Shown here piece by piece: positions 1 through 64,000 of a stretch of DNA of 64,000 nt. Made by a program: the position numbers and the translations under genes. The notes under the pieces were generated by a model. The model did not search any database and was not told the DNA's origin. It was given only the letters and a program-made list of their open reading frames with translations. The stretch comes from Planctomycetes bacterium syqfu (GTDB lineage: Bacteria; Planctomycetota; Phycisphaerae; Phycisphaerales; Phycisphaeraceae), in the NCBI GenBank assembly GCA_020974905.1, contig CP087563.1:7068001-7132000 (forward strand), written 5' to 3'. The first letter of the stretch is position 1, and the number at the start of each line of letters is the position of its first letter.

Positions 1-229
1 TGTCATCAATGACATGAACAATTGTGCCGTTGTCAAGATCATCGTCATGCAGCAGCATACTCGGCAGCTCGCCGTTAAATACGCTTTCGAATTGCCCATG
101 CTTAACGTCCGATAGTTTCAGACGGCTATCTGGCCCCAGATTCGTTGACCCAAGCCAGAGAATATTCAGATTTTGTTTTGACCTGGCATTCATAGACAAA
201 AATCCAACCGGAAGCGCATGACAGTTCAT
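1..229 (-). CDS. Partial protein of unknown function (N-terminal part)
   Basis: A minus-strand frame runs off the left edge without a stop. Two in-frame ATG codons could start it, at 229 and at 193; neither has a clear ribosome binding site. The visible part, up to 76 residues, contains NILWLGSTN and ends in GTIVHVIDD. The last stretch faintly resembles the first strand of a receiver domain, but that is too little to assign a function. A competing minus-strand frame at 126-437 overlaps it and cannot be excluded. The gene is divergent from the CheA gene at 506, so the 230-505 gap would carry both promoters. Confidence 0.35.
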   Translation of the reverse strand, partial: MNCHALPVGFLSMNARSKQNLNILWLGSTNLGPDSRLKLSDVKHGQFESVFNGELPSMLLHDDDLDNGTIVHVIDD

Positions 230-505
230 ACGCGGAAATTGCCGTACCCCTATTTATCTTCATACGTATTCGGCAATGCAGGACGGATACTTGATAATGT
301 GAAGCTGATATATCCAGATTATCACTTTCACCAGGTCCGAAAGTAACGATTGAACCAAGTTTTTCTGAAGTGTCCGACCGATAACGTTTTGATTGGCTGC
401 ATTGGAAAATATTGATCTGTTTTATCGACATATTCATTAAGGATGTACATCGGTAATTCCGATACGTTCTGACGGGGACAGGTCATTTCATAACCGAGGG
501 ACGTT

Positions 506-3376
506 ATGGATTCAAAAACAATTTCCGATCATGTTAATCAGCTGGCTGAATCCGTCATTCTTGCGGACGTAGATGATCCTGCCGGTTTGGCCGAGTTACA
601 TTCGCTGTATGAAACATTGATTCAAAAACTCAATGAACAACAGCCACCTGTGATTCCAATTGCCATTCCGACGCGCTGTATTGAGATGATCGAAGAATTG
701 ATTCTCAACGAATCTCAAACACCACAACAGGATCTTGATGATCTGGGGATGACCGTAGGTGTGATGCAGGCCCTGGCTTGCGCTGAGTTGACCATTGATG
801 AAGCCGAGTTTCCTGACGCCATCCATTGGCAGTCAACGACGCCTGACATTGAAGATGCACTGGTATCATCATCAGACGTAACTCATGAAGATGCTCAGGC
901 CTTAACCGTGGACCTGCCACCCAATGTCGATGAGAGTATTCTTGCGGACTTTCTGTCGCGTCAGCCAGGCGAATTGGAAAAACTCGAATGCCAGATCATG
1001 GAGCTTGAGAAGGACAATGCCAGTAATGCATTGGGAGAGATCAAGCGTATGATTCACACCCTCAAGGGTGAAACCGGATTATTGGGGTTGGCACCCATTT
1101 GTGATCTTTGTCATGCCATTGAAGACGCCATCGCCAATCGTTCCGTCGGTGAATTGATCGAACCGATGTTGAAAATCAAGGATTGGTTGGAACGCATTTT
1201 TGGGGCTTACTCCGGACAGAATGATCCACCCGAACCTGTGCGGAATATGCTTGTGTTACTTGAAGGTTCCGAAGCAGTGACATCTGCTGTTGAACCTGTA
1301 ACTGCTAGGCAGTCATCACAAAGCAATGTACCATCACCTGGAGTTGCTGCTGCTGAACCTGAACACGCAGGTCCGCAGACTTTTGCTGATCCGACACTTG
1401 TTGCTGAATTCATCACCGAATCGCGTGAGCATTTGGATGCAGCAGAAGCCGAGTTACTGGATGTTGAAGAAAATCCAGAAGACGAAGACAAGCTTAATGC
1501 GATCTTCCGGAGTTTCCATACGATCAAGGGGGTTGCCGGTTTTATCGGTTTACCTGACATTCAGTCGTTGGCTCATATCTCAGAAACGGTACTCGATCGC
1601 GCCCGTAAACATACGTTGGTTCTCACAGGGCATCCACTTGATGTGGCCTTTGAAGCAGTCGATGCGATGAAGCGTCTGATCGATCGTTTACAGGATGCCT
1701 TGGAAGCAGGTTCGGTCCCCGCGCCTGACCCTGATTTGCATGTCGTGCTTGATAAACTGCATGCGTTGGCGAATCCGGATCAGAATAAGGTAGTGGAAGC
1801 GACTCAAACCAGGGCCGAGCCTGATACCGCATCCACTCTGCCGGTTGCCAGCGAGCCGGACGATGATGATCTGGTGACTGAAGATCCACAGGATGATCCC
1901 AATGCCAAAATTGGTGAGATTCTTCAGACGCAGGCGCAGATTCCTGCAGAGAAAATCAACCAAGCTTTAGAAATTCAAAACAATCTCCGAAATCAGGTTC
2001 CCAAGATCGGTCAGGTCTTGACGGATATGTGCGGGGTTGAAAAGGATAAAGTCGAAAAAGCACTGCAAACACAGCAGCAAACCAAGACCCGTGCTGCCGA
2101 AGCCACCCAGAGCAAATCTGTGCAGGTCGCAGAGACGGTCAAGGTCGATGCGCCACGATTGGATCGGCTGGTTGATGCCATCGGTGAACTGGTCATTGCC
2201 CAGGCGATGCTCGGACAGGCTGCAATGAAGAGCATGAGTGGTGATGCTGCGGTCGTTGCACGCAATCTCAGTCACCTTGACAAGATCACCCGCGAACTCC
2301 AGGAGATGGCAACGTCCCTGCGCATGATTCCCGTCCGTTCAACCTTCCAGAAGATGGCAAGACTGGCACGCGATGTCGCTCGCAAACTCGACAAGCAGGT
2401 CAACTTTGTCATGGAAGGTGAAGATACCGAACTGGATAAAACCGTCGTTGATCGTATCGGTGACCCATTGGTTCACATGGTGCGTAATGCATTGGATCAC
2501 GGTCTGGAAGCAACTGGTGATGAACGCAAAGCCAATGGTAAAAATCCCGTCGGCACTGTCACGCTCAAAGCCTATCACAAGGGCGGCGGTATCTGCATTG
2601 AGATTCAGGATGACGGCCGCGGACTTGACGAAAAGGTCCTGCTTAACAAGGCAATTGAACGCGGCGTGATCCAGGAAGGTGAACAACTCAGTCAGCAGGA
2701 AATTTTCCATCTGATCTTTGCTCCGGGCTTCTCCACGGCTGCACAGGTGACCGACGTTTCAGGTCGCGGCGTTGGCATGGATGTGGTGAAGCGAAACATT
2801 GAAGCATTGCGGGGCAAGATCGAAATCCAAAGTGAAAAAGGTAAGGGTTCAACTTTTACCATTCGCCTGCCTTTGACACTGGCCATCATCGAAGGCATGG
2901 TCGTGCGACTTTCCACTGAACGCTACATCATCCCGACGTTGTCAATCGTTCGTATGCTCCAGCCCGGTGAAGTCCATCTCAAGAGCATCATGCAAAATGG
3001 TCAGGCACTACTCATCGATGACGAACTGATCCCGCTTACTCGCTTGGATAGACTGTTTGAAGTTCCAGGTGCGGTTCAGGACCCAACGCAGGCGACGGTG
3101 GTGATCGTGGAAAATTCCGAACGCAAGATGGCCATCCTCACAGATGAACTCATCGGTCAGCAACAGATTGTCATCAAGTCGCTTGGCGCGACCATGCGTG
3201 GTTTACCCGGTATTGCAGGTGGGGCGATTATGTCCGACGGACGTGTGGGCCTCGTGGTTGATATCAGTGGCCTGATGACACTGTCGCGAACCACCAGCAA
3301 TGCACCGGGCCCTGAGTTGTCGGTGAATATCGAATCGACCGAACTCGACGACGTCCCCACACAACTTGCTGCATAA
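506..3376 (+). CDS. cheA: CheA-type chemotaxis/signalling histidine kinase with two Hpt domains
   Basis: This 956-residue protein is a CheA-family kinase that would autophosphorylate and pass phosphate to the CheY-like protein encoded next. Two Hpt domains are visible, with phospho-accepting histidines at about residue 184 (IHTLKGE) and 338 (FHTIKGV). Residues 466-527 carry two copies of a KIGEIL...QALEIQ-like unit resembling a degenerate MshEN/GspE N-terminal domain. A dimerisation segment follows (RLDRLVDAIGELV), then an HATPase domain with N box HMVRNALDHGLE near 657 and GRGVGMD near 753, and a CheW-like domain from about 790 to 935. Ordinary CheA has one Hpt and about 650-700 residues, so this is an enlarged form. 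No CheW, CheR, CheB or receptor gene lies nearby, so it may serve motility, type IV pili or another output. Confidence 0.93.
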   Translation: MDSKTISDHVNQLAESVILADVDDPAGLAELHSLYETLIQKLNEQQPPVIPIAIPTRCIEMIEELILNESQTPQQDLDDLGMTVGVMQALACAELTIDEAEFPDAIHWQSTTPDIEDALVSSSDVTHEDAQALTVDLPPNVDESILADFLSRQPGELEKLECQIMELEKDNASNALGEIKRMIHTLKGETGLLGLAPICDLCHAIEDAIANRSVGELIEPMLKIKDWLERIFGAYSGQNDPPEPVRNMLVLLEGSEAVTSAVEPVTARQSSQSNVPSPGVAAAEPEHAGPQTFADPTLVAEFITESREHLDAAEAELLDVEENPEDEDKLNAIFRSFHTIKGVAGFIGLPDIQSLAHISETVLDRARKHTLVLTGHPLDVAFEAVDAMKRLIDRLQDALEAGSVPAPDPDLHVVLDKLHALANPDQNKVVEATQTRAEPDTASTLPVASEPDDDDLVTEDPQDDPNAKIGEILQTQAQIPAEKINQALEIQNNLRNQVPKIGQVLTDMCGVEKDKVEKALQTQQQTKTRAAEATQSKSVQVAETVKVDAPRLDRLVDAIGELVIAQAMLGQAAMKSMSGDAAVVARNLSHLDKITRELQEMATSLRMIPVRSTFQKMARLARDVARKLDKQVNFVMEGEDTELDKTVVDRIGDPLVHMVRNALDHGLEATGDERKANGKNPVGTVTLKAYHKGGGICIEIQDDGRGLDEKVLLNKAIERGVIQEGEQLSQQEIFHLIFAPGFSTAAQVTDVSGRGVGMDVVKRNIEALRGKIEIQSEKGKGSTFTIRLPLTLAIIEGMVVRLSTERYIIPTLSIVRMLQPGEVHLKSIMQNGQALLIDDELIPLTRLDRLFEVPGAVQDPTQATVVIVENSERKMAILTDELIGQQQIVIKSLGATMRGLPGIAGGAIMSDGRVGLVVDISGLMTLSRTTSNAPGPELSVNIESTELDDVPTQLAA

Positions 3377-3474
3377 CTAAACCAAAGTCCAACGGACGTT
3401 AAGTCCCTTGGTAAAAGTGACGATAAACCTACCATCCTTATCGAAGGACGGTAAGCGAAGTAGAGGAGTTAGCA

Positions 3475-3849
3475 ATGAAAATTATGCTTGTGGATGATTC
3501 CAAGACCATGCGCAGTATTCAGAAGGGTATTCTCGCGCAAATGGGTCACACTGATCTGGTTGAAGCATGTGATGGTCAGGATGCCCTGAGCAAGGTTTTT
3601 GCTGAGAAACCCGATCTGATCCTCCTGGACTGGAATATGCCCAATATGGATGGTTTGTCTTTCCTTCAGGCCTATCGCCAGAAAGACAAAGGCACGCCGG
3701 TGATCATGGTGACCACGGAAGCCGAAAAGCACCGCGTGGTCGATGCCCTGAAGGCCGGCGTCAACAATTACGTTGTCAAACCGTTCACCCCAGATGCATT
3801 GAGCAGCAAGATTGCCCAGACTCTGGAAAAGTGCGGTAAAGCAGCCTAA
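3475..3849 (+). CDS. cheY: CheY-like single-domain response regulator
   Basis: A 124-residue stand-alone receiver domain. The acidic pair D7-D8, the phospho-acceptor D52 in LLDWNMPNMDG, the switch threonine in MVTTEAE and the lysine in VVKPF are all present. No output domain follows, so it should act by protein contact, as CheY does. It lies 98 bases after the CheA gene and has its own strong ribosome binding site (GAGGAG about 8 bases before ATG). It is the probable phosphate acceptor of that kinase. A rho-independent terminator follows, so the two genes form one transcription unit. Confidence 0.95.
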   Translation: MKIMLVDDSKTMRSIQKGILAQMGHTDLVEACDGQDALSKVFAEKPDLILLDWNMPNMDGLSFLQAYRQKDKGTPVIMVTTEAEKHRVVDALKAGVNNYVVKPFTPDALSSKIAQTLEKCGKAA

Positions 3850-3878
3850 GTCCGAATAACCAACATTTCAAGATTCAT

Positions 3879-3910
3879 ACCAGGTGGTCAGATACTGATC
3901 CCTGGTTTTT
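3879..3910 (+). terminator. Rho-independent terminator after cheY
   Basis: The arms ACCAGG and CCTGGT enclose further pairing (GGTCAG with CTGATCC, allowing a G-U pair and a bulge). A run of five T follows. It ends the cheA-cheY unit. Confidence 0.75.
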
Positions 3911-4050
3911 CATGCGCACATCGCTAAGCCGCTGTTACGACGGTGTCTTAGGTGGCCATGGGGCGGTGATTCACCTGTGTTGATCATCAGGGAATGCAAG
4001 GTCCCAATGATCGTAGTCCAGCACTGTCCTGGTCACCGCTGCCGACAGAA

Positions 4051-4080
4051 TTGGCACGGCTTAGGCCAACTGCCTATACT
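4051..4080 (+). promoter_or_regulatory. Sigma-70-like promoter of yidC
   Basis: TTGGCA at 4051-4056 and TATACT at 4075-4080 are separated by 18 bases. The predicted start near 4087 gives a leader of about 32 bases before the GTG start of yidC. Assigned by consensus only. Confidence 0.55.
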
Positions 4081-4118
4081 GTGGGGCTAACTCCGATTCT
4101 GATGAAGGTGAATTCACT

Positions 4119-6314
4119 GTGCGTATACTCGTACCAATCATAGCTTTAGTCATCGGTGCTGTTTTCGTTTTGGCCATGCTCAAACCGCCAGCTGCCCAGC
4201 CCAACAAACAGGCCCAAGACACCGAGCAAGTTGACAGCACAAATGCCCCGGCACCGCAGTCGGAGTCTGCTTCTGATGATCAGGCCTCGCTGGTCAGTGA
4301 AGTGAAGAAGACCGTGCAGACCATCACCGACCAACCGGTGGCAGCGTCCGCCGAATACTCGGCCTTGCCGGTGTTGCACGCCGTTCCTGCCCAGACCGCC
4401 GAGCCCAGCACGCTCGGGTCGTTGGACAAGTCGTCAGATGACAAGCTCGAAGTCCAACTCACCGGTTGGGGAGCAGGTCTCTGGAAAATCCAACTCACCA
4501 ACTATGACAAAGATCTGCACAGTGAAGCACATTACATGATTCGTGATGTGGTTGAAGATCCGGACCACGAAGGACGATACTACTTCGCTTTTGCAGCCCG
4601 TCAGATCACCATCAATGGCCAGACCGTCAAGCTGGCCGACAAGCGTTGGCATCTGGACGCACAAACGCCCGGCCGCTACACCTTGGACCTTGCAAACGAA
4701 GATGGCAAGAAACTGGTGACACTCGTTCGCCAATACAAACTTGATGGCTATCAGATCAACTGCGATCAATCCATCATCAATCACACCAACATCCAACTCA
4801 GCGTCGTCTGGAACCAGTACGGCATTGCTGATGTCACCCCCGACAAGGTCTCCTATATGGGGGACCGTCGTGAGTATGCCACCGGCTATTTTGATCCGGA
4901 GTACGACAACCAGCGTCGCTACATCTATGCCAACAAGGGTTTCATTCAACGCAAGAAACTCACGGATATCATCCTCGAAAACAATCAACTCCGTGCTGAA
5001 GGCAAGCCCACCGAGCCCACCATTTACTGGCCAACTCCCAAGTCGCCTGATAATGCCCAGATGGTCTGGACAGCTTCGGTTAACCGTTATTTTGCCTTGG
5101 CCATGTATCGCCCGTTACTCACGCAACCCACCGAAGAAGTCAACGGCAAAGCTCAACCGCTGCTCGGTCCCGATGGCGCATTTGCCAGCATCTCACCGAT
5201 GCTCATCGGCACGCCCAACCCGGATCACAAGGCTTTGGACATGAGCGTGGTGATGCTCAACATGGTTTCCAAGCCGATCACGGTCAAGCCCAATGCGACG
5301 ACCGATTTGAACTTGAAGCTCTACGCTGGCCCGCGTCTGAAGGACGTGCTCACCGAACAGCCTTACGCCAGCCTGTCGTTGTATGAGACGATTCGTTACG
5401 AGTTGGGCTGCACCTGGTTCACCTTCCAGTGGCTTGCTCGTGGCCTGCTCAACTTCCTGCGCTTCCTGCATGGCATTATCTGGGACTGGGGCATCTCCAT
5501 TGTGATCCTGGTGCTCGTCGTGCGTGCACTGCTTCACCCGCTGACCAAAAAGGCACAAATCCAGATGACCAAGATGGGCAAGCAAATGCAGTCCATCCAG
5601 CCTGAGATTCAGAAGCTCAAAGAAAAATATGCCAACGATCAGCAGAAGTTCCAGCAGGAACAGATGAAGCTCTTCCGTGAGAAGAACATCAATCCTGCGA
5701 ACATGCTCGGTTGTGCGCCCATGTTCCTGCAGACACCGATCTGGATTGCGCTGTACGCCATGTTGTACTTTGCCATCGAACTGCGTCATGAGTCCGCGTT
5801 CTACGGCATTTTCCAGGCGATCTCCGGTGGAAGCTGGCATTTCCTGGCGGACCTTTCAGCGCCGGATAACTTCATCATGTTCTCAGGCACCGGTTTTTCG
5901 ATCCCGCTGATCTTCATCAATTTCCACATGACCGGCATTAATATCCTGCCGATCCTCATGGGGGTGATGTTCTTCCTGCAACAGAAATTCACCATGCCGC
6001 CAGCCGCCAACGAACAGGCTGCCCAACAGCAGAAGATGATGAAGTTCATGACGCTGCTTTTCCCGTTTTTCCTGTACTCTGCACCCAGTGGTCTGACGCT
6101 TTACATTCTCAGTTCCACCACCGCAGGGATGATTGACAGCTACTTCGTCCGCAAGCACATCAAGGAACAGGAAGAGTCCGGCGAACTGTTCAAGGCCAAG
6201 CCCCGCAAGGAGGGCGGTTTGCGTGATCGCATGGGGCAATACATGCAGAAGAAGATGGAAGAAGCCCAACGCATGCAGGCCAAGCAGCAGCACAACAAGA
6301 AAAAACGCAAGTAA
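4119..6314 (+). CDS. yidC: Membrane protein insertase YidC
   Basis: This 731-residue protein inserts and folds inner-membrane proteins, alone or with the Sec translocon. It starts at GTG with AAGGTG eight bases upstream. The order is: an N-terminal membrane anchor (about residues 2-20), an Ala/Gln/Ser-rich linker to about 80, a large periplasmic domain to about 430, then the conserved five-helix insertase core. The core begins near WGISIVILVLVVRALLHPLT and has the cytoplasmic coiled-coil hairpin rich in Lys and Gln, with NPANMLGCAPMFLQTPIWIA. The tail is strongly basic, as expected for ribosome contact. Unlike in most bacteria it is not beside rpmH, which lies about 15 kb away at 19.3 kb. Confidence 0.95.
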   Translation: MRILVPIIALVIGAVFVLAMLKPPAAQPNKQAQDTEQVDSTNAPAPQSESASDDQASLVSEVKKTVQTITDQPVAASAEYSALPVLHAVPAQTAEPSTLGSLDKSSDDKLEVQLTGWGAGLWKIQLTNYDKDLHSEAHYMIRDVVEDPDHEGRYYFAFAARQITINGQTVKLADKRWHLDAQTPGRYTLDLANEDGKKLVTLVRQYKLDGYQINCDQSIINHTNIQLSVVWNQYGIADVTPDKVSYMGDRREYATGYFDPEYDNQRRYIYANKGFIQRKKLTDIILENNQLRAEGKPTEPTIYWPTPKSPDNAQMVWTASVNRYFALAMYRPLLTQPTEEVNGKAQPLLGPDGAFASISPMLIGTPNPDHKALDMSVVMLNMVSKPITVKPNATTDLNLKLYAGPRLKDVLTEQPYASLSLYETIRYELGCTWFTFQWLARGLLNFLRFLHGIIWDWGISIVILVLVVRALLHPLTKKAQIQMTKMGKQMQSIQPEIQKLKEKYANDQQKFQQEQMKLFREKNINPANMLGCAPMFLQTPIWIALYAMLYFAIELRHESAFYGIFQAISGGSWHFLADLSAPDNFIMFSGTGFSIPLIFINFHMTGINILPILMGVMFFLQQKFTMPPAANEQAAQQQKMMKFMTLLFPFFLYSAPSGLTLYILSSTTAGMIDSYFVRKHIKEQEESGELFKAKPRKEGGLRDRMGQYMQKKMEEAQRMQAKQQHNKKKRK

Positions 6315-6355
6315 TCCATCCATCTATCTGAAAAATGATGGTATGCACAATAAAG

Positions 6356-6377
6356 CCCGGGGGTTTTAACCCCCGGG
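6356..6377. repeat. GC-rich palindromic element (REP-like)
   Basis: A nearly perfect palindrome with nine G/C pairs around a TTTTAA centre. It lies between the yidC stop and the deaminase-like gene. A homologous element, including the flank ATGCACA-TAAAGCC, lies in the opposite orientation at 54675-54696. There is no T-run, so it is probably a REP-type repeat rather than a terminator. Confidence 0.6.
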
Positions 6378-6411
6378 ACCATAGCCGCGATCGAGTACAG
6401 CGAGCCACATC

Positions 6412-7743
6412 ATGCTCGACAAACTCAAGCAAGCCGAATTACACGTCCACGTCGGTGGTTGCTTGTCCGCACAGGACCTGGCGGACATCGCTGCTGACTT
6501 CTATCGCGAGATTGATTGGCAACCTTTCATCGAAAATTACCAGTGTGTCTTCAGCCAAGTCGCGGACCCTATTGCATGGTTCGATGCTGCCGTTCTCAAC
6601 GAAAATCTCAACCCCCTGGAACAAGGCTACTATGTCACGGACAAAGACAGTGGTGACTTTGCCCGTTTCCAGGCACGCTTTGATTTACTGATCTACATCG
6701 CCCGGCATCTTCGGCAGAAGCTTGGGCATCAGGGACCGATGCTCGATCGCATTTTTGCGCGCCATCGCAATGAAGGTCTGCGGTATGTTGAATACCGCGC
6801 GATGTCCGCCATTGCGGATACCTACGAGAAGTTCAAAGCCTTCCACAGTGAGTATGCAACAGCATGCATGCAGGCCAGTGATCAGCAGATGACGGTGCGT
6901 TACATCGTGTCTCTGCCACGCGACAATGCCGTGCTGTCCTATCGCTGGCTTCGTCAACTGCTTGATGAATTGCCTCAACTCAGAACGGTGATAGTCGGGA
7001 TTGATTTTTGCTTTTGGGAAGAAGGCTATCCGCCTAAATCGATGACAGCGTTTTTTGATCAGTTGCATGCGGACAACGCGATGAATCCTGCCCAGGCGTT
7101 GGATGTGGTGTATCACGTGGGGGAAAGCTTCTTTGATAAATCGCTGGAAAGCGCGATCCGTTGGTGTCATGAAGCCGCGATGCTTGGCGCCAAACGGTTG
7201 GGGCATGCCATTGCCTTGGGCATGGACCCGCAGGTTGCCATCCGTCGGTGTGATGATGCCCATGTATCTGAGCCGGTGAGTGAACGTTTGGATCAGATTG
7301 CTTACGATTTGAAGCACGCCCGCGCGATGCATGCCTTTGGGATTAATGTCGATGTCGATGCGTTGATCGCAGAGCGTAACGATCTGGCAAGGCTGTCACC
7401 TCAAAGCAATCTCCGTCGGAGATATGATGCCAATCGATTGGCCGAGATTCGTCTGCGTCAGCGGTTTTTGCTTGACTGTCTGACTGCTTTGGGCACGGTC
7501 ATCGAAACCTGCCCGACTTCCAATCTGCGGATTGGCGGTGTCCCATCACCTGCGGATCATCCTGTGCATCGCTTTTTGGAAAGCGATGTGAATCTACTCA
7601 TCGCGGCAGATGATCCGGGGATTTTCAATGTCACCCTGGTCGACGAAGTGGACTGGGTCGCCCAACATTCGCAGATGGATCAAACGCAGTTAGCAAAGCG
7701 ATTAGGCGATCCCATGCGATTTGCATTACGCGCTTTGGAATAG
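6412..7743 (+). CDS. Adenosine deaminase-like metal-dependent hydrolase
   Basis: A 443-residue member of the adenosine/AMP deaminase family, expected to hydrolyse a purine-like amine with bound zinc. Family motifs appear in order: the metal-binding HVHVGG near residues 11-16, YHVGESF near 240, KRLGHA near 263, CPTSNLRIGG near 365, and a DDPGIF end motif near 400. The spacing fits the family, but the protein is longer than typical Add (about 330-350) and has extra sequence between the first two motifs. The substrate may therefore not be adenosine. ATG 6412 is chosen because HVHVGG begins right after it; no strong ribosome binding site is seen. Confidence 0.8.
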   Translation: MLDKLKQAELHVHVGGCLSAQDLADIAADFYREIDWQPFIENYQCVFSQVADPIAWFDAAVLNENLNPLEQGYYVTDKDSGDFARFQARFDLLIYIARHLRQKLGHQGPMLDRIFARHRNEGLRYVEYRAMSAIADTYEKFKAFHSEYATACMQASDQQMTVRYIVSLPRDNAVLSYRWLRQLLDELPQLRTVIVGIDFCFWEEGYPPKSMTAFFDQLHADNAMNPAQALDVVYHVGESFFDKSLESAIRWCHEAAMLGAKRLGHAIALGMDPQVAIRRCDDAHVSEPVSERLDQIAYDLKHARAMHAFGINVDVDALIAERNDLARLSPQSNLRRRYDANRLAEIRLRQRFLLDCLTALGTVIETCPTSNLRIGGVPSPADHPVHRFLESDVNLLIAADDPGIFNVTLVDEVDWVAQHSQMDQTQLAKRLGDPMRFALRALE

Positions 7744-7797
7744 TTTGCTTGGGATGTTGGTAGAATGGGGTGTCCCGCTGACCTTGTGAGATTACTG

Positions 7798-8553
7798 ATG
7801 AAAAACCTGACTTCCCGTTATGCCTTGGTTGCGATTTGCCTGTTGAGTCTGACCGGTTCACTTTTTGCTCAATCGACTTCGCGACATGCTGCGTTTGATA
7901 AGTTGCTCAAAGAATATGTCCATGATGGTTTGGTTGCCTATGTGCCGCTGCGTGATGAGGCATTGCCCCAACTCAACAGCTATCTCGATGCGATGGCAAA
8001 ACTCGACATCGCTTCACTTTCACGTGACGAACAGTTGGCAGCGTACATCAACATCTACAACGCCACCATGATCAAAGCGGTGTGTGATCGATATGTGCCG
8101 GGCTACTCACCGGCCAAGGACGATTTTAAGGTTTTCAAAGATCCGCTGGTGCGATTAAAGTCGGGGACGGTTTCACTTAATGACCTTGAAAACAAGATCA
8201 TTCGCCCAAACTTCAAAGACCCTCGGATTCATGTGGCATTGGTCTGCGGTGCCGTTTCCTGTCCGCCATTGATTGATTCAGCCTACACTGCTGACACGTT
8301 GGATCGCACACTTGAAGCGAATCTCAAACGTTGGCTGACCAATGATCCTTCGCGCAACCGGATCAATGCCGACCGTCGCACCGTTTACCTGTCGAAGATT
8401 TTTGAATGGTATGCAGAGGATTTTGGTGGCAGTGACAATATCCTCAAGTATGTCGACCTGCATCACCCCGACCGACTCAAAGGTTATGCGGTGAAGTATC
8501 TGGAATATGACTGGACGTTGAATATCAAGAAAATGGGCATGAAAAAGCAATAA
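7798..8553 (+). CDS. Secreted DUF547-domain protein
   Basis: A 251-residue protein with a signal peptide (MKNLTSRY then a hydrophobic core ending GSLFAQ) and a DUF547 domain. DUF547 features are AYINIYNATMIKAV near residue 85, LVCGAVSCPPL near 150, and FEWYAEDFGG near 205. The molecular function of DUF547 is unknown; a resemblance to papain-like folds has been suggested for the family. ATG 7798 is preferred over an in-frame upstream codon at 7765 because only it places the signal peptide at the N-terminus. It is followed 44 bases later by another secreted protein. Confidence 0.85.
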   Translation: MKNLTSRYALVAICLLSLTGSLFAQSTSRHAAFDKLLKEYVHDGLVAYVPLRDEALPQLNSYLDAMAKLDIASLSRDEQLAAYINIYNATMIKAVCDRYVPGYSPAKDDFKVFKDPLVRLKSGTVSLNDLENKIIRPNFKDPRIHVALVCGAVSCPPLIDSAYTADTLDRTLEANLKRWLTNDPSRNRINADRRTVYLSKIFEWYAEDFGGSDNILKYVDLHHPDRLKGYAVKYLEYDWTLNIKKMGMKKQ

Positions 8554-8597
8554 CCCGACACCGGCATGCGTTAGCTTTTCAACATAGGGAGCTGATC

Positions 8598-9491
8598 ATG
8601 TCCATATACCGACTCCTGCCAGCGATTCTGTTGGCAATACTCGTTAGCCCATCATTTGCACAACAACAGCAGCAACGCCAACGCCGTTTACCCGATGGCG
8701 TGATTTCGCATCGGAATCTGGTGTATGCCACGGTCGATGATGACCGCCCGATGAAGCTGGATTTGTATCAACTGGAAAAAGCGACCGGCAAGGAACCACT
8801 CGTCGTCTGGATTCACGGTGGAGGTTGGCGCAACGGCAGCAAGCTCAACGTCAATCCGCATATGCTCCGACTGGTCACCGAAGGCTATACCGTTGCCAGC
8901 ATCGACTATCGTCTTGGCGGCATCCAGGCGCATCCCAATCATATCCACGATTGCAACGCAGCCATCCGGTGGCTTAAGGCGCATGCCAAGAAGTACGGCT
9001 ACAGCGTCGAAAAAGTCGGTGTCGCAGGTTCCAGCGCTGGCGGACACCTGGCGCTATTGGTCGGTGTTGGCAGTGACGTGCCTGAGTTGCAGGGCAAGGT
9101 GGGGGAGCATCTGGATCAATCTTCACGTGTCGATGCCATCGTCGATTTTTATGGTCCGTCGGACTTGTATGCACTGGGACAAGCCAAAAAGCGCGGGATT
9201 GAAACAGACTTGACCCAGGCGTTTAGCAAGACCGCCAGCCCGGTTCATTTTCTGGATGCCAACGATCCGCCGGTGTTGATTTTCCAAGGCGATGCCGACC
9301 GCACCGTGGTCCCCGAGCAGAGCACATTGCTTGATGCCAGGTACAAGGAACTTGGTTTGGATTCCACCTTGCACATGCTCAAAGGCGCTGGTCACGGTGG
9401 ACGTGCGTTTTCTAGCCCGCGTGTCTACGAACACATCAAGGCATTTCTGGATCAGCATCTGAAAACATCAAGTCAGTCGGAAATCAATTGA
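8598..9491 (+). CDS. Secreted alpha/beta-hydrolase (BD-FAE/esterase-lipase type)
   Basis: A 297-residue carboxylester hydrolase with a signal peptide (cleavage near PSFAQ), so periplasmic or extracellular. The oxyanion-hole motif HGGGW is near residue 74, the nucleophile elbow GSSAGG near 144, the acid in QGDADRTVV near 232 and the histidine in GAGHGG near 260. This is a complete triad. The Gln-rich stretch after the signal peptide is likely disordered. AGGGAG seven bases before the ATG supports the start. Such enzymes often remove acyl groups from plant or algal polysaccharides. The substrate here is unknown. Confidence 0.87.
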   Translation: MSIYRLLPAILLAILVSPSFAQQQQQRQRRLPDGVISHRNLVYATVDDDRPMKLDLYQLEKATGKEPLVVWIHGGGWRNGSKLNVNPHMLRLVTEGYTVASIDYRLGGIQAHPNHIHDCNAAIRWLKAHAKKYGYSVEKVGVAGSSAGGHLALLVGVGSDVPELQGKVGEHLDQSSRVDAIVDFYGPSDLYALGQAKKRGIETDLTQAFSKTASPVHFLDANDPPVLIFQGDADRTVVPEQSTLLDARYKELGLDSTLHMLKGAGHGGRAFSSPRVYEHIKAFLDQHLKTSSQSEIN

Positions 9492-9513
9492 AGGTCGTGA
9501 TTGAGCGTTGCGA

Positions 9514-10590
9514 TCAACTGGACGGTTGGTCCAATCGTTTGATCACATCTTTAGCGGTGTGTCGGACCATTTCGGATTCGTTGAAGTCCATCGACAAGTC
9601 ACGGAGTTTTGCCAGCAGGGGGGCGTTGGTGTTGTCCTGAAGGTAATTGCCTGAAGCGATGACAGCATTGCGTTTGACCATCTCCAACTTCATGCGTTTG
9701 AGTGCTGAGCCAATGAAGGCTTGTTGACGATCAGCAGCCGTCCAGTTTAAGACTTCAAGTAGATTCAGTGTCGGGGCCGGGGGACGGGGGGTGTAACGCT
9801 CGTGATACGGTGCTGTGTCGATTTGAGGACGTGGGCGGTTGTGTGGGCAGACTTCCTGACAGATGTCACAGCCAGCGAGCCAGTTGCCCATTTGCTGTTG
9901 CAGGTCGGTTGAGATTTCACTGCGGTGTTCGAGCGTGAGATAGCTGATGCAGCGTGAAGCATCGAGTTGGTAGGGGGTGATGCAGTTTGTTGGGCAGGCG
10001 TCGATGCAGCGCGTACAGCTGCCACAGTGGTCGGACATGAGTGAGTCGACGGTGGGCGTGATGAGGAGTGTGGTGACGATGACACCCAAGGCAAACCACG
10101 AACCCTGATCGGGATGGATGAGCAGGGTGTGCTTGCCGATCCAACCGAGTCCAGCATGGTGAGCATGTTCGCGCTCAGGGATGGGGGCGGTGTCGACTGC
10201 AACTCGGAACTGCTGGTCGGGATATTGTTCGCGCAGTGTGTCCGCCAACTGCATCAGGCGTTTTTTGAGCACCTTGTGATAGTCATCGCCCCAGGCATAA
10301 CGCGCGATCCGGCCGGCGGGATCAGGGGCAGGTAAATCGGTTTGATGCGGGTAACGATCCGCCACACAGATCACCGATTGAGCACCTTCGAGCAATTGGG
10401 CAGGATCCACCCGGACATCACGGTGATTGGCCAGGTAGTCCATCTCCCCATGTTTGCCATCCGATAACCACTGATCGAGGAAGTCCACATGCTCACTGGG
10501 CATCGCTTTGGCAATACCAGTCATGGCAAAACCCAGGCTGTCACCGAGTTTGCAGATGGGTTCATGCGGTTGTGTGATGGTCTGCCCCAT
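9514..10590 (-). CDS. queG: Epoxyqueuosine reductase QueG
   Basis: This 358-residue enzyme performs the last step of queuosine synthesis in tRNA, reducing epoxyqueuosine with cobalamin and two 4Fe-4S clusters. The cluster motifs are seen as CGSCTRCIDACPTNC and, further on, GCDICQEVCPHN. The upstream domain has conserved RYAWGDDYHKVLKKRL, and the C-terminal part is HEAT-like. Length and motif order are standard. It is convergent with the esterase gene (22-base gap) and divergent from the LacI-type regulator. It needs cobalamin, and a BtuF-like binding protein is encoded at 35 kb. Confidence 0.95.
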   Translation of the reverse strand: MGQTITQPHEPICKLGDSLGFAMTGIAKAMPSEHVDFLDQWLSDGKHGEMDYLANHRDVRVDPAQLLEGAQSVICVADRYPHQTDLPAPDPAGRIARYAWGDDYHKVLKKRLMQLADTLREQYPDQQFRVAVDTAPIPEREHAHHAGLGWIGKHTLLIHPDQGSWFALGVIVTTLLITPTVDSLMSDHCGSCTRCIDACPTNCITPYQLDASRCISYLTLEHRSEISTDLQQQMGNWLAGCDICQEVCPHNRPRPQIDTAPYHERYTPRPPAPTLNLLEVLNWTAADRQQAFIGSALKRMKLEMVKRNAVIASGNYLQDNTNAPLLAKLRDLSMDFNESEMVRHTAKDVIKRLDQPSS

Positions 10591-10721
10591 GGCTTAAGTG
10601 TACCCGGAAGTCGGAAAAAGCGTGATCAGAAGCTTGTGAAATCTGACAAAGCTAGCGACATCATGATTTTATGTGCGTAAAAGTCGATTTGACTGCATGA
10701 AAAAATGTTTTGATGACATCG

Positions 10722-10768
10722 TTGACGGATCGTGCCATCATGCCTAGTATTCGTTAATGGCACGATCC
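10722..10768 (+). promoter_or_regulatory. Promoter embedded in a 12-bp inverted repeat; likely autoregulatory operator
   Basis: TTGACG (10722-10727) and TAGTAT (10745-10750) are spaced by exactly 17 bases, a near-ideal sigma-70 promoter. The start point would fall at or within a base or two of the ATG at 10757, giving a leaderless message. A perfect inverted repeat of 12 bases has arms at 10727-10738 (GGATCGTGCCAT) and 10757-10768 (ATGGCACGATCC). It covers the promoter and the start codon. A repressor bound here would block its own promoter. Confidence 0.65.
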
Positions 10769-11863
10769 ATCACGTCATCATCACAAACCGCATCGACTCC
10801 CTCAACAGGGCGATCCGGTGTCCCACGGACCCGTTTGGTCGATGTTGCCAAGCGTGCCAAGGTCGCTCGTTCGACGGCTGCCCAGGCGTTGTACGGGTCG
10901 GGGGGCTCGAATGTCCGGGTGAGTGAGGAGACGGCGGATCGGATTCGTAAAATTGCCAAGGAAATGAACTTCCAGCCCAATCGGCTGGCACGGGGTCTGC
11001 GTGGTGCCCGGACACAATCTGTTGGCGCGGTCTGGTCGGTTCTGGAACCTCAGACCACCGATGCGTCACTGGTCAATGCCATTTTGACCCAACTTCAAGC
11101 CGATGGCTATGCCACCTACCAATCCAATCACCCGGTGAAGATCGAGCAGACCTGTCTCCTGTTGGATGACCTGTTATCCCGGCAGTTGGACTCCCTGATC
11201 ATTCGCCTGCGTCCGGATCACTATGAGTCCCCGGAGGTCCTGGATTTGCTTAAGCAATTCCCCAGCGCGATTGCGGTGGTTCCCTGGCATATCGAACAGT
11301 TCACGATGGATCAGGTCATTCACGATCGTGATCCGGGGTTGGTCGAAGTGGTGGATCACTTTGTTGCAAGCGGTCGCCGGAAAATCGCAGTCTGTCTGGC
11401 GATGCGTGATCTGACCGAGCAGCGCAAGTATCAGGTCTTTCATGACCGGCTGATTCATCACGGTCTCGATCCGGATACGTGTCTGAAATTGATTGACCGT
11501 GGTGTTGAGAAGCATTCAGATGACGAGATATACACACACTTTGAGCAGGTGATTCAAACGCAGCTTGATGACGGTTTTGATGCTGATGCGATTTTCAGTT
11601 CCAACGATGTGGTGCTGCTGATCATCGCACGACGCCTGCGTCAGTTGGGGATTGATGTGCCACGTCAGATTGCGCTGGCTGGCTTGAATGACACGTTGGC
11701 ATGTCAGTACTGGGATCCGCCACTGGCCATGATCAATCGTCAGCAGGATCACCTGGTTCAGTCGGTGTGCAATCTGGTGAATGCTCGTTTATCTGATCCG
11801 AAAAGACCGTACGAAAGTCGGCATGTTCCCATGCGATTCAACATCCGGCAGTCAGCGGGTTGA
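10757..11863 (+). CDS. LacI-family transcriptional regulator
   Basis: A 368-residue DNA-binding regulator. The LacI-type helix-turn-helix is at about residues 25-50 (LVDVAKRAKVARSTAAQAL), followed by the hinge FQPNRLARGLRG and a periplasmic-binding-protein-like sensor domain ending near 350. Ligand-domain signatures include DADAIFSSNDVV and the ALAGLNDT stretch. The extra N-terminal 25 residues, rich in Ser and Thr, are unusual. No later in-frame start precedes the helix-turn-helix. There is no room for a ribosome binding site behind the predicted promoter, so translation is probably leaderless. The next gene on the strand is a prepilin-like protein, and sugar-responsive control is likely. 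The effector is unknown. Confidence 0.92.
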   Translation: MARSITSSSQTASTPSTGRSGVPRTRLVDVAKRAKVARSTAAQALYGSGGSNVRVSEETADRIRKIAKEMNFQPNRLARGLRGARTQSVGAVWSVLEPQTTDASLVNAILTQLQADGYATYQSNHPVKIEQTCLLLDDLLSRQLDSLIIRLRPDHYESPEVLDLLKQFPSAIAVVPWHIEQFTMDQVIHDRDPGLVEVVDHFVASGRRKIAVCLAMRDLTEQRKYQVFHDRLIHHGLDPDTCLKLIDRGVEKHSDDEIYTHFEQVIQTQLDDGFDADAIFSSNDVVLLIIARRLRQLGIDVPRQIALAGLNDTLACQYWDPPLAMINRQQDHLVQSVCNLVNARLSDPKRPYESRHVPMRFNIRQSAG

Positions 11864-11963
11864 ATGCAATGGTATGTTTCAAGATGGCTTTTATGCCAGT
11901 GTTATCGTTTGAAAAAATTGATTGGTCATTGCCAGGTTTGGCATGGAAATAGAGAGAATTGGG

Positions 11964-11980
11964 GTGTCCGTGCTGGACAC
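11964..11980. promoter_or_regulatory. Short inverted repeat upstream of prepilin-like gene
   Basis: GTGTCC and GGACAC flank five bases, just upstream of the ribosome binding site of the gene at 12000. It may be an operator or a 5' leader hairpin. Confidence 0.35.
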
Positions 11981-11999
11981 GTTCAGGAGATAGCAGGCC

Positions 12000-12779
12000 A
12001 TGAAAAGTACTCATCAACAGCACACAGAATCGGGCAGTTTGATAACACGTGATATGCCTCACGCATTCACACTCATCGAGTTACTGGTTGTGATTTCCAT
12101 TGTGGCATTGCTCATCGCCATTCTCCTGCCTGCACTCAAAAACGCACGGTCCGTTGCACGCAGTGCCCAGTGCATGTCCAATCAACGTTCCGTGGCGGCC
12201 ATGATGTTTATCTATGCCCAGGACTATGATGACAACATGCCCATTCGCCGGACTTCCGTCAGCGGGACCTACACCGACAGTTGGGTCCGAGGGGTGTGGA
12301 CCTACATGAATAACGGCAAGAAACTCAAGATCAAATACGACAAAGCCAAACTCGTCGGCACCGCATTGAACTGTCCAGAAGGTCAGACCGACATCAAGGA
12401 TAATCCCAACTGGGGCCGCATTTACACCTACAACCAATGGTTCAAGCTCCCCAACAACAAAAGCATTTATCAAAGTCAGAATGTGACGTTTCGACTGAAT
12501 GACGTGAAGAAAGCCTCCAGCGTATTCCTGTTGGTCGAACAGGGCACCAAAGGCAGTTGGACCAGCAATAAATGGGTTTGGGCGGACTACACTGCCAATG
12601 CCCTGGATCACAACGACCAATGTCTGGTCAATCATCACACTGCGTCCAAAGGCACCAATGCCGCTTTCTGCGATGGCCATATCAGCTTCATGAATCCCGA
12701 AGATTTCCCGCTGGATGCCGATGGCAGCTTCGCCTACGAAGCCTGGAATTGGCGCTGGCATGGGCAGACCAACAAATAA
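12000..12779 (+). CDS. Prepilin-like protein with N-terminal methylation motif and H-X-DG-type C-terminus
   Basis: A 259-residue pseudopilin-like protein. After an 18-residue leader it has HAFTLIELLVVISIVALL, the cleavage and methylation site with its hydrophobic helix (about residues 20-45). The C-terminal part holds NHHTASKGTNAAFCDGH, a variant of the planctomycete H-X9-DG signature with two extra residues between His and Asp. Such proteins are abundant in Planctomycetes and Lentisphaerae and are thought to be processed by prepilin peptidase. Their exact job is unknown. AGGAG ten bases before ATG 12000 supports this start; the alternative ATG at 12054 would shorten the leader. It lies behind a LacI-type regulator and ends in a strong terminator. 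Confidence 0.85.
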   Translation: MKSTHQQHTESGSLITRDMPHAFTLIELLVVISIVALLIAILLPALKNARSVARSAQCMSNQRSVAAMMFIYAQDYDDNMPIRRTSVSGTYTDSWVRGVWTYMNNGKKLKIKYDKAKLVGTALNCPEGQTDIKDNPNWGRIYTYNQWFKLPNNKSIYQSQNVTFRLNDVKKASSVFLLVEQGTKGSWTSNKWVWADYTANALDHNDQCLVNHHTASKGTNAAFCDGHISFMNPEDFPLDADGSFAYEAWNWRWHGQTNK

Positions 12780-12853
12780 TTCACGTTACCGCGATTCAAG
12801 GCAAACTGACAGGTGACTTTCCAGATGAAAATCAATCCTGTCGCATGCAACCT

Positions 12854-12889
12854 AAGTGATGTTCTCAACACAGAGAACATCACTTTTTT
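12854..12889 (+). terminator. Rho-independent terminator after prepilin-like gene
   Basis: A perfect stem of at least 12 pairs (AGTGATGTTCTC with GAGAACATCACT) around a six-base loop, followed by six T. It is one of the clearest terminators in the window and separates the prepilin gene from nuoD. Confidence 0.9.
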
Positions 12890-13049
12890 GTCACCGGATC
12901 AATCACCGATGCGATGATGGATCAAAACCCATCATTATCCAATATTTCGCGGCTGGATACTCAAGTCAAATCCCATTACAATTCCTACTTAGCCCTGTGT
13001 TTGTAGCCGAATTGGTATGCCGTGCAGGGTTTGATATGGAAACGCAATT

Positions 13050-14336
13050 ATGCCCTACGAACTCAAACCGTATGACGTGGACGTGGAAACGACGCCCTAT
13101 GTCCGCGAGAACGCGCCCGCCAGTCAGGGAGACCGCTGGACGCTGAACTTCGGCCCGCAGCATCCGGCCACGCACACCACGCTGCGTATCGTCATGGAAC
13201 TTGACGGTGAACGCATCGCCCGTGCCGTGCCGCATATCGGTTACCTGCACTCGGGCTTTGAAAAGCTCGGCGAAGTGCTTGACTACAACCAGTATGTCAC
13301 CATCGTCTCACGCATGAACTATGTCTCGCCGATTGCCAACGACATCTGCTGGCATCACGCAGTCGAAAAACTTTTCGATATCGACATCACCCCGCGCTGC
13401 AAAGCCGTCCGTACCATCATGGCGGAACTGGCCCGCATTCAGGATCACCTGCTGTCACTGGGCGCTGCTGCCCTTGACCTCGGTGCCTTCACCGCGTTCC
13501 TCTACGGCTTTAACGAGCGTGAAAAAATCTACGACATCGTCGATTACATCTCCGGCCAACGTTTCCATCCCGACTACACCCGCGTGGGTGGCACCATGCA
13601 GGACTTACCCGACGAGGAAGTCTTCAAACGCATGGTCAAGAAGTTCATCCGTGAACAACTGCCCACCGCGCTTAAGGATCTGGAAACACTGCTCAATAAC
13701 AACCGCATTTTCCGTGACCGCACCGAAGGCATCGGCGTGATGTCAACCGAAGAAGCCGAAGCCTGGTCACTCTCCGGTCCCGTCGCGCGTGCGTCTGGTG
13801 TCCGTGCGGATCTGCGTAAAGATGAACCCTATCTCTGCTATGCCGACAACTGGGATGGACAGGGCGCCGAAGCCGTGAAGTTCAACGTGCCGGTCTGCTC
13901 GACGGGTGACTGCTTTGCCCGTTACCTTGTCCGCCTGGAAGAAGTCAAGCAATCGATCAAGATCATCGAACAGCTTATCGACAACATCCCCGGTGGCAAG
14001 ATGAACGTCTTTGATGATGCAGGCATGACCAAGCCTTCCAAGGCATCGGTGTATGGCTCGATCGAAGGTCTGATTCAACACTTTGAACTGGTGATGACCA
14101 ACCGCGGTTGGAAAGCCCCGGTTGCTGAAGCCTACGGTGCCAACGAAACCGGCAACGGTGAACTGGGCTACTACATCGTCTCTGACGGTGGTCCGCGTCC
14201 CTGGCGTGTGAAGACCCGTCCGCCAAGCTTCATCAATTACTCGGCATTTTCCAAGATGATCGAAGGGCACATGATTGCAGACACCCCTGCGATTTTGGGT
14301 TCGCTCAACGTCATCGCCGCGGAATTGGATCGTTAA
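13050..14336 (+). CDS. nuoD: NADH-quinone oxidoreductase subunit D
   Basis: This 428-residue 49-kDa subunit of respiratory complex I helps to form the quinone-binding site at the junction of the peripheral and membrane arms. The signature NFGPQHPATHTTLRI is near residue 30 and PHIGYLHSGFEKLGE near 57. GELGYYIVSDGG and RPPSFINYSAF lie near the C-terminus, and the usual -ELDR end is present. Length is normal. nuoE and nuoF follow, but nuoA-C and nuoG onward are not in the window, so the nuo set is split. The ribosome binding site is weak. Confidence 0.97.
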   Translation: MPYELKPYDVDVETTPYVRENAPASQGDRWTLNFGPQHPATHTTLRIVMELDGERIARAVPHIGYLHSGFEKLGEVLDYNQYVTIVSRMNYVSPIANDICWHHAVEKLFDIDITPRCKAVRTIMAELARIQDHLLSLGAAALDLGAFTAFLYGFNEREKIYDIVDYISGQRFHPDYTRVGGTMQDLPDEEVFKRMVKKFIREQLPTALKDLETLLNNNRIFRDRTEGIGVMSTEEAEAWSLSGPVARASGVRADLRKDEPYLCYADNWDGQGAEAVKFNVPVCSTGDCFARYLVRLEEVKQSIKIIEQLIDNIPGGKMNVFDDAGMTKPSKASVYGSIEGLIQHFELVMTNRGWKAPVAEAYGANETGNGELGYYIVSDGGPRPWRVKTRPPSFINYSAFSKMIEGHMIADTPAILGSLNVIAAELDR

Positions 14337-14354
14337 TCAATTTCAATCTAAAAG

Positions 14355-14376
14355 CCGTGTCTCTCCTGAGGCACGG
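14355..14376. repeat. Intergenic hairpin with TCCT loop (copy 1, before nuoE)
   Basis: A nine-pair stem with one G-U pair and the loop TCCT, flanked by AAAGC on the left and GGT on the right. A second copy with a different stem but the same loop and flanks lies at 15146-15167 before nuoF. Confidence 0.6.
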
Positions 14377-14402
14377 GTCACGATATTCACTCGGAGTGCC
14401 CC

Positions 14403-14927
14403 ATGGCCTGGATTACCAAAAACAGCGGAACGATGGCAATCGAGACCCGCGAAGAACCTTACCTGGATGACGAGCTTAAGGCTGAGATTGAAGCCAACAT
14501 CATCCCGCGTTATCCCGATCGCCGTGCCGCGACGCTGCCGACACTGCATGCCGTCCAGCATAAAGTCGGTTGGCTGCCGACACAGGCGCTTAAGGAAATC
14601 GCCGACTTCCTGGGTAGCGCACCGTCGGAAGTCATGGACACCGCCACGTTCTACGAAGAGTATTGGCTTAAGCCCAAGGGCAAGTATGTCATCTGGCTTT
14701 GCCAATCCATCTCCTGTGAACTGATGGGCCGTGACACGATCATGAGTAAGATCAAAGCCAAGCTCAATATCGAGCCCGGTGAAACGACAGAAGATGGCAA
14801 GTTCACATTGATGAACGTCGAATGTCTGGGCTCCTGTGGTACCGCACCGTGCGGCCTTGTCAACGAAAAGCTCCACGAAAACATGACCGTCGACAACATC
14901 GATCAAATCCTGGATTCATTGGAATGA
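14403..14927 (+). CDS. nuoE: NADH-quinone oxidoreductase subunit E
   Basis: A 174-residue 24-kDa-type subunit of complex I with a thioredoxin-like fold and one 2Fe-2S cluster. The cluster cysteines appear as CQSISC (about residues 100-105) and as CLGSCGTAPC (about 141-150). The region VGWLPTQALKEIADFL and the ATFYEEYW motif are typical. It works with NuoF to pass electrons from NADH. Its stop codon overlaps the start of the small gene at 14924 (ATGA), implying coupled translation. Confidence 0.95.
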   Translation: MAWITKNSGTMAIETREEPYLDDELKAEIEANIIPRYPDRRAATLPTLHAVQHKVGWLPTQALKEIADFLGSAPSEVMDTATFYEEYWLKPKGKYVIWLCQSISCELMGRDTIMSKIKAKLNIEPGETTEDGKFTLMNVECLGSCGTAPCGLVNEKLHENMTVDNIDQILDSLE

Positions 14928-15133
14928 CCGACAACTGGTTCACGAAACTCTGCTACTCCACCGGCAAAACGCTTCATGACATCGTGAAGCCCGTCGACGG
15001 GAAGCAAACGTCCAGGAAGCAGACCGTGAACAGGAAAGTCGAAGAGAAAAAAGTAAACGAAAACGTCACCCTCCGACGCACCACGATCGACGAAATCGAG
15101 ATCAAGAAAACGCCGGACGACGACACGAAATAA
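14924..15133 (+). CDS. Small charged protein encoded between nuoE and nuoF
   Basis: A 69-residue hypothetical protein whose ATG overlaps the nuoE stop (ATGA), a classic translational coupling. The N-terminus is MTDNWFTKLCYSTG; the rest is very rich in Lys, Glu, Asp and Thr and ends in PDDDTK. No membrane segment, signal peptide or metal motif is seen, and I recognise no family. Its position inside the nuo run suggests a link to the NADH-dehydrogenase module, perhaps assembly. This is inference. It could also be a spurious frame, but the base-exact overlap argues for a real gene. Confidence 0.6.
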   Translation: MTDNWFTKLCYSTGKTLHDIVKPVDGKQTSRKQTVNRKVEEKKVNENVTLRRTTIDEIEIKKTPDDDTK

Positions 15134-15145
15134 AGACTCCAAAAG

Positions 15146-15167
15146 CCGTCAGTCTCCTGACTGACGG
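15146..15167. repeat. Intergenic hairpin with TCCT loop (copy 2, before nuoF)
   Basis: A perfect nine-pair stem (CCGTCAGTC with GACTGACGG) around TCCT, flanked by AAAAG and GGT. It matches the structure of copy 1 at 14355-14376 although most stem bases differ. Confidence 0.65.
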
Positions 15168-15192
15168 GTTGCCTTGAACGGGAATATAAACC

Positions 15193-16554
15193 ATGGCATT
15201 ACAAGAACCCGTCCTGACCAAACGCATCCCGACGCCGCCGTTCGGTGATTTTTCGCAACGCAAGCTCAACAGCTACGAAGACTTCGTGGCAACGGGTGGC
15301 TATGTTGCTCTGAAAAAAGCCATCGACATGCAGCCGTCCGAGATCATCGACATCATGAAGGCCAGCGAACTCCGCGGCCGAGGTGGTGCTGGTTTCCCCG
15401 CAGGTGTCAAATGGAGTTTCCTGCCCCCGCAGGATGGCAAGCCCCGTTACCTGGCGGTCAACTCCGACGAATCGGAACCGGGCACGTTCAAGGACCGCAT
15501 GCTCCTGGACTTTGATCCGCACATCCTGCTTGAAGGCATTGCCATCTGCATGCGTGCCTGTCAGCTTGATACCACGTATATCTACATCCGCGGTGAATAT
15601 CACCATCAGGCCAAGGTCTTGAACGCTGCGATTGATGAAGCGTATGCCAACAATATCTTCGGTCCCAATTCGATCATGGGTAAGATCAATGACCGCGAAC
15701 CGCGCTGCTTTGTGCATCGTGGTGCCGGTGCTTACATCTGTGGTGAAGAAACCGCGCTGCTTAACTCACTGGAAGGTAAACGCGGTTGGCCACGTATCAA
15801 GCCGCCGTTCCCGGCTGTCGCTGGTGCGTTCGGTCGCCCGACCATCATCAACAATGTCGAAACGCTGGCCATGTGCGGCCCGATCATCGATAAGGGTGTG
15901 GATTGGTTCAAGTCCATGGGCGTTGCACGTCCCCAAGGCGCTCCGGCGCATGTCCCTGCAAGCTACGGCCCCAAGCTCATCGGTGTCTCCGGGCACGTCA
16001 ATCGTCCCGGTGTCTACGAAGAAAACCTTGGCATCACCGTCCGTGAGATGATCGAGAAATACTGCGGCGGCATGCGCAACGGCAAAAAGTTCAAGTCCGC
16101 GGTCCCCGGCGGGATCGCCATGGGCGTGCTCGGCACCGACCAGATCGATGCCCCATTGGACTTTGATATCGGCAAGAAATTCGGCTGCCTGGGACTCGGT
16201 ACCGCTGGCGTCATCGTCATGGATGAAGACACCGACATGGTCGCCGTCGCCCGCAACATCGTCCGCTTCTTCAGTCACGAATCCTGCGGTCAATGTACGC
16301 CCTGTCGTGAAGGCAGTAACTGGGTCTACAAGACGCTCTGCCGCATCGAGGAAGGCAACGGTACCACTGCCGATCTGGACCTGTTGCTCGAAGTCTCCGG
16401 CTCCCAAGGCGCTATGCCAGGCACCACCATCTGCGGTTTAGCCGACGGCACCAACTGGGCCATCAAGACCATCCTCAACAAGTTCTGGGACGACTTCGAA
16501 TCCCGCGTCTCCGTCAGCACCGTCGCCGGCTACAGCCTGCCCGTGTTGGCATAA
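15193..16554 (+). CDS. nuoF: NADH-quinone oxidoreductase subunit F
   Basis: The 453-residue 51-kDa subunit of complex I, which binds NADH, FMN and a 4Fe-4S cluster. The NADH-binding glycine-rich stretch is RGRGGAGFPAGVKW (near residue 60), the FMN region is NSDESEPGTFKDR (near 92), GAGAYICGEETALLNSLEG is near 178, and the cluster motif ESCGQCTPCREG is near 362. Length and motifs are normal. It is the last nuo gene here; nuoG does not follow. Repeat elements begin two bases after its stop. Confidence 0.97.
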   Translation: MALQEPVLTKRIPTPPFGDFSQRKLNSYEDFVATGGYVALKKAIDMQPSEIIDIMKASELRGRGGAGFPAGVKWSFLPPQDGKPRYLAVNSDESEPGTFKDRMLLDFDPHILLEGIAICMRACQLDTTYIYIRGEYHHQAKVLNAAIDEAYANNIFGPNSIMGKINDREPRCFVHRGAGAYICGEETALLNSLEGKRGWPRIKPPFPAVAGAFGRPTIINNVETLAMCGPIIDKGVDWFKSMGVARPQGAPAHVPASYGPKLIGVSGHVNRPGVYEENLGITVREMIEKYCGGMRNGKKFKSAVPGGIAMGVLGTDQIDAPLDFDIGKKFGCLGLGTAGVIVMDEDTDMVAVARNIVRFFSHESCGQCTPCREGSNWVYKTLCRIEEGNGTTADLDLLLEVSGSQGAMPGTTICGLADGTNWAIKTILNKFWDDFESRVSVSTVAGYSLPVLA

Positions 16555-16555
16555 C

Positions 16556-16586
16556 CTCAGGCGAGCCGCGTCGTGTCGACGCGGGA
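16556..16586. repeat. GGCGAG-hairpin repeat, copy 1
   Basis: CTCAGGCGAG followed by a perfect eight-pair stem (CCGCGTCG with CGACGCGG) around TGT. It belongs to the same family as 16681-16712, 38006-38033 and, inverted, 38862-38907. Confidence 0.6.
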
Positions 16587-16621
16587 ATGGGTGTCTGCAC
16601 GTTGTTGGTGATTCGATTTTT

Positions 16622-16656
16622 ACCGCAGAGGCGCAGAGAACTCAGAGCTAAGAGAG
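16622..16656 (+). repeat. CGCAGAG-type dispersed repeat (direct), left end of cassette 1
   Basis: Thirty-five bases starting ACCGCAGAGGCGCAGAG and ending AAGAGAG, made of imperfect 8-9 base units. The same family lies inverted at 17266-17291, with 3 mismatches over the 26 aligned bases. Other copies lie at 38060, 38921, 52329 and 53702. Confidence 0.75.
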
Positions 16657-16680
16657 TCAAGACTGTTTTGGTTATCTCAT

Positions 16681-16712
16681 CTCAGGCGAGCCGCGTTGTA
16701 TCAACGCGGGAT
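16681..16712. repeat. GGCGAG-hairpin repeat, copy 2
   Basis: Same CTCAGGCGAG lead-in as copy 1, but the stem is CCGCGTTG with CAACGCGG around TAT. The C-G to T-A change is compensated on both sides. It continues into ATTGAGCGAAGCTC, shared with the inverted copy near 38862. Confidence 0.6.
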
Positions 16713-16749
16713 TGAGCGAAGCTCAACATCTATTGCGGTTCAATTTTTA

Positions 16750-16787
16750 AACCGCCAAGACGCCAAGAACGCCAAGTTCAGAGAGAA
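16750..16787 (+). repeat. CGCCAAG-type dispersed repeat (direct)
   Basis: Three imperfect nine-base units starting AACCGCCAAGACGCCAAG and ending in AGAGAGAA, 16 bases before the orphan gene at 16803. A second copy is at 52267-52294. Confidence 0.65.
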
Positions 16788-16802
16788 TATTTAGGGGGAT
16801 AC

Positions 16803-17237
16803 ATGAATATTCAAAATGCAATTACAGCCTTAGGTCTCTTGGGAATTGGTGGCTTGATAACTATGTTTTTTCGCATCCGATGGGAACGGAAAAATGAAGT
16901 GTTATCTCACAAACAGGAATTTATGGAAACACGGTATAAATGTGTTATCCAATTAATGTATTCCGCTCTTGATTTTGATTCCAGAAATTTATTGCTCAGG
17001 CAATATTCCAGAAATTTCAATAATATCGATGAGTTAATTGACGAGTTAAAAGCAGAATGGAATCACATGATTCTGTATGCATCAGATGAAGTTTTGATTT
17101 CGGTTAAACAATTTATTCAAAATCCAACAATTGAGCATTATGGGCAATGCGCATCAGCTATGCGTAAAAATCTTTGGGGAGAGAAAGTATCAAAAGAAAT
17201 TCTCGTGCGCGATATTGTTGAACTTAACACATTGTAA
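16803..17237 (+). CDS. AT-rich orphan protein with an N-terminal membrane helix
   Basis: A 144-residue protein with one probable membrane segment at residues 8-24 (GLLGIGGLITMFF), then a soluble, helix-rich part with many charged residues. No domain is recognised. The base composition is far more AT-rich than that of nuoF before it or the gene after it. AGGGGG six bases before the ATG is a strong ribosome binding site. It sits alone between direct repeats on the left (16622-16787) and an inverted copy on the right (17250-17292), the arrangement seen around the orphans at 38.3 and 52.4 kb. Recent acquisition as a cassette is likely. The function is unknown. Confidence 0.65.
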   Translation: MNIQNAITALGLLGIGGLITMFFRIRWERKNEVLSHKQEFMETRYKCVIQLMYSALDFDSRNLLLRQYSRNFNNIDELIDELKAEWNHMILYASDEVLISVKQFIQNPTIEHYGQCASAMRKNLWGEKVSKEILVRDIVELNTL

Positions 17238-17249
17238 TATGTATTGTTT

Positions 17250-17292
17250 CTTCTCTGCCTTGAATCTCTGCGTCCTCGGCGCCTCTGCGGTT
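17250..17292 (-). repeat. CGCAGAG-type dispersed repeat (inverted), right end of cassette 1
   Basis: Read on the minus strand it starts AACCGCAGAGGCGCCGAGG and ends in TTCAAGGCAGAGAA. It begins exactly at the stop codon of the neighbouring minus-strand gene (17291-17293), so insertion occurred at that gene's 3' edge. Confidence 0.75.
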
Positions 17293-18820
17293 AACCTGCC
17301 TTGACTTCTACCACCTGTTTCACAACCGATTTCTTTTTCGACACACCCCATGCCAGCAGGGATGCGACGAGGATGGCTTGCATGCCGATGACAGGGATGC
17401 GGAAGCGTTCCAGGCCTACGAGTTGGGTGGTGAGGATGAAGTAGAGAATGATGCCACCCGCCAGTAGGATGGTTTTGATATTGCGTTGGAATAGCAGGGC
17501 AATGCAGCCGAGAACCATGCCGCCTGCCAATGCGAGATTCCACAGTGTCCAACCGACTGCCAGGTAAAATGCTGTCGGATCATGAATACCTTTGAGTGAG
17601 AAATCACCTTTGAGTAAGCGATCTTTGAGACCAGTGGGTTGGTACAGTCGACCGAAGCGAGCCATCATCGAGCCGGTGGAATGGTCGATGAGGAACTTGA
17701 CGGTGCTCCGAGCCATAAGCTTGCCATAGACCTTGGGATTATTGGTGATCGCTTCCTTGGTCTTCTCGTTCATGGCATCGAACAGGTTGACATTCTCCGG
17801 CGTCTGAGCCAGTTCGAGCATGCGTGCGTGAACCGTTGCGGGCCAATCTTTCTGGAAGTCACCACCTGCCTTGGCAATGTCGATGTAGGTGGTCGTGTAG
17901 AACAGACCATTGATCGAAGGCACGGTACTGATCTTGTATCCCAGACCGATCTGGTGATTGCGATAGATCCAACCCGCAGGCAGAACCAATGAACCGACCA
18001 GGGCACACAATGCTGCTGCGAAGGCTGCCTTGTTGCGAACACAGACACACAGCCAGATCGCGATGGCAAGGCCAAGCAGAATCGAGATCGGCCGGACTAT
18101 CGTCGCTGCACCAATGAGCAGTCCGCCGAGCATCGCCCATGCCAGGTTCTTGTACCCAACCACACACAGACAGATACCGCTCATGAGAATGGTGGTAAAG
18201 AGCGTTTCAGAAAGTACGGATTGAGATGCAAGAATATCCGCCGGATGCATGGCAACGATGACTGCTGCGGTCGTTGCTGCAAGGTTGTGTTTGAGTAGAT
18301 GTCGCGCCAGGATGAACACGATCAGGACATTAAGTCCAGCCAGAAAACACTGGGCAGGAATTGCAGCGGGGGTGGATAATCCCAACCATTCGAAGATGGA
18401 CAGGAAGATCGGGTAACCGGGCGTGCGGAAGACTTCCGGATACATCTGCTGCTTGTTGAGTGGCTCAAGTTCACCGCGTTGTTTACGCAGTTGGAACAGG
18501 GGGATGTGTACCACGCCTGAGTCTTCCGGACCGCGTGCAAAGCTGCCAAACTCTTTGAGCGTCTGAGCCAGTTCGACATAACGGCGGGAGTCCGGTTCGT
18601 AGGCTTGCTTGAAATTGGTAGCAGGTCCGGTGGTGAAGATCAGCAGTCGGATCGCGATGGCAAAGATGATGATCCCCCAGAGAATCACGGAGTTAACGCC
18701 ACTGGTTTGTGGCAACTCTTTGACCACGCCGGGGACGTGCTGCTTGCGTAACCCCAATGGATCGTCGGACACTTGAGCCTCGCTGCTGAGATTCAGATAG
18801 TTCATCATCTGCTCCGTCAT
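17291..18820 (-). CDS. Multispanning glycosyltransferase-like protein (GT39/PMT_2 type)
   Basis: A 509-residue inner-membrane protein with about ten hydrophobic helices from residue 45 onward. After the first helix comes an acidic loop with YEPDSRRYVELAQTL, and further on the FRTPGYPIFLS motif. Both are typical of the lipid-linked sugar transferases of the dolichyl-phosphate-mannose/ArnT superfamily. Such enzymes move a sugar from a polyprenyl carrier to protein, lipid or glycan outside the membrane. The acceptor is unknown. The 45 N-terminal residues are cytoplasmic and polar. It is a single gene, and its stop codon touches the inverted repeat at 17250-17292. Confidence 0.75.
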   Translation of the reverse strand: MTEQMMNYLNLSSEAQVSDDPLGLRKQHVPGVVKELPQTSGVNSVILWGIIIFAIAIRLLIFTTGPATNFKQAYEPDSRRYVELAQTLKEFGSFARGPEDSGVVHIPLFQLRKQRGELEPLNKQQMYPEVFRTPGYPIFLSIFEWLGLSTPAAIPAQCFLAGLNVLIVFILARHLLKHNLAATTAAVIVAMHPADILASQSVLSETLFTTILMSGICLCVVGYKNLAWAMLGGLLIGAATIVRPISILLGLAIAIWLCVCVRNKAAFAAALCALVGSLVLPAGWIYRNHQIGLGYKISTVPSINGLFYTTTYIDIAKAGGDFQKDWPATVHARMLELAQTPENVNLFDAMNEKTKEAITNNPKVYGKLMARSTVKFLIDHSTGSMMARFGRLYQPTGLKDRLLKGDFSLKGIHDPTAFYLAVGWTLWNLALAGGMVLGCIALLFQRNIKTILLAGGIILYFILTTQLVGLERFRIPVIGMQAILVASLLAWGVSKKKSVVKQVVEVKAG

Positions 18821-19247
18821 GCTTTGACACGTTGCATGCTACAACACGTCCGATAGCCGAAACCGGAATACGCGTACAATTGGATTAATCGACATAATCG
18901 TACCCGGGCTTGAATGGCTGCCAATACCCAAAAGGGTTATCAGGCTGTGGTTAGAAGTTTGTGAATGATGTCTATTCGCCCGGTCATACAACGATTGGAC
19001 AGGGCACTGATCATCTTTGCTGTGTGTAAGAGATGATCACTGAGATGTGTGGAGGTAAATGATCAAAACACCAATGAACAACAACCGCTGACCTGCATCC
19101 CAATGCTTTGATGCATCAGGCGAAATCAGCGGTGTGTCAAAGTTTTGTGATGTTGGTTTGCGCGTAGCAGTTCGTTGCAGTGGTATCCGATCAATCCCAG
19201 TTGCCATGCCGGAGATAACATCCAGCCGGACATTGGGCGGGGGGGAA
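18821..19247. other. Gene-free stretch between glycosyltransferase start and rpmH stop
   Basis: No credible gene of normal size is seen. rnpA, which usually follows rpmH, is absent on the minus strand here. The stretch holds a nine-base inverted repeat (TGATCATCT at 19008-19016 and AGATGATCA at 19031-19039). On the plus strand it also has a GGAGG with a ten-codon frame starting at 19060, of doubtful value. The promoter of the minus-strand gene at 18820 should lie near 18821-18900. Confidence 0.5.
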
Positions 19248-19397
19248 TTACCAGTTGCTGCGAACGGTGACGCTGCGACCGGCGCGGCGCTTGGCGTTGA
19301 TGGTCTTGCGACCGTTCTTGGTCTTCATGCGGGCGCGGAAACCAAGTTTACGGGCACGCTTCACATGGCTGCGGCGCTTCTGATAATGCGTCGTCAT
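19248..19397 (-). CDS. rpmH: Large-subunit ribosomal protein bL34
   Basis: A 49-residue, very basic ribosomal protein. Translation of the minus strand gives MTTHYQKRRSHVKRARKLGF and then RARMKTKNGRKTINAKRR, the typical L34 sequence. It binds 23S rRNA in the large subunit. GGAG ten bases before the ATG supports the start. In most bacteria it stands at the head of an rpmH-rnpA-yidC cluster near the origin. Here neither rnpA nor yidC adjoins it, although yidC is 15 kb away. Confidence 0.95.
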   Translation of the reverse strand: MTTHYQKRRSHVKRARKLGFRARMKTKNGRKTINAKRRAGRSVTVRSNW

Positions 19398-19435
19398 GGC
19401 TGATAATCTCCGTCGTCAGGCTTGTCCTTAAGCCC

Positions 19436-22324
19436 TTACTTCATGTCAATGGTCACTGCCTGGTAGGCGGCGTTGTTCCGGTCATCAAGCACGCGTAACG
19501 TGATCACGTGCCGACCTTTGGATAGACCCGATATCATAAACGCTAAATCTTCCTTTGTCGAGTCGAAAATCTGATCTCGCGGTAAAATCGGCTTCCAATT
19601 GTTGTAAGCATCGACAGAATAATGTACTGCAGCAATGTTGGATAACGCGTCAGTCACACCGCCAACCAGCACCAGGCGCCCCTTGTTGATTTCACCCTTG
19701 AGATTTACAAAGACAGGCGGGGTGTTGTCAATGAGGATCGGGTCGCTGGTCCGCACAGCCTTGAGGGACGCGTTGGACGGGTTGTCCAGATCGTCGCTGG
19801 CAATCACACGCAGCAGGTAATGCCCATCGGGAGCCCGGATGGTGTCCCATTCAAAACGATTGCTTTGCAGGCGGTGACGTAACAGAATCCACCGACCACT
19901 GCCACCGATTTGATACTCAAGGCGGTACTGCAATTTGTCGTTGTTTGGATCACTGGCTTTCCAGGTGATCTTGAGTTTGCTTTCGTGTTCCGGCTCCTTG
20001 TTGGGGGCATTGGTGAATGTCGCAGGCGAAGCCGGTTTGGCGGCTGCACCGGACTTTTCATCCGCATAGGCAGCCGTCAACGACTCGACCTGTGGCCGGA
20101 GATTGGGCATCGCAAAATTGGTGGCGATGCGATCGATCACCGGCGTACTTTCGCCATCCCCCTTCAGTGTGATGCGGTACTGCAGATACCGCGCCGAAGG
20201 CGACTTGATTTCATAATCACGGGGAACCAGCGAGTTGTGTTTACTGTCCGGTTCAAACGTCACGGAATCAGACCATTCTGACCACGGCGGCTTGTCCGGG
20301 TCCTGCATGTTGCCACTGCGGGTTTGGATGACAATGGACGTGTTGTCCGGGATGTCCGAGACAAACTGGATATTGCCCCAGCGACTGATCTGGTTGGCAT
20401 CGAGTACATCACTGGTAAACGAACCTTCTGGAGCATAACCCGATGACATGCTGATGATCTGCGCGGGATTGGCGGTGCCCAGAATCAACTTGCCATCTTT
20501 GCTGTGAAGCATGGCAGGAATCTGCTCGGGTTCGAGTTGGGCGACAATGGTCGTTTCCTCCGCAGCCGGATCGACCTGGAAGAGTTGGCCTTCATTACCG
20601 GTGGCTACGATGAGCTTGCCGTCATGAGCAATGAGCTTGAGGATCATGACCGATTCACGGAAGACTTCACTGACAAAGCCATGCTTGGAGATGCGGTATA
20701 CCGCGTTGCCCTTGCCGACGACTTTGCGTTTGCGTACTGGTGTCCGGCGACCGGGTCCGCTGTTGGCTCGACCGGCTGCGGGGCGATTAAGTCCCGTGGG
20801 TTGACCTGCCTGCATGGGTGACATCTGCCCCTCATCACGTGCAGCGAGTAACTGTTCGCGGACCACTTCGCGCAGTGCATCACGTTGGGCGGGTGTCACC
20901 TTGATCACCGTCGGTTGCTTGGGTTGAGCGTCAGCAGACTTATCTTCGGTTGCTTTGGCAGTCGCCTGATCCTTGGTTTCCATGGGTGTTTCATGGTCCA
21001 CCGCATCCTCAGCTTTGACTGCTTGCTCTTTGGCTTCACCACCTTCGGCAGGTTCAGGTGTCGGCGGATTGTGGGGCGGTTCGATGGGCTGCTTGGGAGT
21101 TGATGGCTGTGAAACCTTGGGGCGACCGACTTCCTTATTCGAAGCCTTGGACAAACGCCCGGGACGTGCCTGGTTGGCGTCCGCTGTGCCTGCATAGGTC
21201 GTGCCATCGGGCAACACCAGTAACGCACCGATTTCCGGTTGTTCAGCATCATAGAGAACAAACGCACTAACCTCGCCGGTCGCCTTTTCAGTGAAGCGAT
21301 AGACCAGGCCATCCGTGTCCGTGCCAGCATAAATCCGACCGACCTTGTCTTGCCCAAGACACAGCAGGTTCGTCTGGCTTGCATCGTACAACTCGGTCAC
21401 CGTCGGAGAATAGGTCACCACGATGGGTTCAACTTTTTCGCCTTGCTTCTGGGGCGCATCACCCATCGGCTTGGCAGACTCTTCATCGCTGTCTGATTCG
21501 CTGACCTGCACTTCAGACTTCTGGGGTTGTTCCTGGTCTGCTGTCTTTTCATCATCCTTCTTGGTTGATGGTTTGGAAGCAATGCGGTCGGCGGTGGCAT
21601 CATCCACCGGCATGTCCGTCACCATGTCCGCAGTGGTCTTCTCTTCGATATCCGACGCGTCATGCACTTCAACCTGGATCGGATTTTCATCATCCGAATG
21701 GTCTTCGCTCATCTCCGATTCATCAGCTTTTTCAGACTCAACTTCAGGCTTGGGTTCAGCCATGACCGCTTCATCGCCACGCTTGGCATTAAGCGAGACT
21801 TTGAGCAGCTTGCCTTCGGTACCCGTTGCAAGAATCACGCTGTCGGGGCGGACAATCATGTCCCAGATGTATCGCACATCGGGAAGCTCGATGAGGGTTT
21901 TAATCTCACCTTCAGGAGTCAGGTAGGCCAACCGGCTGGGCGTGCCACTGATACCCAAAAGGAGATTGCCTTCAGCCAATTGATCCAACGTAAAGACCTG
22001 CTCGGTGGGTAACTCAGCGATGACATCGACTTTCTCACCTTTCTTGCGGATGATGGCAGACTGTGGTCCTGATGCAATGTAAATCGAACCGTCATCGGCT
22101 TCATGCATGTCGAAGATGACACTGCCCAGTTCGGGAATCTCATCCATCAAATCTGTTGCAGCAGCAAGTTTAATGTCACCGAGATTGGTAATCAGAACAT
22201 TGTCGGTCACCCCTGATTCAAAGTCCGCCTCGGTGGTGTGTTCCCAGCGTTGCGGGTGAATCGCCATGGCGAGATTGACGGTCAAGCAGGTGATGATGAG
22301 CAGGATGAGTGTGCGTTTGATCAT
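19436..22324 (-). CDS. Large secreted protein with propeller-like repeats and disordered acidic linkers
   Basis: A 962-residue exported protein. Residues 1-21 form a signal peptide ending NLAMA. Residues 45-180 and 300-380 and again 540-680 carry short repeats of the kind DGSIYIAS, EGNLLLGISG and DGKLIVATGNEG, which suggest beta-propeller blades. Between them lie long low-complexity stretches rich in Glu, Asp, Lys, Ser, Pro and Gln (about 185-310 and 390-530). The C-terminal 280 residues look like beta-sandwich domains (WSEWSDSVTF, TPPVFVNLKG). No catalytic motif is seen. It lies in line with the S55-type gene upstream and may be co-transcribed. A structural or binding role outside the inner membrane is inferred. 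Confidence 0.6.
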   Translation of the reverse strand: MIKRTLILLIITCLTVNLAMAIHPQRWEHTTEADFESGVTDNVLITNLGDIKLAAATDLMDEIPELGSVIFDMHEADDGSIYIASGPQSAIIRKKGEKVDVIAELPTEQVFTLDQLAEGNLLLGISGTPSRLAYLTPEGEIKTLIELPDVRYIWDMIVRPDSVILATGTEGKLLKVSLNAKRGDEAVMAEPKPEVESEKADESEMSEDHSDDENPIQVEVHDASDIEEKTTADMVTDMPVDDATADRIASKPSTKKDDEKTADQEQPQKSEVQVSESDSDEESAKPMGDAPQKQGEKVEPIVVTYSPTVTELYDASQTNLLCLGQDKVGRIYAGTDTDGLVYRFTEKATGEVSAFVLYDAEQPEIGALLVLPDGTTYAGTADANQARPGRLSKASNKEVGRPKVSQPSTPKQPIEPPHNPPTPEPAEGGEAKEQAVKAEDAVDHETPMETKDQATAKATEDKSADAQPKQPTVIKVTPAQRDALREVVREQLLAARDEGQMSPMQAGQPTGLNRPAAGRANSGPGRRTPVRKRKVVGKGNAVYRISKHGFVSEVFRESVMILKLIAHDGKLIVATGNEGQLFQVDPAAEETTIVAQLEPEQIPAMLHSKDGKLILGTANPAQIISMSSGYAPEGSFTSDVLDANQISRWGNIQFVSDIPDNTSIVIQTRSGNMQDPDKPPWSEWSDSVTFEPDSKHNSLVPRDYEIKSPSARYLQYRITLKGDGESTPVIDRIATNFAMPNLRPQVESLTAAYADEKSGAAAKPASPATFTNAPNKEPEHESKLKITWKASDPNNDKLQYRLEYQIGGSGRWILLRHRLQSNRFEWDTIRAPDGHYLLRVIASDDLDNPSNASLKAVRTSDPILIDNTPPVFVNLKGEINKGRLVLVGGVTDALSNIAAVHYSVDAYNNWKPILPRDQIFDSTKEDLAFMISGLSKGRHVITLRVLDDRNNAAYQAVTIDMK

Positions 22325-22378
22325 GGTGTTTATTTCAAATTTTAAAATTCTGATCTCTGTTATTCGTAAGCTTGTTTA

Positions 22379-22532
22379 TAAACGCGAAGGTGCGAAGGAC
22401 ACAAAGGTCGCGAAGGTCAAGGCATATCATTTTGATTTAAGACGCAATCTGAAATCATGCCTGTTACTTCAAAAAGTAATATCTCAATTTGCCTTTCTTC
22501 GTGTCCTTCGTGATCTTCGCGTCTTCGTGTTA
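22379..22532. repeat. Empty inverted pair of CGCGAAG-type repeats
   Basis: The left arm is 22379-22424 (TAAACGCGAAGGTGCGAAGG and so on, ending AAGGCA). The right arm is 22490-22532 and, read on the minus strand, starts TAACACGAAGACGCGAAG and also ends AAGGCA. About 65 AT-rich bases separate them. There is no gene inside. It lies between the two large minus-strand secreted-protein genes. Confidence 0.7.
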
Positions 22533-22553
22533 AAAACATAACGCTACTTAATT

Positions 22554-24596
22554 TCAATTTGCTTCCGAACTTTCTTCAGCCAGGTTGGATCGGATGCCGA
22601 CGGTGAACATCACGTTGGTACGAATGACCAGGCCGGCATCAATACTTTTTTCGATCCATTGAGCATACGGCGTTGCTGTCGTTGATGTCGGGTTGGTGAT
22701 CAATGCGACGCGCGAGGAGGGGAGTTGTGGCAGTTCATTCTGGCCGACTGCCAACCCTTTTTCCTTGGTCTGCATGAGCACATACACGCGATCATCGATA
22801 CCTTCATTGATCATCCGCAGGGCTTCAAATAATTGGTCCGTATTGGTGGCCTGCGTGCGATGTGGACGGCTTCCAAGCATCATGGCTGCATAGGTCCGCG
22901 AACCGACAATCAGTAACTGGTAATCACCGTCAGGCGTGTTGGTGGGGATCGGCAGCGTGGTCCGGAACTTCTGCTGCGGCTTGGCGAACGGCAGGATCGT
23001 AAAGTTGATACCCAACTCTCCGCCGGGTGCAATCTCGGTTTGATCCAGTGAGGCTTTGATGATCGAACCAATCTTGAGCGTCGGTTCAACTGTCAGTTCG
23101 ACATCCATGCTTTTAAGTGGGATGGATTCAAAGGCATTGTTGGCCATCAGCGAAATCGGGGGCAGCATTGAAACGAGCATCTCCATCGGGGCGCCGCCGG
23201 GGATGATGCGCTGGATATTCAGTGACTGATCATTCTCAAAGGTGATCTTGGATTTGAGATACACCGTGTTGTACTGTGGTGCACCGGAGATCGCATTCAA
23301 ACTGATGATCGGGAGAATGCCCGAAAGTAACGGCGTGTACTGCGGATCACGGGCAACCTGATACGTGAACGACTTGGCCGGTTGCTGATATTGCTTGACC
23401 TTGACGGTGACGGTGGCGGAGTTGTAATGATGTTCGGGGACCGCAATGACGGCTGCGTTTTCATCGCGGATCATGGTGCCTGTGATGCGGGCACTGCCAC
23501 CGAGTTTGAAGCTGATATCGTTGGAGGGCATGACCAGGTGAATGAAGCCGGTGCCGACGGGCAGGTTGATCGTGCCGATGCCTTGCTTGCCGTCGTTACT
23601 CATGGCATGTCCAAAGCCCAGGATGGTCCCGTCGGTGAGCACATCGGTGACCGTGCCGGTGGCAGCCATGTCGGTATCCCCCCAGGCCAGTGGGACCGAC
23701 AGTGACGAACCGGGCATGAGTTTGAGTTCATCAGGTTTGACCCATGCCGGAAGGTTGCCGTTGGTGGCACCGGCAGGCGCATCGACAGGGTGAATCCCCA
23801 AGGGTTCAAACAGCGGGGCGATCAACTCGGTGAAACCAGCAGGGGCAGCGGTGATGGCCATCGGTGAGAGCATGGACTGTTTGACGGTTGAGGCGTCAAT
23901 GCCGTGCTGCTGGGGTGTGATGATGGTTGCCTGCTGCGTTTGATCTTGACTGGTCTTGGGACCCGCTGCCAATTGTTCGTAAGCACGCAGGAGTTTGATC
24001 TGAGACTCGGGCAGATTCTGCATGGTTGCCAACGCCGTGAGTGTCTGGATCATCTGTTTGGCGGACTGCGGGTTACCTGCTTTGGCGGACTGCTTGATTT
24101 CCTTGAGTGATTCGGTTTGAGCGCGCTTGGCGGTGTCGCGCATCAGTTCAATGGGTTTAACGCCGACGAAACAGTCCTTCGTGCGACCATAGCCAAAGGC
24201 AAAGGCGCCGATGAGTAGACCATTTTTCCCGGGGATGCGCTCAGCTTCGGGAAGGTCCGTGGGCCAGAGATAAATCGGTGAACCACTCATCCCCTGGACG
24301 ACACCGTTTAGCTGCATCCGGTCATCCGGGCAGCGGACCCAGATCGTCCCGACACCGGGCGCGATGCCGTAGTTGGCACTGATGACTTCGACCGCAAAGG
24401 GTTCGATTTTTGTGCCATGGAACACCGATAAGCCATAGCCTGTCATGCCCGGCCGGACTTTGTCCATGGTGAGAATGGGCTGGTTTTTCTCAGGGACATA
24501 GGCTTGTGGAGAGGGAGTTTGACCGGTCACAAATTGCCCGCCCAGCAACAGTGAAAGGATGCAAACGTACATGAGGGAAAACGGATGTCGTTTCAT
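22554..24596 (-). CDS. Secreted SpoIVB peptidase S55-like protein
   Basis: A 680-residue exported protein. A signal peptide (about residues 1-25, ending FVTGQ) is followed by an S55-like domain. VRPGMTGYGLSVFHG is near residue 48, the serine motif GMSGSP near 102-107 and GFGHAMS near 326-331. S55 enzymes such as SpoIVB are serine proteases that act on signalling proteins in the periplasm or forespore space. In this family branch the GMSGSP motif comes first, so activity cannot be assumed. The C-terminal half is beta-rich and may bind partners. It is 29 codons short of nothing obvious and appears intact. The 962-residue secreted protein follows on the same strand. Confidence 0.75.
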   Translation of the reverse strand: MKRHPFSLMYVCILSLLLGGQFVTGQTPSPQAYVPEKNQPILTMDKVRPGMTGYGLSVFHGTKIEPFAVEVISANYGIAPGVGTIWVRCPDDRMQLNGVVQGMSGSPIYLWPTDLPEAERIPGKNGLLIGAFAFGYGRTKDCFVGVKPIELMRDTAKRAQTESLKEIKQSAKAGNPQSAKQMIQTLTALATMQNLPESQIKLLRAYEQLAAGPKTSQDQTQQATIITPQQHGIDASTVKQSMLSPMAITAAPAGFTELIAPLFEPLGIHPVDAPAGATNGNLPAWVKPDELKLMPGSSLSVPLAWGDTDMAATGTVTDVLTDGTILGFGHAMSNDGKQGIGTINLPVGTGFIHLVMPSNDISFKLGGSARITGTMIRDENAAVIAVPEHHYNSATVTVKVKQYQQPAKSFTYQVARDPQYTPLLSGILPIISLNAISGAPQYNTVYLKSKITFENDQSLNIQRIIPGGAPMEMLVSMLPPISLMANNAFESIPLKSMDVELTVEPTLKIGSIIKASLDQTEIAPGGELGINFTILPFAKPQQKFRTTLPIPTNTPDGDYQLLIVGSRTYAAMMLGSRPHRTQATNTDQLFEALRMINEGIDDRVYVLMQTKEKGLAVGQNELPQLPSSRVALITNPTSTTATPYAQWIEKSIDAGLVIRTNVMFTVGIRSNLAEESSEAN

Positions 24597-24656
24597 TAGT
24601 TGAAGCGTAATCTGTTAAGGCGTGATTGACAAGCGATCCTGACATGGGGATACTCA

Positions 24657-24670
24657 AACTTGTACAAGTT
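24657..24670. promoter_or_regulatory. Perfect 14-bp palindrome between divergent genes
   Basis: AACTTGTACAAGTT is a perfect palindrome, 61 bases upstream of the S55-type gene and 217 bases before rnc. It has the form of a dimeric regulator site. The regulator is unknown. Confidence 0.4.
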
Positions 24671-24886
24671 GGCGATCCTTGAGATTGGCCAATTTGTGAG
24701 ATGTTCCTGGAGTTCTCCAGGTGTTTTCCTGCGAAGTTGTGTTGGGAAACCGCCCGGATACCTCCCGGCCCTGGTGTGTGAACACAGTTTTGTCGCTGTG
24801 TCACGTTTTGATGGGCAGGATTGCCATGACGATCCTGCTGCGAACCCGCCCCAGAGAGTACGGAAAGCGACCCGCTACAAGGTATC

Positions 24887-25627
24887 ATGCAAGAACTAGA
24901 ACAAGCACAGAAAGCCCTCGGCTACGAATTCAAGAATCCTGAGATTCTCCGTGAATCCCTCACCCATGCTTCGGTGACGGACAATCGACTTAACAGCAAT
25001 GAACGCCTTGAGTTTCTCGGCGATGCCATTCTCGGCTATGTCATCTGCGAGTATCTCTACGAGAAATTCCCCGAAGAACTCGAAGGTGAACTGACCAAGA
25101 TCAAATCCGCAGTGGTCAGCCGCCGCATCTGCGCCAAGATCAGTGCAAAGCTTAATCTTGGTGAATGCCTCGTCGTCGGCAAAGGCATGACCGGCCGATC
25201 CGCCTTGCCCCAGAGTATTCTTGCGGGTGTATACGAATCGGTGATTGCTGCGATTTACATCGACGGTGGTATGGAGCCTGCCCGCGCGTTTATCCTCAAG
25301 CACATGGTCAAACGCATCGACGAAGCTGCAACGTCCAACCATCAGCAGAATTTCAAGAGTGCGTTGCAACATTATGCTCAGCGTGCACTCCCCAGCAATC
25401 CGACTTATCTCCTGCTCGACGAAAAGGGCCCGGATCACAGCAAGTGTTTTGAAGTCTGCGTGGAGATTGATGGCCGCCGTTTCGAATCCGCCTGGGCCAA
25501 CTCCAAGAAGGAAGCCGAACAGTCCGCTGCCAAAGCAGCACTGATGCAACTGGGCATGCTCGAAGAAGACGAAGACGGCGTACTCATGCTCAAAGACGAA
25601 CCGGAAGAAGCAGGTTCGGGGATTTGA
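24887..25627 (+). CDS. rnc: Ribonuclease III
   Basis: This 246-residue double-strand-specific endoribonuclease matures rRNA and cuts structured RNAs. The signature NERLEFLGDAILG is at residues 38-50, with E39, E42 and D46. The second catalytic region reads ILAGVYESVIAAIYIDGG: Glu117 is kept, but residue 114, Asp in the Escherichia coli enzyme, is Gly here. A double-stranded-RNA-binding domain covers about residues 160-228, followed by a short acidic tail. Length is normal. The ATG is the first in frame with the conserved N-terminus. The HNH gene follows 16 bases later. Confidence 0.95.
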   Translation: MQELEQAQKALGYEFKNPEILRESLTHASVTDNRLNSNERLEFLGDAILGYVICEYLYEKFPEELEGELTKIKSAVVSRRICAKISAKLNLGECLVVGKGMTGRSALPQSILAGVYESVIAAIYIDGGMEPARAFILKHMVKRIDEAATSNHQQNFKSALQHYAQRALPSNPTYLLLDEKGPDHSKCFEVCVEIDGRRFESAWANSKKEAEQSAAKAALMQLGMLEEDEDGVLMLKDEPEEAGSGI

Positions 25628-25643
25628 ATCTTACGGGGATGTT

Positions 25644-26204
25644 ATGGCAATTTATAACACCGGATCGGATGCAGCGAACACTGCAGTCAGAGCATTCTTG
25701 ACGCAAGTTGGCGAACATTATCTTGGATCAAAATTTAATACCGCAAGTGGCAAAGGAAAAGCAATTTGGCTTTCAATACGTGACGAAGTTTTTGAAGGCA
25801 AGTGTGCTTATTGTGGTACGTCGTCAGCTACACTTCAAATTGAGCATCTCATGATGTTTAATCGAGCTGAGTACGGACTACATCATCCTGGCAATATTGT
25901 TCCCTGTTGTAAACTATGCAATAAGCGGAACAAGAATCTACATGGTGAGTACCTGAGTTGGAAGGACCATTTACATGTTATCTGCGAAAAACAAGATGCT
26001 TTAGAACAATTTCAGATACGAAAAAAGCGAATAGAAGAGCATATATCAAATTTTGACTATCCCAATTTAAATGACAACGAACGTCATGCTATTCGTGTTA
26101 TAGCAAATAGCCTTTATGAGAATATCAAGGCTGAGTTAGAAAAATCAAAATCGATGTACAAGCAGTTGGATAGTGCTTTTGTACGTCAATCAGATACTGT
26201 TTAA
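25644..26204 (+). CDS. HNH endonuclease-like protein
   Basis: A 186-residue protein with an HNH nuclease core. It has CAYCGTSSATLQIEHLMMFN near residues 53-72, then HHPGNIVPCCKLCNKRNKN near 82-100, giving two Cys pairs for structural zinc and a conserved His. The rest is helical. Such proteins cut DNA and occur in mobile elements and defence systems. The gene is strongly AT-rich compared with rnc before it. Its stop codon directly abuts the stop codon of the convergent gene at 26205. That suggests a foreign gene placed in a tight gap. No repeat arms like those of the other AT-rich orphans are seen. GGGGAT before the ATG may serve as ribosome binding site. Confidence 0.8.
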   Translation: MAIYNTGSDAANTAVRAFLTQVGEHYLGSKFNTASGKGKAIWLSIRDEVFEGKCAYCGTSSATLQIEHLMMFNRAEYGLHHPGNIVPCCKLCNKRNKNLHGEYLSWKDHLHVICEKQDALEQFQIRKKRIEEHISNFDYPNLNDNERHAIRVIANSLYENIKAELEKSKSMYKQLDSAFVRQSDTV

Positions 26205-26717
26205 TCAATCCTCATGCGGTTCGACCTGCGTTAACACCGCTTTGAGATAGTCGGTGAGATAGCGGTCGATGAAGGTGTCGAGCGCCTCGATGGTCAGGTC
26301 GTGATCCATGCCCCAGATGCAGGCACGCAGGTCCACGAAGTCGGGATCGAGTTGGATGATCTTTCGACCGTCCTGAATCAAAGCAGGCGTCAAACGTTGC
26401 GTGAGATACGCGGATAAACCGTTGACACCGGGGCCGCCGATGCTGATGGTGGGGCGGCTGTGTAAGTGCTGTTGATTGATGTACCAGATGTCAGAGCAGA
26501 CGACCGGGAAAATATCGCCGGTGATCACGTCAGCATTGTCATCAAGCCATTGGAGTATCTGATCCTGCAAGTCATAAGCAAGCGGGCGGTCTGCAATCTC
26601 AGCACGCAGATGCGCACCGGTGACGATTAACAGCATGTTCTCCGCGTCAGGTTGCGGGACGCCTTGCTGCTCGTCATCTTGCTGTTCAGGGATGTGTTCT
26701 TCTTGTTCTTCTGACAT
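26205..26717 (-). CDS. Conserved-looking protein of unknown function
   Basis: A 170-residue acidic protein starting MSEEQEEHIPEQQDDEQ. An in-frame codon at 26735 would add six residues. The Glu/Gln-rich first 30 residues are probably disordered. The remainder looks like a compact alpha/beta domain (LLIVTGAHLRAEIADRPLAY, DIFPVVCSDIWYIN, SIGGPGVNGLSAYL). I recognise no family. Base composition matches the chromosome rather than the HNH gene it meets end to end. It lies downstream of argF but in the same direction, so possibly transcribed on its own across the 83-base gap. Confidence 0.6.
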   Translation of the reverse strand: MSEEQEEHIPEQQDDEQQGVPQPDAENMLLIVTGAHLRAEIADRPLAYDLQDQILQWLDDNADVITGDIFPVVCSDIWYINQQHLHSRPTISIGGPGVNGLSAYLTQRLTPALIQDGRKIIQLDPDFVDLRACIWGMDHDLTIEALDTFIDRYLTDYLKAVLTQVEPHED

Positions 26718-26796
26718 GACATTATCATAACGCATCTGCGCATGTGTACATGGGTTTGATGGCGAATCAGTAAATAAATGTGGCGTCAGACTGACA

Positions 26797-26816
26797 CGCT
26801 AAACCGCAAGCGGTTT
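26797..26816. repeat. Palindromic CGCTAAACCGCAAGCGGTTT element after argF
   Basis: A palindrome (AAACCGC with GCGGTTT) with a conserved CGCT flank, three bases after the argF stop on the minus strand. Two more copies form an inverted pair at 34832-34916. There is no T-run, so it is a repeat or 3' stabilising stem rather than a standard terminator. Confidence 0.6.
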
Positions 26817-26818
26817 TA

Positions 26819-27745
26819 TCACATCCCACCCATCAACACAGCCAGCAAACCCTTCTGGGCATGCAGTCGGTTATGGGCTTCGGGGAAGACGCGACTTTGC
26901 GGGCCGTCGATGACATCATCACTGATTTCCCAACCACGATGGGCAGGCAGACAGTGAAGTACGATGGCATGCTTGGGGGCGTTGTCGAGCATCGCTTGAT
27001 TGACTTGGAAACCTTCAAACGCCAGCTTGCGTTTTTCCATTTCCTTTTCCTGTCCCATGCTCACCCAGGTGTCGGTGTAGATGACATCCGCATCGTGGAC
27101 CGCCTGCATGGGATCGGAAGTCAGTTCAAAATCCATGTCGGGCAGTTGGCTCATGATGCGATCGACGAAGCTCGAATCCAGTTCGTAACCGGGGGGCGAT
27201 GCGATGACAAAGCGCATGCCGAGTTTGCCACAAATCGTTGCAAGAGACAATGCGACATTGTTACCGTCACCGATGTAGGTGATGGTGCGTTTGTTCAGAT
27301 CTTCACGACCAAATTCATCAATGATGGTCATCACATCCGCCAACGCCTGGCAGGGGTGTGAATAATCCGAAAGTGCGTTGATGATGGGAATTTCGCTGTG
27401 TTTTGCGAGGTTGGTCAGGACGCTGTGTTCAAAGACGCGAGCAGCTAAACCGTGGACCATGCCGTTGAGAACTTTGATGACATCGTGTTCGGATTCACGT
27501 ACGCCGATACCTGCATCATCATTGGTGAGAACGATGGATTTACCACCGAGTTCAAACATGGCCTGCTGGAAGCTGACGCGGGTACGCAGTGACGGTTTGG
27601 CGAAATAGACCGCCAGTGTTTTACCGTCGAGGACGGGTGCATTGGCTTTACCGTTGTTGCGTTGTTCGCGGAGTTCAAAAGCGACATCAAGGATGTGATT
27701 GATCTCTTGCGTGGAGGTTTCATGAATGGAAATGAAATGCTTCAT
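26819..27745 (-). CDS. argF: Ornithine carbamoyltransferase
   Basis: A 308-residue enzyme making citrulline from ornithine and carbamoyl phosphate in arginine synthesis. The carbamoyl-phosphate loop is seen as KPSLRTRVSFQ, with Pro-Ser-Leu in place of the usual Ser-Thr. HPCQALADV and the ornithine-site motif HCLPAHRGWEI are present. ATG 27745 gives the common MKHFISI start. A GTG four codons upstream (27757) is also possible. argB lies 44 bases upstream on the same strand, so the two probably form an operon. Confidence 0.93.
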   Translation of the reverse strand: MKHFISIHETSTQEINHILDVAFELREQRNNGKANAPVLDGKTLAVYFAKPSLRTRVSFQQAMFELGGKSIVLTNDDAGIGVRESEHDVIKVLNGMVHGLAARVFEHSVLTNLAKHSEIPIINALSDYSHPCQALADVMTIIDEFGREDLNKRTITYIGDGNNVALSLATICGKLGMRFVIASPPGYELDSSFVDRIMSQLPDMDFELTSDPMQAVHDADVIYTDTWVSMGQEKEMEKRKLAFEGFQVNQAMLDNAPKHAIVLHCLPAHRGWEISDDVIDGPQSRVFPEAHNRLHAQKGLLAVLMGGM

Positions 27746-27789
27746 GGTCAGGGCCACTTTCCCAGTCGGATACTTGTGCGGGACAAATC

Positions 27790-28677
27790 TTAGAGAACGA
27801 TTTCGGTGCCGATGCCGGTGTTGGTGTAAATTTCCAACAACAGAGAGTGTTCAATTCGGCCATCGACGATATGGACTTTACTCACGCCTGCCTGCAAAGC
27901 CGTGAAGCTGGCTTCGACTTTGGGCAGCATGCCTGAAGCGATGATGCCGTCAGCGATGAGTTTTTCGATTTCCTGTTTGGTCAGATGTGTTGCCAACGTG
28001 TCGTCAGTTTCACCGGTACGGATGCCGTGCGTATCAGAAACCAGAATCAGCTTCTCTGACTTCACGGCAGCAGCAACATGACCGGCAACGCTGTCTGCAT
28101 TGACGTTGAGCTTGCCACCTGCCTGATCACGGGCAATGGGGGCAATCACAGGAATCACGTCAGCTTGGACCAACGCGTTAAGCAGTTCGCCGTTGACCCA
28201 CTCCACGTCACCGACAAAACCGATGTCGACTTTGCGTGGTGTTTCTTCGCCGTCTTCCTGGACCTGCAAAAACATACGCTTGGCAAAGACGACGCAACTG
28301 CCAAGGCTATGCACCCCCATGGCTTTGTAGCCCTGATCAGCAATATGATCGATGATGCCCTTGTTGACTTCGTTGACCAGCACATGCTCAGCGATGGCGA
28401 GGGTGCGCTGATCGGTATAGCGTCGGCCCTGGACGAACTGCGCTTCGAGACCGGCTTTCTGCATCGCAGCGGTGATGCTCTTACCACCACCATGAACGAT
28501 GATGGGCTTCATGCCCACAGCTTTGAGGAAACAGATATCACCGATGAGTTTGCCGAACGCTTCAGGTTCATCCATGATCGAACCACCGACTTTGACCACA
28601 ACGGTGCTGCCGGCAAATTGACGGATATAGCCATGTGCCTCGACGAGGGCGGCTGCTTTACTGATTGCTTCGTCCAT
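27790..28677 (-). CDS. argB: Acetylglutamate kinase
   Basis: A 295-residue kinase that phosphorylates N-acetylglutamate, the second step of arginine synthesis. It has the phosphate-binding start VVVKVGGSIMDE near residue 24, IVHGGGKSI near 62, and the C-terminal region with GMLPKVEASFTAL. ATG 28677 is chosen because the family normally begins about 25 residues before VVKVGGS; longer in-frame reading to 28779 has no family support. It heads an argB-argF pair on the minus strand. Confidence 0.95.
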   Translation of the reverse strand: MDEAISKAAALVEAHGYIRQFAGSTVVVKVGGSIMDEPEAFGKLIGDICFLKAVGMKPIIVHGGGKSITAAMQKAGLEAQFVQGRRYTDQRTLAIAEHVLVNEVNKGIIDHIADQGYKAMGVHSLGSCVVFAKRMFLQVQEDGEETPRKVDIGFVGDVEWVNGELLNALVQADVIPVIAPIARDQAGGKLNVNADSVAGHVAAAVKSEKLILVSDTHGIRTGETDDTLATHLTKQEIEKLIADGIIASGMLPKVEASFTALQAGVSKVHIVDGRIEHSLLLEIYTNTGIGTEIVL

Positions 28678-29072
28678 GGGACGACTCCGATTACAAGTAC
28701 GTTTTATCAAATACAAATCATTTCCCGCCCAACAGGTTCTGATGGGGGAAACGTGCCATCTTAATCGGGTTATCAACACTTGGCAATATAAGTTTTACGT
28801 CAATATGTCTGGCCAGGTTTGAGAGTCAGTCTTATGGCTGCAGCGCAGCGACACAGAGACATGTTCGTGTTCAATGATGTTGCTTCAAAGCCACGAAACA
28901 ACACCGATGTTGCGTCCGTGCAACACTTTTTTATCACACCTTGATTTCTGCTTTTTTCTTGAAGTCTTTTAGCCATATCGCTTTAAGCTAAAAATGGTGT
29001 TTTGGCATGCAGGTTGCTTTTCTCTAGGCAGAGACACGAAGACGCATTAGTATCAGATCAGGGAAAAGTTAG
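28678..29072. other. Gene-free stretch between argB and the VanZ gene, with a possible terminator
   Basis: No protein gene is seen. At 28908-28932 on the plus strand, TGTTGC and GCAACA form a six-pair stem followed by six T, like a rho-independent terminator. No known plus-strand gene ends there, so it could end a small RNA or act as an attenuator for the gene at 29073. A seven-base inverted repeat (TTTTAGC/GCTAAAA) lies at 28967-28993. The argB promoter should also be here. Confidence 0.4.
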
Positions 29073-29498
29073 ATGCAAAATGTTCTGTCATTGACCGTGC
29101 GGTATCACCGCTGGATCGCTGCTGTCATTGCTGTGGCCGGGTTTGGGATTCTCTACCTGGCTGCCAAGCTCTTTGCCGGTGATCTGGATATTGCCTTTCT
29201 CACCGACCATCAGGTCCGCGTGATCTGTCACTTCTCCGGCTATGGTTGTCTGGCTGTCTTTGTGCACGCTGCTTTGCGTCGCAACATCTGGCTAAGCTGG
29301 ACGATTGCTTTGGCGTTGGCGTGGGGTGAAGAGTTCCACCAGATTTTCGTCCCCGGCCGGTACTTCACGCTTGATGACCTGTTGGTGAATTTTCTGGGTG
29401 TCTCCATCTTCCTGCTGCTGGCTCACAAGCTGCGTCTGATTCAGCGTGTGGGGCGTTTGGTTGGCAGCTTCAAAGTCCAACATGCTGCTACCGCCTGA
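29073..29498 (+). CDS. VanZ-like membrane protein
   Basis: A 141-residue protein with four hydrophobic helices (around residues 14-34, 48-66, 72-88, 107-122). The VanZ signature is seen as WGEEFHQIFVPGR followed by DDLLVNFLGV. The family is named after a teicoplanin-resistance protein, but most members are chromosomal and of unknown function in the cell envelope. Resistance should not be inferred here. It stands alone, with a short gap before a lipoprotein gene. Confidence 0.8.
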   Translation: MQNVLSLTVRYHRWIAAVIAVAGFGILYLAAKLFAGDLDIAFLTDHQVRVICHFSGYGCLAVFVHAALRRNIWLSWTIALALAWGEEFHQIFVPGRYFTLDDLLVNFLGVSIFLLLAHKLRLIQRVGRLVGSFKVQHAATA

Positions 29499-29607
29499 GT
29501 ACATGTCTGTATTTGGATGAATCAACATAAAAATCATGACGGATACAACGCCCAATAACCGCGCTTTGTGTTAACATGTCAACAGGGAAAAACTGGAGAC
29601 ACATTAG

Positions 29608-30294
29608 ATGCGCGAAAAAATCATGACGCTGACGGTTTGTATTACGCTGGTCTATTGGTTGGGGGGCCTGGCAGGCTGTGCGACTTCGCCGCGTGATGCT
29701 CAGAACGAAGAGATGCTCAAGGAAGACAAGTCGATCTTCGACGTGACGCCGCCGGACGCTGGGGGCAATCAATTCCAGACGCAATCTCATCCTCATGTCA
29801 ATGTGATGCTCGCTGCCATGCAGTCTGCTGAACAGGTGACCGAAATGGTCGATGTTCCGACTGAGATTGCAACGGCACCGGCTGCACCGGTCAACGATAC
29901 CGGCAAATCCGTCACCGGCATTGATCGGGGTAACTGGCAAAAGATTGATGTCAGTCCGCGGTATGGCACGGTCAAGCATGGCGCGACCTACTTTGCCGAT
30001 CAACCCGGTCGCGTTTACACGCACACCACAGTGAATCTGGATGAAGGCAACGAGGCTGCCATGGAAGCCGCGTTGGATGACAACACACGTCACACCTTCA
30101 AACCCCGTGAATGGAAGTCCACGTTGATCCAGCCACTGAAGTTCTGCTGGGACCTGTTTACGCTGCCCTACAACGCCACGGTGAAAGAACCGTTCTGGCA
30201 AGATCCGTATGCCGATCAGGCATCAGACGATGCAGCCATGGACGAAGCCGTTGCAGAGGAACCTGTGACGGAATCAGAGACTGTTGCAGAGTAA
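29608..30294 (+). CDS. Lipoprotein of unknown function
   Basis: A 228-residue protein with a lipoprotein signal ending in LAGC (Cys near residue 26), so anchored by lipid in the inner or outer membrane. The mature part is polar, Ala/Asp/Glu-rich, with one conserved-looking block, WKSTLIQPLKFCWDLFTLPYNATVKEPFW near residues 170-198, here given by position only as a Trp/Phe/Pro-rich segment. I know similar segments only as uncharacterised. GGAG nine bases before ATG 29608 supports this start. Confidence 0.65.
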   Translation: MREKIMTLTVCITLVYWLGGLAGCATSPRDAQNEEMLKEDKSIFDVTPPDAGGNQFQTQSHPHVNVMLAAMQSAEQVTEMVDVPTEIATAPAAPVNDTGKSVTGIDRGNWQKIDVSPRYGTVKHGATYFADQPGRVYTHTTVNLDEGNEAAMEAALDDNTRHTFKPREWKSTLIQPLKFCWDLFTLPYNATVKEPFWQDPYADQASDDAAMDEAVAEEPVTESETVAE

Positions 30295-30300
30295 AATAGA

Positions 30301-31401
30301 TCACTTGCAGAATTCTTTCTCAAGCGTCTTCCATTTTTCATCTGTCATTTCCCAGTGACAATAAACCGAGATGCCGCGATAGTTGGCACGTTGCATGTCA
30401 TTCAAATCCGCCAAACCGGCATGAATGCCACGTAATGCGTGATGCAGATTTTCGACATCCGGATCATGCCAGGGGACACCTGCATCGTCATAGGCAGGTA
30501 AGCCCAGCAGCGTTGGTGTCGGCGCACCCCATGTTAAAACTTCCCTGGTCCATTGACGCATGAGAAGTTCGTAGGGTTTGGCATATTTGATGCTGGTGTC
30601 ATACATCATGACCACCATCTGATCCGCTCGGCTGGCGACTTGTTGGTAGTACGTTTGATCCCAATGCACTTCCGGCGCCGGTTGCCAACGGGTCGGTGGG
30701 GGATAGGCCGCGATGGAGAGGATTTTGTTTTCAGGCATCGCCTTATTGAGTTCATCCAGCAGGTTCAGCAGATCACGATTGCCGTTGGGCCACGGCTCGA
30801 TATTCAATTGGATCCCATCAAGCTGTGGGTGTTCTGCCAGTCGCGTGACAATGCTTTGGACGAAGTGATCACGCCATGATTTCTGTGCCGGGAAGCAATG
30901 CTTCTGATACACACCACCAACCCATGGCAGAACGCAAAGCCCATTGGCCTTGGCAAGACCGAGAAATAATTGGCTTTGCTCGTGATCCATCCCGGGTAAG
31001 TCTCCGCCGGGCGTCGTCGGACACAAATGCGGGAAGATGTCGGTGATGTGATACTGTTGCAATGGTTTGAGTAGCTTGAAAAACGCATCACTGCCACGGT
31101 AGTCTTTGAGTTGATCCTGCTTGTTATATTTCTCAAACCACGCATCGTCCCCCAGATACCCATGTCCAATCCAGATGCCGTTTTGTTTGAGATCAAAGCG
31201 CCCGTCATTGACACGTTTACCCGGATGCCAAAGCAGATAACCGATCACCGGCAAGAGCACGATGGGGAGATACACAAACAACAGACGTCGGCGGAGAGGA
31301 GTTTTGATCAACCAATTTGTTGAACTGATTTGTGTTGGATCAATGTTTGGCAATTTGAATCCCCCACGGTAAAGATCAGAGGAAAATATCCGGATGTTCA
31401 C
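30301..31401 (-). CDS. Membrane-anchored GH18-like TIM-barrel protein
   Basis: A 366-residue protein with a basic cytoplasmic start, one membrane helix (about residues 38-58) and an external domain resembling chitinase-like glycoside hydrolases. The strand that normally carries DxxDxDxE reads LDGIQLNIEPW near residue 200: the final Glu is present but the middle Asp residues are replaced. Other barrel-like segments are LCVLPWVGGVY and MVVMMYDTSI. Either catalysis differs or the protein is a binding relative. The start at 31401 could be shortened; the gene is divergent from the TsaC fusion with a 48-base gap holding both promoters. Confidence 0.6.
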   Translation of the reverse strand: MNIRIFSSDLYRGGFKLPNIDPTQISSTNWLIKTPLRRRLLFVYLPIVLLPVIGYLLWHPGKRVNDGRFDLKQNGIWIGHGYLGDDAWFEKYNKQDQLKDYRGSDAFFKLLKPLQQYHITDIFPHLCPTTPGGDLPGMDHEQSQLFLGLAKANGLCVLPWVGGVYQKHCFPAQKSWRDHFVQSIVTRLAEHPQLDGIQLNIEPWPNGNRDLLNLLDELNKAMPENKILSIAAYPPPTRWQPAPEVHWDQTYYQQVASRADQMVVMMYDTSIKYAKPYELLMRQWTREVLTWGAPTPTLLGLPAYDDAGVPWHDPDVENLHHALRGIHAGLADLNDMQRANYRGISVYCHWEMTDEKWKTLEKEFCK

Positions 31402-31449
31402 ATCTTACCCAACTTCGCATCGCCTGTCGGAATTTGGTAATCTGATGGG

Positions 31450-32610
31450 ATGCAAGTGATTTTACCTCCACCAGACAATCACCCCCAGGAACTCGCTGGG
31501 GCGTTGGCTGAAGCTTCCGACGCATTGAAGCTGGGCAAACTCGTGGCATTTCCCACGGAGACCGTCTATGGCGTTGGGGCAGTGGCCACGCACGATCAAG
31601 GCTACGAGAAGCTGGTCGCACTCAAGAGTCGGCCCGGCTCGGTGCCCTTTGCCATCCATATGGGTTCGCCCGATGAGGCAGGGCGTTATGTCGATCTTTC
31701 GAGCCCGATGTTAAAGCGCCTGATCCGTCGCGTGTTTCCCGGGCCGGTGACGTTGGTGCTGGCGGTCAGTGACGAGACGATCAAGGCCAAGTGCGAACAG
31801 ATCGGCTTACCGATCGAACTGGCGGACCGCATTTATCACAACAACACCGTGGGACTTCGCTGCCCGGATCACCCGGCAGCCAACATCCTGCTTCACCACG
31901 CCAACGCCGGTGGGCCGGTCCTGGCATCATCTGCCAATCTCCGTGGCCATGAGCCGCCCAAGAATGCCGACGACGTGTTGGCATCGCTGGGTGACACCCC
32001 GGAAGTCGAAATTCTGATCGATGGTGGTCAATGCACCTTCTCAAGACCGTCGACGGTGGTGCGTGTGACAGAAAATCCCAACGGCTCAGCCGACTTCCTG
32101 GTTGAGCGTGAAGGGGTGTTCGATGAACCGACGATCCGCCGGATGCTCCAGTGGACGGTGCTGCTTGTTTGCAGTGGCAATACATGTCGGTCTCCTATGG
32201 CTGAAGTGCTTGCCCGAAAGGAGCTTGCAGAAGCCAGGGATATCCCCATGGACAAGCTCGCTGACGCCGGGATACGCGTGCTCTCAGCGGGGACATCAGC
32301 CATGTCCGGGATGCCTGCCACCGAGCAGGCCCAGCAGGTGATGGCCAACATGGGACTGGATTTAAGCACGCATCGATCAAGAAGTTTGTCCGCGGAGATG
32401 ATTCGTGACGCAGACGTGGTATATTGCATGACCGAGTCGCACCGCCAGGGGGTTTTGAGCCTGGCGCCGGATGCGGGTTACAAAGTGGAGTTACTCGACA
32501 GCGCTGGTGATATCAGCGATCCGTTCGGCTCGGATGTGACAAATTATGCGCGGTGTGCGGAAGTGATTCGCCGCCGTCTGGCGCAACGCCTCAAGGAGCA
32601 GCAGGTATGA
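31450..32610 (+). CDS. Fusion of threonylcarbamoyl-AMP synthase (TsaC/Sua5) and low-molecular-weight phosphatase (YwlE-like)
   Basis: A 386-residue two-domain protein. Residues 1-215 are a YrdC/Sua5 domain, which makes threonylcarbamoyl-AMP for the t6A modification of tRNA (FPTETVYGVGAVA, KSRPGSVPF, RCPDHP, ASSANLRGHEPP). Residues 235-386 are a low-molecular-weight phosphatase with the loop C241-S-G-N-T-C-R247 and the general acid in SDPFGSD. Thr245 matches the residue that makes Bacillus YwlE specific for phosphoarginine, whereas tyrosine phosphatases have Ile or Leu there. The frame is continuous across the junction. In Bacillus the separate genes ywlC and ywlE lie near ywlF (rpiB), and here rpiB overlaps the fusion's stop. 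Confidence 0.9.
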   Translation: MQVILPPPDNHPQELAGALAEASDALKLGKLVAFPTETVYGVGAVATHDQGYEKLVALKSRPGSVPFAIHMGSPDEAGRYVDLSSPMLKRLIRRVFPGPVTLVLAVSDETIKAKCEQIGLPIELADRIYHNNTVGLRCPDHPAANILLHHANAGGPVLASSANLRGHEPPKNADDVLASLGDTPEVEILIDGGQCTFSRPSTVVRVTENPNGSADFLVEREGVFDEPTIRRMLQWTVLLVCSGNTCRSPMAEVLARKELAEARDIPMDKLADAGIRVLSAGTSAMSGMPATEQAQQVMANMGLDLSTHRSRSLSAEMIRDADVVYCMTESHRQGVLSLAPDAGYKVELLDSAGDISDPFGSDVTNYARCAEVIRRRLAQRLKEQQV

Positions 32611-33104
32611 AAATCGCAGTGGGTGCAGATCATCGGGCCACCGAAGTCGTGACGCAGGTAATTCAGAGTCTCAAAGCGGCCGGTCACGAAGTCGAGCATA
32701 TAGGTGCGAACTGTGATACGAGCAATGGTAACGGCAATAGCTGTGACTATCCCGACCAGGCTTATCCTGTCGCCAAAGCCGTTGCCGATGGCAAAGTCGA
32801 TGGCGGTATCCTGCTTTGCGGGACAGGCATCGGCATGAGCATCGCCGCCAACAAGGTGCCGGGTATCCGTGCTGCCTTGGTTCATGATGAGATCGGCGCT
32901 CGCGTCTGCCGTCAGCACAACAATGCCAACGTGCTTTGCCTATCCGCCGACATGCTGGGCATGCGCATCATCGAGCAGATCATCGACGCCTGGATCAACA
33001 CACCGTTTGATGGTGGCCGTCACGCCCGTCGTCTGGCCAAGATCACGGCCATCGAGCAGGGCAAGGAACCGTCAACCGTCACCGATGCTGACGTTTCTGC
33101 CTGA
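32607..33104 (+). CDS. rpiB: Ribose-5-phosphate isomerase B
   Basis: A 165-residue sugar-phosphate isomerase of the RpiB/LacA family, interconverting ribose-5-phosphate and ribulose-5-phosphate. It has the start MKIAVGADHR, the catalytic Cys in GILLCGTGIGMSIAANK, HNNANVLCLSADMLG, and GGRHARR near the C-terminus. A short Asn/Gly-rich insertion (about residues 35-45) is longer than usual. The ATG overlaps the fusion gene's stop (ATGA), and AAGGAG lies eight bases before it, so translation is coupled. Confidence 0.93.
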   Translation: MKIAVGADHRATEVVTQVIQSLKAAGHEVEHIGANCDTSNGNGNSCDYPDQAYPVAKAVADGKVDGGILLCGTGIGMSIAANKVPGIRAALVHDEIGARVCRQHNNANVLCLSADMLGMRIIEQIIDAWINTPFDGGRHARRLAKITAIEQGKEPSTVTDADVSA

Positions 33105-33186
33105 TCGTTTGGCAACGTTGGTTAGACACATCTGATTCGACACTCCGACATCATGTCAGGACGCACACACGGGGGACGAGCAAACC

Positions 33187-34833
33187 ATGACACAACCCCA
33201 CAGGCCGGTACGCGTGGATCAAGTGGCCTGGGCGCAACTGCTGCCCTGGCTGGCGATCTTCAAAACCTTTCGCATGGCCATCCGCCCGAGCAAAATCGGT
33301 GTGGCATTGGTCATGCTCATTCTCATCTTCGTCCTGGGACATGGTCTTGATGTCGTCTGGGGGCCACAGGTTTACCGTGGCGAAGTCTCGGCGTTCGGAA
33401 CGAAGCGTCCGGCTGAGTTTAATGACTGGCGTATGGAGCGTGAACGTCAGATTGAGCTTGCCCTACGCGAACTCATCCAATCCGCGTCCTACGCCGAGTC
33501 TGATGTGACAGCAAGTGACATTCTCCCAAAGCCAAACCGCTATCAACTCACCCGTGACAGACTTGAAGAACACTTTGCCAACAAGCTTAAACGCATTGAT
33601 GAAGTCGCAGCAGAACGTCTTGCCAACGGTTCGGATGAAAGTGATGTCCAAAAGCAGAAAGACCGCAATCTTGAGTCATTGAATCGTGAACGCCTCAAGG
33701 CCATGGGCCTGCTTAATGCACTGCAACCCATCGGGATTTTCCGCGCGACGTTTGAGTACAAGTTCAATGCCTTTGACCGACTGGTCCAATCTGCGATCAG
33801 TTTACGTTTTGGGTTCAGCCAGATTCTTGCTGGTCAGGATACCGATCCCAACACCGTGGTCGGCTCGCTACGGTCGATGATCTACATCCTCCCGAGTTGG
33901 TTGTACAAGACCCATCCGGGTTTCCTGGCATTGCTCTCAGCGTGCGTACTCCTGATGATGGCGTTTTTCGGTGGGGCGTTGGCAAGACTGGCAGCACTCG
34001 ATGCCACCGGCTCGTCACATGTGCCGATGATGTCGGCATTCAGCTTTGTCTGTAAACGCTATGTCTGGTTTGTCCTCACACCGTTGATGCCGGTGATCAT
34101 GATTACCGTGCTTGGCGGCATGCTTGCACTGGGCGGACTCGTGTTCTTCAACGTTCCCGTCCTGGACATGCTTGGCGGACTGCTGTTTTTCATCGCAATG
34201 GGACTTGGCTTTGCAATCGCCATCCTATTGATTTTTACGCTAGCAACTTACCCGCTGTTCTATCCCGCTTTGGTGATGGAAGGCACGGACAGTTTTGATG
34301 CCGTCTCCCGCAGCTTCGGTTATCTCGTCGCCCGACCCTGGCATTGGTTTTTCTACTCCATTCTCGCATTGGTCTACGGTGCGGTCGGATACCTGTTTTT
34401 GGGTGCGGTGATTTATCTGACGTTAAGTGTGACCCATGCCTGTATCGACATGGGCGTCGTGACGCAGATGGCGGATGAAACCTCACGCTGGCATGCTCTC
34501 ATGCCTCAACCGCGACTTGGCCAACTGCTTTACACTTTCGACTGGAATGCTGGCCTGGGCTTCACCGGCAAGGTTACCGCAGGCATGATCTGGGTCTGGA
34601 GTTTCTTCCTGACGTCCATCATCGGTGCCTACACGGTGAGTTACTTCTACTGCTCCAACACCGTCATCTACCAACTGCTCCGTCAGTCGTCGGAACAGAC
34701 CCGCATGGATGAAATCGTGGCAGAAGCGACCGACGAAAAACCCGTTCAACCACAGACGCCCGACAAAGTTGAAAAGTCAGCTGAACCGACCAATGAAAAT
34801 CCGGATGCGCCCCCGGATGCGCCCCAAAGCTAA
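33187..34833 (+). CDS. Multispanning membrane protein of unknown function
   Basis: A 548-residue inner-membrane protein. One helix lies near residues 38-58, followed by a long charged external region with coiled-coil character (about 70-190). A block of five to six helices follows from about residue 235 to 490 (LALLSACVLLMMAFFGGAL, ITVLGGMLALGGLVFF and others). The C-terminal 40 residues are acidic, Pro/Asp-rich and cytoplasmic. I recognise no named family; similar architecture is common in Planctomycetes. The helix block weakly resembles proteins that organise large membrane complexes. Its TAA stop lies inside the palindromic repeat at 34832. Confidence 0.55.
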   Translation: MTQPHRPVRVDQVAWAQLLPWLAIFKTFRMAIRPSKIGVALVMLILIFVLGHGLDVVWGPQVYRGEVSAFGTKRPAEFNDWRMERERQIELALRELIQSASYAESDVTASDILPKPNRYQLTRDRLEEHFANKLKRIDEVAAERLANGSDESDVQKQKDRNLESLNRERLKAMGLLNALQPIGIFRATFEYKFNAFDRLVQSAISLRFGFSQILAGQDTDPNTVVGSLRSMIYILPSWLYKTHPGFLALLSACVLLMMAFFGGALARLAALDATGSSHVPMMSAFSFVCKRYVWFVLTPLMPVIMITVLGGMLALGGLVFFNVPVLDMLGGLLFFIAMGLGFAIAILLIFTLATYPLFYPALVMEGTDSFDAVSRSFGYLVARPWHWFFYSILALVYGAVGYLFLGAVIYLTLSVTHACIDMGVVTQMADETSRWHALMPQPRLGQLLYTFDWNAGLGFTGKVTAGMIWVWSFFLTSIIGAYTVSYFYCSNTVIYQLLRQSSEQTRMDEIVAEATDEKPVQPQTPDKVEKSAEPTNENPDAPPDAPQS

Positions 34834-34916
34834 CCGCTTGCGGTTTAGCGCTCCAGAAAACGCACTGATAAAAGTTTTGATCGAATCTTGCCAGACGCGC
34901 TAAACCGCAAGCGGTT
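34832..34916. repeat. Inverted pair of AACCGCTTGCGGTTTAGCG elements
   Basis: Left copy at 34832-34850 and right copy, reversed, at 34898-34916, each itself palindromic, with 47 bases between. The left copy supplies the stop codon of the preceding gene. A single copy lies at 26797-26816. Confidence 0.65.
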
Positions 34917-34927
34917 CAGATTCGAAC

Positions 34928-34948
34928 GAAATCCGAAATCCGAAATCC
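34928..34948. repeat. Three tandem GAAATCC heptamers
   Basis: Three exact copies of GAAATCC in a row, 12 bases after the palindromic pair. Another heptamer array lies at 44688-44730. Confidence 0.7.
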
Positions 34949-34990
34949 ACCTGTCTTGTTCCTGATGTCCACTGTCACTAGTATGGTTTG

Positions 34991-35884
34991 ATGATGTTAC
35001 GTTCTTTGTTTTTATTGTTCTGTTCACTGGTGCTGTTGACCGGTTGCGGTGATCATTCTGATTCATCCCAATCTCAATCTGCAACACCGCGATACGTCAC
35101 CCTTGCCCCAGCCATGAGCCAGATTCTCATCGACATGGGACAGCAGAAAAACATTGTCGGTATTGCTCAGTTCGACATGACTGCTGCGCGTGACTTACCC
35201 GTGGTTGGCAACTATCTGGACATCCACACCGAAAAACTCCTCAAACTCAAACCGACCCACGTGCTGATGATGACCGGCAAGAACGGCGTGCCCGAGAGTC
35301 TGAAGCAACTTGCAGACGAATTTGATTTCAAACTCCTTGCCTACGATTATCCAGAGTCGATATTTGATCTGACTCAGATCATCACGCACATGGGTGTAAA
35401 ACTGGATATGGAGACTCAGGCGTTTGATGCTGCATCACACATGCACGAGGAGTTAACGAAACTCACGCTCAGCGTCATGTCCCTTCCTTCGAAAATGGTT
35501 TTGCCAATCATCGGCACGGACCCGATCATGGCTAGTGGTTCAGGAACCGTCATCAATGAACTGATTACCAAACTCGGTTGCACCAACGTCGCAGCATCAT
35601 CACCCGTCAGTGCTCCGACCTACGACCGAGAAAAACTGGTGACGCTGAACCCGGATGTGATCCTGCTATTGATGCCTGATGCGCCAGCATTAGAAAATGG
35701 CATGGACGATCCGCGGTTGACAGCGTTTGAGGATTTGCCCATCAAAGCGGTGAAAAACAAGCGTATTTACCTGATCAACGATCCGCTGACCTTTTTGCCA
35801 GCGACATCGTTACCCCGCATTGCCAAGCAAATGGCACTTGCGATCCACCCCCAATTGTCCGACACTGCTGCCGATGGCAAATGA
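34991..35884 (+). CDS. ABC-transporter substrate-binding lipoprotein (BtuF-like)
   Basis: A 297-residue binding protein with a lipoprotein signal (LLTGC, Cys near residue 20). The fold is that of cobalamin and iron-chelate binding proteins: short lobes joined by a long helix, with RYVTLAPAMSQILIDMG, VVGNYLDIHTEKLLKLKPTHV and the region NPDVILLLMP. It would deliver vitamin B12 or a metal chelate to the permease encoded next. The two genes overlap by 11 bases. Start codon 34991 or 34994 is uncertain. A cobalamin supply would fit the B12-dependent QueG encoded at 9.5 kb. Confidence 0.82.
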   Translation: MMLRSLFLLFCSLVLLTGCGDHSDSSQSQSATPRYVTLAPAMSQILIDMGQQKNIVGIAQFDMTAARDLPVVGNYLDIHTEKLLKLKPTHVLMMTGKNGVPESLKQLADEFDFKLLAYDYPESIFDLTQIITHMGVKLDMETQAFDAASHMHEELTKLTLSVMSLPSKMVLPIIGTDPIMASGSGTVINELITKLGCTNVAASSPVSAPTYDREKLVTLNPDVILLLMPDAPALENGMDDPRLTAFEDLPIKAVKNKRIYLINDPLTFLPATSLPRIAKQMALAIHPQLSDTAADGK

Positions 35885-36902
35885 CACGCATGCTTTTCGA
35901 TTCGGCTGGTTTTGGATCGGCCTGATGCTGCTTCTACTGATCGGCATATTTGTCTTCCGGCTGGCGCTGGGCAGTAGTGGCATCGGTTGGCCCGATGGTG
36001 AATTTGCATCACACTTTTTACAACTCCGATCCCTGCGTGGTGTCGAAGCTGTTTGCGTTGGCGCAGCATTGGCGGTCGGTGGCGTGGCACTTCAGGTGCT
36101 ATTACGAAACCCGTTGGCTGAGCCCTACATCCTTGGACTCTCAAGCGGTGCAGCTGTCGGCGTGATGGCGCAACTGCTTCTGGTGCACTCGGGCCTGAGT
36201 CTCGGTTTGGCAATCCAATCCTCCGCGTTAGCCAATCATGGTGGGGCGTTGATGGGTTCGCTGCTGAGCCTGGTCATCGTCTACCTGCTTGGTCAACGCA
36301 AGGGCGTGATCGACCCCCTGGGCTTGCTACTTGTCGGTGTGATCCTCTCAGCGATCAACGGTTCGATCATCATGCTCATCAACTACATCCCCGGCTCGAC
36401 CGGACTCCGCGAAGACATGGCGCGTTGGATGATGGGGTACCTTCACGAATCCCTGCCAAGCTCAACCGTCTGGACGATCTGCATCATCACCGGCATCGGG
36501 ATTGCGGTCCTTTGGAAATTTGCTGCCGACATGGATGCTGCCACCTTCCCCTCGGATGAAGCACACAGCTTGGGCGTCCGACTCAAACGGCTGCGTATCA
36601 TACTGTTTCTGATATCAGGCGTCCTGGCATCCGGCGCCGTGGTCCTCGCTGGTCCCATTGCATTCGTCGGCCTGGTCTGCCCGCATGTCGCCCGTCTGCT
36701 CGTAGGGCCGACACATCTGCGTGTGATCCCTGCATCGGCGTTGTGTGGCGCGATTCTCATACTGATTGCAGACTGTTTCAGCACATGGATCGACATTCTC
36801 ACCAACCGCGGTCGATTACCCATCGGCATCTTCACTGCCGTCATCGGGGGCATCAGCTTCCTCTGGCTCCTTCGACCCCAACTCGGTCGCAACAGCAGTT
36901 AA
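35874..36902 (+). CDS. FecCD-family ABC transporter permease
   Basis: A 342-residue permease with about ten membrane helices. Family hallmarks are RSLRGVEAVCVGAALAVGG, LLRNPLAEPYILGLSSGAAVG near residue 80, FVGLVCPHVARLL near 265, and the ending GRLPIGIFTAVIGGISFLWLL. It imports cobalamin, haem or siderophores together with the binding protein whose gene it overlaps by 11 bases. No ATPase gene (BtuD/FecE type) follows. After the stop comes a repeat pair and pyrF. Confidence 0.9.
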   Translation: MANDTHAFRFGWFWIGLMLLLLIGIFVFRLALGSSGIGWPDGEFASHFLQLRSLRGVEAVCVGAALAVGGVALQVLLRNPLAEPYILGLSSGAAVGVMAQLLLVHSGLSLGLAIQSSALANHGGALMGSLLSLVIVYLLGQRKGVIDPLGLLLVGVILSAINGSIIMLINYIPGSTGLREDMARWMMGYLHESLPSSTVWTICIITGIGIAVLWKFAADMDAATFPSDEAHSLGVRLKRLRIILFLISGVLASGAVVLAGPIAFVGLVCPHVARLLVGPTHLRVIPASALCGAILILIADCFSTWIDILTNRGRLPIGIFTAVIGGISFLWLLRPQLGRNSS

Positions 36903-36949
36903 AAACCGGTAAGATACCCGCGTCTGATCGCTTAGGGTGATCAGAAATG

Positions 36950-37042
36950 AACCACAGATGAATACAGAAAAACACAGATGTTAATCAACACCTGTCCTTG
37001 TTTTCTGTCTTTGTCTGTGTCCATCTGTGTTTATCTGTGGTT
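36950..37042. repeat. Empty inverted pair of CACAGAT-type repeats
   Basis: The left arm is 36950-36980 (AACCACAGATGAATACAG and so on). The right arm is 37003-37042 and, on the minus strand, reads AACCACAGATAAACACAGATG and onward. Only 22 bases lie between. It stands between the permease stop and pyrF. Confidence 0.75.
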
Positions 37043-37085
37043 ACATGTCTTAAAAACCACAGACCGGAAAAAGGATCAATGCCTG

Positions 37086-38000
37086 ATGCATTTTGCTGAC
37101 CGACTGCTCGATACGATTACCCGTAAAGGTTCACCTGTTTGCGTGGGCATTGACCCGGTGTTGGAGAAGCTGCCCCGTGAACTCCAGCCGTCGACCAATG
37201 GTTCGGATGAAGTGAATATCAACGAAGCAGTTGCAGCGATTACCAGTTGGACACGCGACGTCTTGGACGCGGTCGTCGATCATGTACCGGTCGTCAAGTT
37301 CCAGTCCGCCTGTTTTGAACGCTATCTCTGGCACGGCGTCGAAGCCCTGCATCGCTTGATCCACCTGGCACACGAAATGGGACTCGTCGTCATCTGTGAT
37401 GCCAAACGCGGTGACATCGGCATCAGTTCCTCTCACTATGCAGCAGGCAATCTCGCAGACAGCCAACTTCAGGGCGCAGGCACACTCAAAGGTGCGGACT
37501 CATTGACCGTCAACGGCTACATGGGGCATGACTGTCTTCAGCCGTTTATCGATGTTGCCATCCCACAGAAAAAGGGCTTGTTCAGTTTGGTCCGTACCTC
37601 CAATCCTGGTGGTGACCGCATCCAAACCCTCAAGCTTGCTGACGGCCGTCAAATGGTTGATGAGATGGCAACCTTCATCGCTGAACTCGGTGAGCAGTCC
37701 GTCGGAGACTGTGGCTACAGCCTGCTTGGTGCCGTGGTCGGTGCAACCAAAGTCGAAGACATCGCCCGTTTGCGTGGACTGATGCCGCAGCAAATCTTCC
37801 TCGTTCCCGGCTACGGAGCCCAGGGCGGCGGAGCCGAAGACGTCAAAGCCAGCTTCAAGGAAGACGGCACCGGCGCGATCATCACCGCCAGCCGATCGGT
37901 GATTTATGCTCACACCCGTTTACCCGACATGCACTGGAAAGACGCCGTCGCCCAGGGCGCCCGCGAACTCAATACTGAGATTCGTGAGATATTGGGGTAA
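37086..38000 (+). CDS. pyrF: Orotidine 5'-phosphate decarboxylase
   Basis: A 304-residue enzyme making UMP, the last step of pyrimidine synthesis. It is of the longer subfamily seen in actinobacteria, planctomycetes and others. The motifs are VCVGIDPVLEKLP, VVKFQSACFE, the catalytic stretch VICDAKRGDIG, and a C-terminal VPGYGAQGG with ASRSVIYA. ATG 37086 has AAGGA ten bases upstream. A longer in-frame reading back to 36978 consists only of repeat sequence and is rejected. Confidence 0.95.
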   Translation: MHFADRLLDTITRKGSPVCVGIDPVLEKLPRELQPSTNGSDEVNINEAVAAITSWTRDVLDAVVDHVPVVKFQSACFERYLWHGVEALHRLIHLAHEMGLVVICDAKRGDIGISSSHYAAGNLADSQLQGAGTLKGADSLTVNGYMGHDCLQPFIDVAIPQKKGLFSLVRTSNPGGDRIQTLKLADGRQMVDEMATFIAELGEQSVGDCGYSLLGAVVGATKVEDIARLRGLMPQQIFLVPGYGAQGGGAEDVKASFKEDGTGAIITASRSVIYAHTRLPDMHWKDAVAQGARELNTEIREILG

Positions 38001-38005
38001 TGTCT

Positions 38006-38033
38006 TGGCGAGAGTTGGATCGTGTCGATCCAG
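38006..38033. repeat. GGCGAG-hairpin repeat, divergent copy 3
   Basis: GGCGAG, then TGGATCG and CGATCCA around TGT. It has the same lead-in and loop as the copies at 16.56 and 16.68 kb, with a different but fully paired stem. Confidence 0.5.
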
Positions 38034-38059
38034 TGTCTTATTTCAAGGCAGTTTTTTTT

Positions 38060-38094
38060 ACCGCAGAGACACAGAGGACGCAGAGTTAAGAGAG
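38060..38094 (+). repeat. CGCAGAG-type repeat (direct), left end of cassette 2
   Basis: Thirty-five bases starting ACCGCAGAGACACAGAGG and ending TTAAGAGAG, after a run of eight T. The inverted partner at 38921-38955 differs at 4 of 35 positions. Confidence 0.8.
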
Positions 38095-38263
38095 AGTAAT
38101 TTCTTTGATGTCTTATTTCATGTGAGCTACGTCGTGCTAACGCGTGGTTGTTTTATTGCTTTTCAATTCTGCGATTAATTGATCCTTGCGTAGCAGATTT
38201 GCATCGCGACTTGTCATACAATGATTGCATTAAATACATCTCTATTTCAAAGGGGGAATCTCC

Positions 38264-38602
38264 ATGGGTTTATTCGAATTTATGTTTCCGGAACAAGCGC
38301 AGGCAGAACATCTACGCGCAATGCGAGAACTACAGCAGGATAAACAATGGCAACACAAACGCGAGCAACGTGCGGAAATGGCTTCGACGCATGCTCTGAA
38401 AATGCGTATTGATGAACTTGAGAAAGATCTTGGGTTTACAGTGCTTGTGTTGGCAAGTCTTCTATCTACACTTGATGAAAAGTCAGTACTCAAACGTAAA
38501 GATGTTGAAAAAGAACTTCGTGAACTTGATCTGATAGATGGCAAAGATGATAACAAGATCAGCACGGCGATTCTCAAACACTACTTCCGAAAACAGGATT
38601 GA
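38264..38602 (+). CDS. Small charged orphan protein, cassette 2
   Basis: A 112-residue protein starting MGLFEFMFPEQAQAEHL. The first 50 residues are rich in Gln, Arg and Glu and likely form a long helix or coiled coil. DLGFTVLVLASLLSTL follows, then a charged helix and KISTAILKHYF. No family is recognised. AAAGGGGG lies nine bases before the ATG. The stop overlaps a possible TTG start of the next frame, so the two may be translated together. It sits between the inverted repeats at 38060 and 38921. Confidence 0.6.
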   Translation: MGLFEFMFPEQAQAEHLRAMRELQQDKQWQHKREQRAEMASTHALKMRIDELEKDLGFTVLVLASLLSTLDEKSVLKRKDVEKELRELDLIDGKDDNKISTAILKHYFRKQD

Positions 38603-38661
38603 CTGTTACCGATAAACATCGAAAATGGGTTTGTTCATCCAATCCATCCGGGAACATCACA

Positions 38662-38850
38662 GTGAAAAAACTTCTCACCACACTGTATTGGGGCATTCAA
38701 ATCAACGCGGTCATCTGGTTGATTGTCGTAGCGCAATGTATTTCTGAATATCCATTGACAATCATTGGCTTGATTGTTGCCGCAGTGCTTGAACATCTTG
38801 CTGTCAAACGACTCGGCCCGGAACTTAAGCGCATGCCGGATGATGTGTGA
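38662..38850 (+). CDS. Small two-helix membrane protein, cassette 2
   Basis: A 62-residue protein from GTG 38662, starting MKKLLTTLYWGIQINAVIWL, with two hydrophobic helices (about residues 9-27 and 31-48) and a basic tail. An in-frame TTG at 38599, overlapping the previous stop, would lengthen it to 83 residues. No family is recognised. A soluble helical protein followed by a tiny membrane protein resembles some toxin-antitoxin or immunity pairs. This is only a structural analogy. Confidence 0.45.
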   Translation: MKKLLTTLYWGIQINAVIWLIVVAQCISEYPLTIIGLIVAAVLEHLAVKRLGPELKRMPDDV

Positions 38851-38861
38851 AATATATTTGA

Positions 38862-38907
38862 ACTTCGCTCAATCCCGCGGTGACATACCAGTTCGCCTGC
38901 GTTGAAA
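38862..38907 (-). repeat. GGCGAG-hairpin-type repeat (inverted), inside right end of cassette 2
   Basis: On the minus strand it carries CAGGCGA, then GCGGGATTGAGCGAAG, the same blocks as at 16681-16723, with a changed middle part. Confidence 0.5.
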
Positions 38908-38920
38908 CATCAAAGAAAAA

Positions 38921-38955
38921 CTCTCTTAACTCTGAGTCCTCTGCGCCTCAGCGGT
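38921..38955 (-). repeat. CGCAGAG-type repeat (inverted), right end of cassette 2
   Basis: The minus strand reads ACCGCTGAGGCGCAGAGG and ends TTAAGAGAG. It matches 38060-38094 at 31 of 35 positions. Confidence 0.8.
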
Positions 38956-38984
38956 GAAAAATGTTTTGTGGATGTCTTTCGAAA

Positions 38985-39680
38985 TCAACCCTTTTCTCGT
39001 TCGAGTTTCCAGCGGATGGCGTGGTGTGTCACTTCGTTGCTGGAGTCGAAATTGAGTTTGGTTTTGATGTGGTCGCGGTAGGTGTCGATGGTTTTAATAC
39101 TCAGCGATAAACGCTCTGCAATTTCGCGACTCGCCAACCCATCGCCCAGTAACTCGAAGACTTCCAACTCGCGGTCAGAGAGTGCTTGAATCGGATCGTC
39201 GGTCTGCTTGTCATCAGGTTGAAGGGCGCGTTGCAGAACCGTGGAAGCCAGGTCCGGGCAGATGTAGATATGCCCCATGAGGACACTTTGGACCGCATCG
39301 ATGATTTGGTCTGGAGGCTGTTCTTTACACAGATAGCCTTGGGCGCCAGCACGAATGGCACGTTGAGCATACATCGCGTCATGGTGCATGGAAGCAACCA
39401 GAATTTTTGTCTCCGGGCGCATGGTATGGAGATCTTTGATTAACTCCAACCCGCTGCCATCAGCCAATGTGATATCCACGATGACCAGGTCCACCTCATT
39501 TTTCTGAAGACCAGCTAACGCATCGCAGACACCATCGGCTTCGCCGGCAATGGTGAATTGACCTTTCTGGCTGAGCATCTGCGCAAGTCCACGACGGATG
39601 ACGGGGTGATCATCGACCAGGAAAATGCGCGTGTTACCAGCCACAGCTTTTTGAGTTTTTCGTGATGTCGCTTTGGCCAT
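38985..39680 (-). CDS. NarL/FixJ-type response regulator
   Basis: A 231-residue DNA-binding response regulator. The receiver domain is at about residues 18-135, with acidic pair DD near 23, phospho-acceptor D69 (IVDITLADGSG) and Lys in YLCKEQ. The LuxR-type helix-turn-helix lies at about 163-225 (LSDRELEVFELLGDGLASRE, LSIKTIDTYRDHIKTKL). It would control genes in response to a kinase; two histidine kinases lie within 5 kb, and the HisKA_3 kinase at 43.4 kb is of the class that usually pairs with NarL-type regulators. Confidence 0.93.
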   Translation of the reverse strand: MAKATSRKTQKAVAGNTRIFLVDDHPVIRRGLAQMLSQKGQFTIAGEADGVCDALAGLQKNEVDLVIVDITLADGSGLELIKDLHTMRPETKILVASMHHDAMYAQRAIRAGAQGYLCKEQPPDQIIDAVQSVLMGHIYICPDLASTVLQRALQPDDKQTDDPIQALSDRELEVFELLGDGLASREIAERLSLSIKTIDTYRDHIKTKLNFDSSNEVTHHAIRWKLEREKG

Positions 39681-39894
39681 AATCCAAACACCTTCAGGAT
39701 GATTGTCATCAATTCAACCGATCGAACAACTTTTATCTTGCATCATGCAATAACGGATCGGTTCGGAAGTGACAACAGTTTGCCAAACAAGATTGTAGCA
39801 GGCTTAGATGGGCTCGGGAGGGAACGCGTATATCACAAAAGATATCACGCCAATTGAGCGGGAGGGAGCAAGGGGGTGGAATTTGAGGGGGAAG

Positions 39895-40467
39895 TTACAT
39901 TTGCGCACGCTGCACATGCCGCCAGAATCCGACGGTATGGGCGATGGCAAAATCGAGTTGCTGGGGTTGAAGCATCTTGGTCATAAACGCGTTGGCGCCG
40001 GCATCAAGACAGGCCTGGATGCAGTGTGTGTCATCGGTGTTGCTGAGTACGACAATTGGCGTGTATTTGTAGGTTACCGTGTTACGCGCCATCTGGATGA
40101 TATCCAGGCCACTGCCATCGGGCAGATCCATATCCAGAAGCAACAAGTCCGGCTGGTGATTTTCTGATGACATGGCTTGAATGAGATAACTGATTGCCTG
40201 CTGGACATTGATCGCTTCGGATATCTCAACCATGTGACAGCGATCCAGGCTTGATCTGAGAAAACGGGCATGAACGTGATTATCCTCCACAAGCAGGACA
40301 TGCAGGGAGTTTTCAATCATCTGTTTGAGATTGCGTTGAATGTTTTGCGGATGCAAATCGTCCGCCAATTCATCATGCATCATATCCAACGCCTGATGAA
40401 CACGCTGTTGATGAAGTCGGTAGCTCGGTGATTGTTGAATTTGATTCTGAGGACTGGGTTGTTTCAT
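39895..40467 (-). CDS. Receiver-domain protein (Rcp1/CheY-like)
   Basis: A 190-residue protein with an N-terminal Gln/His-rich helical extension of about 53 residues and a receiver domain from about 55 to 185. The domain has VLLVEDN near 57, phospho-acceptor D112 (LLLLDMDLPDGSG), a switch Ser/Thr in VVLSNTDD and a Lys in FMTKML. There is no output domain. Such receivers typically relay within kinase networks. It lies just downstream of the histidine kinase on the same strand (90-base gap) and is its likely partner. Confidence 0.87.
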   Translation of the reverse strand: MKQPSPQNQIQQSPSYRLHQQRVHQALDMMHDELADDLHPQNIQRNLKQMIENSLHVLLVEDNHVHARFLRSSLDRCHMVEISEAINVQQAISYLIQAMSSENHQPDLLLLDMDLPDGSGLDIIQMARNTVTYKYTPIVVLSNTDDTHCIQACLDAGANAFMTKMLQPQQLDFAIAHTVGFWRHVQRAQM

Positions 40468-40556
40468 CTTGCAGGTCTCATTTCATGGTTTGTGATCGGT
40501 CGCTTTAGCAACAGGTGGAGATCGTCTTTCTTTGACGAAATGTGAGATTTAAGCGA

Positions 40557-41351
40557 TTACATCGCAACGGTAAGCAATTCGTCTGAAGGCAGTCGGTTTA
40601 AGTCTTCGTTCAAGTTGACATGTGTAGGGAAGCGGAGTTTGAAATGAGCACCTGGGCCGGTTTGGGATTCCAGACTGACAGTGCCACCGATGCGGTGCAT
40701 CATGGTGCGTACGATGGCCAAACCCATGCCTGCTGCACCAGATGATTGGTGATGCTTGTTATTTTGCTGATGTTTGGCATCCTGCTGAACGTTGCGATAA
40801 AACGGTCGGAAGATGCGTTGTTGATCCATGGGCGTGATGCCATGACCATTGTCGATGACGGAGAGTTCCAGATGCCTGCCGCGCACCGCGCAGATGATAT
40901 TGATCACCGGCGTGTCATTGGTTGCTCCATGTTGCAGGGCATTGTCGATCAGATGACTGAGTGTCTGGCTGATCAATTCACGTGGCAGAATCCATTCGCC
41001 CTGGTCGCTGACAATGTTAACTTTGACGTTTTGCTCATCAATGCGTTGATCAAATTCATGCAGGGTCTTTTCAATCAATGATACCGGGCGGGTCTGCTGG
41101 TAACTTAGCGACATATGACTGATGTCAGACAAAGCCTGGAGTTGATTGATCATCTGGTGGATGCGCCCACATTCGTTGATGCATAGTTGCATGTTGGTTT
41201 TCTGCTGTTCGTCAAACCGATCCTGGTTGTCCTCCTGGATCAGATACAACAGATTGGCAACGGCAACGAGTGGCTGTTTCAGATCGTGTGCCAAGTTATC
41301 CAGGTAGTCCGATGAATGGTCTTGGGTTGTTACGTAGGCTTGCTGTGTCAT
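40557..41351 (-). CDS. Sensor histidine kinase, soluble
   Basis: A 264-residue HisKA-HATPase kinase with no membrane segment and almost no sensor domain. The phospho-accepting His22 is in NLAHDLKQPLVAVANLL. The ATP-binding region has DNALQHGATND, SVIDNGHGITPMD, and GMGLAIVRTMMHRIGG. ATG 41351 has GGAG nine bases upstream; an ATG at 41366 is an alternative. Lacking a sensor, it may read other proteins or act in a relay. The receiver-only protein at 39895 is the probable partner. Confidence 0.87.
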   Translation of the reverse strand: MTQQAYVTTQDHSSDYLDNLAHDLKQPLVAVANLLYLIQEDNQDRFDEQQKTNMQLCINECGRIHQMINQLQALSDISHMSLSYQQTRPVSLIEKTLHEFDQRIDEQNVKVNIVSDQGEWILPRELISQTLSHLIDNALQHGATNDTPVINIICAVRGRHLELSVIDNGHGITPMDQQRIFRPFYRNVQQDAKHQQNNKHHQSSGAAGMGLAIVRTMMHRIGGTVSLESQTGPGAHFKLRFPTHVNLNEDLNRLPSDELLTVAM

Positions 41352-41623
41352 GGTTTGTTTCTCCATTGAGTCGCAGGTGGGTTTGCCTGTTGTTTGAAAT
41401 ACCGGCACCCCGATTGCAGCACGTCGAAAATCAATTGACTGGTTCGGATGGCTGGGGTTCGTCATCCAGAGAACGAACCAGTCTGAGAGCTACCAGGCCA
41501 GAGCACCATCTCCGGCCAATTGTCAAGGCAGGATGTCAGATCCGACGTGCGATGCGTTGGGGGCCTGTGTCGGGGTGCCGGCCAAAGGGGATAGGGAGTT
41601 AACGTTGCGTTGTTGTGTGAAGA

Positions 41624-41651
41624 GTCCATGGGACGGTTTCGTCCCATGGAC
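41624..41651. terminator. Strong hairpin after the PRC-barrel gene
   Basis: A perfect 11-pair stem (GTCCATGGGAC with GTCCCATGGAC) around GGTTTC, 15 bases past the stop of the minus-strand gene at 41666. There is no T-run on either strand, so it may protect the 3' end or aid termination. Confidence 0.5.
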
Positions 41652-41665
41652 CAAGGGGTTGTGTG

Positions 41666-42967
41666 TTACTGTGCAAGGGTGATCATGTCATCAAGAACCC
41701 ACATGGGTTTGCCATTTTTTTCACGCAAATGGTAGGTCGTGCCATCGATTTCAATTGCACGGGCCATGATGATCTGATGATTCTCGAAGTTGACCTTGGA
41801 CCCGTAGACAGTGATCGGCATCGTAGGACGCAGGTCAATGTGACGTTCTCGTAATGAGGACAGCGGTCCGGTATGCACGGTCAGAACCTGGTTGTCATTG
41901 ACGCGTACACGCAGACGCATGCCGGTGTCAGCACCTTCAGCCTGACCGATGGGATAAAACACACCCAGGCTTTCAATGGTACCGACCACGCTCATTTCCG
42001 TGTTCTGATCGTAAAGTTGGTTGTACTCACTGCCTGGTGCCCATGCGCGATTGTCACCGACGACCGACGCCATGGGGTGATTGCCATCAAGCAAGGCACT
42101 GAGCCAGTCCAATTCACCGAATTGCGAGTCGATACGATCCTGTTGCGCTTCGTCATTGATGAAGTTGGCAACATCGCCACGGTCGATCATCGTGCCGGTG
42201 ATCTTGGATTGATCACCACTAAAGAGCACGCATCGGGGGTTGGCTTGAATGCGCAGGGTTCGCACAGGCAAGGCCGAGTATTTGGTCCCCACGCCGAGGA
42301 TACCGTCATAACCGACGATGGCATATTTCAGGTAGCCACTGTGAATGTCAAAGACAAAGTTTTCCAGCGAACCCAGACGGGTTGCATGTTTGTCCACGAC
42401 ATTAAGGCCGTTGAGTTGTGTGACACGGCGTGCCCACAGTTCATTGGGATCGATCACGTAACGCTTGAGCATTTTGTCACTGATGTGATCATGCTCGTCG
42501 GCGTTGGCGGCTTTGTCTGCATGTTTGTCCATCTTGGCATCGTCATGCATTTTCTTTTTGTCAAAGCCCTGGCGGTTTGCGGAGACAGGCCATTGTTGAT
42601 CGTCGAATCCCTTGCGGTCATTGAGTTGGCTCTGTGTCAGTTTCAACGTGACACGCCCATCATCGGTAAACGTGAATGCCGACAACGGCATGGCATGCTG
42701 ATCCTGACCTAAGCCCGCAAAACCGCCACGGGCCAGCACGACATATGCGATTTTGTTCTTGTCCTGTTGGATCACAACTTCACTGACGATGCCCAGTGTC
42801 TGTTGCTTATCATTGGTCACGATGTGGCCGATGAGCTGATTGGTATCAAAGAGTCGTGCTTGTTGTTTGTCCGTGGGTGCCGCGGTGAGTGGCAAGCTCA
42901 GCATCCCAACAATCGCCATGGCCGCAGCCATGAAGCTGCCTTTTTTCTGAAGGTGACTGAAGTACAT
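41666..42967 (-). CDS. Secreted protein with two PRC-barrel-like domains
   Basis: A 433-residue exported protein. A signal peptide (about residues 1-29, ending LPLTAA) precedes a PRC-barrel-like domain (about 35-110; LIGHIVTNDKQQTLGIVSEVV, IAYVVLARGG). A Lys/Asp/His-rich linker follows (about 125-165), then a second PRC-like domain (about 175-250; LNGLNVVDKHATRLGSLENF, YLKYAIVGYDGILGVG). The rest, about 250-433, includes an OB-like beta domain (MSVVGTIESLGVFY, ITVYGSKVNF). PRC barrels bind RNA or proteins and occur in photosynthetic reaction centres and RimM. The role of secreted ones is unknown. AAGGAG lies seven bases before the ATG. Confidence 0.75.
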   Translation of the reverse strand: MYFSHLQKKGSFMAAAMAIVGMLSLPLTAAPTDKQQARLFDTNQLIGHIVTNDKQQTLGIVSEVVIQQDKNKIAYVVLARGGFAGLGQDQHAMPLSAFTFTDDGRVTLKLTQSQLNDRKGFDDQQWPVSANRQGFDKKKMHDDAKMDKHADKAANADEHDHISDKMLKRYVIDPNELWARRVTQLNGLNVVDKHATRLGSLENFVFDIHSGYLKYAIVGYDGILGVGTKYSALPVRTLRIQANPRCVLFSGDQSKITGTMIDRGDVANFINDEAQQDRIDSQFGELDWLSALLDGNHPMASVVGDNRAWAPGSEYNQLYDQNTEMSVVGTIESLGVFYPIGQAEGADTGMRLRVRVNDNQVLTVHTGPLSSLRERHIDLRPTMPITVYGSKVNFENHQIIMARAIEIDGTTYHLREKNGKPMWVLDDMITLAQ

Positions 42968-43163
42968 GTCAGTGCTCCTTTCTTGAGAGATGGATCCTTT
43001 GTTTTTTTCACCCTGGGAAAGACCTGTCTGTTTCAGGCCAACACGACCTGAATGAAACTTCCAATTGATGGGTGAAAACCATCTCCAATTGCTGTCACGT
43101 AAAACTCTATCCGCTGCTTCAAGTTCAGTGCACCGGGGAAAGTCCGCAAAGTTTCCGTAGAAT

Positions 43164-43196
43164 TTTTCTGATGGACTATCAGGAATTTTCTGATGG
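43164..43196. promoter_or_regulatory. Phased direct repeat, candidate response-regulator site
   Basis: Two exact TTTTCTGATGG 11-mers begin 22 bases apart, so they lie on the same DNA face. Such spacing is typical of dimeric response regulators. Confidence 0.45.
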
Positions 43197-43308
43197 GAAA
43201 AAATAGTATGTTTGGCAATGCAAACGTTTGAATCGGCACGGATCAGTCTTCAGGGCTGAGGCGCTTGCAGAATGCCTTGATTTTGAACGGTGAATTTGGG
43301 GCAAAGTC

Positions 43309-43337
43309 TTGTTTGTTGTGCAAGGCTGACCTATATT
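43309..43337 (+). promoter_or_regulatory. Candidate promoter of the histidine-kinase gene
   Basis: TTGTTT and TATATT with a 17-base spacer. The expected start near 43344 gives a leader of about 65 bases to ATG 43409. Confidence 0.45.
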
Positions 43338-43408
43338 AAATCTTCATGCCTTCTCTGTTTGCTTTGGCAATTGCAATCATTCCCACCCTTATTCAAGAGA
43401 AAGGCTTA

Positions 43409-44599
43409 ATGAAAATGGATACCCTGCCTAATGATCCATTAAAGAAGCTGCAAAATGAACTCGAAGAATTACAGGAGCGTTTTAACCGGATCATTCTTGA
43501 TTCACCCTTGCCGGTGATGTTGTATGCCGATGATGGCGAGGTGCTTTTACTCAGTCATGCCTGGGTTGGGCTCAGTGGCTATACCCAGCAGGAGATTCCG
43601 ACGTTTGATCATTGGATGAACCTGGCTTTCGAGAAAGATGATCCGCATGTGCGACATGTGATTCGACATGGTAAGAGTCTGGATCACCGGGATCATGCCG
43701 GTGAACTGACCATTCGCACCAAGTCCGGCCAGCAGCGTGTCTGGCAGTTTCACACGTCATCACCCGGACGCTTGCCCGATGAACGGCGTTTGATTCTCAC
43801 CAAGGCGATCGACGTAACCATGTTCCGCCAGAACCGTGAGCAACTGCTCAAACTCACCGATGAGTTGGAAAAGAAAGTTGCCAAGCGCACCGCTGCGCTG
43901 GAGAAGAAACGTTCGCAGCTTCGGATGCTCTTTTCCGAGTTGATTCATTCTGAACAACGGCAGCGTCGGCGACTGGCATCGATCCTGCACGATAATCTCC
44001 AGCAACAACTTGCTGCAGCCAGACTGCAGATCAACATGGCCATGGATGGGCGATTATCCAAAGCAAGAAAGCAGCATCTGAATGATGCACTTGAAATTCT
44101 GGATGACGCGTCGGGAATCTGTCGGGATCTGACGGTGGAGTTGGCACCGCCTGTTCTCTATGAGCAAGGCCTTGATGCTGCGTTAGCGTGGTTGGCGCAA
44201 TGGTTCGAACAGAAGCATGCGCTGAAAGTCAACCTTCTTGGTGATGTGGTCATTGAAGCAACCAGCCAGGAGTCGGCGGTGCAGATTTTTCAGTCTGTCC
44301 GTGAGTTACTCTTTAACGTGATCAAGCATGCCAACACCAGTGAAGCGCGTTTGATTCTCCAGGAACACCGACAGGATTATGTCGCGTTGACCGTTGCTGA
44401 TGACGGTGATGGGTTTAAGCCTGACATGATGACCATGAAGCATAATCTCAAAAATGGCTTTGGGCTTCACAGTGTCCGTGAACGGATCGAAGTGCTCGGC
44501 GGTGTCATGGAAGTGGACTCCCTGCCGGGGGAAGGCTCACGGATCACGCTTATTGTCCCCGGTAAAGCGTTTGCTCGTGACGCCATCTCGGTGGCGTAG
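43409..44599 (+). CDS. PAS-domain histidine kinase of NarX/HisKA_3 type
   Basis: A 396-residue cytoplasmic kinase. A short helical start leads to a PAS domain at about residues 25-145 (RIILDSPLPVMLYADDGEVL, LSGYTQQEI, GQQRVWQFHT). A coiled coil follows (about 150-185), then a HisKA_3 domain with His194 in ASILHDNLQQQLAAARLQ and an HATPase domain (ELLFNVIKHANTSEA, VADDGDGF, NGFGLHSVRERIEVLGG). This class pairs with NarL-type regulators, and one is encoded at 38985. ATG 43409 follows AGAAAGG and is preferred; an ATG at 43346 would add a hydrophobic 21-residue stretch. Confidence 0.9.
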   Translation: MKMDTLPNDPLKKLQNELEELQERFNRIILDSPLPVMLYADDGEVLLLSHAWVGLSGYTQQEIPTFDHWMNLAFEKDDPHVRHVIRHGKSLDHRDHAGELTIRTKSGQQRVWQFHTSSPGRLPDERRLILTKAIDVTMFRQNREQLLKLTDELEKKVAKRTAALEKKRSQLRMLFSELIHSEQRQRRRLASILHDNLQQQLAAARLQINMAMDGRLSKARKQHLNDALEILDDASGICRDLTVELAPPVLYEQGLDAALAWLAQWFEQKHALKVNLLGDVVIEATSQESAVQIFQSVRELLFNVIKHANTSEARLILQEHRQDYVALTVADDGDGFKPDMMTMKHNLKNGFGLHSVRERIEVLGGVMEVDSLPGEGSRITLIVPGKAFARDAISVA

Positions 44600-44687
44600 T
44601 GTGTTTTGCCATTGACGGCTTTGCATTGTGGGTGACTTGATTGCCTTATTACCTGAGTTTTGCTTAAGCAATGAACGTGTTGAAAAG

Positions 44688-44784
44688 GATTTGTGATTTG
44701 TGATTTGTGATTAGGGATTAGGGATTAGGACAAGGTAAAAACAAGCCAATAGACTCCCATCTACAAGCCTAATCCCAAATCCTT
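44688..44784. repeat. Heptamer array GATTTGT x3 / GATTAGG x3 with inverted echo
   Basis: 44688-44730 consists of GATTTGT three times, then GATTAGG-type units three times. After about 38 bases, 44769-44784 reads CCTAATCCCAAATCC, its inverted form. It is another inverted pair of short-unit repeats. Confidence 0.65.
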
Positions 44785-45011
44785 AGCGCGTTTTGTATCA
44801 ATATCTGCTGCCTGGCAAGGCACCAGCGGGAATCCTTCGGCTTCCAGCGGCTTTGATTTGCACTGCACAGCCGCTGGCAGTTGCGCAGCAGATTCCTGTG
44901 GGTGTCTTGGAGGAAGTGAGAATAGAGCAGTATGTCTTGACGCAAAACGCTATAGCCCAAACAGGCACTATCCTTATCCCAAACTCAGGTATATTGCATC
45001 AACTCAAAAAC

Positions 45012-45052
45012 AAAACACCCCGCGAAGTGTTGGCACTTGCGGGGTGTTTTTT
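45012..45052. terminator. Bidirectional rho-independent terminator
   Basis: AAAACACCCCGC pairs with GCGGGGTGTTTT, continuing into AAGTG/CACTT with a single bulge, with T-runs on both strands. On the minus strand it ends the gene at 45109. Confidence 0.85.
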
Positions 45053-45108
45053 GTATTCGGTCACCTGAGTTGTGCAGGTTATATTTTTAACTTCCGGGGG
45101 CTGGGGGG

Positions 45109-46104
45109 TTACTTGATCTTCCAGCTTTGGAGAACCTGCATGTAGTTGGCACGTTCGTAGGCTGAAGGGTCGGGACACTTCTGGAGGTTCATGCTGCCTT
45201 GCATCTGGTTAAGCGATTCGTACTCGTGTTCAGCGAGCCATTGCTTGAGGTTGGAGAGCAGGGTGCGAATGTATTCCGGGCCAAGCTGCAGCAGGGCGGA
45301 GACGATCTGCGTGGTGGAGGCACCGCTCATGATGGCCTTGACCATGTCCATGGTGGTGTGAATGCCACCGGTGGCAGCGATGGAGGCGTTGACCTGAGCA
45401 GACAGAATGGCGATCCAACGCAGACGCAGCAGCAGTTCGCTGGAATCACTGAGCATGGCGTAGGGCACCGCGTAGAGTTCTTCCACGTCGATGTCTGCTT
45501 GATAGAAGCGGTTGAAGATCACCAGGCTCTTGGCCCCGGCACCGACCAGTTGCTGGCTGAAGTTGGCCAGGCTGGAGTAGAACGGACTGAGCTTCACAGC
45601 AACGGGGATGTCCACCGTCGAGCAGACTTCCTTGACCATCGCAAGCGTACGGGCTTCGATGTCCGCACCGCTGACGGCCGGATCGGTCGGCAGATCATAG
45701 ACGTTAAGTTCAAGACCATCAGCACCGGCTTCCTCGATGAGCTTGGCGTAACGCAGCCAACCACCTGTGGAGTGACCGTTGAGTGAACCGATGATCGGGA
45801 GCTTCACAGCTTCCTTGAGTTGGCCGACGCGTTCGAGATACGCTTCGGGACCCGTGCGGAAATCTTCAGGAGCAGGCATGTAGCTTAAGGCTTCCGCGTA
45901 AGACTCCGCAGGCGTTTCAAAGGCCATGTGTGTCTGCATCTGTTCCTGAAGGATTTGTTCTTCAAACAGGGAGGGCATGACAATCATCGAAGCGCCAGCT
46001 TCTTCAAGACGTTTGACGGTGTCGATGTTGTCAGTCATCGGTGAAGCACCGACGACGATGGGGTTGGGAAGTTCGATTCCCATGTATGTCGTGGATAAGT
46101 CCAT
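45109..46104 (-). CDS. Dihydroorotate dehydrogenase-like protein
   Basis: A 331-residue flavin-dependent TIM-barrel protein of the DHOD-like family. The markers are PNPIVVGASPMTDN near residue 13, PIIGSLNGHSTGGW, GADGLELNVYDLP, PVAVKLSPFYSSL and, for the phosphate/flavin site, AATGGIHTTMDMVKAIMSGAS. It may not be the pyrimidine enzyme: this branch is commonly encoded beside pyruvate:ferredoxin oxidoreductase, as here, and is annotated only by similarity. ATG 46104 has AAGGAG seven bases upstream. It follows the POR gene, separated by a terminator, so it has at least partly independent expression. Confidence 0.85.
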   Translation of the reverse strand: MDLSTTYMGIELPNPIVVGASPMTDNIDTVKRLEEAGASMIVMPSLFEEQILQEQMQTHMAFETPAESYAEALSYMPAPEDFRTGPEAYLERVGQLKEAVKLPIIGSLNGHSTGGWLRYAKLIEEAGADGLELNVYDLPTDPAVSGADIEARTLAMVKEVCSTVDIPVAVKLSPFYSSLANFSQQLVGAGAKSLVIFNRFYQADIDVEELYAVPYAMLSDSSELLLRLRWIAILSAQVNASIAATGGIHTTMDMVKAIMSGASTTQIVSALLQLGPEYIRTLLSNLKQWLAEHEYESLNQMQGSMNLQKCPDPSAYERANYMQVLQSWKIK

Positions 46105-46166
46105 TTTCAGACTCCTTGCTGAGAGGACATCAGCTTTAATAACTGGATCAAATGATTCGGCAAAGT

Positions 46167-46203
46167 AAAAAAGCGACGCACCACGTTGGTCATGGTGCGT
46201 CGC
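46167..46203 (-). terminator. Rho-independent terminator after POR
   Basis: A perfect 11-pair stem (GCGACGCACCA with TGGTGCGTCGC) around nine bases, followed by six T on the minus strand. It lies between the POR stop and the DHOD-like gene. Confidence 0.9.
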
Positions 46204-46215
46204 GGTCAAGGAAAC

Positions 46216-49200
46216 TTAGTTCATCTCACCTTCGTTGGTCGGCAGAGTCAGGGCAGCCATGTGCTGATACAGACTCACGCGACGCGTGGTGTTGTACTGA
46301 GCCATATTGGCCAGCATGTCGAAGCGTTCGGGATCCATCTTCTGAACCATGCGGAAACGGGTTTCGTTCATCATGTATTCCTTGACGGAACCAGAGGTCT
46401 TCTTGTTGTCCAATTGGAGTGGCGGCTTGCCGAGGTCGACCAGTCGCGGATCGTAACGATAGAGCGGCCAGACACCTGATTCGACAGCCTTCTTCTGTTG
46501 ATCCAGACCGTAGGTCAGGTCATAGCCGTGAGCGATACAGTGGCTGTAGGCGATGATGATCGACGGGCCGTTGTAGCTTTCGGCTTCCTTGAATGCCTGG
46601 ACGGTGTGGTTGTCCTTGGCACCCATGGCGATGGAGGCGACGTAGACATGGCCGTAGCTCATGGCCATCAGACCCAGGTCCTTCTTGAAGCTGCTCTTGC
46701 CGGCTGCCTGGAACTTGGCAGCTGCACCGATCGGGGTGGCCTTGGAAGCCTGACCGCCGGTGTTGGAATAGACTTCGGTGTCCATGACCAGGATGTTGAT
46801 GTCGTGGTGCATGGAGAGCACGTGGTCAAGACCGCCGTAACCGATGTCGTAGGCCCAACCGTCACCACCAAGAATCCACACGGACTTCTTGACGAGGTAA
46901 TCAGCGAGTTGGAGCAACTGCTGTGCAGCAAAGGTGTCATTGCCTGCCAGCTTGGATTTGAGTGCAGCGACACGTTTACGCTGTTCGATGATGCCTGCTT
47001 CGTCGGACTGATCAGCATTGAGGATCGCAGAGACCAGTTCGTCACCCACGGTCGGGGCGAGTTGCTTGAGGTACTGCTGAGCCATCATGGTTGAAGCGGT
47101 GACGGACAGACGCATACCCAGACCGAATTCAGCGTTGTCTTCGAAGAGCGAGTTGGACCATGCCGGGCCACGACCGTTTGCATCGGTGCAGTAGGGGGTG
47201 GTGGGCAGGTTGCCGCCGTAAATCGAGGAGCAACCGGTGGCGTTGGCGATGAGCTGACGATCACCAAAGAGCTGGGTCATCAGTTTGACGTACGGTGTTT
47301 CACCGCAGCCAGCACAGGCGCCGGAGTATTCAAACAGAGGCTGGAAGAACTGCGAGCCCTTGGCATCGATGCGTTCGACCTTCGTGCGATCCAACTCGGG
47401 GATGTCCAGGAAGAATTTGTATTTTTCCTTTTCGACATCGGAGTGTTCGCGGTTGTTCTTCATGTTGATGGCTTTGAGCTTGGGCTCTGCCTTGTTCTTG
47501 GCAGGGCAGGCCATCACACACACGCCGCAACCGGTGCAGTCTTCGGGGGCGACCTGGATGGTGAACTTCATGCCTTTGAAATCTTTGGCTTTGTAGTCCA
47601 TCGCGGTAAAGCCGGCGGGGCAGCCTTCCATGTCCGATTCGTCATAGATTTTGGTACGGATGGCAGCGTGCGGGCAAACCAGGGCACACTTGTTACATTG
47701 GATACACACGCTGTCGTCCCAGATCGGTATCTCGTGGGCGATGTTGCGTTTTTCGTATTTACAGGTACCGGTGGGCCATGTGCCGTCCGCCTGGAAGACG
47801 GAGACGGGCAGCTGGTCACCCTTGCCAGCCATCATCAATGCACTGACTTCCTTGACGAAGGTCGGTGCGTCATCGCTGACCATCATCGGCAATTTCCATG
47901 ATGCGGTGACAGCTTCGGGGACCTTCATTTCATGCATGTGGGCGAGGGATTCATCCACCGCTGCGAAGTTGCGACGAACGACTTCGTCACCCTTCTTGGA
48001 GTAGGTCTTCTTGATCGCACCCTTGATCTTGTCGATGGCTTCTTCACGCGGAAGCACGCCCGACAGAGCAAAGAAGCAGGCCTGCATCACGGTGTTGATG
48101 CGACTACCCATGCCGGTCTTCTGAGCGACTTCGTCAGCGTTGATCGTGTAGACCTTGAGCTTCTTGTCGATGATGACCTGCTGAGCTTCGATGGGCAGAT
48201 GGTCCCAGACTTCTTCCGTCGGATACGGTGCGTTAAGCAGGAAGGTCGCGCCTTCACGGGCGATGTCCAGCACGTCGATTTTTTCCATGAACGTGAACTG
48301 GTGACAGGCAACAAAGTCGGCCTTGGTGATCAGGTAGCTTGAGCGGATCGGACGCGGGCCGAAGCGAAGGTGACTGACGGTCATCGCGCCGGACTTCTTC
48401 GAGTCATACACGAAGTAACCCTGTGCGTAGTTGTCGGTGCTTTCACCAATGATCTTGATCGAGTTCTTGTTGGCACCGACCGTACCGTCTGCACCGAGTC
48501 CGTAGAACACGGCCTTGACGATGTCCGAGCCTTCGATGTTGAAGTTCGGATCGTAAGGCAGGGAGGTGTTGGACAGGTCGTCGTTGATGCCGATGGTGAA
48601 GTGATTCTTGGGCTTGTCCTGTGAGAGGTTGTCATAGACACCCTTGACCATGGACGGGGTGAATTCCTTGGAGGAAAGACCGTAGCGACCACCGACGATC
48701 TGGGGGATCGAATCGACTTTGCCTTCTGCCAAAGCTTCAGCATAGGCGGTGATGATGTCTTGATACAGCGGTTCGCCGGTGGCGCCCGGTTCCTTGGTGC
48801 GGTCCAGGACAGCAATTTTCTTGCAGCTCTTGGGGATCGCATTGAGGAAGGCTTCTGTGGGGAAGGGACGATAAAGACGAATCTTCAGGACACCGATCTT
48901 TTCGCCAGTGAGTTTGGCGATGCGTTCGCAGGCCTGGTCGGCACAGGTGATGGCTGAGCCCATGAGCACGATCACCTTTTCAGCATCGGGATCGCCGACG
49001 TAGTCCACCAGGTTGTATTCACGACCGGTAAGTTTGGCGAACTTGTCCATCGTCTTCTGGACGATTTGAGGACATGCATCATAGAACGGATTGCAGGCTT
49101 CGCGTGCCTGGAAGAAGGTGTCAGGGTTCTGAGCCGTACCGCGAAGTTTCGGGGCATCAGGGGTCAGGGCACGTTCACGGTGCTTGGCCACGAGTTCGGC

Positions 49201-49794
49201 GTCCATCATTTCCTTGAGGACTTCGTCAGGCAGCATGTTGATCTTGGCAACTTCATGCGAGGTACGGAAACCGTCAAAGAAGTGCAGGAACGGCACGCGT
49301 GCTTCAAGCGTCGCGGCCTGACCGATCAATGCCATGTCATGGGCTTCCTGAACACTACCCGAAGCGAGCATCGCAAAGCCGGTCATGCGGCAGGACATCA
49401 CGTCAGAGTGATCGCCGAAAATCGACAGGGCATGCGTCGCCAACGAACGGGCAGCAACGTGCATGCAGAAGCTCGTCAGTTCGCCAGCAATCTTGTACAT
49501 ATTAGGAATCATCAGAAGCAGACCCTGCGACGCGGTGAACGTCGTGGTCAATGAACCGGCCTGAAGGGCACCGTGTACGGCACCAACCGCGCCGCCTTCT
49601 GATTGCATTTCCGTGATCTGTGGGATACCGCCCCAAATGTTCTGCTTGCCACGAGCAGCCCACTCGTCACAAAACTCGCCCATTGGGCTCGAAGGGGTAA
49701 TGGGATAGATCGCAATCACCTCATTGGTGCGGTGCGCGACCGATGCAACGGCTTCATTCGCGTCAAGCGTGTAAGTGACGGGATTGGAAGACAT
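46216..49794 (-). CDS. nifJ: Pyruvate:ferredoxin (flavodoxin) oxidoreductase
   Basis: A 1192-residue single-chain enzyme that converts pyruvate and CoA to acetyl-CoA and CO2, reducing ferredoxin. Domains run in the standard order: pyrimidine-binding domain from the N-terminus (YPITPSSPMGEFCDEWA), the CoA and gamma domains, two 4Fe-4S clusters (CIQCNKCALVCPHAA near 690; CTGCGVCVMACPAKN near 750), and the thiamine-diphosphate domain with its own cluster cysteines (YSGACAGCGETPY; GDGWAYDIGYGGLDHVL). It is oxygen-sensitive in most organisms and points to fermentative or microaerobic pyruvate use. ATG 49794 has AAGG seven bases upstream and is preferred to a TTG at 49800. Confidence 0.97.
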   Translation of the reverse strand: MSSNPVTYTLDANEAVASVAHRTNEVIAIYPITPSSPMGEFCDEWAARGKQNIWGGIPQITEMQSEGGAVGAVHGALQAGSLTTTFTASQGLLLMIPNMYKIAGELTSFCMHVAARSLATHALSIFGDHSDVMSCRMTGFAMLASGSVQEAHDMALIGQAATLEARVPFLHFFDGFRTSHEVAKINMLPDEVLKEMMDAELVAKHRERALTPDAPKLRGTAQNPDTFFQAREACNPFYDACPQIVQKTMDKFAKLTGREYNLVDYVGDPDAEKVIVLMGSAITCADQACERIAKLTGEKIGVLKIRLYRPFPTEAFLNAIPKSCKKIAVLDRTKEPGATGEPLYQDIITAYAEALAEGKVDSIPQIVGGRYGLSSKEFTPSMVKGVYDNLSQDKPKNHFTIGINDDLSNTSLPYDPNFNIEGSDIVKAVFYGLGADGTVGANKNSIKIIGESTDNYAQGYFVYDSKKSGAMTVSHLRFGPRPIRSSYLITKADFVACHQFTFMEKIDVLDIAREGATFLLNAPYPTEEVWDHLPIEAQQVIIDKKLKVYTINADEVAQKTGMGSRINTVMQACFFALSGVLPREEAIDKIKGAIKKTYSKKGDEVVRRNFAAVDESLAHMHEMKVPEAVTASWKLPMMVSDDAPTFVKEVSALMMAGKGDQLPVSVFQADGTWPTGTCKYEKRNIAHEIPIWDDSVCIQCNKCALVCPHAAIRTKIYDESDMEGCPAGFTAMDYKAKDFKGMKFTIQVAPEDCTGCGVCVMACPAKNKAEPKLKAINMKNNREHSDVEKEKYKFFLDIPELDRTKVERIDAKGSQFFQPLFEYSGACAGCGETPYVKLMTQLFGDRQLIANATGCSSIYGGNLPTTPYCTDANGRGPAWSNSLFEDNAEFGLGMRLSVTASTMMAQQYLKQLAPTVGDELVSAILNADQSDEAGIIEQRKRVAALKSKLAGNDTFAAQQLLQLADYLVKKSVWILGGDGWAYDIGYGGLDHVLSMHHDINILVMDTEVYSNTGGQASKATPIGAAAKFQAAGKSSFKKDLGLMAMSYGHVYVASIAMGAKDNHTVQAFKEAESYNGPSIIIAYSHCIAHGYDLTYGLDQQKKAVESGVWPLYRYDPRLVDLGKPPLQLDNKKTSGSVKEYMMNETRFRMVQKMDPERFDMLANMAQYNTTRRVSLYQHMAALTLPTNEGEMN

Positions 49795-49905
49795 GGGCAA
49801 TCCTTAGAAAAAGGGTTATTAGGAGTCAAATGTCTTGAGAGAATAGCATCTTGACCGGTATCAAGCAATTGCCTATCAGACAAAAAAGTATATTTTTATG
49901 TTATT

Positions 49906-50805
49906 TTAATATGTGTCGACTTGAACACTGTTCAAGTGCCGCTGGATGCGCGATTTAAAATCAGACATATAACTTCCGTCAACTGCTTTGACATCACAGT
50001 TTTCCGGCAAATTCGACTCCCCCGGATCACGGGCCACCGTGTACAGTTGGACACGGGTAATTTGACACCCCTGATCCATTAATTCACTGAGTCGGCCGAT
50101 GTAGGCTTCCTGCTCGGATACCGGGAAAGACTCACCACCGACGCTTGCCACCATCGTCTGAATGACGATTTTCTGCTGACGGCCTGCGGTGAGAATGTTT
50201 TCAAGCACCCGGTCAAACGGGATCACCGGCTGGTTGATCAGCTTGTAATATCCAGCAGTCCCCGCGTCGAGCTTGGCCCAGATCTCCCCGTTGTTGGCTT
50301 TGATCACAGATAGCGCCTCAGCCACCGAACGCCGGGCCAGCAACGTGGCATTGGTGATGAGCACCAGTTTCACATCCGGGAGCTTAAACGCCCGCTTCAT
50401 CTCCGCTGTTGCCAGCACCACCGCCAGGAAACTCGGGCTGCTCGTCGGTTCGGCATCACCGGAAAACGCAATGTCTTTGAGTACACGCTTCTCCGCCGGT
50501 ACATCGTCGAAGAAAGAGTCCTCCCACAACGTCCCATCGGCTACGCCTTCAAGCAATCCCCGTAACTCAGCTTGCACGATTGCAACGTCCACTGGCTCAG
50601 GGCTGACATCTTCACCTGCACGTTCGACCTGGCAATAAACACAGCCGAAATTGCAGATTTTGTCCGGGTTCAGATTAATCCCAATCGATAATCCGCCACT
50701 CCGTCGACTGATGACGGGGTAGACGTAGCGATTGTGCAACCACTTGCGACTATGTCGCGTGTACATCGCCAAAGGTTTGTCAGATTGGGCTGGTTTATCC
50801 GTCAT
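49906..50805 (-). CDS. Radical-SAM protein of unknown substrate
   Basis: A 299-residue radical S-adenosylmethionine enzyme. The cluster motif is CNFGCVYC (C51, C55, C58). It follows a conserved YPVISRRSGGLSIGINLNPD lead-in. FSGDAEPTSSPSF near residue 115 matches the GGEP position, and AKLDAGTAGYYKLI is near 195. The family is often annotated only as radical SAM. Related proteins near wyosine or cofactor genes are known, but the job here cannot be fixed. It is divergent from the sulfatase maturase with just 21 bases between start codons. Confidence 0.85.
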   Translation of the reverse strand: MTDKPAQSDKPLAMYTRHSRKWLHNRYVYPVISRRSGGLSIGINLNPDKICNFGCVYCQVERAGEDVSPEPVDVAIVQAELRGLLEGVADGTLWEDSFFDDVPAEKRVLKDIAFSGDAEPTSSPSFLAVVLATAEMKRAFKLPDVKLVLITNATLLARRSVAEALSVIKANNGEIWAKLDAGTAGYYKLINQPVIPFDRVLENILTAGRQQKIVIQTMVASVGGESFPVSEQEAYIGRLSELMDQGCQITRVQLYTVARDPGESNLPENCDVKAVDGSYMSDFKSRIQRHLNSVQVDTY

Positions 50806-50813
50806 GGGCTGTT

Positions 50814-50821
50814 AGTATAAA
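50814..50821. promoter_or_regulatory. Overlapping divergent -10 elements
   Basis: AGTATAAA reads TATAAA (50816-50821) toward the maturase and TATACT (50819-50814) toward the radical-SAM gene. Both lie 5-8 bases from a start codon, so both messages would have almost no leader. No good -35 is seen. Confidence 0.35.
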
Positions 50822-50826
50822 GGACT

Positions 50827-52248
50827 ATGACACATTTTACCGCCAATCCGCCATCGACTCCCACTGATAACGGTGATATCGCGCTTCCCGTGATGCAGGC
50901 CAAGGTGCCGTTCCACGTGATGACCAAGCCGATCGGGCCGATCTGTAACCTCGACTGCTCCTACTGTTTCTACCTCGAAAAGGAAGACCTGTGGGAGGGT
51001 AAATCCAACTTCCGCATGGATGAGGATCAACTCGAACGCTACATCAAGCAGTACATCGAAGGTCAACCCGCCAACACCCCCGAAATCGTCTTCGCCTTCC
51101 AGGGCGGTGAACCCACCCTCATGGGTGTCAAGTTCTTCGAAAAGGTCATGGAACTGGAGAAGAAATACGCCCGACCCGGCGTGCCTGTGACCAATGCGCT
51201 GCAGACCAACGCGACGCTGCTCGATGACGAATGGGGCAAATTCCTCAAAGACAACAATTTCCTCGTCGGTGTCTCCGTCGATGGCCCGGAAAAGATTCAT
51301 GACCTGCATCGTTATGACAAGCAGGGCGGTGGCAGCTTCAAGGACGTCATGCGTGGCATTGAAGTCCTGCAAAAACACGAAGTCGATTTCAACACCCTCA
51401 CCGTCGTCCAGGCAGACAACGGCAACTTCCCCGCTGAAATCTACGACTTCCTCCGATCCATCGGCTCAACGTTCTTCCAGTTCATCCCCATCGTCGAACA
51501 CGACCAGGTCCTCGAAGCCAAGAAAATCCAGCGACCCATCCTGCCGATCATCCAACCCGATGGCAAGAAAATCGGTGTCCGATCCGTCCAACCCAAACAG
51601 TGGGGCGATTTCCTCAACACCGTCTTTGACCGCTGGATCGAACGCGAAGATGTCGGCCGAATCTTCGTCCAACATTTCGACCTCATGCTCGGCATGGTCT
51701 ACGGCTACCCATCTTCCCTCTGCGTGCACTCGGAAACCTGCGGAAATGCCATGGACCTGGAACACGACGGCGGACTCTATGCCTGTGATCACTACGTCAG
51801 CCCCGAATACTATCTTGGCAATATCAAAGACAAAACCATTGCCGAGATGACCGAATCCGACCAGCAACGCAAGTTCGGCAACGACAAACGCGATACTCTC
51901 CCCGAGTACTGCAAGAAGTGTGACTACCTCAAATACTGCTGGGGTGCCTGCCCCAAAGACCGCATCTTAAAAACCCCCGATGGCGAAGACGGCTTAGCCT
52001 ATCTCTGCGAAGGCTACATGGCCTTCTACAAACACACGATCCCGACGTTCGAGAAGATGGCTGCTGTCTTGCGCATGGGCCGACCTGCCAGCGATTACAA
52101 ATACCTCGACCAAATCCAAGCCCAACAACACCGCCAAATGATGGCCCCACCCCCACGCACACAACCCAGACAAAAAATCGGCCGCAACGATCCCTGCCCC
52201 TGCGGCAGTGGCAAAAAATATAAGCAATGTTGTGGGAAGAAGGGGTGA
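50827..52248 (+). CDS. Anaerobic sulfatase-maturating enzyme with C-terminal SEC-C motif
   Basis: A 473-residue radical-SAM enzyme that converts a Cys or Ser of sulfatases to formylglycine. The radical-SAM motif CNLDCSYC is at residues 40-47, and the substrate-base region [12 protein letters not shown] near 90. The SPASM cysteines are in the C-terminal half ([26 protein letters not shown]) and bind two auxiliary clusters. At the end, residues about 451-472 form a SEC-C zinc motif ([20 protein letters not shown]), as in SecA tails. Planctomycetes carry many sulfatases for sulfated polysaccharides, though none lies in this window. There is no usable ribosome binding site; translation may be leaderless. 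Confidence 0.93.
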
Positions 52249-52266
52249 GACAGAACATTTTGTTTG

Positions 52267-52294
52267 AACCGCCAAGACGTCAAGAGCGCCAAGT
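52267..52294 (+). repeat. CGCCAAG-type dispersed repeat (direct), copy 2
   Basis: AACCGCCAAGACGTCAAGAG and one more unit, continuing to TTCCAAGGCAGAGAA. It is close to 16750-16787 and just outside the left arm of cassette 3. Confidence 0.65.
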
Positions 52295-52307
52295 TCCAAG
52301 GCAGAGA

Positions 52308-52362
52308 AAGACAGCAAGGCATTTTTCACCGCAGAGACGCAGAGGTCGCGGAGGTAAGAGAG
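52308..52362 (+). repeat. Left terminal inverted repeat of cassette 3
   Basis: A 55-base arm starting AAGACAGCAAGGCATTTTTC and ending AAGAGAG. It contains the CGCAGAG unit repeat. It pairs with 53702-53757, with three substitutions and one inserted base. Confidence 0.85.
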
Positions 52363-52393
52363 AAGAACAGTGAGTATATCAGTCTTAACTAAA

Positions 52394-53560
52394 CTACTGT
52401 GCAAATTTAGTCATTGCTTTTTCCATAATTTGCTTCATACACTTGCTATCACCCGATTCGTCAGTTCCAATAGTTACACTCCAGCCACATCCTTTTCTTA
52501 CATCATTTTTTTCGACAATGCGCTTGCATAAAGGGCACATTTCACGAGACTGTTGTTCAATGAAACTTAAAACAAATGTTTTATCTTGGATGTCATCAAA
52601 ACAAGCTGGCAATACTTCGTCTACACTGATTGGAGTAATGCTCTTGCTGTCATCCTCATCAAACAAAATCGTAATGATGCCAATTCCATTGTTGGAACAC
52701 AATTGAACGTATGTTTTAAACCGTTCTTTGTCGAAATGTTCCTCGTCAAACATTGGAATTATTATGTATGAGTAGTTAGATGAGGCTTTGTAATTAATAG
52801 CTTGGCTTATTGCTTCAGAAACTGATGTGATTTTATTACTTGCTTTGAGTTCGAAAGCATAAATGTCAATTCTGTCTTCAGATATTCCTTTTTCTATCTG
52901 ATATCCAATAAAATCAATATTTTGATATTTTCCCGCTTTGCGAGATGCTTGTGTGTGATCAATCTTGATGCCATCGAATCTTCCTCGTAATAAAGGAAGG
53001 ATTTTTTCGCCAAGACTAATTTCGTCTTGTTTTTTGTTTTCGGTTCCATACACAAACTCGGTTATCTTTTTTGTGAAGTCAGTACCTCTTCCAGGCTTGA
53101 ACTTGAAGCTTTTGTTTCGTTTTGTATATGCAGTGAATCCTTTTTGTGCATCAGAATAATTTATGTTGCTGGTGGCGTTTTCAAATAACTTGTACAAAAC
53201 ACTTAGTTGCTCTTCTAGGACTTTGATAAAATCTCCGCTGTCCCGGCTAAAAATTGCTTTTGCGATCTCTTCGCCGATATCTTCACGCAGTCTGACTTTT
53301 GAGATTGCGATTGGGCCTCCACGTCCCGGGCTGGGGGTTGGATCAAATCCCCAATTGCTTAGTTCTATACATAATTTTTCTTTGAATGATTTCCAGTCAG
53401 TTGTAAGTTCACCACCGGTGAGTGTTTTGATTGCGTCACTATCATCTGCAATTAATGCATCAAACTCACTTGCGGTGATCGAGCAATCTTTTTTGTTGCT
53501 ATCGATTTTGTCTATTGCTTTGACAACTTCACAGAATTTATCAAGAACTGATTTTGACAT
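52394..53560 (-). CDS. AT-rich orphan with predicted PD-(D/E)XK nuclease-like core
   Basis: A 388-residue soluble protein. A helical N-terminal half (about 1-200) precedes NIDFIGYQ (D216), then IYAFELKASN with E237 and K239 and Q253-AINY. This gives the D...E-x-K...Q pattern of PD-(D/E)XK nucleases, such as restriction enzymes. C-terminal cysteines (CPLCKRIV near 347, then CGW and C further on) may bind zinc. This is a motif reading, not a family match. The gene is strongly AT-rich, alone, and enclosed by about 55-base inverted repeats at 52308 and 53702. A defence or mobile-element role is plausible. A minus-strand terminator at 53655-53697 shields it from thiG transcription. Confidence 0.6.
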   Translation of the reverse strand: MSKSVLDKFCEVVKAIDKIDSNKKDCSITASEFDALIADDSDAIKTLTGGELTTDWKSFKEKLCIELSNWGFDPTPSPGRGGPIAISKVRLREDIGEEIAKAIFSRDSGDFIKVLEEQLSVLYKLFENATSNINYSDAQKGFTAYTKRNKSFKFKPGRGTDFTKKITEFVYGTENKKQDEISLGEKILPLLRGRFDGIKIDHTQASRKAGKYQNIDFIGYQIEKGISEDRIDIYAFELKASNKITSVSEAISQAINYKASSNYSYIIIPMFDEEHFDKERFKTYVQLCSNNGIGIITILFDEDDSKSITPISVDEVLPACFDDIQDKTFVLSFIEQQSREMCPLCKRIVEKNDVRKGCGWSVTIGTDESGDSKCMKQIMEKAMTKFAQ

Positions 53561-53654
53561 TTATTATCCCCGTTTGGAATTTATGGAAATGTTGTAAATG
53601 AGATCATAAAAAAGAAATGCATGCCTCGTGCCCGTTATTATGCAATCATTCAAT

Positions 53655-53697
53655 AAAAAAACAAGCATGATGGATATTTGCTTATCCAACATGCTTG
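53655..53697 (-). terminator. Minus-strand terminator between thiG and cassette gene
   Basis: CAAGCATG pairs with CATGCTTG and TGGATA with TATCCA around six bases. Seven T follow on the minus strand. It ends transcription entering from thiG and lies just inside the right arm of cassette 3. Confidence 0.8.
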
Positions 53698-53701
53698 ATA
53701 A

Positions 53702-53757
53702 CTCTCTTAACTCCGCGTCCTCTGCGTCTCTGCGGTAAAAAATGCCTTGTCTGTCTT
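53702..53757 (-). repeat. Right terminal inverted repeat of cassette 3
   Basis: On the minus strand it starts AAGACAGACAAGGCATTTTT and ends AAGAGAG, almost identical to 52308-52362. It lies 18 bases past the thiG stop. Confidence 0.85.
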
Positions 53758-53775
53758 GATAAAAACAAACAAAAC

Positions 53776-54621
53776 TCACTCACCCGGGATATACGAGATC
53801 ACACCATCCCACGGGCTTGACGCGGTGGCGTAGAGTTTTTTGCCGATGCGGCCGGAGAGGTATGCGTCGCGGCCGGCGTTGATGGCGTGGTACATGGCGC
53901 GGGCCATCTTCACGGCATCCTGGGCATGGGCGATGCCGGTGTTCAGCAGCACGCCGTCGGCACCGAGTTCCATGGCATGCACCACGTCCGATGCCGTGCC
54001 CACGCCGGCGTCGACGATGACGGGGTACGTGCTGTCACCATCCTTGAGCAGTTCGAGAATGATGCGGATGGCGTTGGGGTTGAGCACGCCTTGCCCTGAA
54101 CCAATCGGTGAACCGGCAGGCATCACCGCAGCGGCGCCGGCTTCCTTGATCTTCACAGCCATGACGGGATCGTCACTGGTGTAGCAGAGCACGTTAAAAC
54201 CGTCTTTGACCAGTTCCTTGGTGGCTTCGAGCGTGCCGACCGGATCGGGGAGGAGGGTTTTCTTGTCGGCCAGGACTTCGAGCTTGACCCATTCCTTGCC
54301 GGGGTTGTCGAGTTGGTCGAGGATTTCTCGGCCAAGGCGAGCGACGCGCACCGCATCGTCAGCCGTGAAGCAACCGGCGGTGTTGGGGAGGATGGTGTAC
54401 TTGTCGGTGTCAATGAAGTCCAGCAGCGATTCGCCTTTTTCATTGACCAGACGTTCACGACGGACCGCGACGGTGACGACATCCGTGCCGGAGACTTGGA
54501 GGGCTTCCTGCATGGTGGGGTAGTCTTTGTACTTGCCGGTCCCGACGATGAGTCGGCTTTGAAGTTGACGACCTGCGACGATGAGGGGATTGTCCACGAC
54601 GGTGGTATTGTCAGTGCTCAT
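53776..54621 (-). CDS. thiG: Thiazole synthase ThiG
   Basis: A 281-residue TIM-barrel enzyme forming the thiazole ring of thiamine from deoxyxylulose phosphate, dehydroglycine and ThiS thiocarboxylate. It has [13 protein letters not shown] near residue 22, TVAVRRERL near 47, [29 protein letters not shown] and [23 protein letters not shown] 54621 follows AAGGA. It lies downstream of thiS on the same strand. The other thi genes are elsewhere. Confidence 0.95.
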
Positions 54622-54674
54622 GGGTGAGTCCTTTGAGGGTTGGATATGTGTGATTCGTGTATTTTTCAAGGCAC

Positions 54675-54696
54675 CCCTGGGGGTTAAACCCCAGGG
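54675..54696. repeat. GC-rich palindromic element between thiS and thiG
   Basis: CCCTGGGG and CCCCAGGG around GTTAAA. On the minus strand its flank ATGCACATTAAAGCC matches that of the element at 6356-6377. It sits inside the thiS-thiG unit. Confidence 0.6.
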
Positions 54697-54738
54697 CTTT
54701 AATGTGCATGCGGGAGTTTTTTGCAATAGAGCAGGGGA

Positions 54739-54942
54739 TTATCCGCCGCCCACGAGGGTGACGAGTTCCACGGTATCGCCGTCGGTTAAGACGGTGGATT
54801 CGTGGAACTTTTTGGGGACCAGTTCGCGGTTGACTTCGACAGCCACGGCTGCTTTGCCCAGTTCCAATTCGACGATGAGCTGTCGGACAGTGATGTCGTC
54901 AGCCACTTCTTTTTCCTGCCCGTTGACGGTGATTTTAATCAT
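54739..54942 (-). CDS. thiS: Sulfur carrier protein ThiS
   Basis: A 67-residue ubiquitin-like sulfur carrier ending in the required GGG tail ([10 protein letters not shown]). Its C-terminal glycine is thiocarboxylated and donates sulfur to thiazole formation by ThiG. The typical features [13 protein letters not shown], the [11 protein letters not shown] strand and the final Gly-Gly are all present. It heads the thiS-thiG pair. The 117-base gap to thiG holds a palindromic repeat. Confidence 0.95.
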
Positions 54943-55264
54943 AGTCCGATCATCTTAACGCGCATCGACATGGGAGAAAAACCAACAATTGGAAATGTTT
55001 CAGGTTCGTTTACACGCAGTCAGGTGCAAGACTTGGCGATTCATCAGCCAATCCCGATCCGCTGTGGCCCCAGACATGCCAACGCCAAGGACAAAGACCA
55101 AACAAATATTTTGGATACCAACGCTTGACTCCTGATTGGGGGTGGTCCTATGATTGAATGTACACGTGTGCATAAGTTGGTTCTCTGGAATGTATCGCGT
55201 GTGGGGCAATGACTTTTGGATTGCAATTTTCAGATGGTATGTTTTGAGAATGTGGAGGTGTTTG
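54943..55264. other. Divergent regulatory region between thiS and prepilin-like gene
   Basis: No gene is seen. It carries the 16-base near-palindrome at 55158-55173 and should hold the thiS promoter on the minus strand. No thiamine-riboswitch core was recognised in the thiS leader. Confidence 0.5.
55158..55173. promoter_or_regulatory. LacI-type operator-like palindrome
   Basis: ATGTACACGTGTGCAT is palindromic except for one base pair and has the central CG usual in LacI-family operators. It lies 92 bases before the prepilin-like gene. Confidence 0.45.
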
Positions 55265-55978
55265 ATGTCAGGTCAGAAGTATCATTCTGTTGTAACACGC
55301 GGTTTTACGCTCATTGAATTGCTGGTGGTCATCAGCATTATCTCGCTATTGATCAGCATTCTACTGCCGGCTTTGGGGGCGGCTCGATCCAGTGCCCGTG
55401 CGATCCAATGCGGTTCAAACATGCGCGGCATCGGTATTGTTCTGGCCAGCTACTGCGATGACTACAACAATTTCTACCCAACCAATCGCATTCCAAACAA
55501 CACCATTACCTGGCAGGAATATCTCGGTGGACGCTACCTGAACATGGGCACCTCGTGGCTGGATTGGAAAGCAGGGGATCGTCCCCACGGTGTCATGGCT
55601 TGCCCATCCTCGGACCTGTTGATGAATAACGGCAATAAGTCGGACTACAGTGGCACCTACCAGATTTTCAAAGACTTTGGCTCGGTCACGCCCCGCGTGG
55701 ACGATGTGCTCAATCCCGGGCAAATCGTCACCCTCGTCGAGGGCTACGCCAAACGTGCAGTCGGCTACTGGGGTGGAACTGCGGACAACGGTGAACTGAT
55801 GATGCTCCACGGTCGTCACAAGCAGGGCATTGCCCACAATGATCCGAGCAATACCGTCAACTCACTCTTTGCTGATATTCACGTTCAGCTCAATACCATC
55901 GAAACGTTGGTGGATCAATCCGTCTCAATCTCAACGGTCTGGGGTAAGGCACCCTGGAAGCCGAATCTGGCTGACTGA
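55265..55978 (+). CDS. Prepilin-like protein with N-terminal methylation motif
   Basis: A 237-residue relative of the protein at 12000. RGFTLIELLVVISIISLLI starts at about residue 12, giving a short basic leader and the prepilin peptidase site. ARSSARAIQCGSNMRGIG follows. Near the C-terminus, HNDPSNTVNSLFADIHVQ fills the place of the H-X9-DG motif with Asp-Ile instead of Asp-Gly. GGAGG before ATG 55265 supports the start; longer in-frame reading to 55154 is not credible. The gene stands alone behind a LacI-type operator-like site, so it may be sugar-controlled. Confidence 0.85.
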   Translation: MSGQKYHSVVTRGFTLIELLVVISIISLLISILLPALGAARSSARAIQCGSNMRGIGIVLASYCDDYNNFYPTNRIPNNTITWQEYLGGRYLNMGTSWLDWKAGDRPHGVMACPSSDLLMNNGNKSDYSGTYQIFKDFGSVTPRVDDVLNPGQIVTLVEGYAKRAVGYWGGTADNGELMMLHGRHKQGIAHNDPSNTVNSLFADIHVQLNTIETLVDQSVSISTVWGKAPWKPNLAD

Positions 55979-56012
55979 TGACAAAGTGTTGATTGCGATT
56001 TCACAGTCTTGA

Positions 56013-56735
56013 TTATGGCTGTGTTTGAAGCAACCCCTGTTCCTTCATCGCGGTATTGATTAACAGGGCATAGACTCGATTGCCTTGATGCGTCAGATGC
56101 AAACCGTCTTCACGCAGGAAGCTTGTCATGTTCACCTTTTGCTGCTTGAGCAACTTGGGCATGTCGATGATTGGGATTTGCTTCGCTTCACAGAATGAGC
56201 GCAGCGTCGCTTGATAGGGCGCATAGTTCTGGTCGTACTCAGCACCATTGCCTTGCTTGATATTGCAGTGTTCAACAGGGTGATTGATCACGATGGCAAT
56301 CCCAACACCTGCATCCTCAAACACGCTCACGATCTCTGCAAGATGTAATGCAAAATCATCCAACGCGACACGTGATTGTTTTGCTGCCTCGGGGATATGC
56401 GCATCGTTAAACCCCATTTGCAGGATCACCAGCGTGGGGTCTAATGCAAGCACGTCATTGACACGCTTGAGGATCATCTCGGATGTGTTGCCGTTGATGC
56501 CAGTGTTAATCACATGCCATTGTTTGGGGTGTTGTTTGTCGAGTTTTTTTTGCAGATGCGTGGTCCAACGGAAATAGTCTAAACGTGAACCCCACGTGAT
56601 TGAATCACCCAGGCAGACGATGCGTTTTCGCCCGGTCATGTCCGGCTGTTTGAAGAACATCACACCTGCCCCAATCAAAACTGCAAGTCCGAACAGACTT
56701 GAAAACAGGATGGTCTTGGCGCTGCGGTGTTGCAT
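56013..56735 (-). CDS. Membrane-anchored SGNH/GDSL hydrolase
   Basis: A 240-residue esterase-like protein with an N-terminal membrane anchor or uncleaved signal (about residues 8-28). The SGNH blocks are present: CLGDSITWGS near 42 (nucleophile Ser), INTGINGNTS near 75 (Gly), MGFND near 108 (Asn) and DGLHLTHQG near 212 (Asp and His). It would remove acyl groups from glycans or lipids outside the inner membrane. It is six bases downstream of the acyltransferase gene, so the two are probably one operon. An acyl-adding and an acyl-removing enzyme together suggest glycan modification. Confidence 0.87.
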   Translation of the reverse strand: MQHRSAKTILFSSLFGLAVLIGAGVMFFKQPDMTGRKRIVCLGDSITWGSRLDYFRWTTHLQKKLDKQHPKQWHVINTGINGNTSEMILKRVNDVLALDPTLVILQMGFNDAHIPEAAKQSRVALDDFALHLAEIVSVFEDAGVGIAIVINHPVEHCNIKQGNGAEYDQNYAPYQATLRSFCEAKQIPIIDMPKLLKQQKVNMTSFLREDGLHLTHQGNRVYALLINTAMKEQGLLQTQP

Positions 56736-56741
56736 GACATA

Positions 56742-57350
56742 TCAGGATGATGCGTTGGCTTTGCTTGTCTTGGGTATGAGTTGATCGACATCCGTGGTGG
56801 TGATCTGAACCTGTGGCTGCTTGCGATACTTGATCACCTTGGCGGGGACACCTCCAACGACTGCAAACTCAGGTACGGGTTTGGTGACGACGGCACCGGC
56901 TGCAATCACAGCACCACGCCCGACGGTCACGCCTGCCAGGATCGTCACGTTACAACCCATCCACACATCTGAGGCAATACTCACCATCTGTTTGTCGAGT
57001 CCCTGGTGACAGATCAATTCTTCGACATCATCGAACTTATGGTTTTCCGAAATGATTCGGACTTGCGGGCCCATGAGGACATGATCGCCAATACGAATCC
57101 CGCCCCCCCCGTGAAGCACGTTTTGTATGCCGACACTGGTGCCTTCGCCGATTTCGATGAAACCGCCTGCAGGCATGAGAATCGCATGCGCACGAATATC
57201 CGCGTACTTGCCCATGGTGATCTTCCCACCGTTGTAGAGCACAGCGGTCGAATCAATCTTGCATGGAAAGTCCGCGCGTACGTCAGCCCCTGCAAGTCGG
57301 GCTCGCAGGAGTTTGACCCTGGTCATTAAATCATGAATGCGTCGTCTCAC
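56742..57350 (-). CDS. Left-handed beta-helix acyltransferase (WbbJ/LacA type)
   Basis: A 202-residue hexapeptide-repeat acyltransferase. The helix repeats run from about residue 45 to 165 ([68 protein letters not shown]). ENHKFDD near 102 holds the catalytic His. It would transfer an acetyl group from acetyl-CoA to a sugar, for example in surface polysaccharide. The C-terminal 30 residues are polar. It is co-directional with, and six bases from, the SGNH hydrolase gene. Confidence 0.88.
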
Positions 57351-57494
57351 TACATTTGTCTCCCCTCGGTTCTCAGCGTCAACTGAGCGTTTGCGTTTTT
57401 CCCGCCGAAACCTACATCCATTACCGGGTAAAGCAAAACAATCAAGCTAAATGTCTTGATTTGACGTTGGGATATAGCGATTGTGACAGTTGGA

Positions 57495-58259
57495 TCAGGA
57501 TGCCGATTCATCCGTTTGATTGCTAGCCGGTGTTAGAATAGGTGTGGCAGGTATGCTCATGACAATGGAATTGCCTTTTGATTGTTCAACGCTTTGAAGT
57601 GTGCGTAGCTGCATCAAGGTTGGATTATTTTCCATCATTTTAGCTGCGTTTGCCAGACATCGTAATGCCGCCTGTTCGCCTCGAGCTTTTTCCAGTGCTG
57701 CCAGTCCTTCTTTTTGTGCGCTGACAACTTTTGTAAACATTTCCTTGATCGCGCCTGGGAACATGACGTCTTTGATATCGACGTTGTTAAGCTGCAAACC
57801 CAGCGCCGCAATTTTATCCGTTGTGAGTTGAGACAATTTTTCAGAGATATCTTTTCGCTGGGCAAGCAGTGTGTCGATGGGAACTTCGCCTACGATTTGT
57901 CGCAAGGCCAGTTGCAATTCGGTGTACATGGCCTGTTCATAAGATAAGACCTGATTGATCGCAATGACTGGATCAATGACTTGATAGTTGGCTGCCAGGC
58001 TGATTTTGAGCGTGACCGCATCGGCGCTGAGGACTTCCTGGCCGGTAATGTTGAGAAATTGCGGCCGGTTGTCGACTTTCGTGATGGTCGTTACCAAGGG
58101 TAAACGCCAATACAGACCGGGGGGCAATGTCTTCTTAAATTTTCCTTTTGAGTATTTCAGACCTGTTTCATATTCAAAGACTGTTAGCGCATTGGCGATG
58201 ACTTTCGTCAGGATATAGAGTCCAAAACAGACAGCCAGGAAAATCAAAAAGTAAGTCAT
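57495..58259 (-). CDS. SPFH/Band-7 membrane protein
   Basis: A 254-residue stomatin/prohibitin-like protein. One N-terminal membrane helix (MTYFLIFLAVCFGLYILT) is followed by an SPFH domain (about 30-190; YSKGKFKKTLPPGLYWRLPL, LSADAVTLKISLAANYQVID, LRQIVGEVPIDTLLAQRKDI). A helical stretch (about 195-225) leads to a polar tail. Such proteins form ring-like scaffolds in membrane microdomains and often control proteases such as FtsH. GGAGG lies before ATG 58259, which is preferred over a longer reading without signal features. Confidence 0.87.
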   Translation of the reverse strand: MTYFLIFLAVCFGLYILTKVIANALTVFEYETGLKYSKGKFKKTLPPGLYWRLPLVTTITKVDNRPQFLNITGQEVLSADAVTLKISLAANYQVIDPVIAINQVLSYEQAMYTELQLALRQIVGEVPIDTLLAQRKDISEKLSQLTTDKIAALGLQLNNVDIKDVMFPGAIKEMFTKVVSAQKEGLAALEKARGEQAALRCLANAAKMMENNPTLMQLRTLQSVEQSKGNSIVMSIPATPILTPASNQTDESAS

Positions 58260-58639
58260 GGTACGTCCTCCAGAATATTCCAATCGTTCCATTTCAAGGG
58301 ACCGCAAGACGCAGGCGGAGGGATGAACCTGCAAGGCCGTTGGCTTGTTGCATTGCTGCCGGCCCTTGAAATGAAACATCCGGGATTTGAACCCTTCGTT
58401 CAGTTGGACTGAATCCAAGAGTGAGAAGGTTTACCACGAACAACAGGCAGGCGATGCCGACCTGAGCGCACACAACTCCCACGGAAAGTTTATCAGGAAT
58501 TTAATGAAATGTCAGGTTGCACATGGCAGGCATTACTTTGGCCATGATTTAATCCTGTTGCTTTTGTTTCTTGCGATGTTCTTTGGGCCAGTCGCTGGCG
58601 AGTTTCTTCATTTCATCCAATGCATACGGTAATGAAGTG
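58260..58639. other. Gene-free stretch between SPFH and HtrA genes
   Basis: No convincing gene. A minus-strand frame of 20 codons (58549-58611, MKKLASDWPKEHRKKQKQQD) has coding-like composition but is very short. A 62-codon minus-strand frame at 58294-58482 has a hydrophobic stretch but no ribosome binding site. Confidence 0.45.
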
Positions 58640-60022
58640 TTACTTTGCTGTGATGATCAACGTCTTACGGATGTAGCTGCGGTTGGCGATGCGGACGATG
58701 GTGATGCGCAGGCGGTCACCGGGGCTGATGGTTTCGAGTTGTTCAGCGAGTGTGTTGGTGTCGGTGGTGGAGAGATTGCCGATGTCGGTGATGATGTCGC
58801 CGCGTTGGATGCCCAGTTTGTCCGCTGGACCGTTGTTGATGGTTTTGATGACCGCCAGGCCACGGATGCGCAGTCGGGCTTCCTGGGCCATCTCATCGGT
58901 GATGATGCCGACCTGCATACCAAAGAGATTTTCCATCAAGGTATCCAGATCGGGTCTTGGTTTTTCGACGATCTGCACGCGATAGGTTTTGCTTTGGTGA
59001 CCGCGTTTAACGGTGACTTGCATGAAGTCGTCGGCTTTCTTACCAACCATGGCAATGGTGTAGTCCACAGCGTTGGTCACATCCTTGCCATCGATTTGGG
59101 TGATGACGTCCGCGACTTGCAGGCCTGCCTTATCCGCGGGGGAATCGACATCAATGCGTGTGATCTTGAGGTTGTTGCCACGGTCGGAGACCTGCATACC
59201 CACTTGCAGACGGCTTCGTGATTCGAGTGCGAGCATTTGGGGCAGGAGTCGACGCAGGTCATCAACGGGAATCGCAAAGCCGATGTTCTGCCCGTCTGCG
59301 CGGATGGCGGTGTTGATGCCGACCAGTTCACCGAGCACGTTAAGCAGGGGGCCGCCGGAGTTCCCGGGGTTGATGCTTGCATCGGTTTGGATGAGGTTCT
59401 TGAAGGCCACATCGTCATTGATGTCGATCGAGCGGTTCAGCGCGGAAACCACGCCGGAAGTGACGGTGTGCTGATAGCCCAGCGCGTTGCCGATGGCAAT
59501 GACGGTTTCGCCGACCATCAGGTCATCGGAGTGTCCCAGGGGCAGAGTTTGGATGTCGTGATCCACGTCAATTTTCAAAACTGCCAGATCATGTTCGTGA
59601 TCGATGGCAATGATCTGGGCGTCATATTCCTGGTGGTCATTGAAGATAACTTTGCGTTCAGCGGTCTGGGCGACCACATGCGCATTGGTGACAATCAGGC
59701 CGGACTTGTGGAGGACAAAGCCGCTACCGACACTGGTGCGTTCGACGGAGCGCTGCTGACGGCGACGGAAGGGGCTGTCAAAAAAACGGTCAAATAAATC
59801 ATCAATGCCAAGTGGTGAGCGGTATTGAATCACCTGTTTGGAGGCAATGTTGACCACTGCATCCTTTGAGTTTTCGAACACCTCCACCACGGGTGTCCGG
59901 CGGAGCATTCGGCTGTCGGGGTTCTTTTGCCAACTCCCGGGCTGGGCCAGAGTCGGGACGGTCAGACACAGAACCATCAGCAGTGACAGTAATTTATGAT
60001 TGATTTTCGATTCGTGCTTCAT
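58640..60022 (-). CDS. HtrA/DegP-family periplasmic serine protease
   Basis: A 460-residue quality-control protease. A signal peptide (MKHESKINHKLLSLLMVLCL, cleavage near TLAQ) is followed by a trypsin-like domain with His in VTNAHVVA near 115, Asp in HDLAVLKID near 147 and Ser in NPGNSGGPLL near 221, so the triad is intact. Two PDZ domains follow (about 270-355 and 370-455). It degrades or refolds damaged envelope proteins. The family order and length match DegQ/DegP. ATG 60022 is chosen because the signal peptide begins there. No obvious sigma-E-type promoter was recognised. Confidence 0.93.
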   Translation of the reverse strand: MKHESKINHKLLSLLMVLCLTVPTLAQPGSWQKNPDSRMLRRTPVVEVFENSKDAVVNIASKQVIQYRSPLGIDDLFDRFFDSPFRRRQQRSVERTSVGSGFVLHKSGLIVTNAHVVAQTAERKVIFNDHQEYDAQIIAIDHEHDLAVLKIDVDHDIQTLPLGHSDDLMVGETVIAIGNALGYQHTVTSGVVSALNRSIDINDDVAFKNLIQTDASINPGNSGGPLLNVLGELVGINTAIRADGQNIGFAIPVDDLRRLLPQMLALESRSRLQVGMQVSDRGNNLKITRIDVDSPADKAGLQVADVITQIDGKDVTNAVDYTIAMVGKKADDFMQVTVKRGHQSKTYRVQIVEKPRPDLDTLMENLFGMQVGIITDEMAQEARLRIRGLAVIKTINNGPADKLGIQRGDIITDIGNLSTTDTNTLAEQLETISPGDRLRITIVRIANRSYIRKTLIITAK

Positions 60023-60245
60023 GTCGGTTCCTACGGATGGGGCAAAGCGTTTGTTCATTGGATTGATCGTCATCAGGTCATACCTGGGTTGATCCAAGTC
60101 GTTGCAGGTCGGCGATCACAAGCGATTGAAAAGGCGCGATTTGGCCTCAAATCGGTTAAATCGATCTGACTATTTTCCAATCTCCACTGGCATGTTAAAC
60201 CAATTGCAGATATTCTTTTACCCATATCCAATTGGGAATCAAGTT

Positions 60246-60956
60246 ATGGCTACGATGCGAGAACGCTCGACCAAGCCGATGTATGACATCTGGTCCTGGT
60301 TTTATAACTGGACTTTTGGCGCTTTGGTTCGAAGCAGACAAAGACGTGCGGTGCAGCAACTGCCTTTCAAACCCGGTGATCGAATCCTCGATCTGGGTGT
60401 GGGGACAGGGCTGACACTTAAGCATTACCCGACCGATGTCACCGTCATTGGCATGGATCTGTCGCAAGGCATGATCTCCAAGGCCAAGACCGTTTGTGAA
60501 CAGCGCGGCTACGACCACATCAAGCTCGTCCGCGGTGACGGCATGTACCCGCCGTTTGCCGAACAGAGCTTTGATCACATCATCATGTGTCACACGGTCA
60601 CCGTCGTCAGTGATCCGGCAAGACTGCTCAACTGGGCGGCGAAAATCGTCAAGCCCGGCGGGCGTATCGTCCTTGCCAATCACTTCCGTTCGACCAACCC
60701 GGTGATGGGCTGGTTTGAGAAGTTCACCAATCCGTTCTGGGTGAAAATCGGTTGGCGAAGTGACGTGGCTTTGGAAGATGTACTCAAAGGCGTTGACCTG
60801 CATTTTGAATATCACTTCAAACATCGCTTCATGGACCTTTGGCAGATCGTTTGTCTGACCAATCAGAAGTCCGTTGATGAACCGATGCCAGAGACATCAA
60901 GCAGCCAATCGCAAAATAGCAGTCAGCATCAACCCTCTCAGCCAATGCTGGCCTGA
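60246..60956 (+). CDS. PmtA-like SAM-dependent methyltransferase
   Basis: A 236-residue class-I methyltransferase resembling bacterial phosphatidylethanolamine N-methyltransferase PmtA. It has YDIWSWFYNWTFGALVRSRQ near the start, motif I ILDLGVGTGLTLKHYP near residue 46, VIGMDLSQGMISKAK near 66, DHIIMCHTVTVVSDP near 112 and KPGGRIVLANHF near 140. It could make phosphatidylcholine or methylated aminolipids. A general methyltransferase role is possible. The C-terminal tail is Ser/Gln-rich. ATG 60246 is chosen; an in-frame ATG at 60192 would add 18 residues. Confidence 0.8.
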   Translation: MATMRERSTKPMYDIWSWFYNWTFGALVRSRQRRAVQQLPFKPGDRILDLGVGTGLTLKHYPTDVTVIGMDLSQGMISKAKTVCEQRGYDHIKLVRGDGMYPPFAEQSFDHIIMCHTVTVVSDPARLLNWAAKIVKPGGRIVLANHFRSTNPVMGWFEKFTNPFWVKIGWRSDVALEDVLKGVDLHFEYHFKHRFMDLWQIVCLTNQKSVDEPMPETSSSQSQNSSQHQPSQPMLA

Positions 60957-61020
60957 TATCACCAAACCGCTAGACGTACATGCCAGGGATCAGATGGGCA
61001 AGGGCATAAACAGGATCAGG

Positions 61021-64000
61021 ATGAGTCAGACCAAACCCACGCGTGTTTTACGAGTTGTCAGTGATGCAGTGCTTTTGCTGCTTGTCGCTTTGATCGCCAT
61101 CACTGGTGTGATGCTTCCAGGCCTGCATGCTCAGCCGACGGTCAACACCATTGCTGACCTGCCCTTGGCAGATCCGGTGATCGATTCGGACGCACAGTTC
61201 ACTGCGACGCGCACCAGTGTCTGGTACGACGGTGTGATCCAGTACATGTTCCTCAAACGTGATGTCCGCATCGGTGTGGGGACGTATGGTTTCCGGGCTG
61301 ACAATGCGGTGATTCGCATCCAGCGTGAATCCATCGCAGGTGGCCGAGAAGTCCGACACATGTGGATGTACCTGGACAATGCTCAGCCGCTGCTTGGCCG
61401 TGGTCCGACGTCGGCTGCCGCGCCGCGATTACTCGTCACCGTCAGCACCACCGGCAAGGTGGACCTTGCCACCGACTTGATGGAAAAAGTTGACCGTAGC
61501 AGCCTCGAACTCACTGCCGACGCCAAACGCCGTTTCATCTCGCATCTGACTGCCATCTCCACGCCACGCTCCGATGTGGTGATCAACGAATCAACTGAAT
61601 CCCGTGCTGCCCGACTGGCGCGCGAGAGTTCGGCTGCAGCGGGCGGTCCGACGATTGTCGTAGACACTGTTGATCAGCCATTGCAATTGCAGACCCCGTA
61701 TTCAGCCGATGATCCGACCGCACCGGTGGTCAAGCAGCAGTTGCCCGCACCGGCAGCATTGAGTCAGACCCCAGAGAAACCCCAAGACAAGACACCTGCG
61801 ACGCCGACCCCCAGCAGTGAGCCGGTGACGATGGACGTCAAGCCTGATCAACCAGCCAAGACGCCCGAGCCGGTTAAGACGCAACCCAAGCCCGAGGTCA
61901 AGCCCGTCGAGCAACCGGTGGTATCGACGCCCGTTGAAACCGAACCTGCCAAGCCTGTACAAGTCGCAGAACAACCCGAGCAAACACAGCAGCCGTCACC
62001 GACGAGCAACATTCTCCCGCCCGTGGGGACTGTGAGTCTGACGTTTGATGAGATGATCGTTGACCTTGGCAAAGAGCAGCCCTACGCAGTGCTCATGGGC
62101 AAGGTTGGTGTGATGTACGTTGACCGCAGCGGTCAGCTTGCCATGAGTCTGCGTGCCGATCAGGCCGTGATTTTCCTTCGCAAAAAGGACAAGGATTACG
62201 AGCAGGTTTTCAGCCGTCTGAATGCTGAGGATGTCATCGGCGTTTATCTCGAAGACAACGTGCAGGTGACCAATGGTGAATACAACATTCGCGCCCCAAG
62301 AGCCTATTACGACACGCAGCAGAACAAAGCGGTTGTGCTTGATGCGGTGATGTACACTTGGTCGGTTCGCAAACAGGTGCCACTGTATGTCCGTGCTGAA
62401 AAGATCATGCAACTGTCCAAGACCCAGTGGCAGGCGAATCAGGCGGTGTTAACCACCAGTGAATTTGCCCAGCCGCATTTCTCCATCGCAGCACGCACCA
62501 TCACCCTGACCCAGCAGCCGGACAAGAACGGTGAAAGCGAATACCGCTACACCGCCCGTGATGTCGGCGTGAAGTGGGGCGATGCCAAACTCTTTGGGGG
62601 TGGCAAACTCTCGGGTAAAGTCCAGGAAATGCCGCTGCGCAGCATGGCCATGTCCTTTAGCCAGAACAACGGTCCGACCATTCAGACGACTTGGGACACC
62701 TTCATGCTCCTGGGGCGCGAAAAGCCCGATGGCGTCGACAGCACCGCCAGCTTTGATTATTTGGGCGAACACGGTCCGGGGCTTGGTCTTGATCTGACTT
62801 ATGACAAGATCACCATGCTCGGTGAACACAAAGCCTACATGCTTGCATACGACACCGGCGAAGATGAAATCGGCGGGCGTGATGACGTGGATCAAAACGG
62901 CGAAGTCCGTGGCTTTTACCGGGGGCAGCATCGTAGCTTCCTGGATGACAATTGGGAACTTTCCCTTGAATTCGGGTACAGCTCCGATGAGACGTTCCTC
63001 GAAGAAATGTTCCGTGAAGAAGTCGAAAACGAAAAGCCCTACGAAACCTCGCTGTATCTGAAAAAGCAGCAGGATCAGACGTTGATGTCGTTCTATGCCA
63101 ACTATGAACTCAACGAGTTCACGATCAATTCGCAGCAGTTGCAGTATCAGGGCTACACCGTTGAGAAACTGCCGGAGCTTGGCTTCCATTCCATCGGCGA
63201 AAGCCTCTTTGACAACAATCTGACTTACTACGGTTCGACGACTGCAAGCTACATGCGTGCTCAACCGGGCAAGGACAATCCCAGTGATCGCGGCTTTACC
63301 AATGCTCAGAGTATGCTGCTCTTTGGTCGTCCCAACACGGTGAGTTTTGAAAGTGCGTACAACGCCACCGGCGCTCCGTCGGACTTTGTGCTACGTCTGG
63401 ATACGCGTCATGAACTCCAGGCCCCGATGAAAGTCGGCAGCATTGATCTGGTGCCCTATGCCGTCGGTCGTGTAACCGCCTACGACAATGACTTTGATGC
63501 CTACAGTGGCAATGATGACAACGTCCGTCTGTGGGGCAGTGTCGGCTTGCGGGCTCATACGCAATTTAACAAGACCATCAGCGATGTGGACAGCCGGTTG
63601 CTTGATCTGCATAACATCCGTCACATTATTGAACCGAGCGTTGATGTGTCCTTCTCGGACGCGTCGATTGAGTCAATCGATTTGCCGGTGTATGACTACG
63701 ATGTCGAAGCGCTGCGTGATGGCATGACTTTGTCCATTGGACTTCGCAATACGTTCCAGACACAGCGCGGTGGCCCCGGACGTTGGCGGACGGTGGATTG
63801 GCTGACCGTGGATTCGCATTACGTGGTCTCCAGCGATGATGCTGAACCCAACCCCAACTCGCTGGCTCACTATTTTGGTTACCGTCCTGAGTACACCCGT
63901 GGTGGGGAGTACTTCCATACCGCCATCGCATGGATGATCTCCGATTCGCTGGCAAGTATGAGTGAGTTCACCTACGACTTTGATCAGGACATGGTCACGC
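61021..64000 (+). CDS. LptD-like outer-membrane assembly protein (truncated by window end)
   Basis: The frame is open from ATG 61021 to the right edge, 993 codons without a stop. A signal-like hydrophobic segment (about residues 14-36, ending GLHAQ) is followed by beta-rich segments (RTSVWYDGVIQYMFLKR). A Pro/Lys/Glu/Thr-rich linker lies at about 225-335. An OstA-like domain follows (about 340-520), then a long C-terminal region of short amphipathic strands with LHNIRHIIEPSVDVSFSD near 860, a typical LptD barrel signature. LptD inserts lipopolysaccharide into the outer membrane, so this supports an LPS-bearing diderm. The long linker is unusual compared with proteobacterial LptD. Confidence 0.8.
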   Translation, partial: MSQTKPTRVLRVVSDAVLLLLVALIAITGVMLPGLHAQPTVNTIADLPLADPVIDSDAQFTATRTSVWYDGVIQYMFLKRDVRIGVGTYGFRADNAVIRIQRESIAGGREVRHMWMYLDNAQPLLGRGPTSAAAPRLLVTVSTTGKVDLATDLMEKVDRSSLELTADAKRRFISHLTAISTPRSDVVINESTESRAARLARESSAAAGGPTIVVDTVDQPLQLQTPYSADDPTAPVVKQQLPAPAALSQTPEKPQDKTPATPTPSSEPVTMDVKPDQPAKTPEPVKTQPKPEVKPVEQPVVSTPVETEPAKPVQVAEQPEQTQQPSPTSNILPPVGTVSLTFDEMIVDLGKEQPYAVLMGKVGVMYVDRSGQLAMSLRADQAVIFLRKKDKDYEQVFSRLNAEDVIGVYLEDNVQVTNGEYNIRAPRAYYDTQQNKAVVLDAVMYTWSVRKQVPLYVRAEKIMQLSKTQWQANQAVLTTSEFAQPHFSIAARTITLTQQPDKNGESEYRYTARDVGVKWGDAKLFGGGKLSGKVQEMPLRSMAMSFSQNNGPTIQTTWDTFMLLGREKPDGVDSTASFDYLGEHGPGLGLDLTYDKITMLGEHKAYMLAYDTGEDEIGGRDDVDQNGEVRGFYRGQHRSFLDDNWELSLEFGYSSDETFLEEMFREEVENEKPYETSLYLKKQQDQTLMSFYANYELNEFTINSQQLQYQGYTVEKLPELGFHSIGESLFDNNLTYYGSTTASYMRAQPGKDNPSDRGFTNAQSMLLFGRPNTVSFESAYNATGAPSDFVLRLDTRHELQAPMKVGSIDLVPYAVGRVTAYDNDFDAYSGNDDNVRLWGSVGLRAHTQFNKTISDVDSRLLDLHNIRHIIEPSVDVSFSDASIESIDLPVYDYDVEALRDGMTLSIGLRNTFQTQRGGPGRWRTVDWLTVDSHYVVSSDDAEPNPNSLAHYFGYRPEYTRGGEYFHTAIAWMISDSLASMSEFTYDFDQDMVT

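Follow-up and report, generated by a model that had tools for sequence, protein, structure and literature searches.

A probable nuclease gene between inverted iteron arms: a candidate exchangeable single-gene cassette at an intergenic site of a planctomycete genome

Integron gene cassettes are single AT-rich orphan genes that are exchanged as units, carry one attC each and are arrayed. The accessible portions of three papers describe further systems with paired or inverted repeats. A review on MITEs reports a resistance cassette that is mobilised in trans by a MITE (PMC10969869). In Coxiella, the 23S rRNA intervening sequence holds an S23/IVP four-helix gene, and the terminal inverted repeats on either side of it pair to a stem (PMC4990558). 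For Geobacter metallireducens, pairs of sites with three tandem repeats each are described; the two sites of a pair lie on opposite strands, their spacing varies, and their annotation is that of predicted global regulator binding sites (PMC2700814). Here we describe an element in a 64,000-nucleotide stretch of DNA (the window) from the genome G000, a single contig of 7,376,598 bases, in which one gene for a probable nuclease stands between two inverted arms built of short direct repeats.

The element lies between two protein genes, outside rRNA, with a radical-SAM gene (50827–52248) on one side and a thiG-like gene (53776–54726) on the other, both named by eye; in 52000–54000, all Rfam families stayed below their gathering scores. 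Its features are collected in Table 1. The first-pass annotation of this DNA, made from the sequence alone, had described nearly identical inverted arms of about 55 bases around a single AT-rich gene, and both points were borne out. The left arm and the reverse complement of the right arm (55 and 56 bases) align with three mismatches and a single 1-base gap, with 94% complementarity over 48 ungapped bases. The inverted-repeat score of the pair was 68.2 bits, which is beyond chance placements: when pairs with this geometry were placed at random in the window 300 times, the value was reached only twice, both times on the element itself, and the next best score was 23.8. The interior has a G+C content of 36.4% vs. 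52.3% for the window and contains a gene of 388 codons, the remaining interior ORFs of at least 80 aa all overlapping it on the opposite strand. As the cassette has no second gene, it has no transposase or integrase of its own; a methyltransferase partner is likewise absent from within the one-gene element. A minus-strand terminator had also been proposed just inside the right arm. The hairpin found there was not listed by a simple terminator scan but folds well (−18.8 kcal/mol, followed by seven U in the RNA), and it could stop transcription coming from the thiG-like gene. The second, outer left arm has no inverted partner beyond the right arm in G000, and its counterpart in the congener G296 is located on the right side instead.

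Table 1. Features of the arm-framed element and its left border (positions in the window).
Feature	Position	Strand	Basis and remarks
Second, outer left arm, CGCCAAG subtype	52263..52296	+	no inverted partner beyond right arm in G000
Left arm	52308..52362	+	outer AAGACAGCAAGGCATTTTT, then CGCAGAG-type iterons, AAGAGAG inside; profile match E 2.3e-12
Cargo gene, 388 aa, probable PD-(D/E)XK nuclease (D216, E237, K239, Q253), late cysteines	52394..53560	-	ORF; motif common to two distant relatives
GGGG, possible ribosome-binding site (putative), seven bases before cargo start codon	53568..53571	-	sequence reading
Terminator-like hairpin, then seven T; between right arm and cargo start	53662..53697	-	z -5.0
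Right arm, inverted copy of left arm	53702..53757	-	profile match E 5.8e-14

For the encoded 388-aa protein, no family was found above cut-off in Pfam or NCBIfam, and it does not belong to PF05635. Comparison with the PADLOC models gave 0 families up to E 1, with PHROGs three weak matches only (best E 0.041) and with PDB sequences two weak matches only (best E 0.3), and no relatives were detected among the plasmids, phages and viral contigs searched. Among 294 genomes of the phylum (own included) there was one other, weak match (L067, E 7e-4), and 397 genomes of the class (own included) gave two matches, of which L443 (E 0.004) has the core; L444 was dropped as a relative, its match being confined to residues 103–169. 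The alignment of the 388-aa protein with L067 and L443, three sequences only, has 25 invariant columns, including D216, G219, E237, K239, Q253, A254 and G292-I293-G294. The D...E-x-K...Q pattern that had been read by the first-pass annotation (D216, E237-L-K239, Q253) is thus invariant in it, and its order is that expected of a PD-(D/E)XK core. The C-terminal Cys cluster is also present, as the late cysteines C320, C342, C345, C358 and C374. L067 is a HARE-HTH nuclease-like protein; it carries the HARE-HTH domain (Pfam PF05066), the name of which derives partly from restriction endonucleases, and resembles the 388-aa protein in the core D...ExK...QA...GIG. Yet the latter has a different N-terminus and late cysteines of its own. 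Structure prediction, which had been proposed as a check, was done with AlphaFold on the single sequence, without an alignment. In the whole-protein model (mean pLDDT 36) the helix/strand order over residues 183–300 fits the alpha-beta-beta-beta-alpha-beta core, and a core-only model had a mean pLDDT of 42; both models are too poor to confirm the fold. The residue pattern points to the 388-aa protein being a probable PD-(D/E)XK restriction-like nuclease, which as a cargo may cut foreign DNA. It had also been suggested that homologues be checked for the same flanks. No arm-like flanking repeats were found at L067 or at L443 (the latter gene is near a contig end; its start and the limit of the available DNA are about 510 bases apart), indicating that homologues of the 388-aa protein are not regularly framed, whereas nucleases unrelated to it were found between such arms.

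The arms belong to an abundant family. A 17-base arm core gave 61 matches in the genome at up to two mismatches (2 for the reversed control), and an 18-base core had six matches in the window at up to three mismatches, compared with 0.03 on average in 100 shuffles. Arms are organised alike: on the outside is a T-rich stretch, in front of which CAAGGCA or CAAGACA is often found, about three iterons (e.g. CGCAGAG) come next, and AAGAGAG often marks the inner side. Two further gene-bearing elements of the window are framed by this arm type, at 16616–17297 (a 144-aa ORF at 16803–17237, plus strand) and at 38054–38961 (ORFs of 112 and 83 aa), and so are many other elements, with or without a gene, in the genome. 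Arm partners in fetched loci were located with a profile built from the arms. At loci chosen for holding an arm, neighbouring arms were paired head to head in 30/35 cases in G000, 28/35 in G294, 28/40 in G296 and 5/5 in G302, which gives 91/115 for the four genomes (binomial p 6e-34 against one quarter); later short fetches, kept outside this sum, showed five facing out of six. The congeners G000, G294 and G296 together have 86 facing pairs (30 + 28 + 28). Fifty-nine of these enclose less than 210 bases and no gene; in another 16 the interior is longer than 250 bases, has 34–47% G+C and contains an ORF of 85 aa or more. The prevalence of such short pairs makes the 388-aa nuclease more likely a cargo than a general driver. 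The 16 ORF cassettes are homologous in one pair only, found at the same site. When 15 of them were scanned against Pfam (the 115-aa ORF of L170 was left out), matches above cut-off were obtained only for L038, a BglII-family ORF (32.3 bits, cut-off 26), and L114, a GNAT enzyme. Nucleases hence recur as cargo, and most cargos are without a family label.

Some loci showed additional arrangements. Nested arms occur at L047 (9043–9268) and L052 (4250–4497), where an outer CGCGAAG-type repeat lies beside an inner CGCAGAG-type arm, as if elements were stacked. At L050 (5627–6947), an ORF that resembles an IS110-type transposase by eye is close to an arm at 6909–6947. Short elements at different sites and in different species (L052 7022–7194 and the G294 loci L142, L148, L128, L133 and L130) have a stretch of about 150 bases in common, longer than the arms, at 72–81% identity, and these are perhaps a separate short repeat family.

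To follow individual sites we used the congeners G294, G295 and G296, all draft assemblies. The four congeneric genomes have different contents at the site of the element: besides the nuclease gene in G000, there are arms with a 382-aa ORF in G294, arms with a 144-aa ORF in G296 and, in G295, nothing but a short gene-less hairpin with CGCCAAG-type arms. By blastp, neither the 382-aa nor the 144-aa ORF matches the 388-aa protein. For eight ORF-bearing G000 sites, both flanks were on one contig of a congener, which allowed for 15 comparisons. A different ORF was found in nine of these, no ORF of 80 aa in three and no element in one, and the same gene in two, namely a GxxExxY gene kept in G296 at L391 and L390 (75% and 82% identity). 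Excluded from this count were the window site 38054, of which only the left flank was matched in the congeners, and L392, with flanks on different contigs in G294 or rearranged in G296. At site 16616, both flanks including the arms align to G294 at 89–91%, and the ORFs inside the arms of the two genomes have no blastp match to each other; the G296 copy contains a 135-aa ORF that by eye is like the G294 one. We took the G294 ORF at this site to resemble SMI1/KNR4 proteins, a reading dropped for lack of Pfam support. In G294, the left flank of site 38054 is followed by arms of the same type and then by a different ORF, lipoprotein-like by eye, and the right flank is unmatched. Sites that are gene-less in G000 can in turn be occupied elsewhere: L058 corresponds to a GxxExxY gene in G296 (L118) and L063 to a 110-aa ORF in G294 (L147). 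Between species, the short element L124 likewise corresponds to the GxxExxY cassette L391.

A possible driver of such changes is nuclease homing, in which the cargo nuclease would cut gene-less arm pairs and repair would copy the cassette in, with the arms serving as homology. The recurrence of nuclease families as cargo (GxxExxY, the BglII-family ORF, the 388-aa protein), the abundance of gene-less arm pairs as targets and the correspondence of short elements to GxxExxY cassettes across species (L058/L118; L124/L391) all agree with it. However, among the 16 ORF cassettes, a set to which the GxxExxY cassettes L391 and L118 do not belong, only the 388-aa and BglII-family ORFs have nuclease support, and the other 13 ORFs scanned had no Pfam nuclease match above cut-off. 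We consider homing driven by the cargo very improbable.

To see how far arms persist at swapped sites, we compared 13 of them with their same-site counterparts in G294 and with random arm pairs (random mean 0.77). One or both arms are kept at some sites. In similarity to their counterpart, four of the 13 exceeded the 95th percentile of random pairs, i.e. the right arm of the element under study (0.98), two arms of site 16616 (0.95 and 0.93) and the right arm of L032 (1.00). Another three were at 0.90, a value reached by 5.6% of random pairs (the left arm of the element, the inner left arm of 16616 and the right arm of L034), and six were ordinary, at 0.78–0.88; site 38054, the right flank of which is unmatched, supplies two of these six and none of the four closest. 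The right arm of the element together with the flank outside it is conserved in G294 at 98.6% over 73 bases. At L032, the left arm is of the CGCCAAG subtype in G000 and of the CGCAGAG subtype in G294, and both genomes have the right arm and an inner hairpin in common. The persistence of arms at some sites and this switch of subtype fit a replacement in which the break falls within an arm or next to it. A different picture was obtained between a dnaJ-like and a groEL-like gene (by eye), where GGGGTT-type arms enclose a four-helix (PF05635) gene in G000 (L342 1420–1985), and CACAGAG-type arms enclose a GxxExxY gene in G294 and G296 (L431, L432). Arms at this site are quite different, so recombination from arm to arm does not explain the change. 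The longest GxxExxY frames at these loci (L431 539–931, L432 498–890) start with NHRGTETQR, a translation of the arm itself, indicating that predicted gene starts in such loci may be false.

A MITE-like non-autonomous transposon, with ends recognised by a transposase encoded elsewhere, the gene as a passenger and the short gene-less pairs as miniature forms, would likewise account for the inverted ends, the many dispersed copies and the predominance of short gene-less forms. The patchy occurrence of the arm core in relatives (14 of 61 genomes, G000 included) and the sites at which a congener is without the element are in line with this as well. Against it, no clean empty site with a target duplication was seen at the eight sites that were aligned with a congener lacking the element or having a much shorter interval (L035, L049, L050, L391, L064, L046, L052 and L047); the flanks were too diverged there, and the left flank of L052 and L047 did not align. 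Moreover, arms stay at some sites although the contents change. On this evidence we judge a MITE-like origin to be unlikely.

The arm core is not confined to this group of genomes. The exact 18-base core was present in at least 118 stretches, in records of many phyla by title, and of the neighbouring arms in the 80 loci examined 41/66 were facing, 10 were in the opposite order and 15 in the same direction (one of the loci is from G294). A GxxExxY gene was found between arms in L214 (Anaerolineaceae), and L236 has an arm-framed 154-aa ORF that is nuclease-like by eye and has no Pfam match. The reverse comparison started from protein families. For each family we used the 30 best-scoring loci, not a random draw (for GxxExxY from 294 genomes of the phylum), of which 6 (GxxExxY), 3 (four-helix) and 1 (ParE) were lost at contig ends. 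Results showed that inverted repeats flank 22/24 GxxExxY (PF13366) loci and 25/27 four-helix (PF05635, 23S_rRNA_IVP) loci, vs. 0/29 loci of ParE (PF05016), a small accessory family; the shifted controls gave 1/48, 0/54 and 1/58, respectively. With other settings the counts were 19–22/24, 20–25/27 and 0–1/29. Outside the phylum, in genomes chosen for having the arm core, 17/23 GxxExxY loci were flanked (7/30 dropped; control 2/46), and 16–18/24 with other settings. The best repeat lag was 8 or 9 in 16/22 GxxExxY arms and 7 or 14 in 18/25 four-helix arms, and it beat shuffles at 0.05 in 14/22 and 25/25 arms, respectively, but only in 8/18 arms from other phyla. GxxExxY genes are present in 13/14 relatives with the core vs. 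23/47 without it (Fisher p 0.004, uncorrected for genome size, completeness and kinship) and in 23/26 genomes picked for carrying the 18-base core, a figure without a matched control. Both families are frequent in general, with GxxExxY in 139/294 Planctomycetota genomes and four-helix genes in 58/119.

The association of arms with these two families bears on another possibility, in which the arms have a structural or regulatory role as standing repeats (protein-binding sites, terminators or REP-like hairpins) and genes came to lie between them by chance. Most arm pairs are indeed short and gene-less, several of these (L040, L043, L045, L061, L062) are kept at the same site in G294, and a role in binding global regulators was assigned to the similar paired repeats of Geobacter metallireducens (PMC2700814, in its accessible text). 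The framing of nearly all GxxExxY and four-helix loci examined, and of no ParE locus, is contrary to chance landing. We also compared the orientation of the genes flanking 28 of 29 elements, those that could be assigned, with the background. Divergent pairs (4/28 vs. 28/177, p 1.0) and convergent pairs (9/28 vs. 37/177, p 0.22) were as frequent as in the background, which does not favour the arms acting as terminators or promoters. Overall, we regard standing repeats with genes trapped by chance as improbable.

The explanation we prefer, with confidence only a little above even, is that the element is an exchangeable single-gene cassette between inverted iteron arms, without its own transposase, which carries a probable restriction-like nuclease. 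Its borders would be the two inverted arms, in each of which a unit of 7–9 bases is directly repeated about three times (iterons). The abundant arm family would mark intergenic sites, and the content between the arms (the nuclease, other orphan genes or nothing) would turn over by replacement of the inter-arm segment, through recombination in or beside the arms with incoming arm-bearing DNA. The GxxExxY nuclease, itself a frequent cargo, perhaps helps this exchange in trans. Several observations weigh against this explanation. All comparisons are between species, with draft assemblies for G294–G296. Six of the 13 swapped-site arms are no closer than random ones, three more are at the 0.90 level, and the dnaJ-like/groEL-like site has two cassettes with quite different arms. 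Two of the 15 comparisons keep the same gene, and the nuclease motif is drawn from three sequences. Where the first-pass annotation suggested that a nuclease between terminal repeats could act in defence or mobilise the element itself, what stands is a unit set off by its repeats and holding a probable PD-(D/E)XK nuclease, and the content of this unit turns over between species at one site.

More tentatively, and with less than even confidence, we suggest that the element represents a widespread, unnamed class of mobile units, i.e. iteron-armed single-gene cassettes that are exchanged at standing intergenic docking sites in many phyla, with GxxExxY and four-helix proteins as their own machinery and the 388-aa nuclease as defence-type cargo. 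If such cassettes are real mobile units, they would explain the GxxExxY and four-helix families, both common and unexplained, as well as the stock of AT-rich orphan genes and the paired iteron repeats of Geobacter that were read as regulatory. Looking between arms would then offer a simple handle for new nucleases and other accessory genes. In the literature searched, which took in few subscription journals and no supplements, we found no description of one gene between iteron arms with exchanged contents in many phyla.

Compared with integron gene cassettes, the element has two inverted arms per unit and occupies dispersed sites instead of an array. With MITEs it has in common inverted ends, the lack of an own transposase and many dispersed copies, as these are characterised in the accessible part of the review (PMC10969869); it differs from them in that no target duplication was seen at the eight aligned sites, with their diverged flanks, the arms are iteron arrays and contents are exchanged at standing sites. 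The 23S rRNA intervening sequences, as described in the accessible text (PMC4990558), carry the same four-helix family that is arm-framed in 25/27 loci here, but they form part of 23S rRNA, from which RNase III excises them, whereas the element lies between protein genes and has another gene. The closest match to the arms themselves is found in Geobacter, the repeats of which are characterised here from text passages and figure legends (PMC2700814). The element's arms fit the class 2 plan of about three 8–9-base tandem repeats per arm, on opposite strands and at variable distance, and the class 2 paired repeat, compared by its description and read on the other strand, resembles CACGGAGA-type arms, e.g. 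those of L320. These repeats were read as IHF/HU-type regulatory sites, and the accessible part of the paper describes no single-gene cargo or content exchange. Paired repeats resembling the arms alone have already been noted in Geobacter, as far as those legends go.
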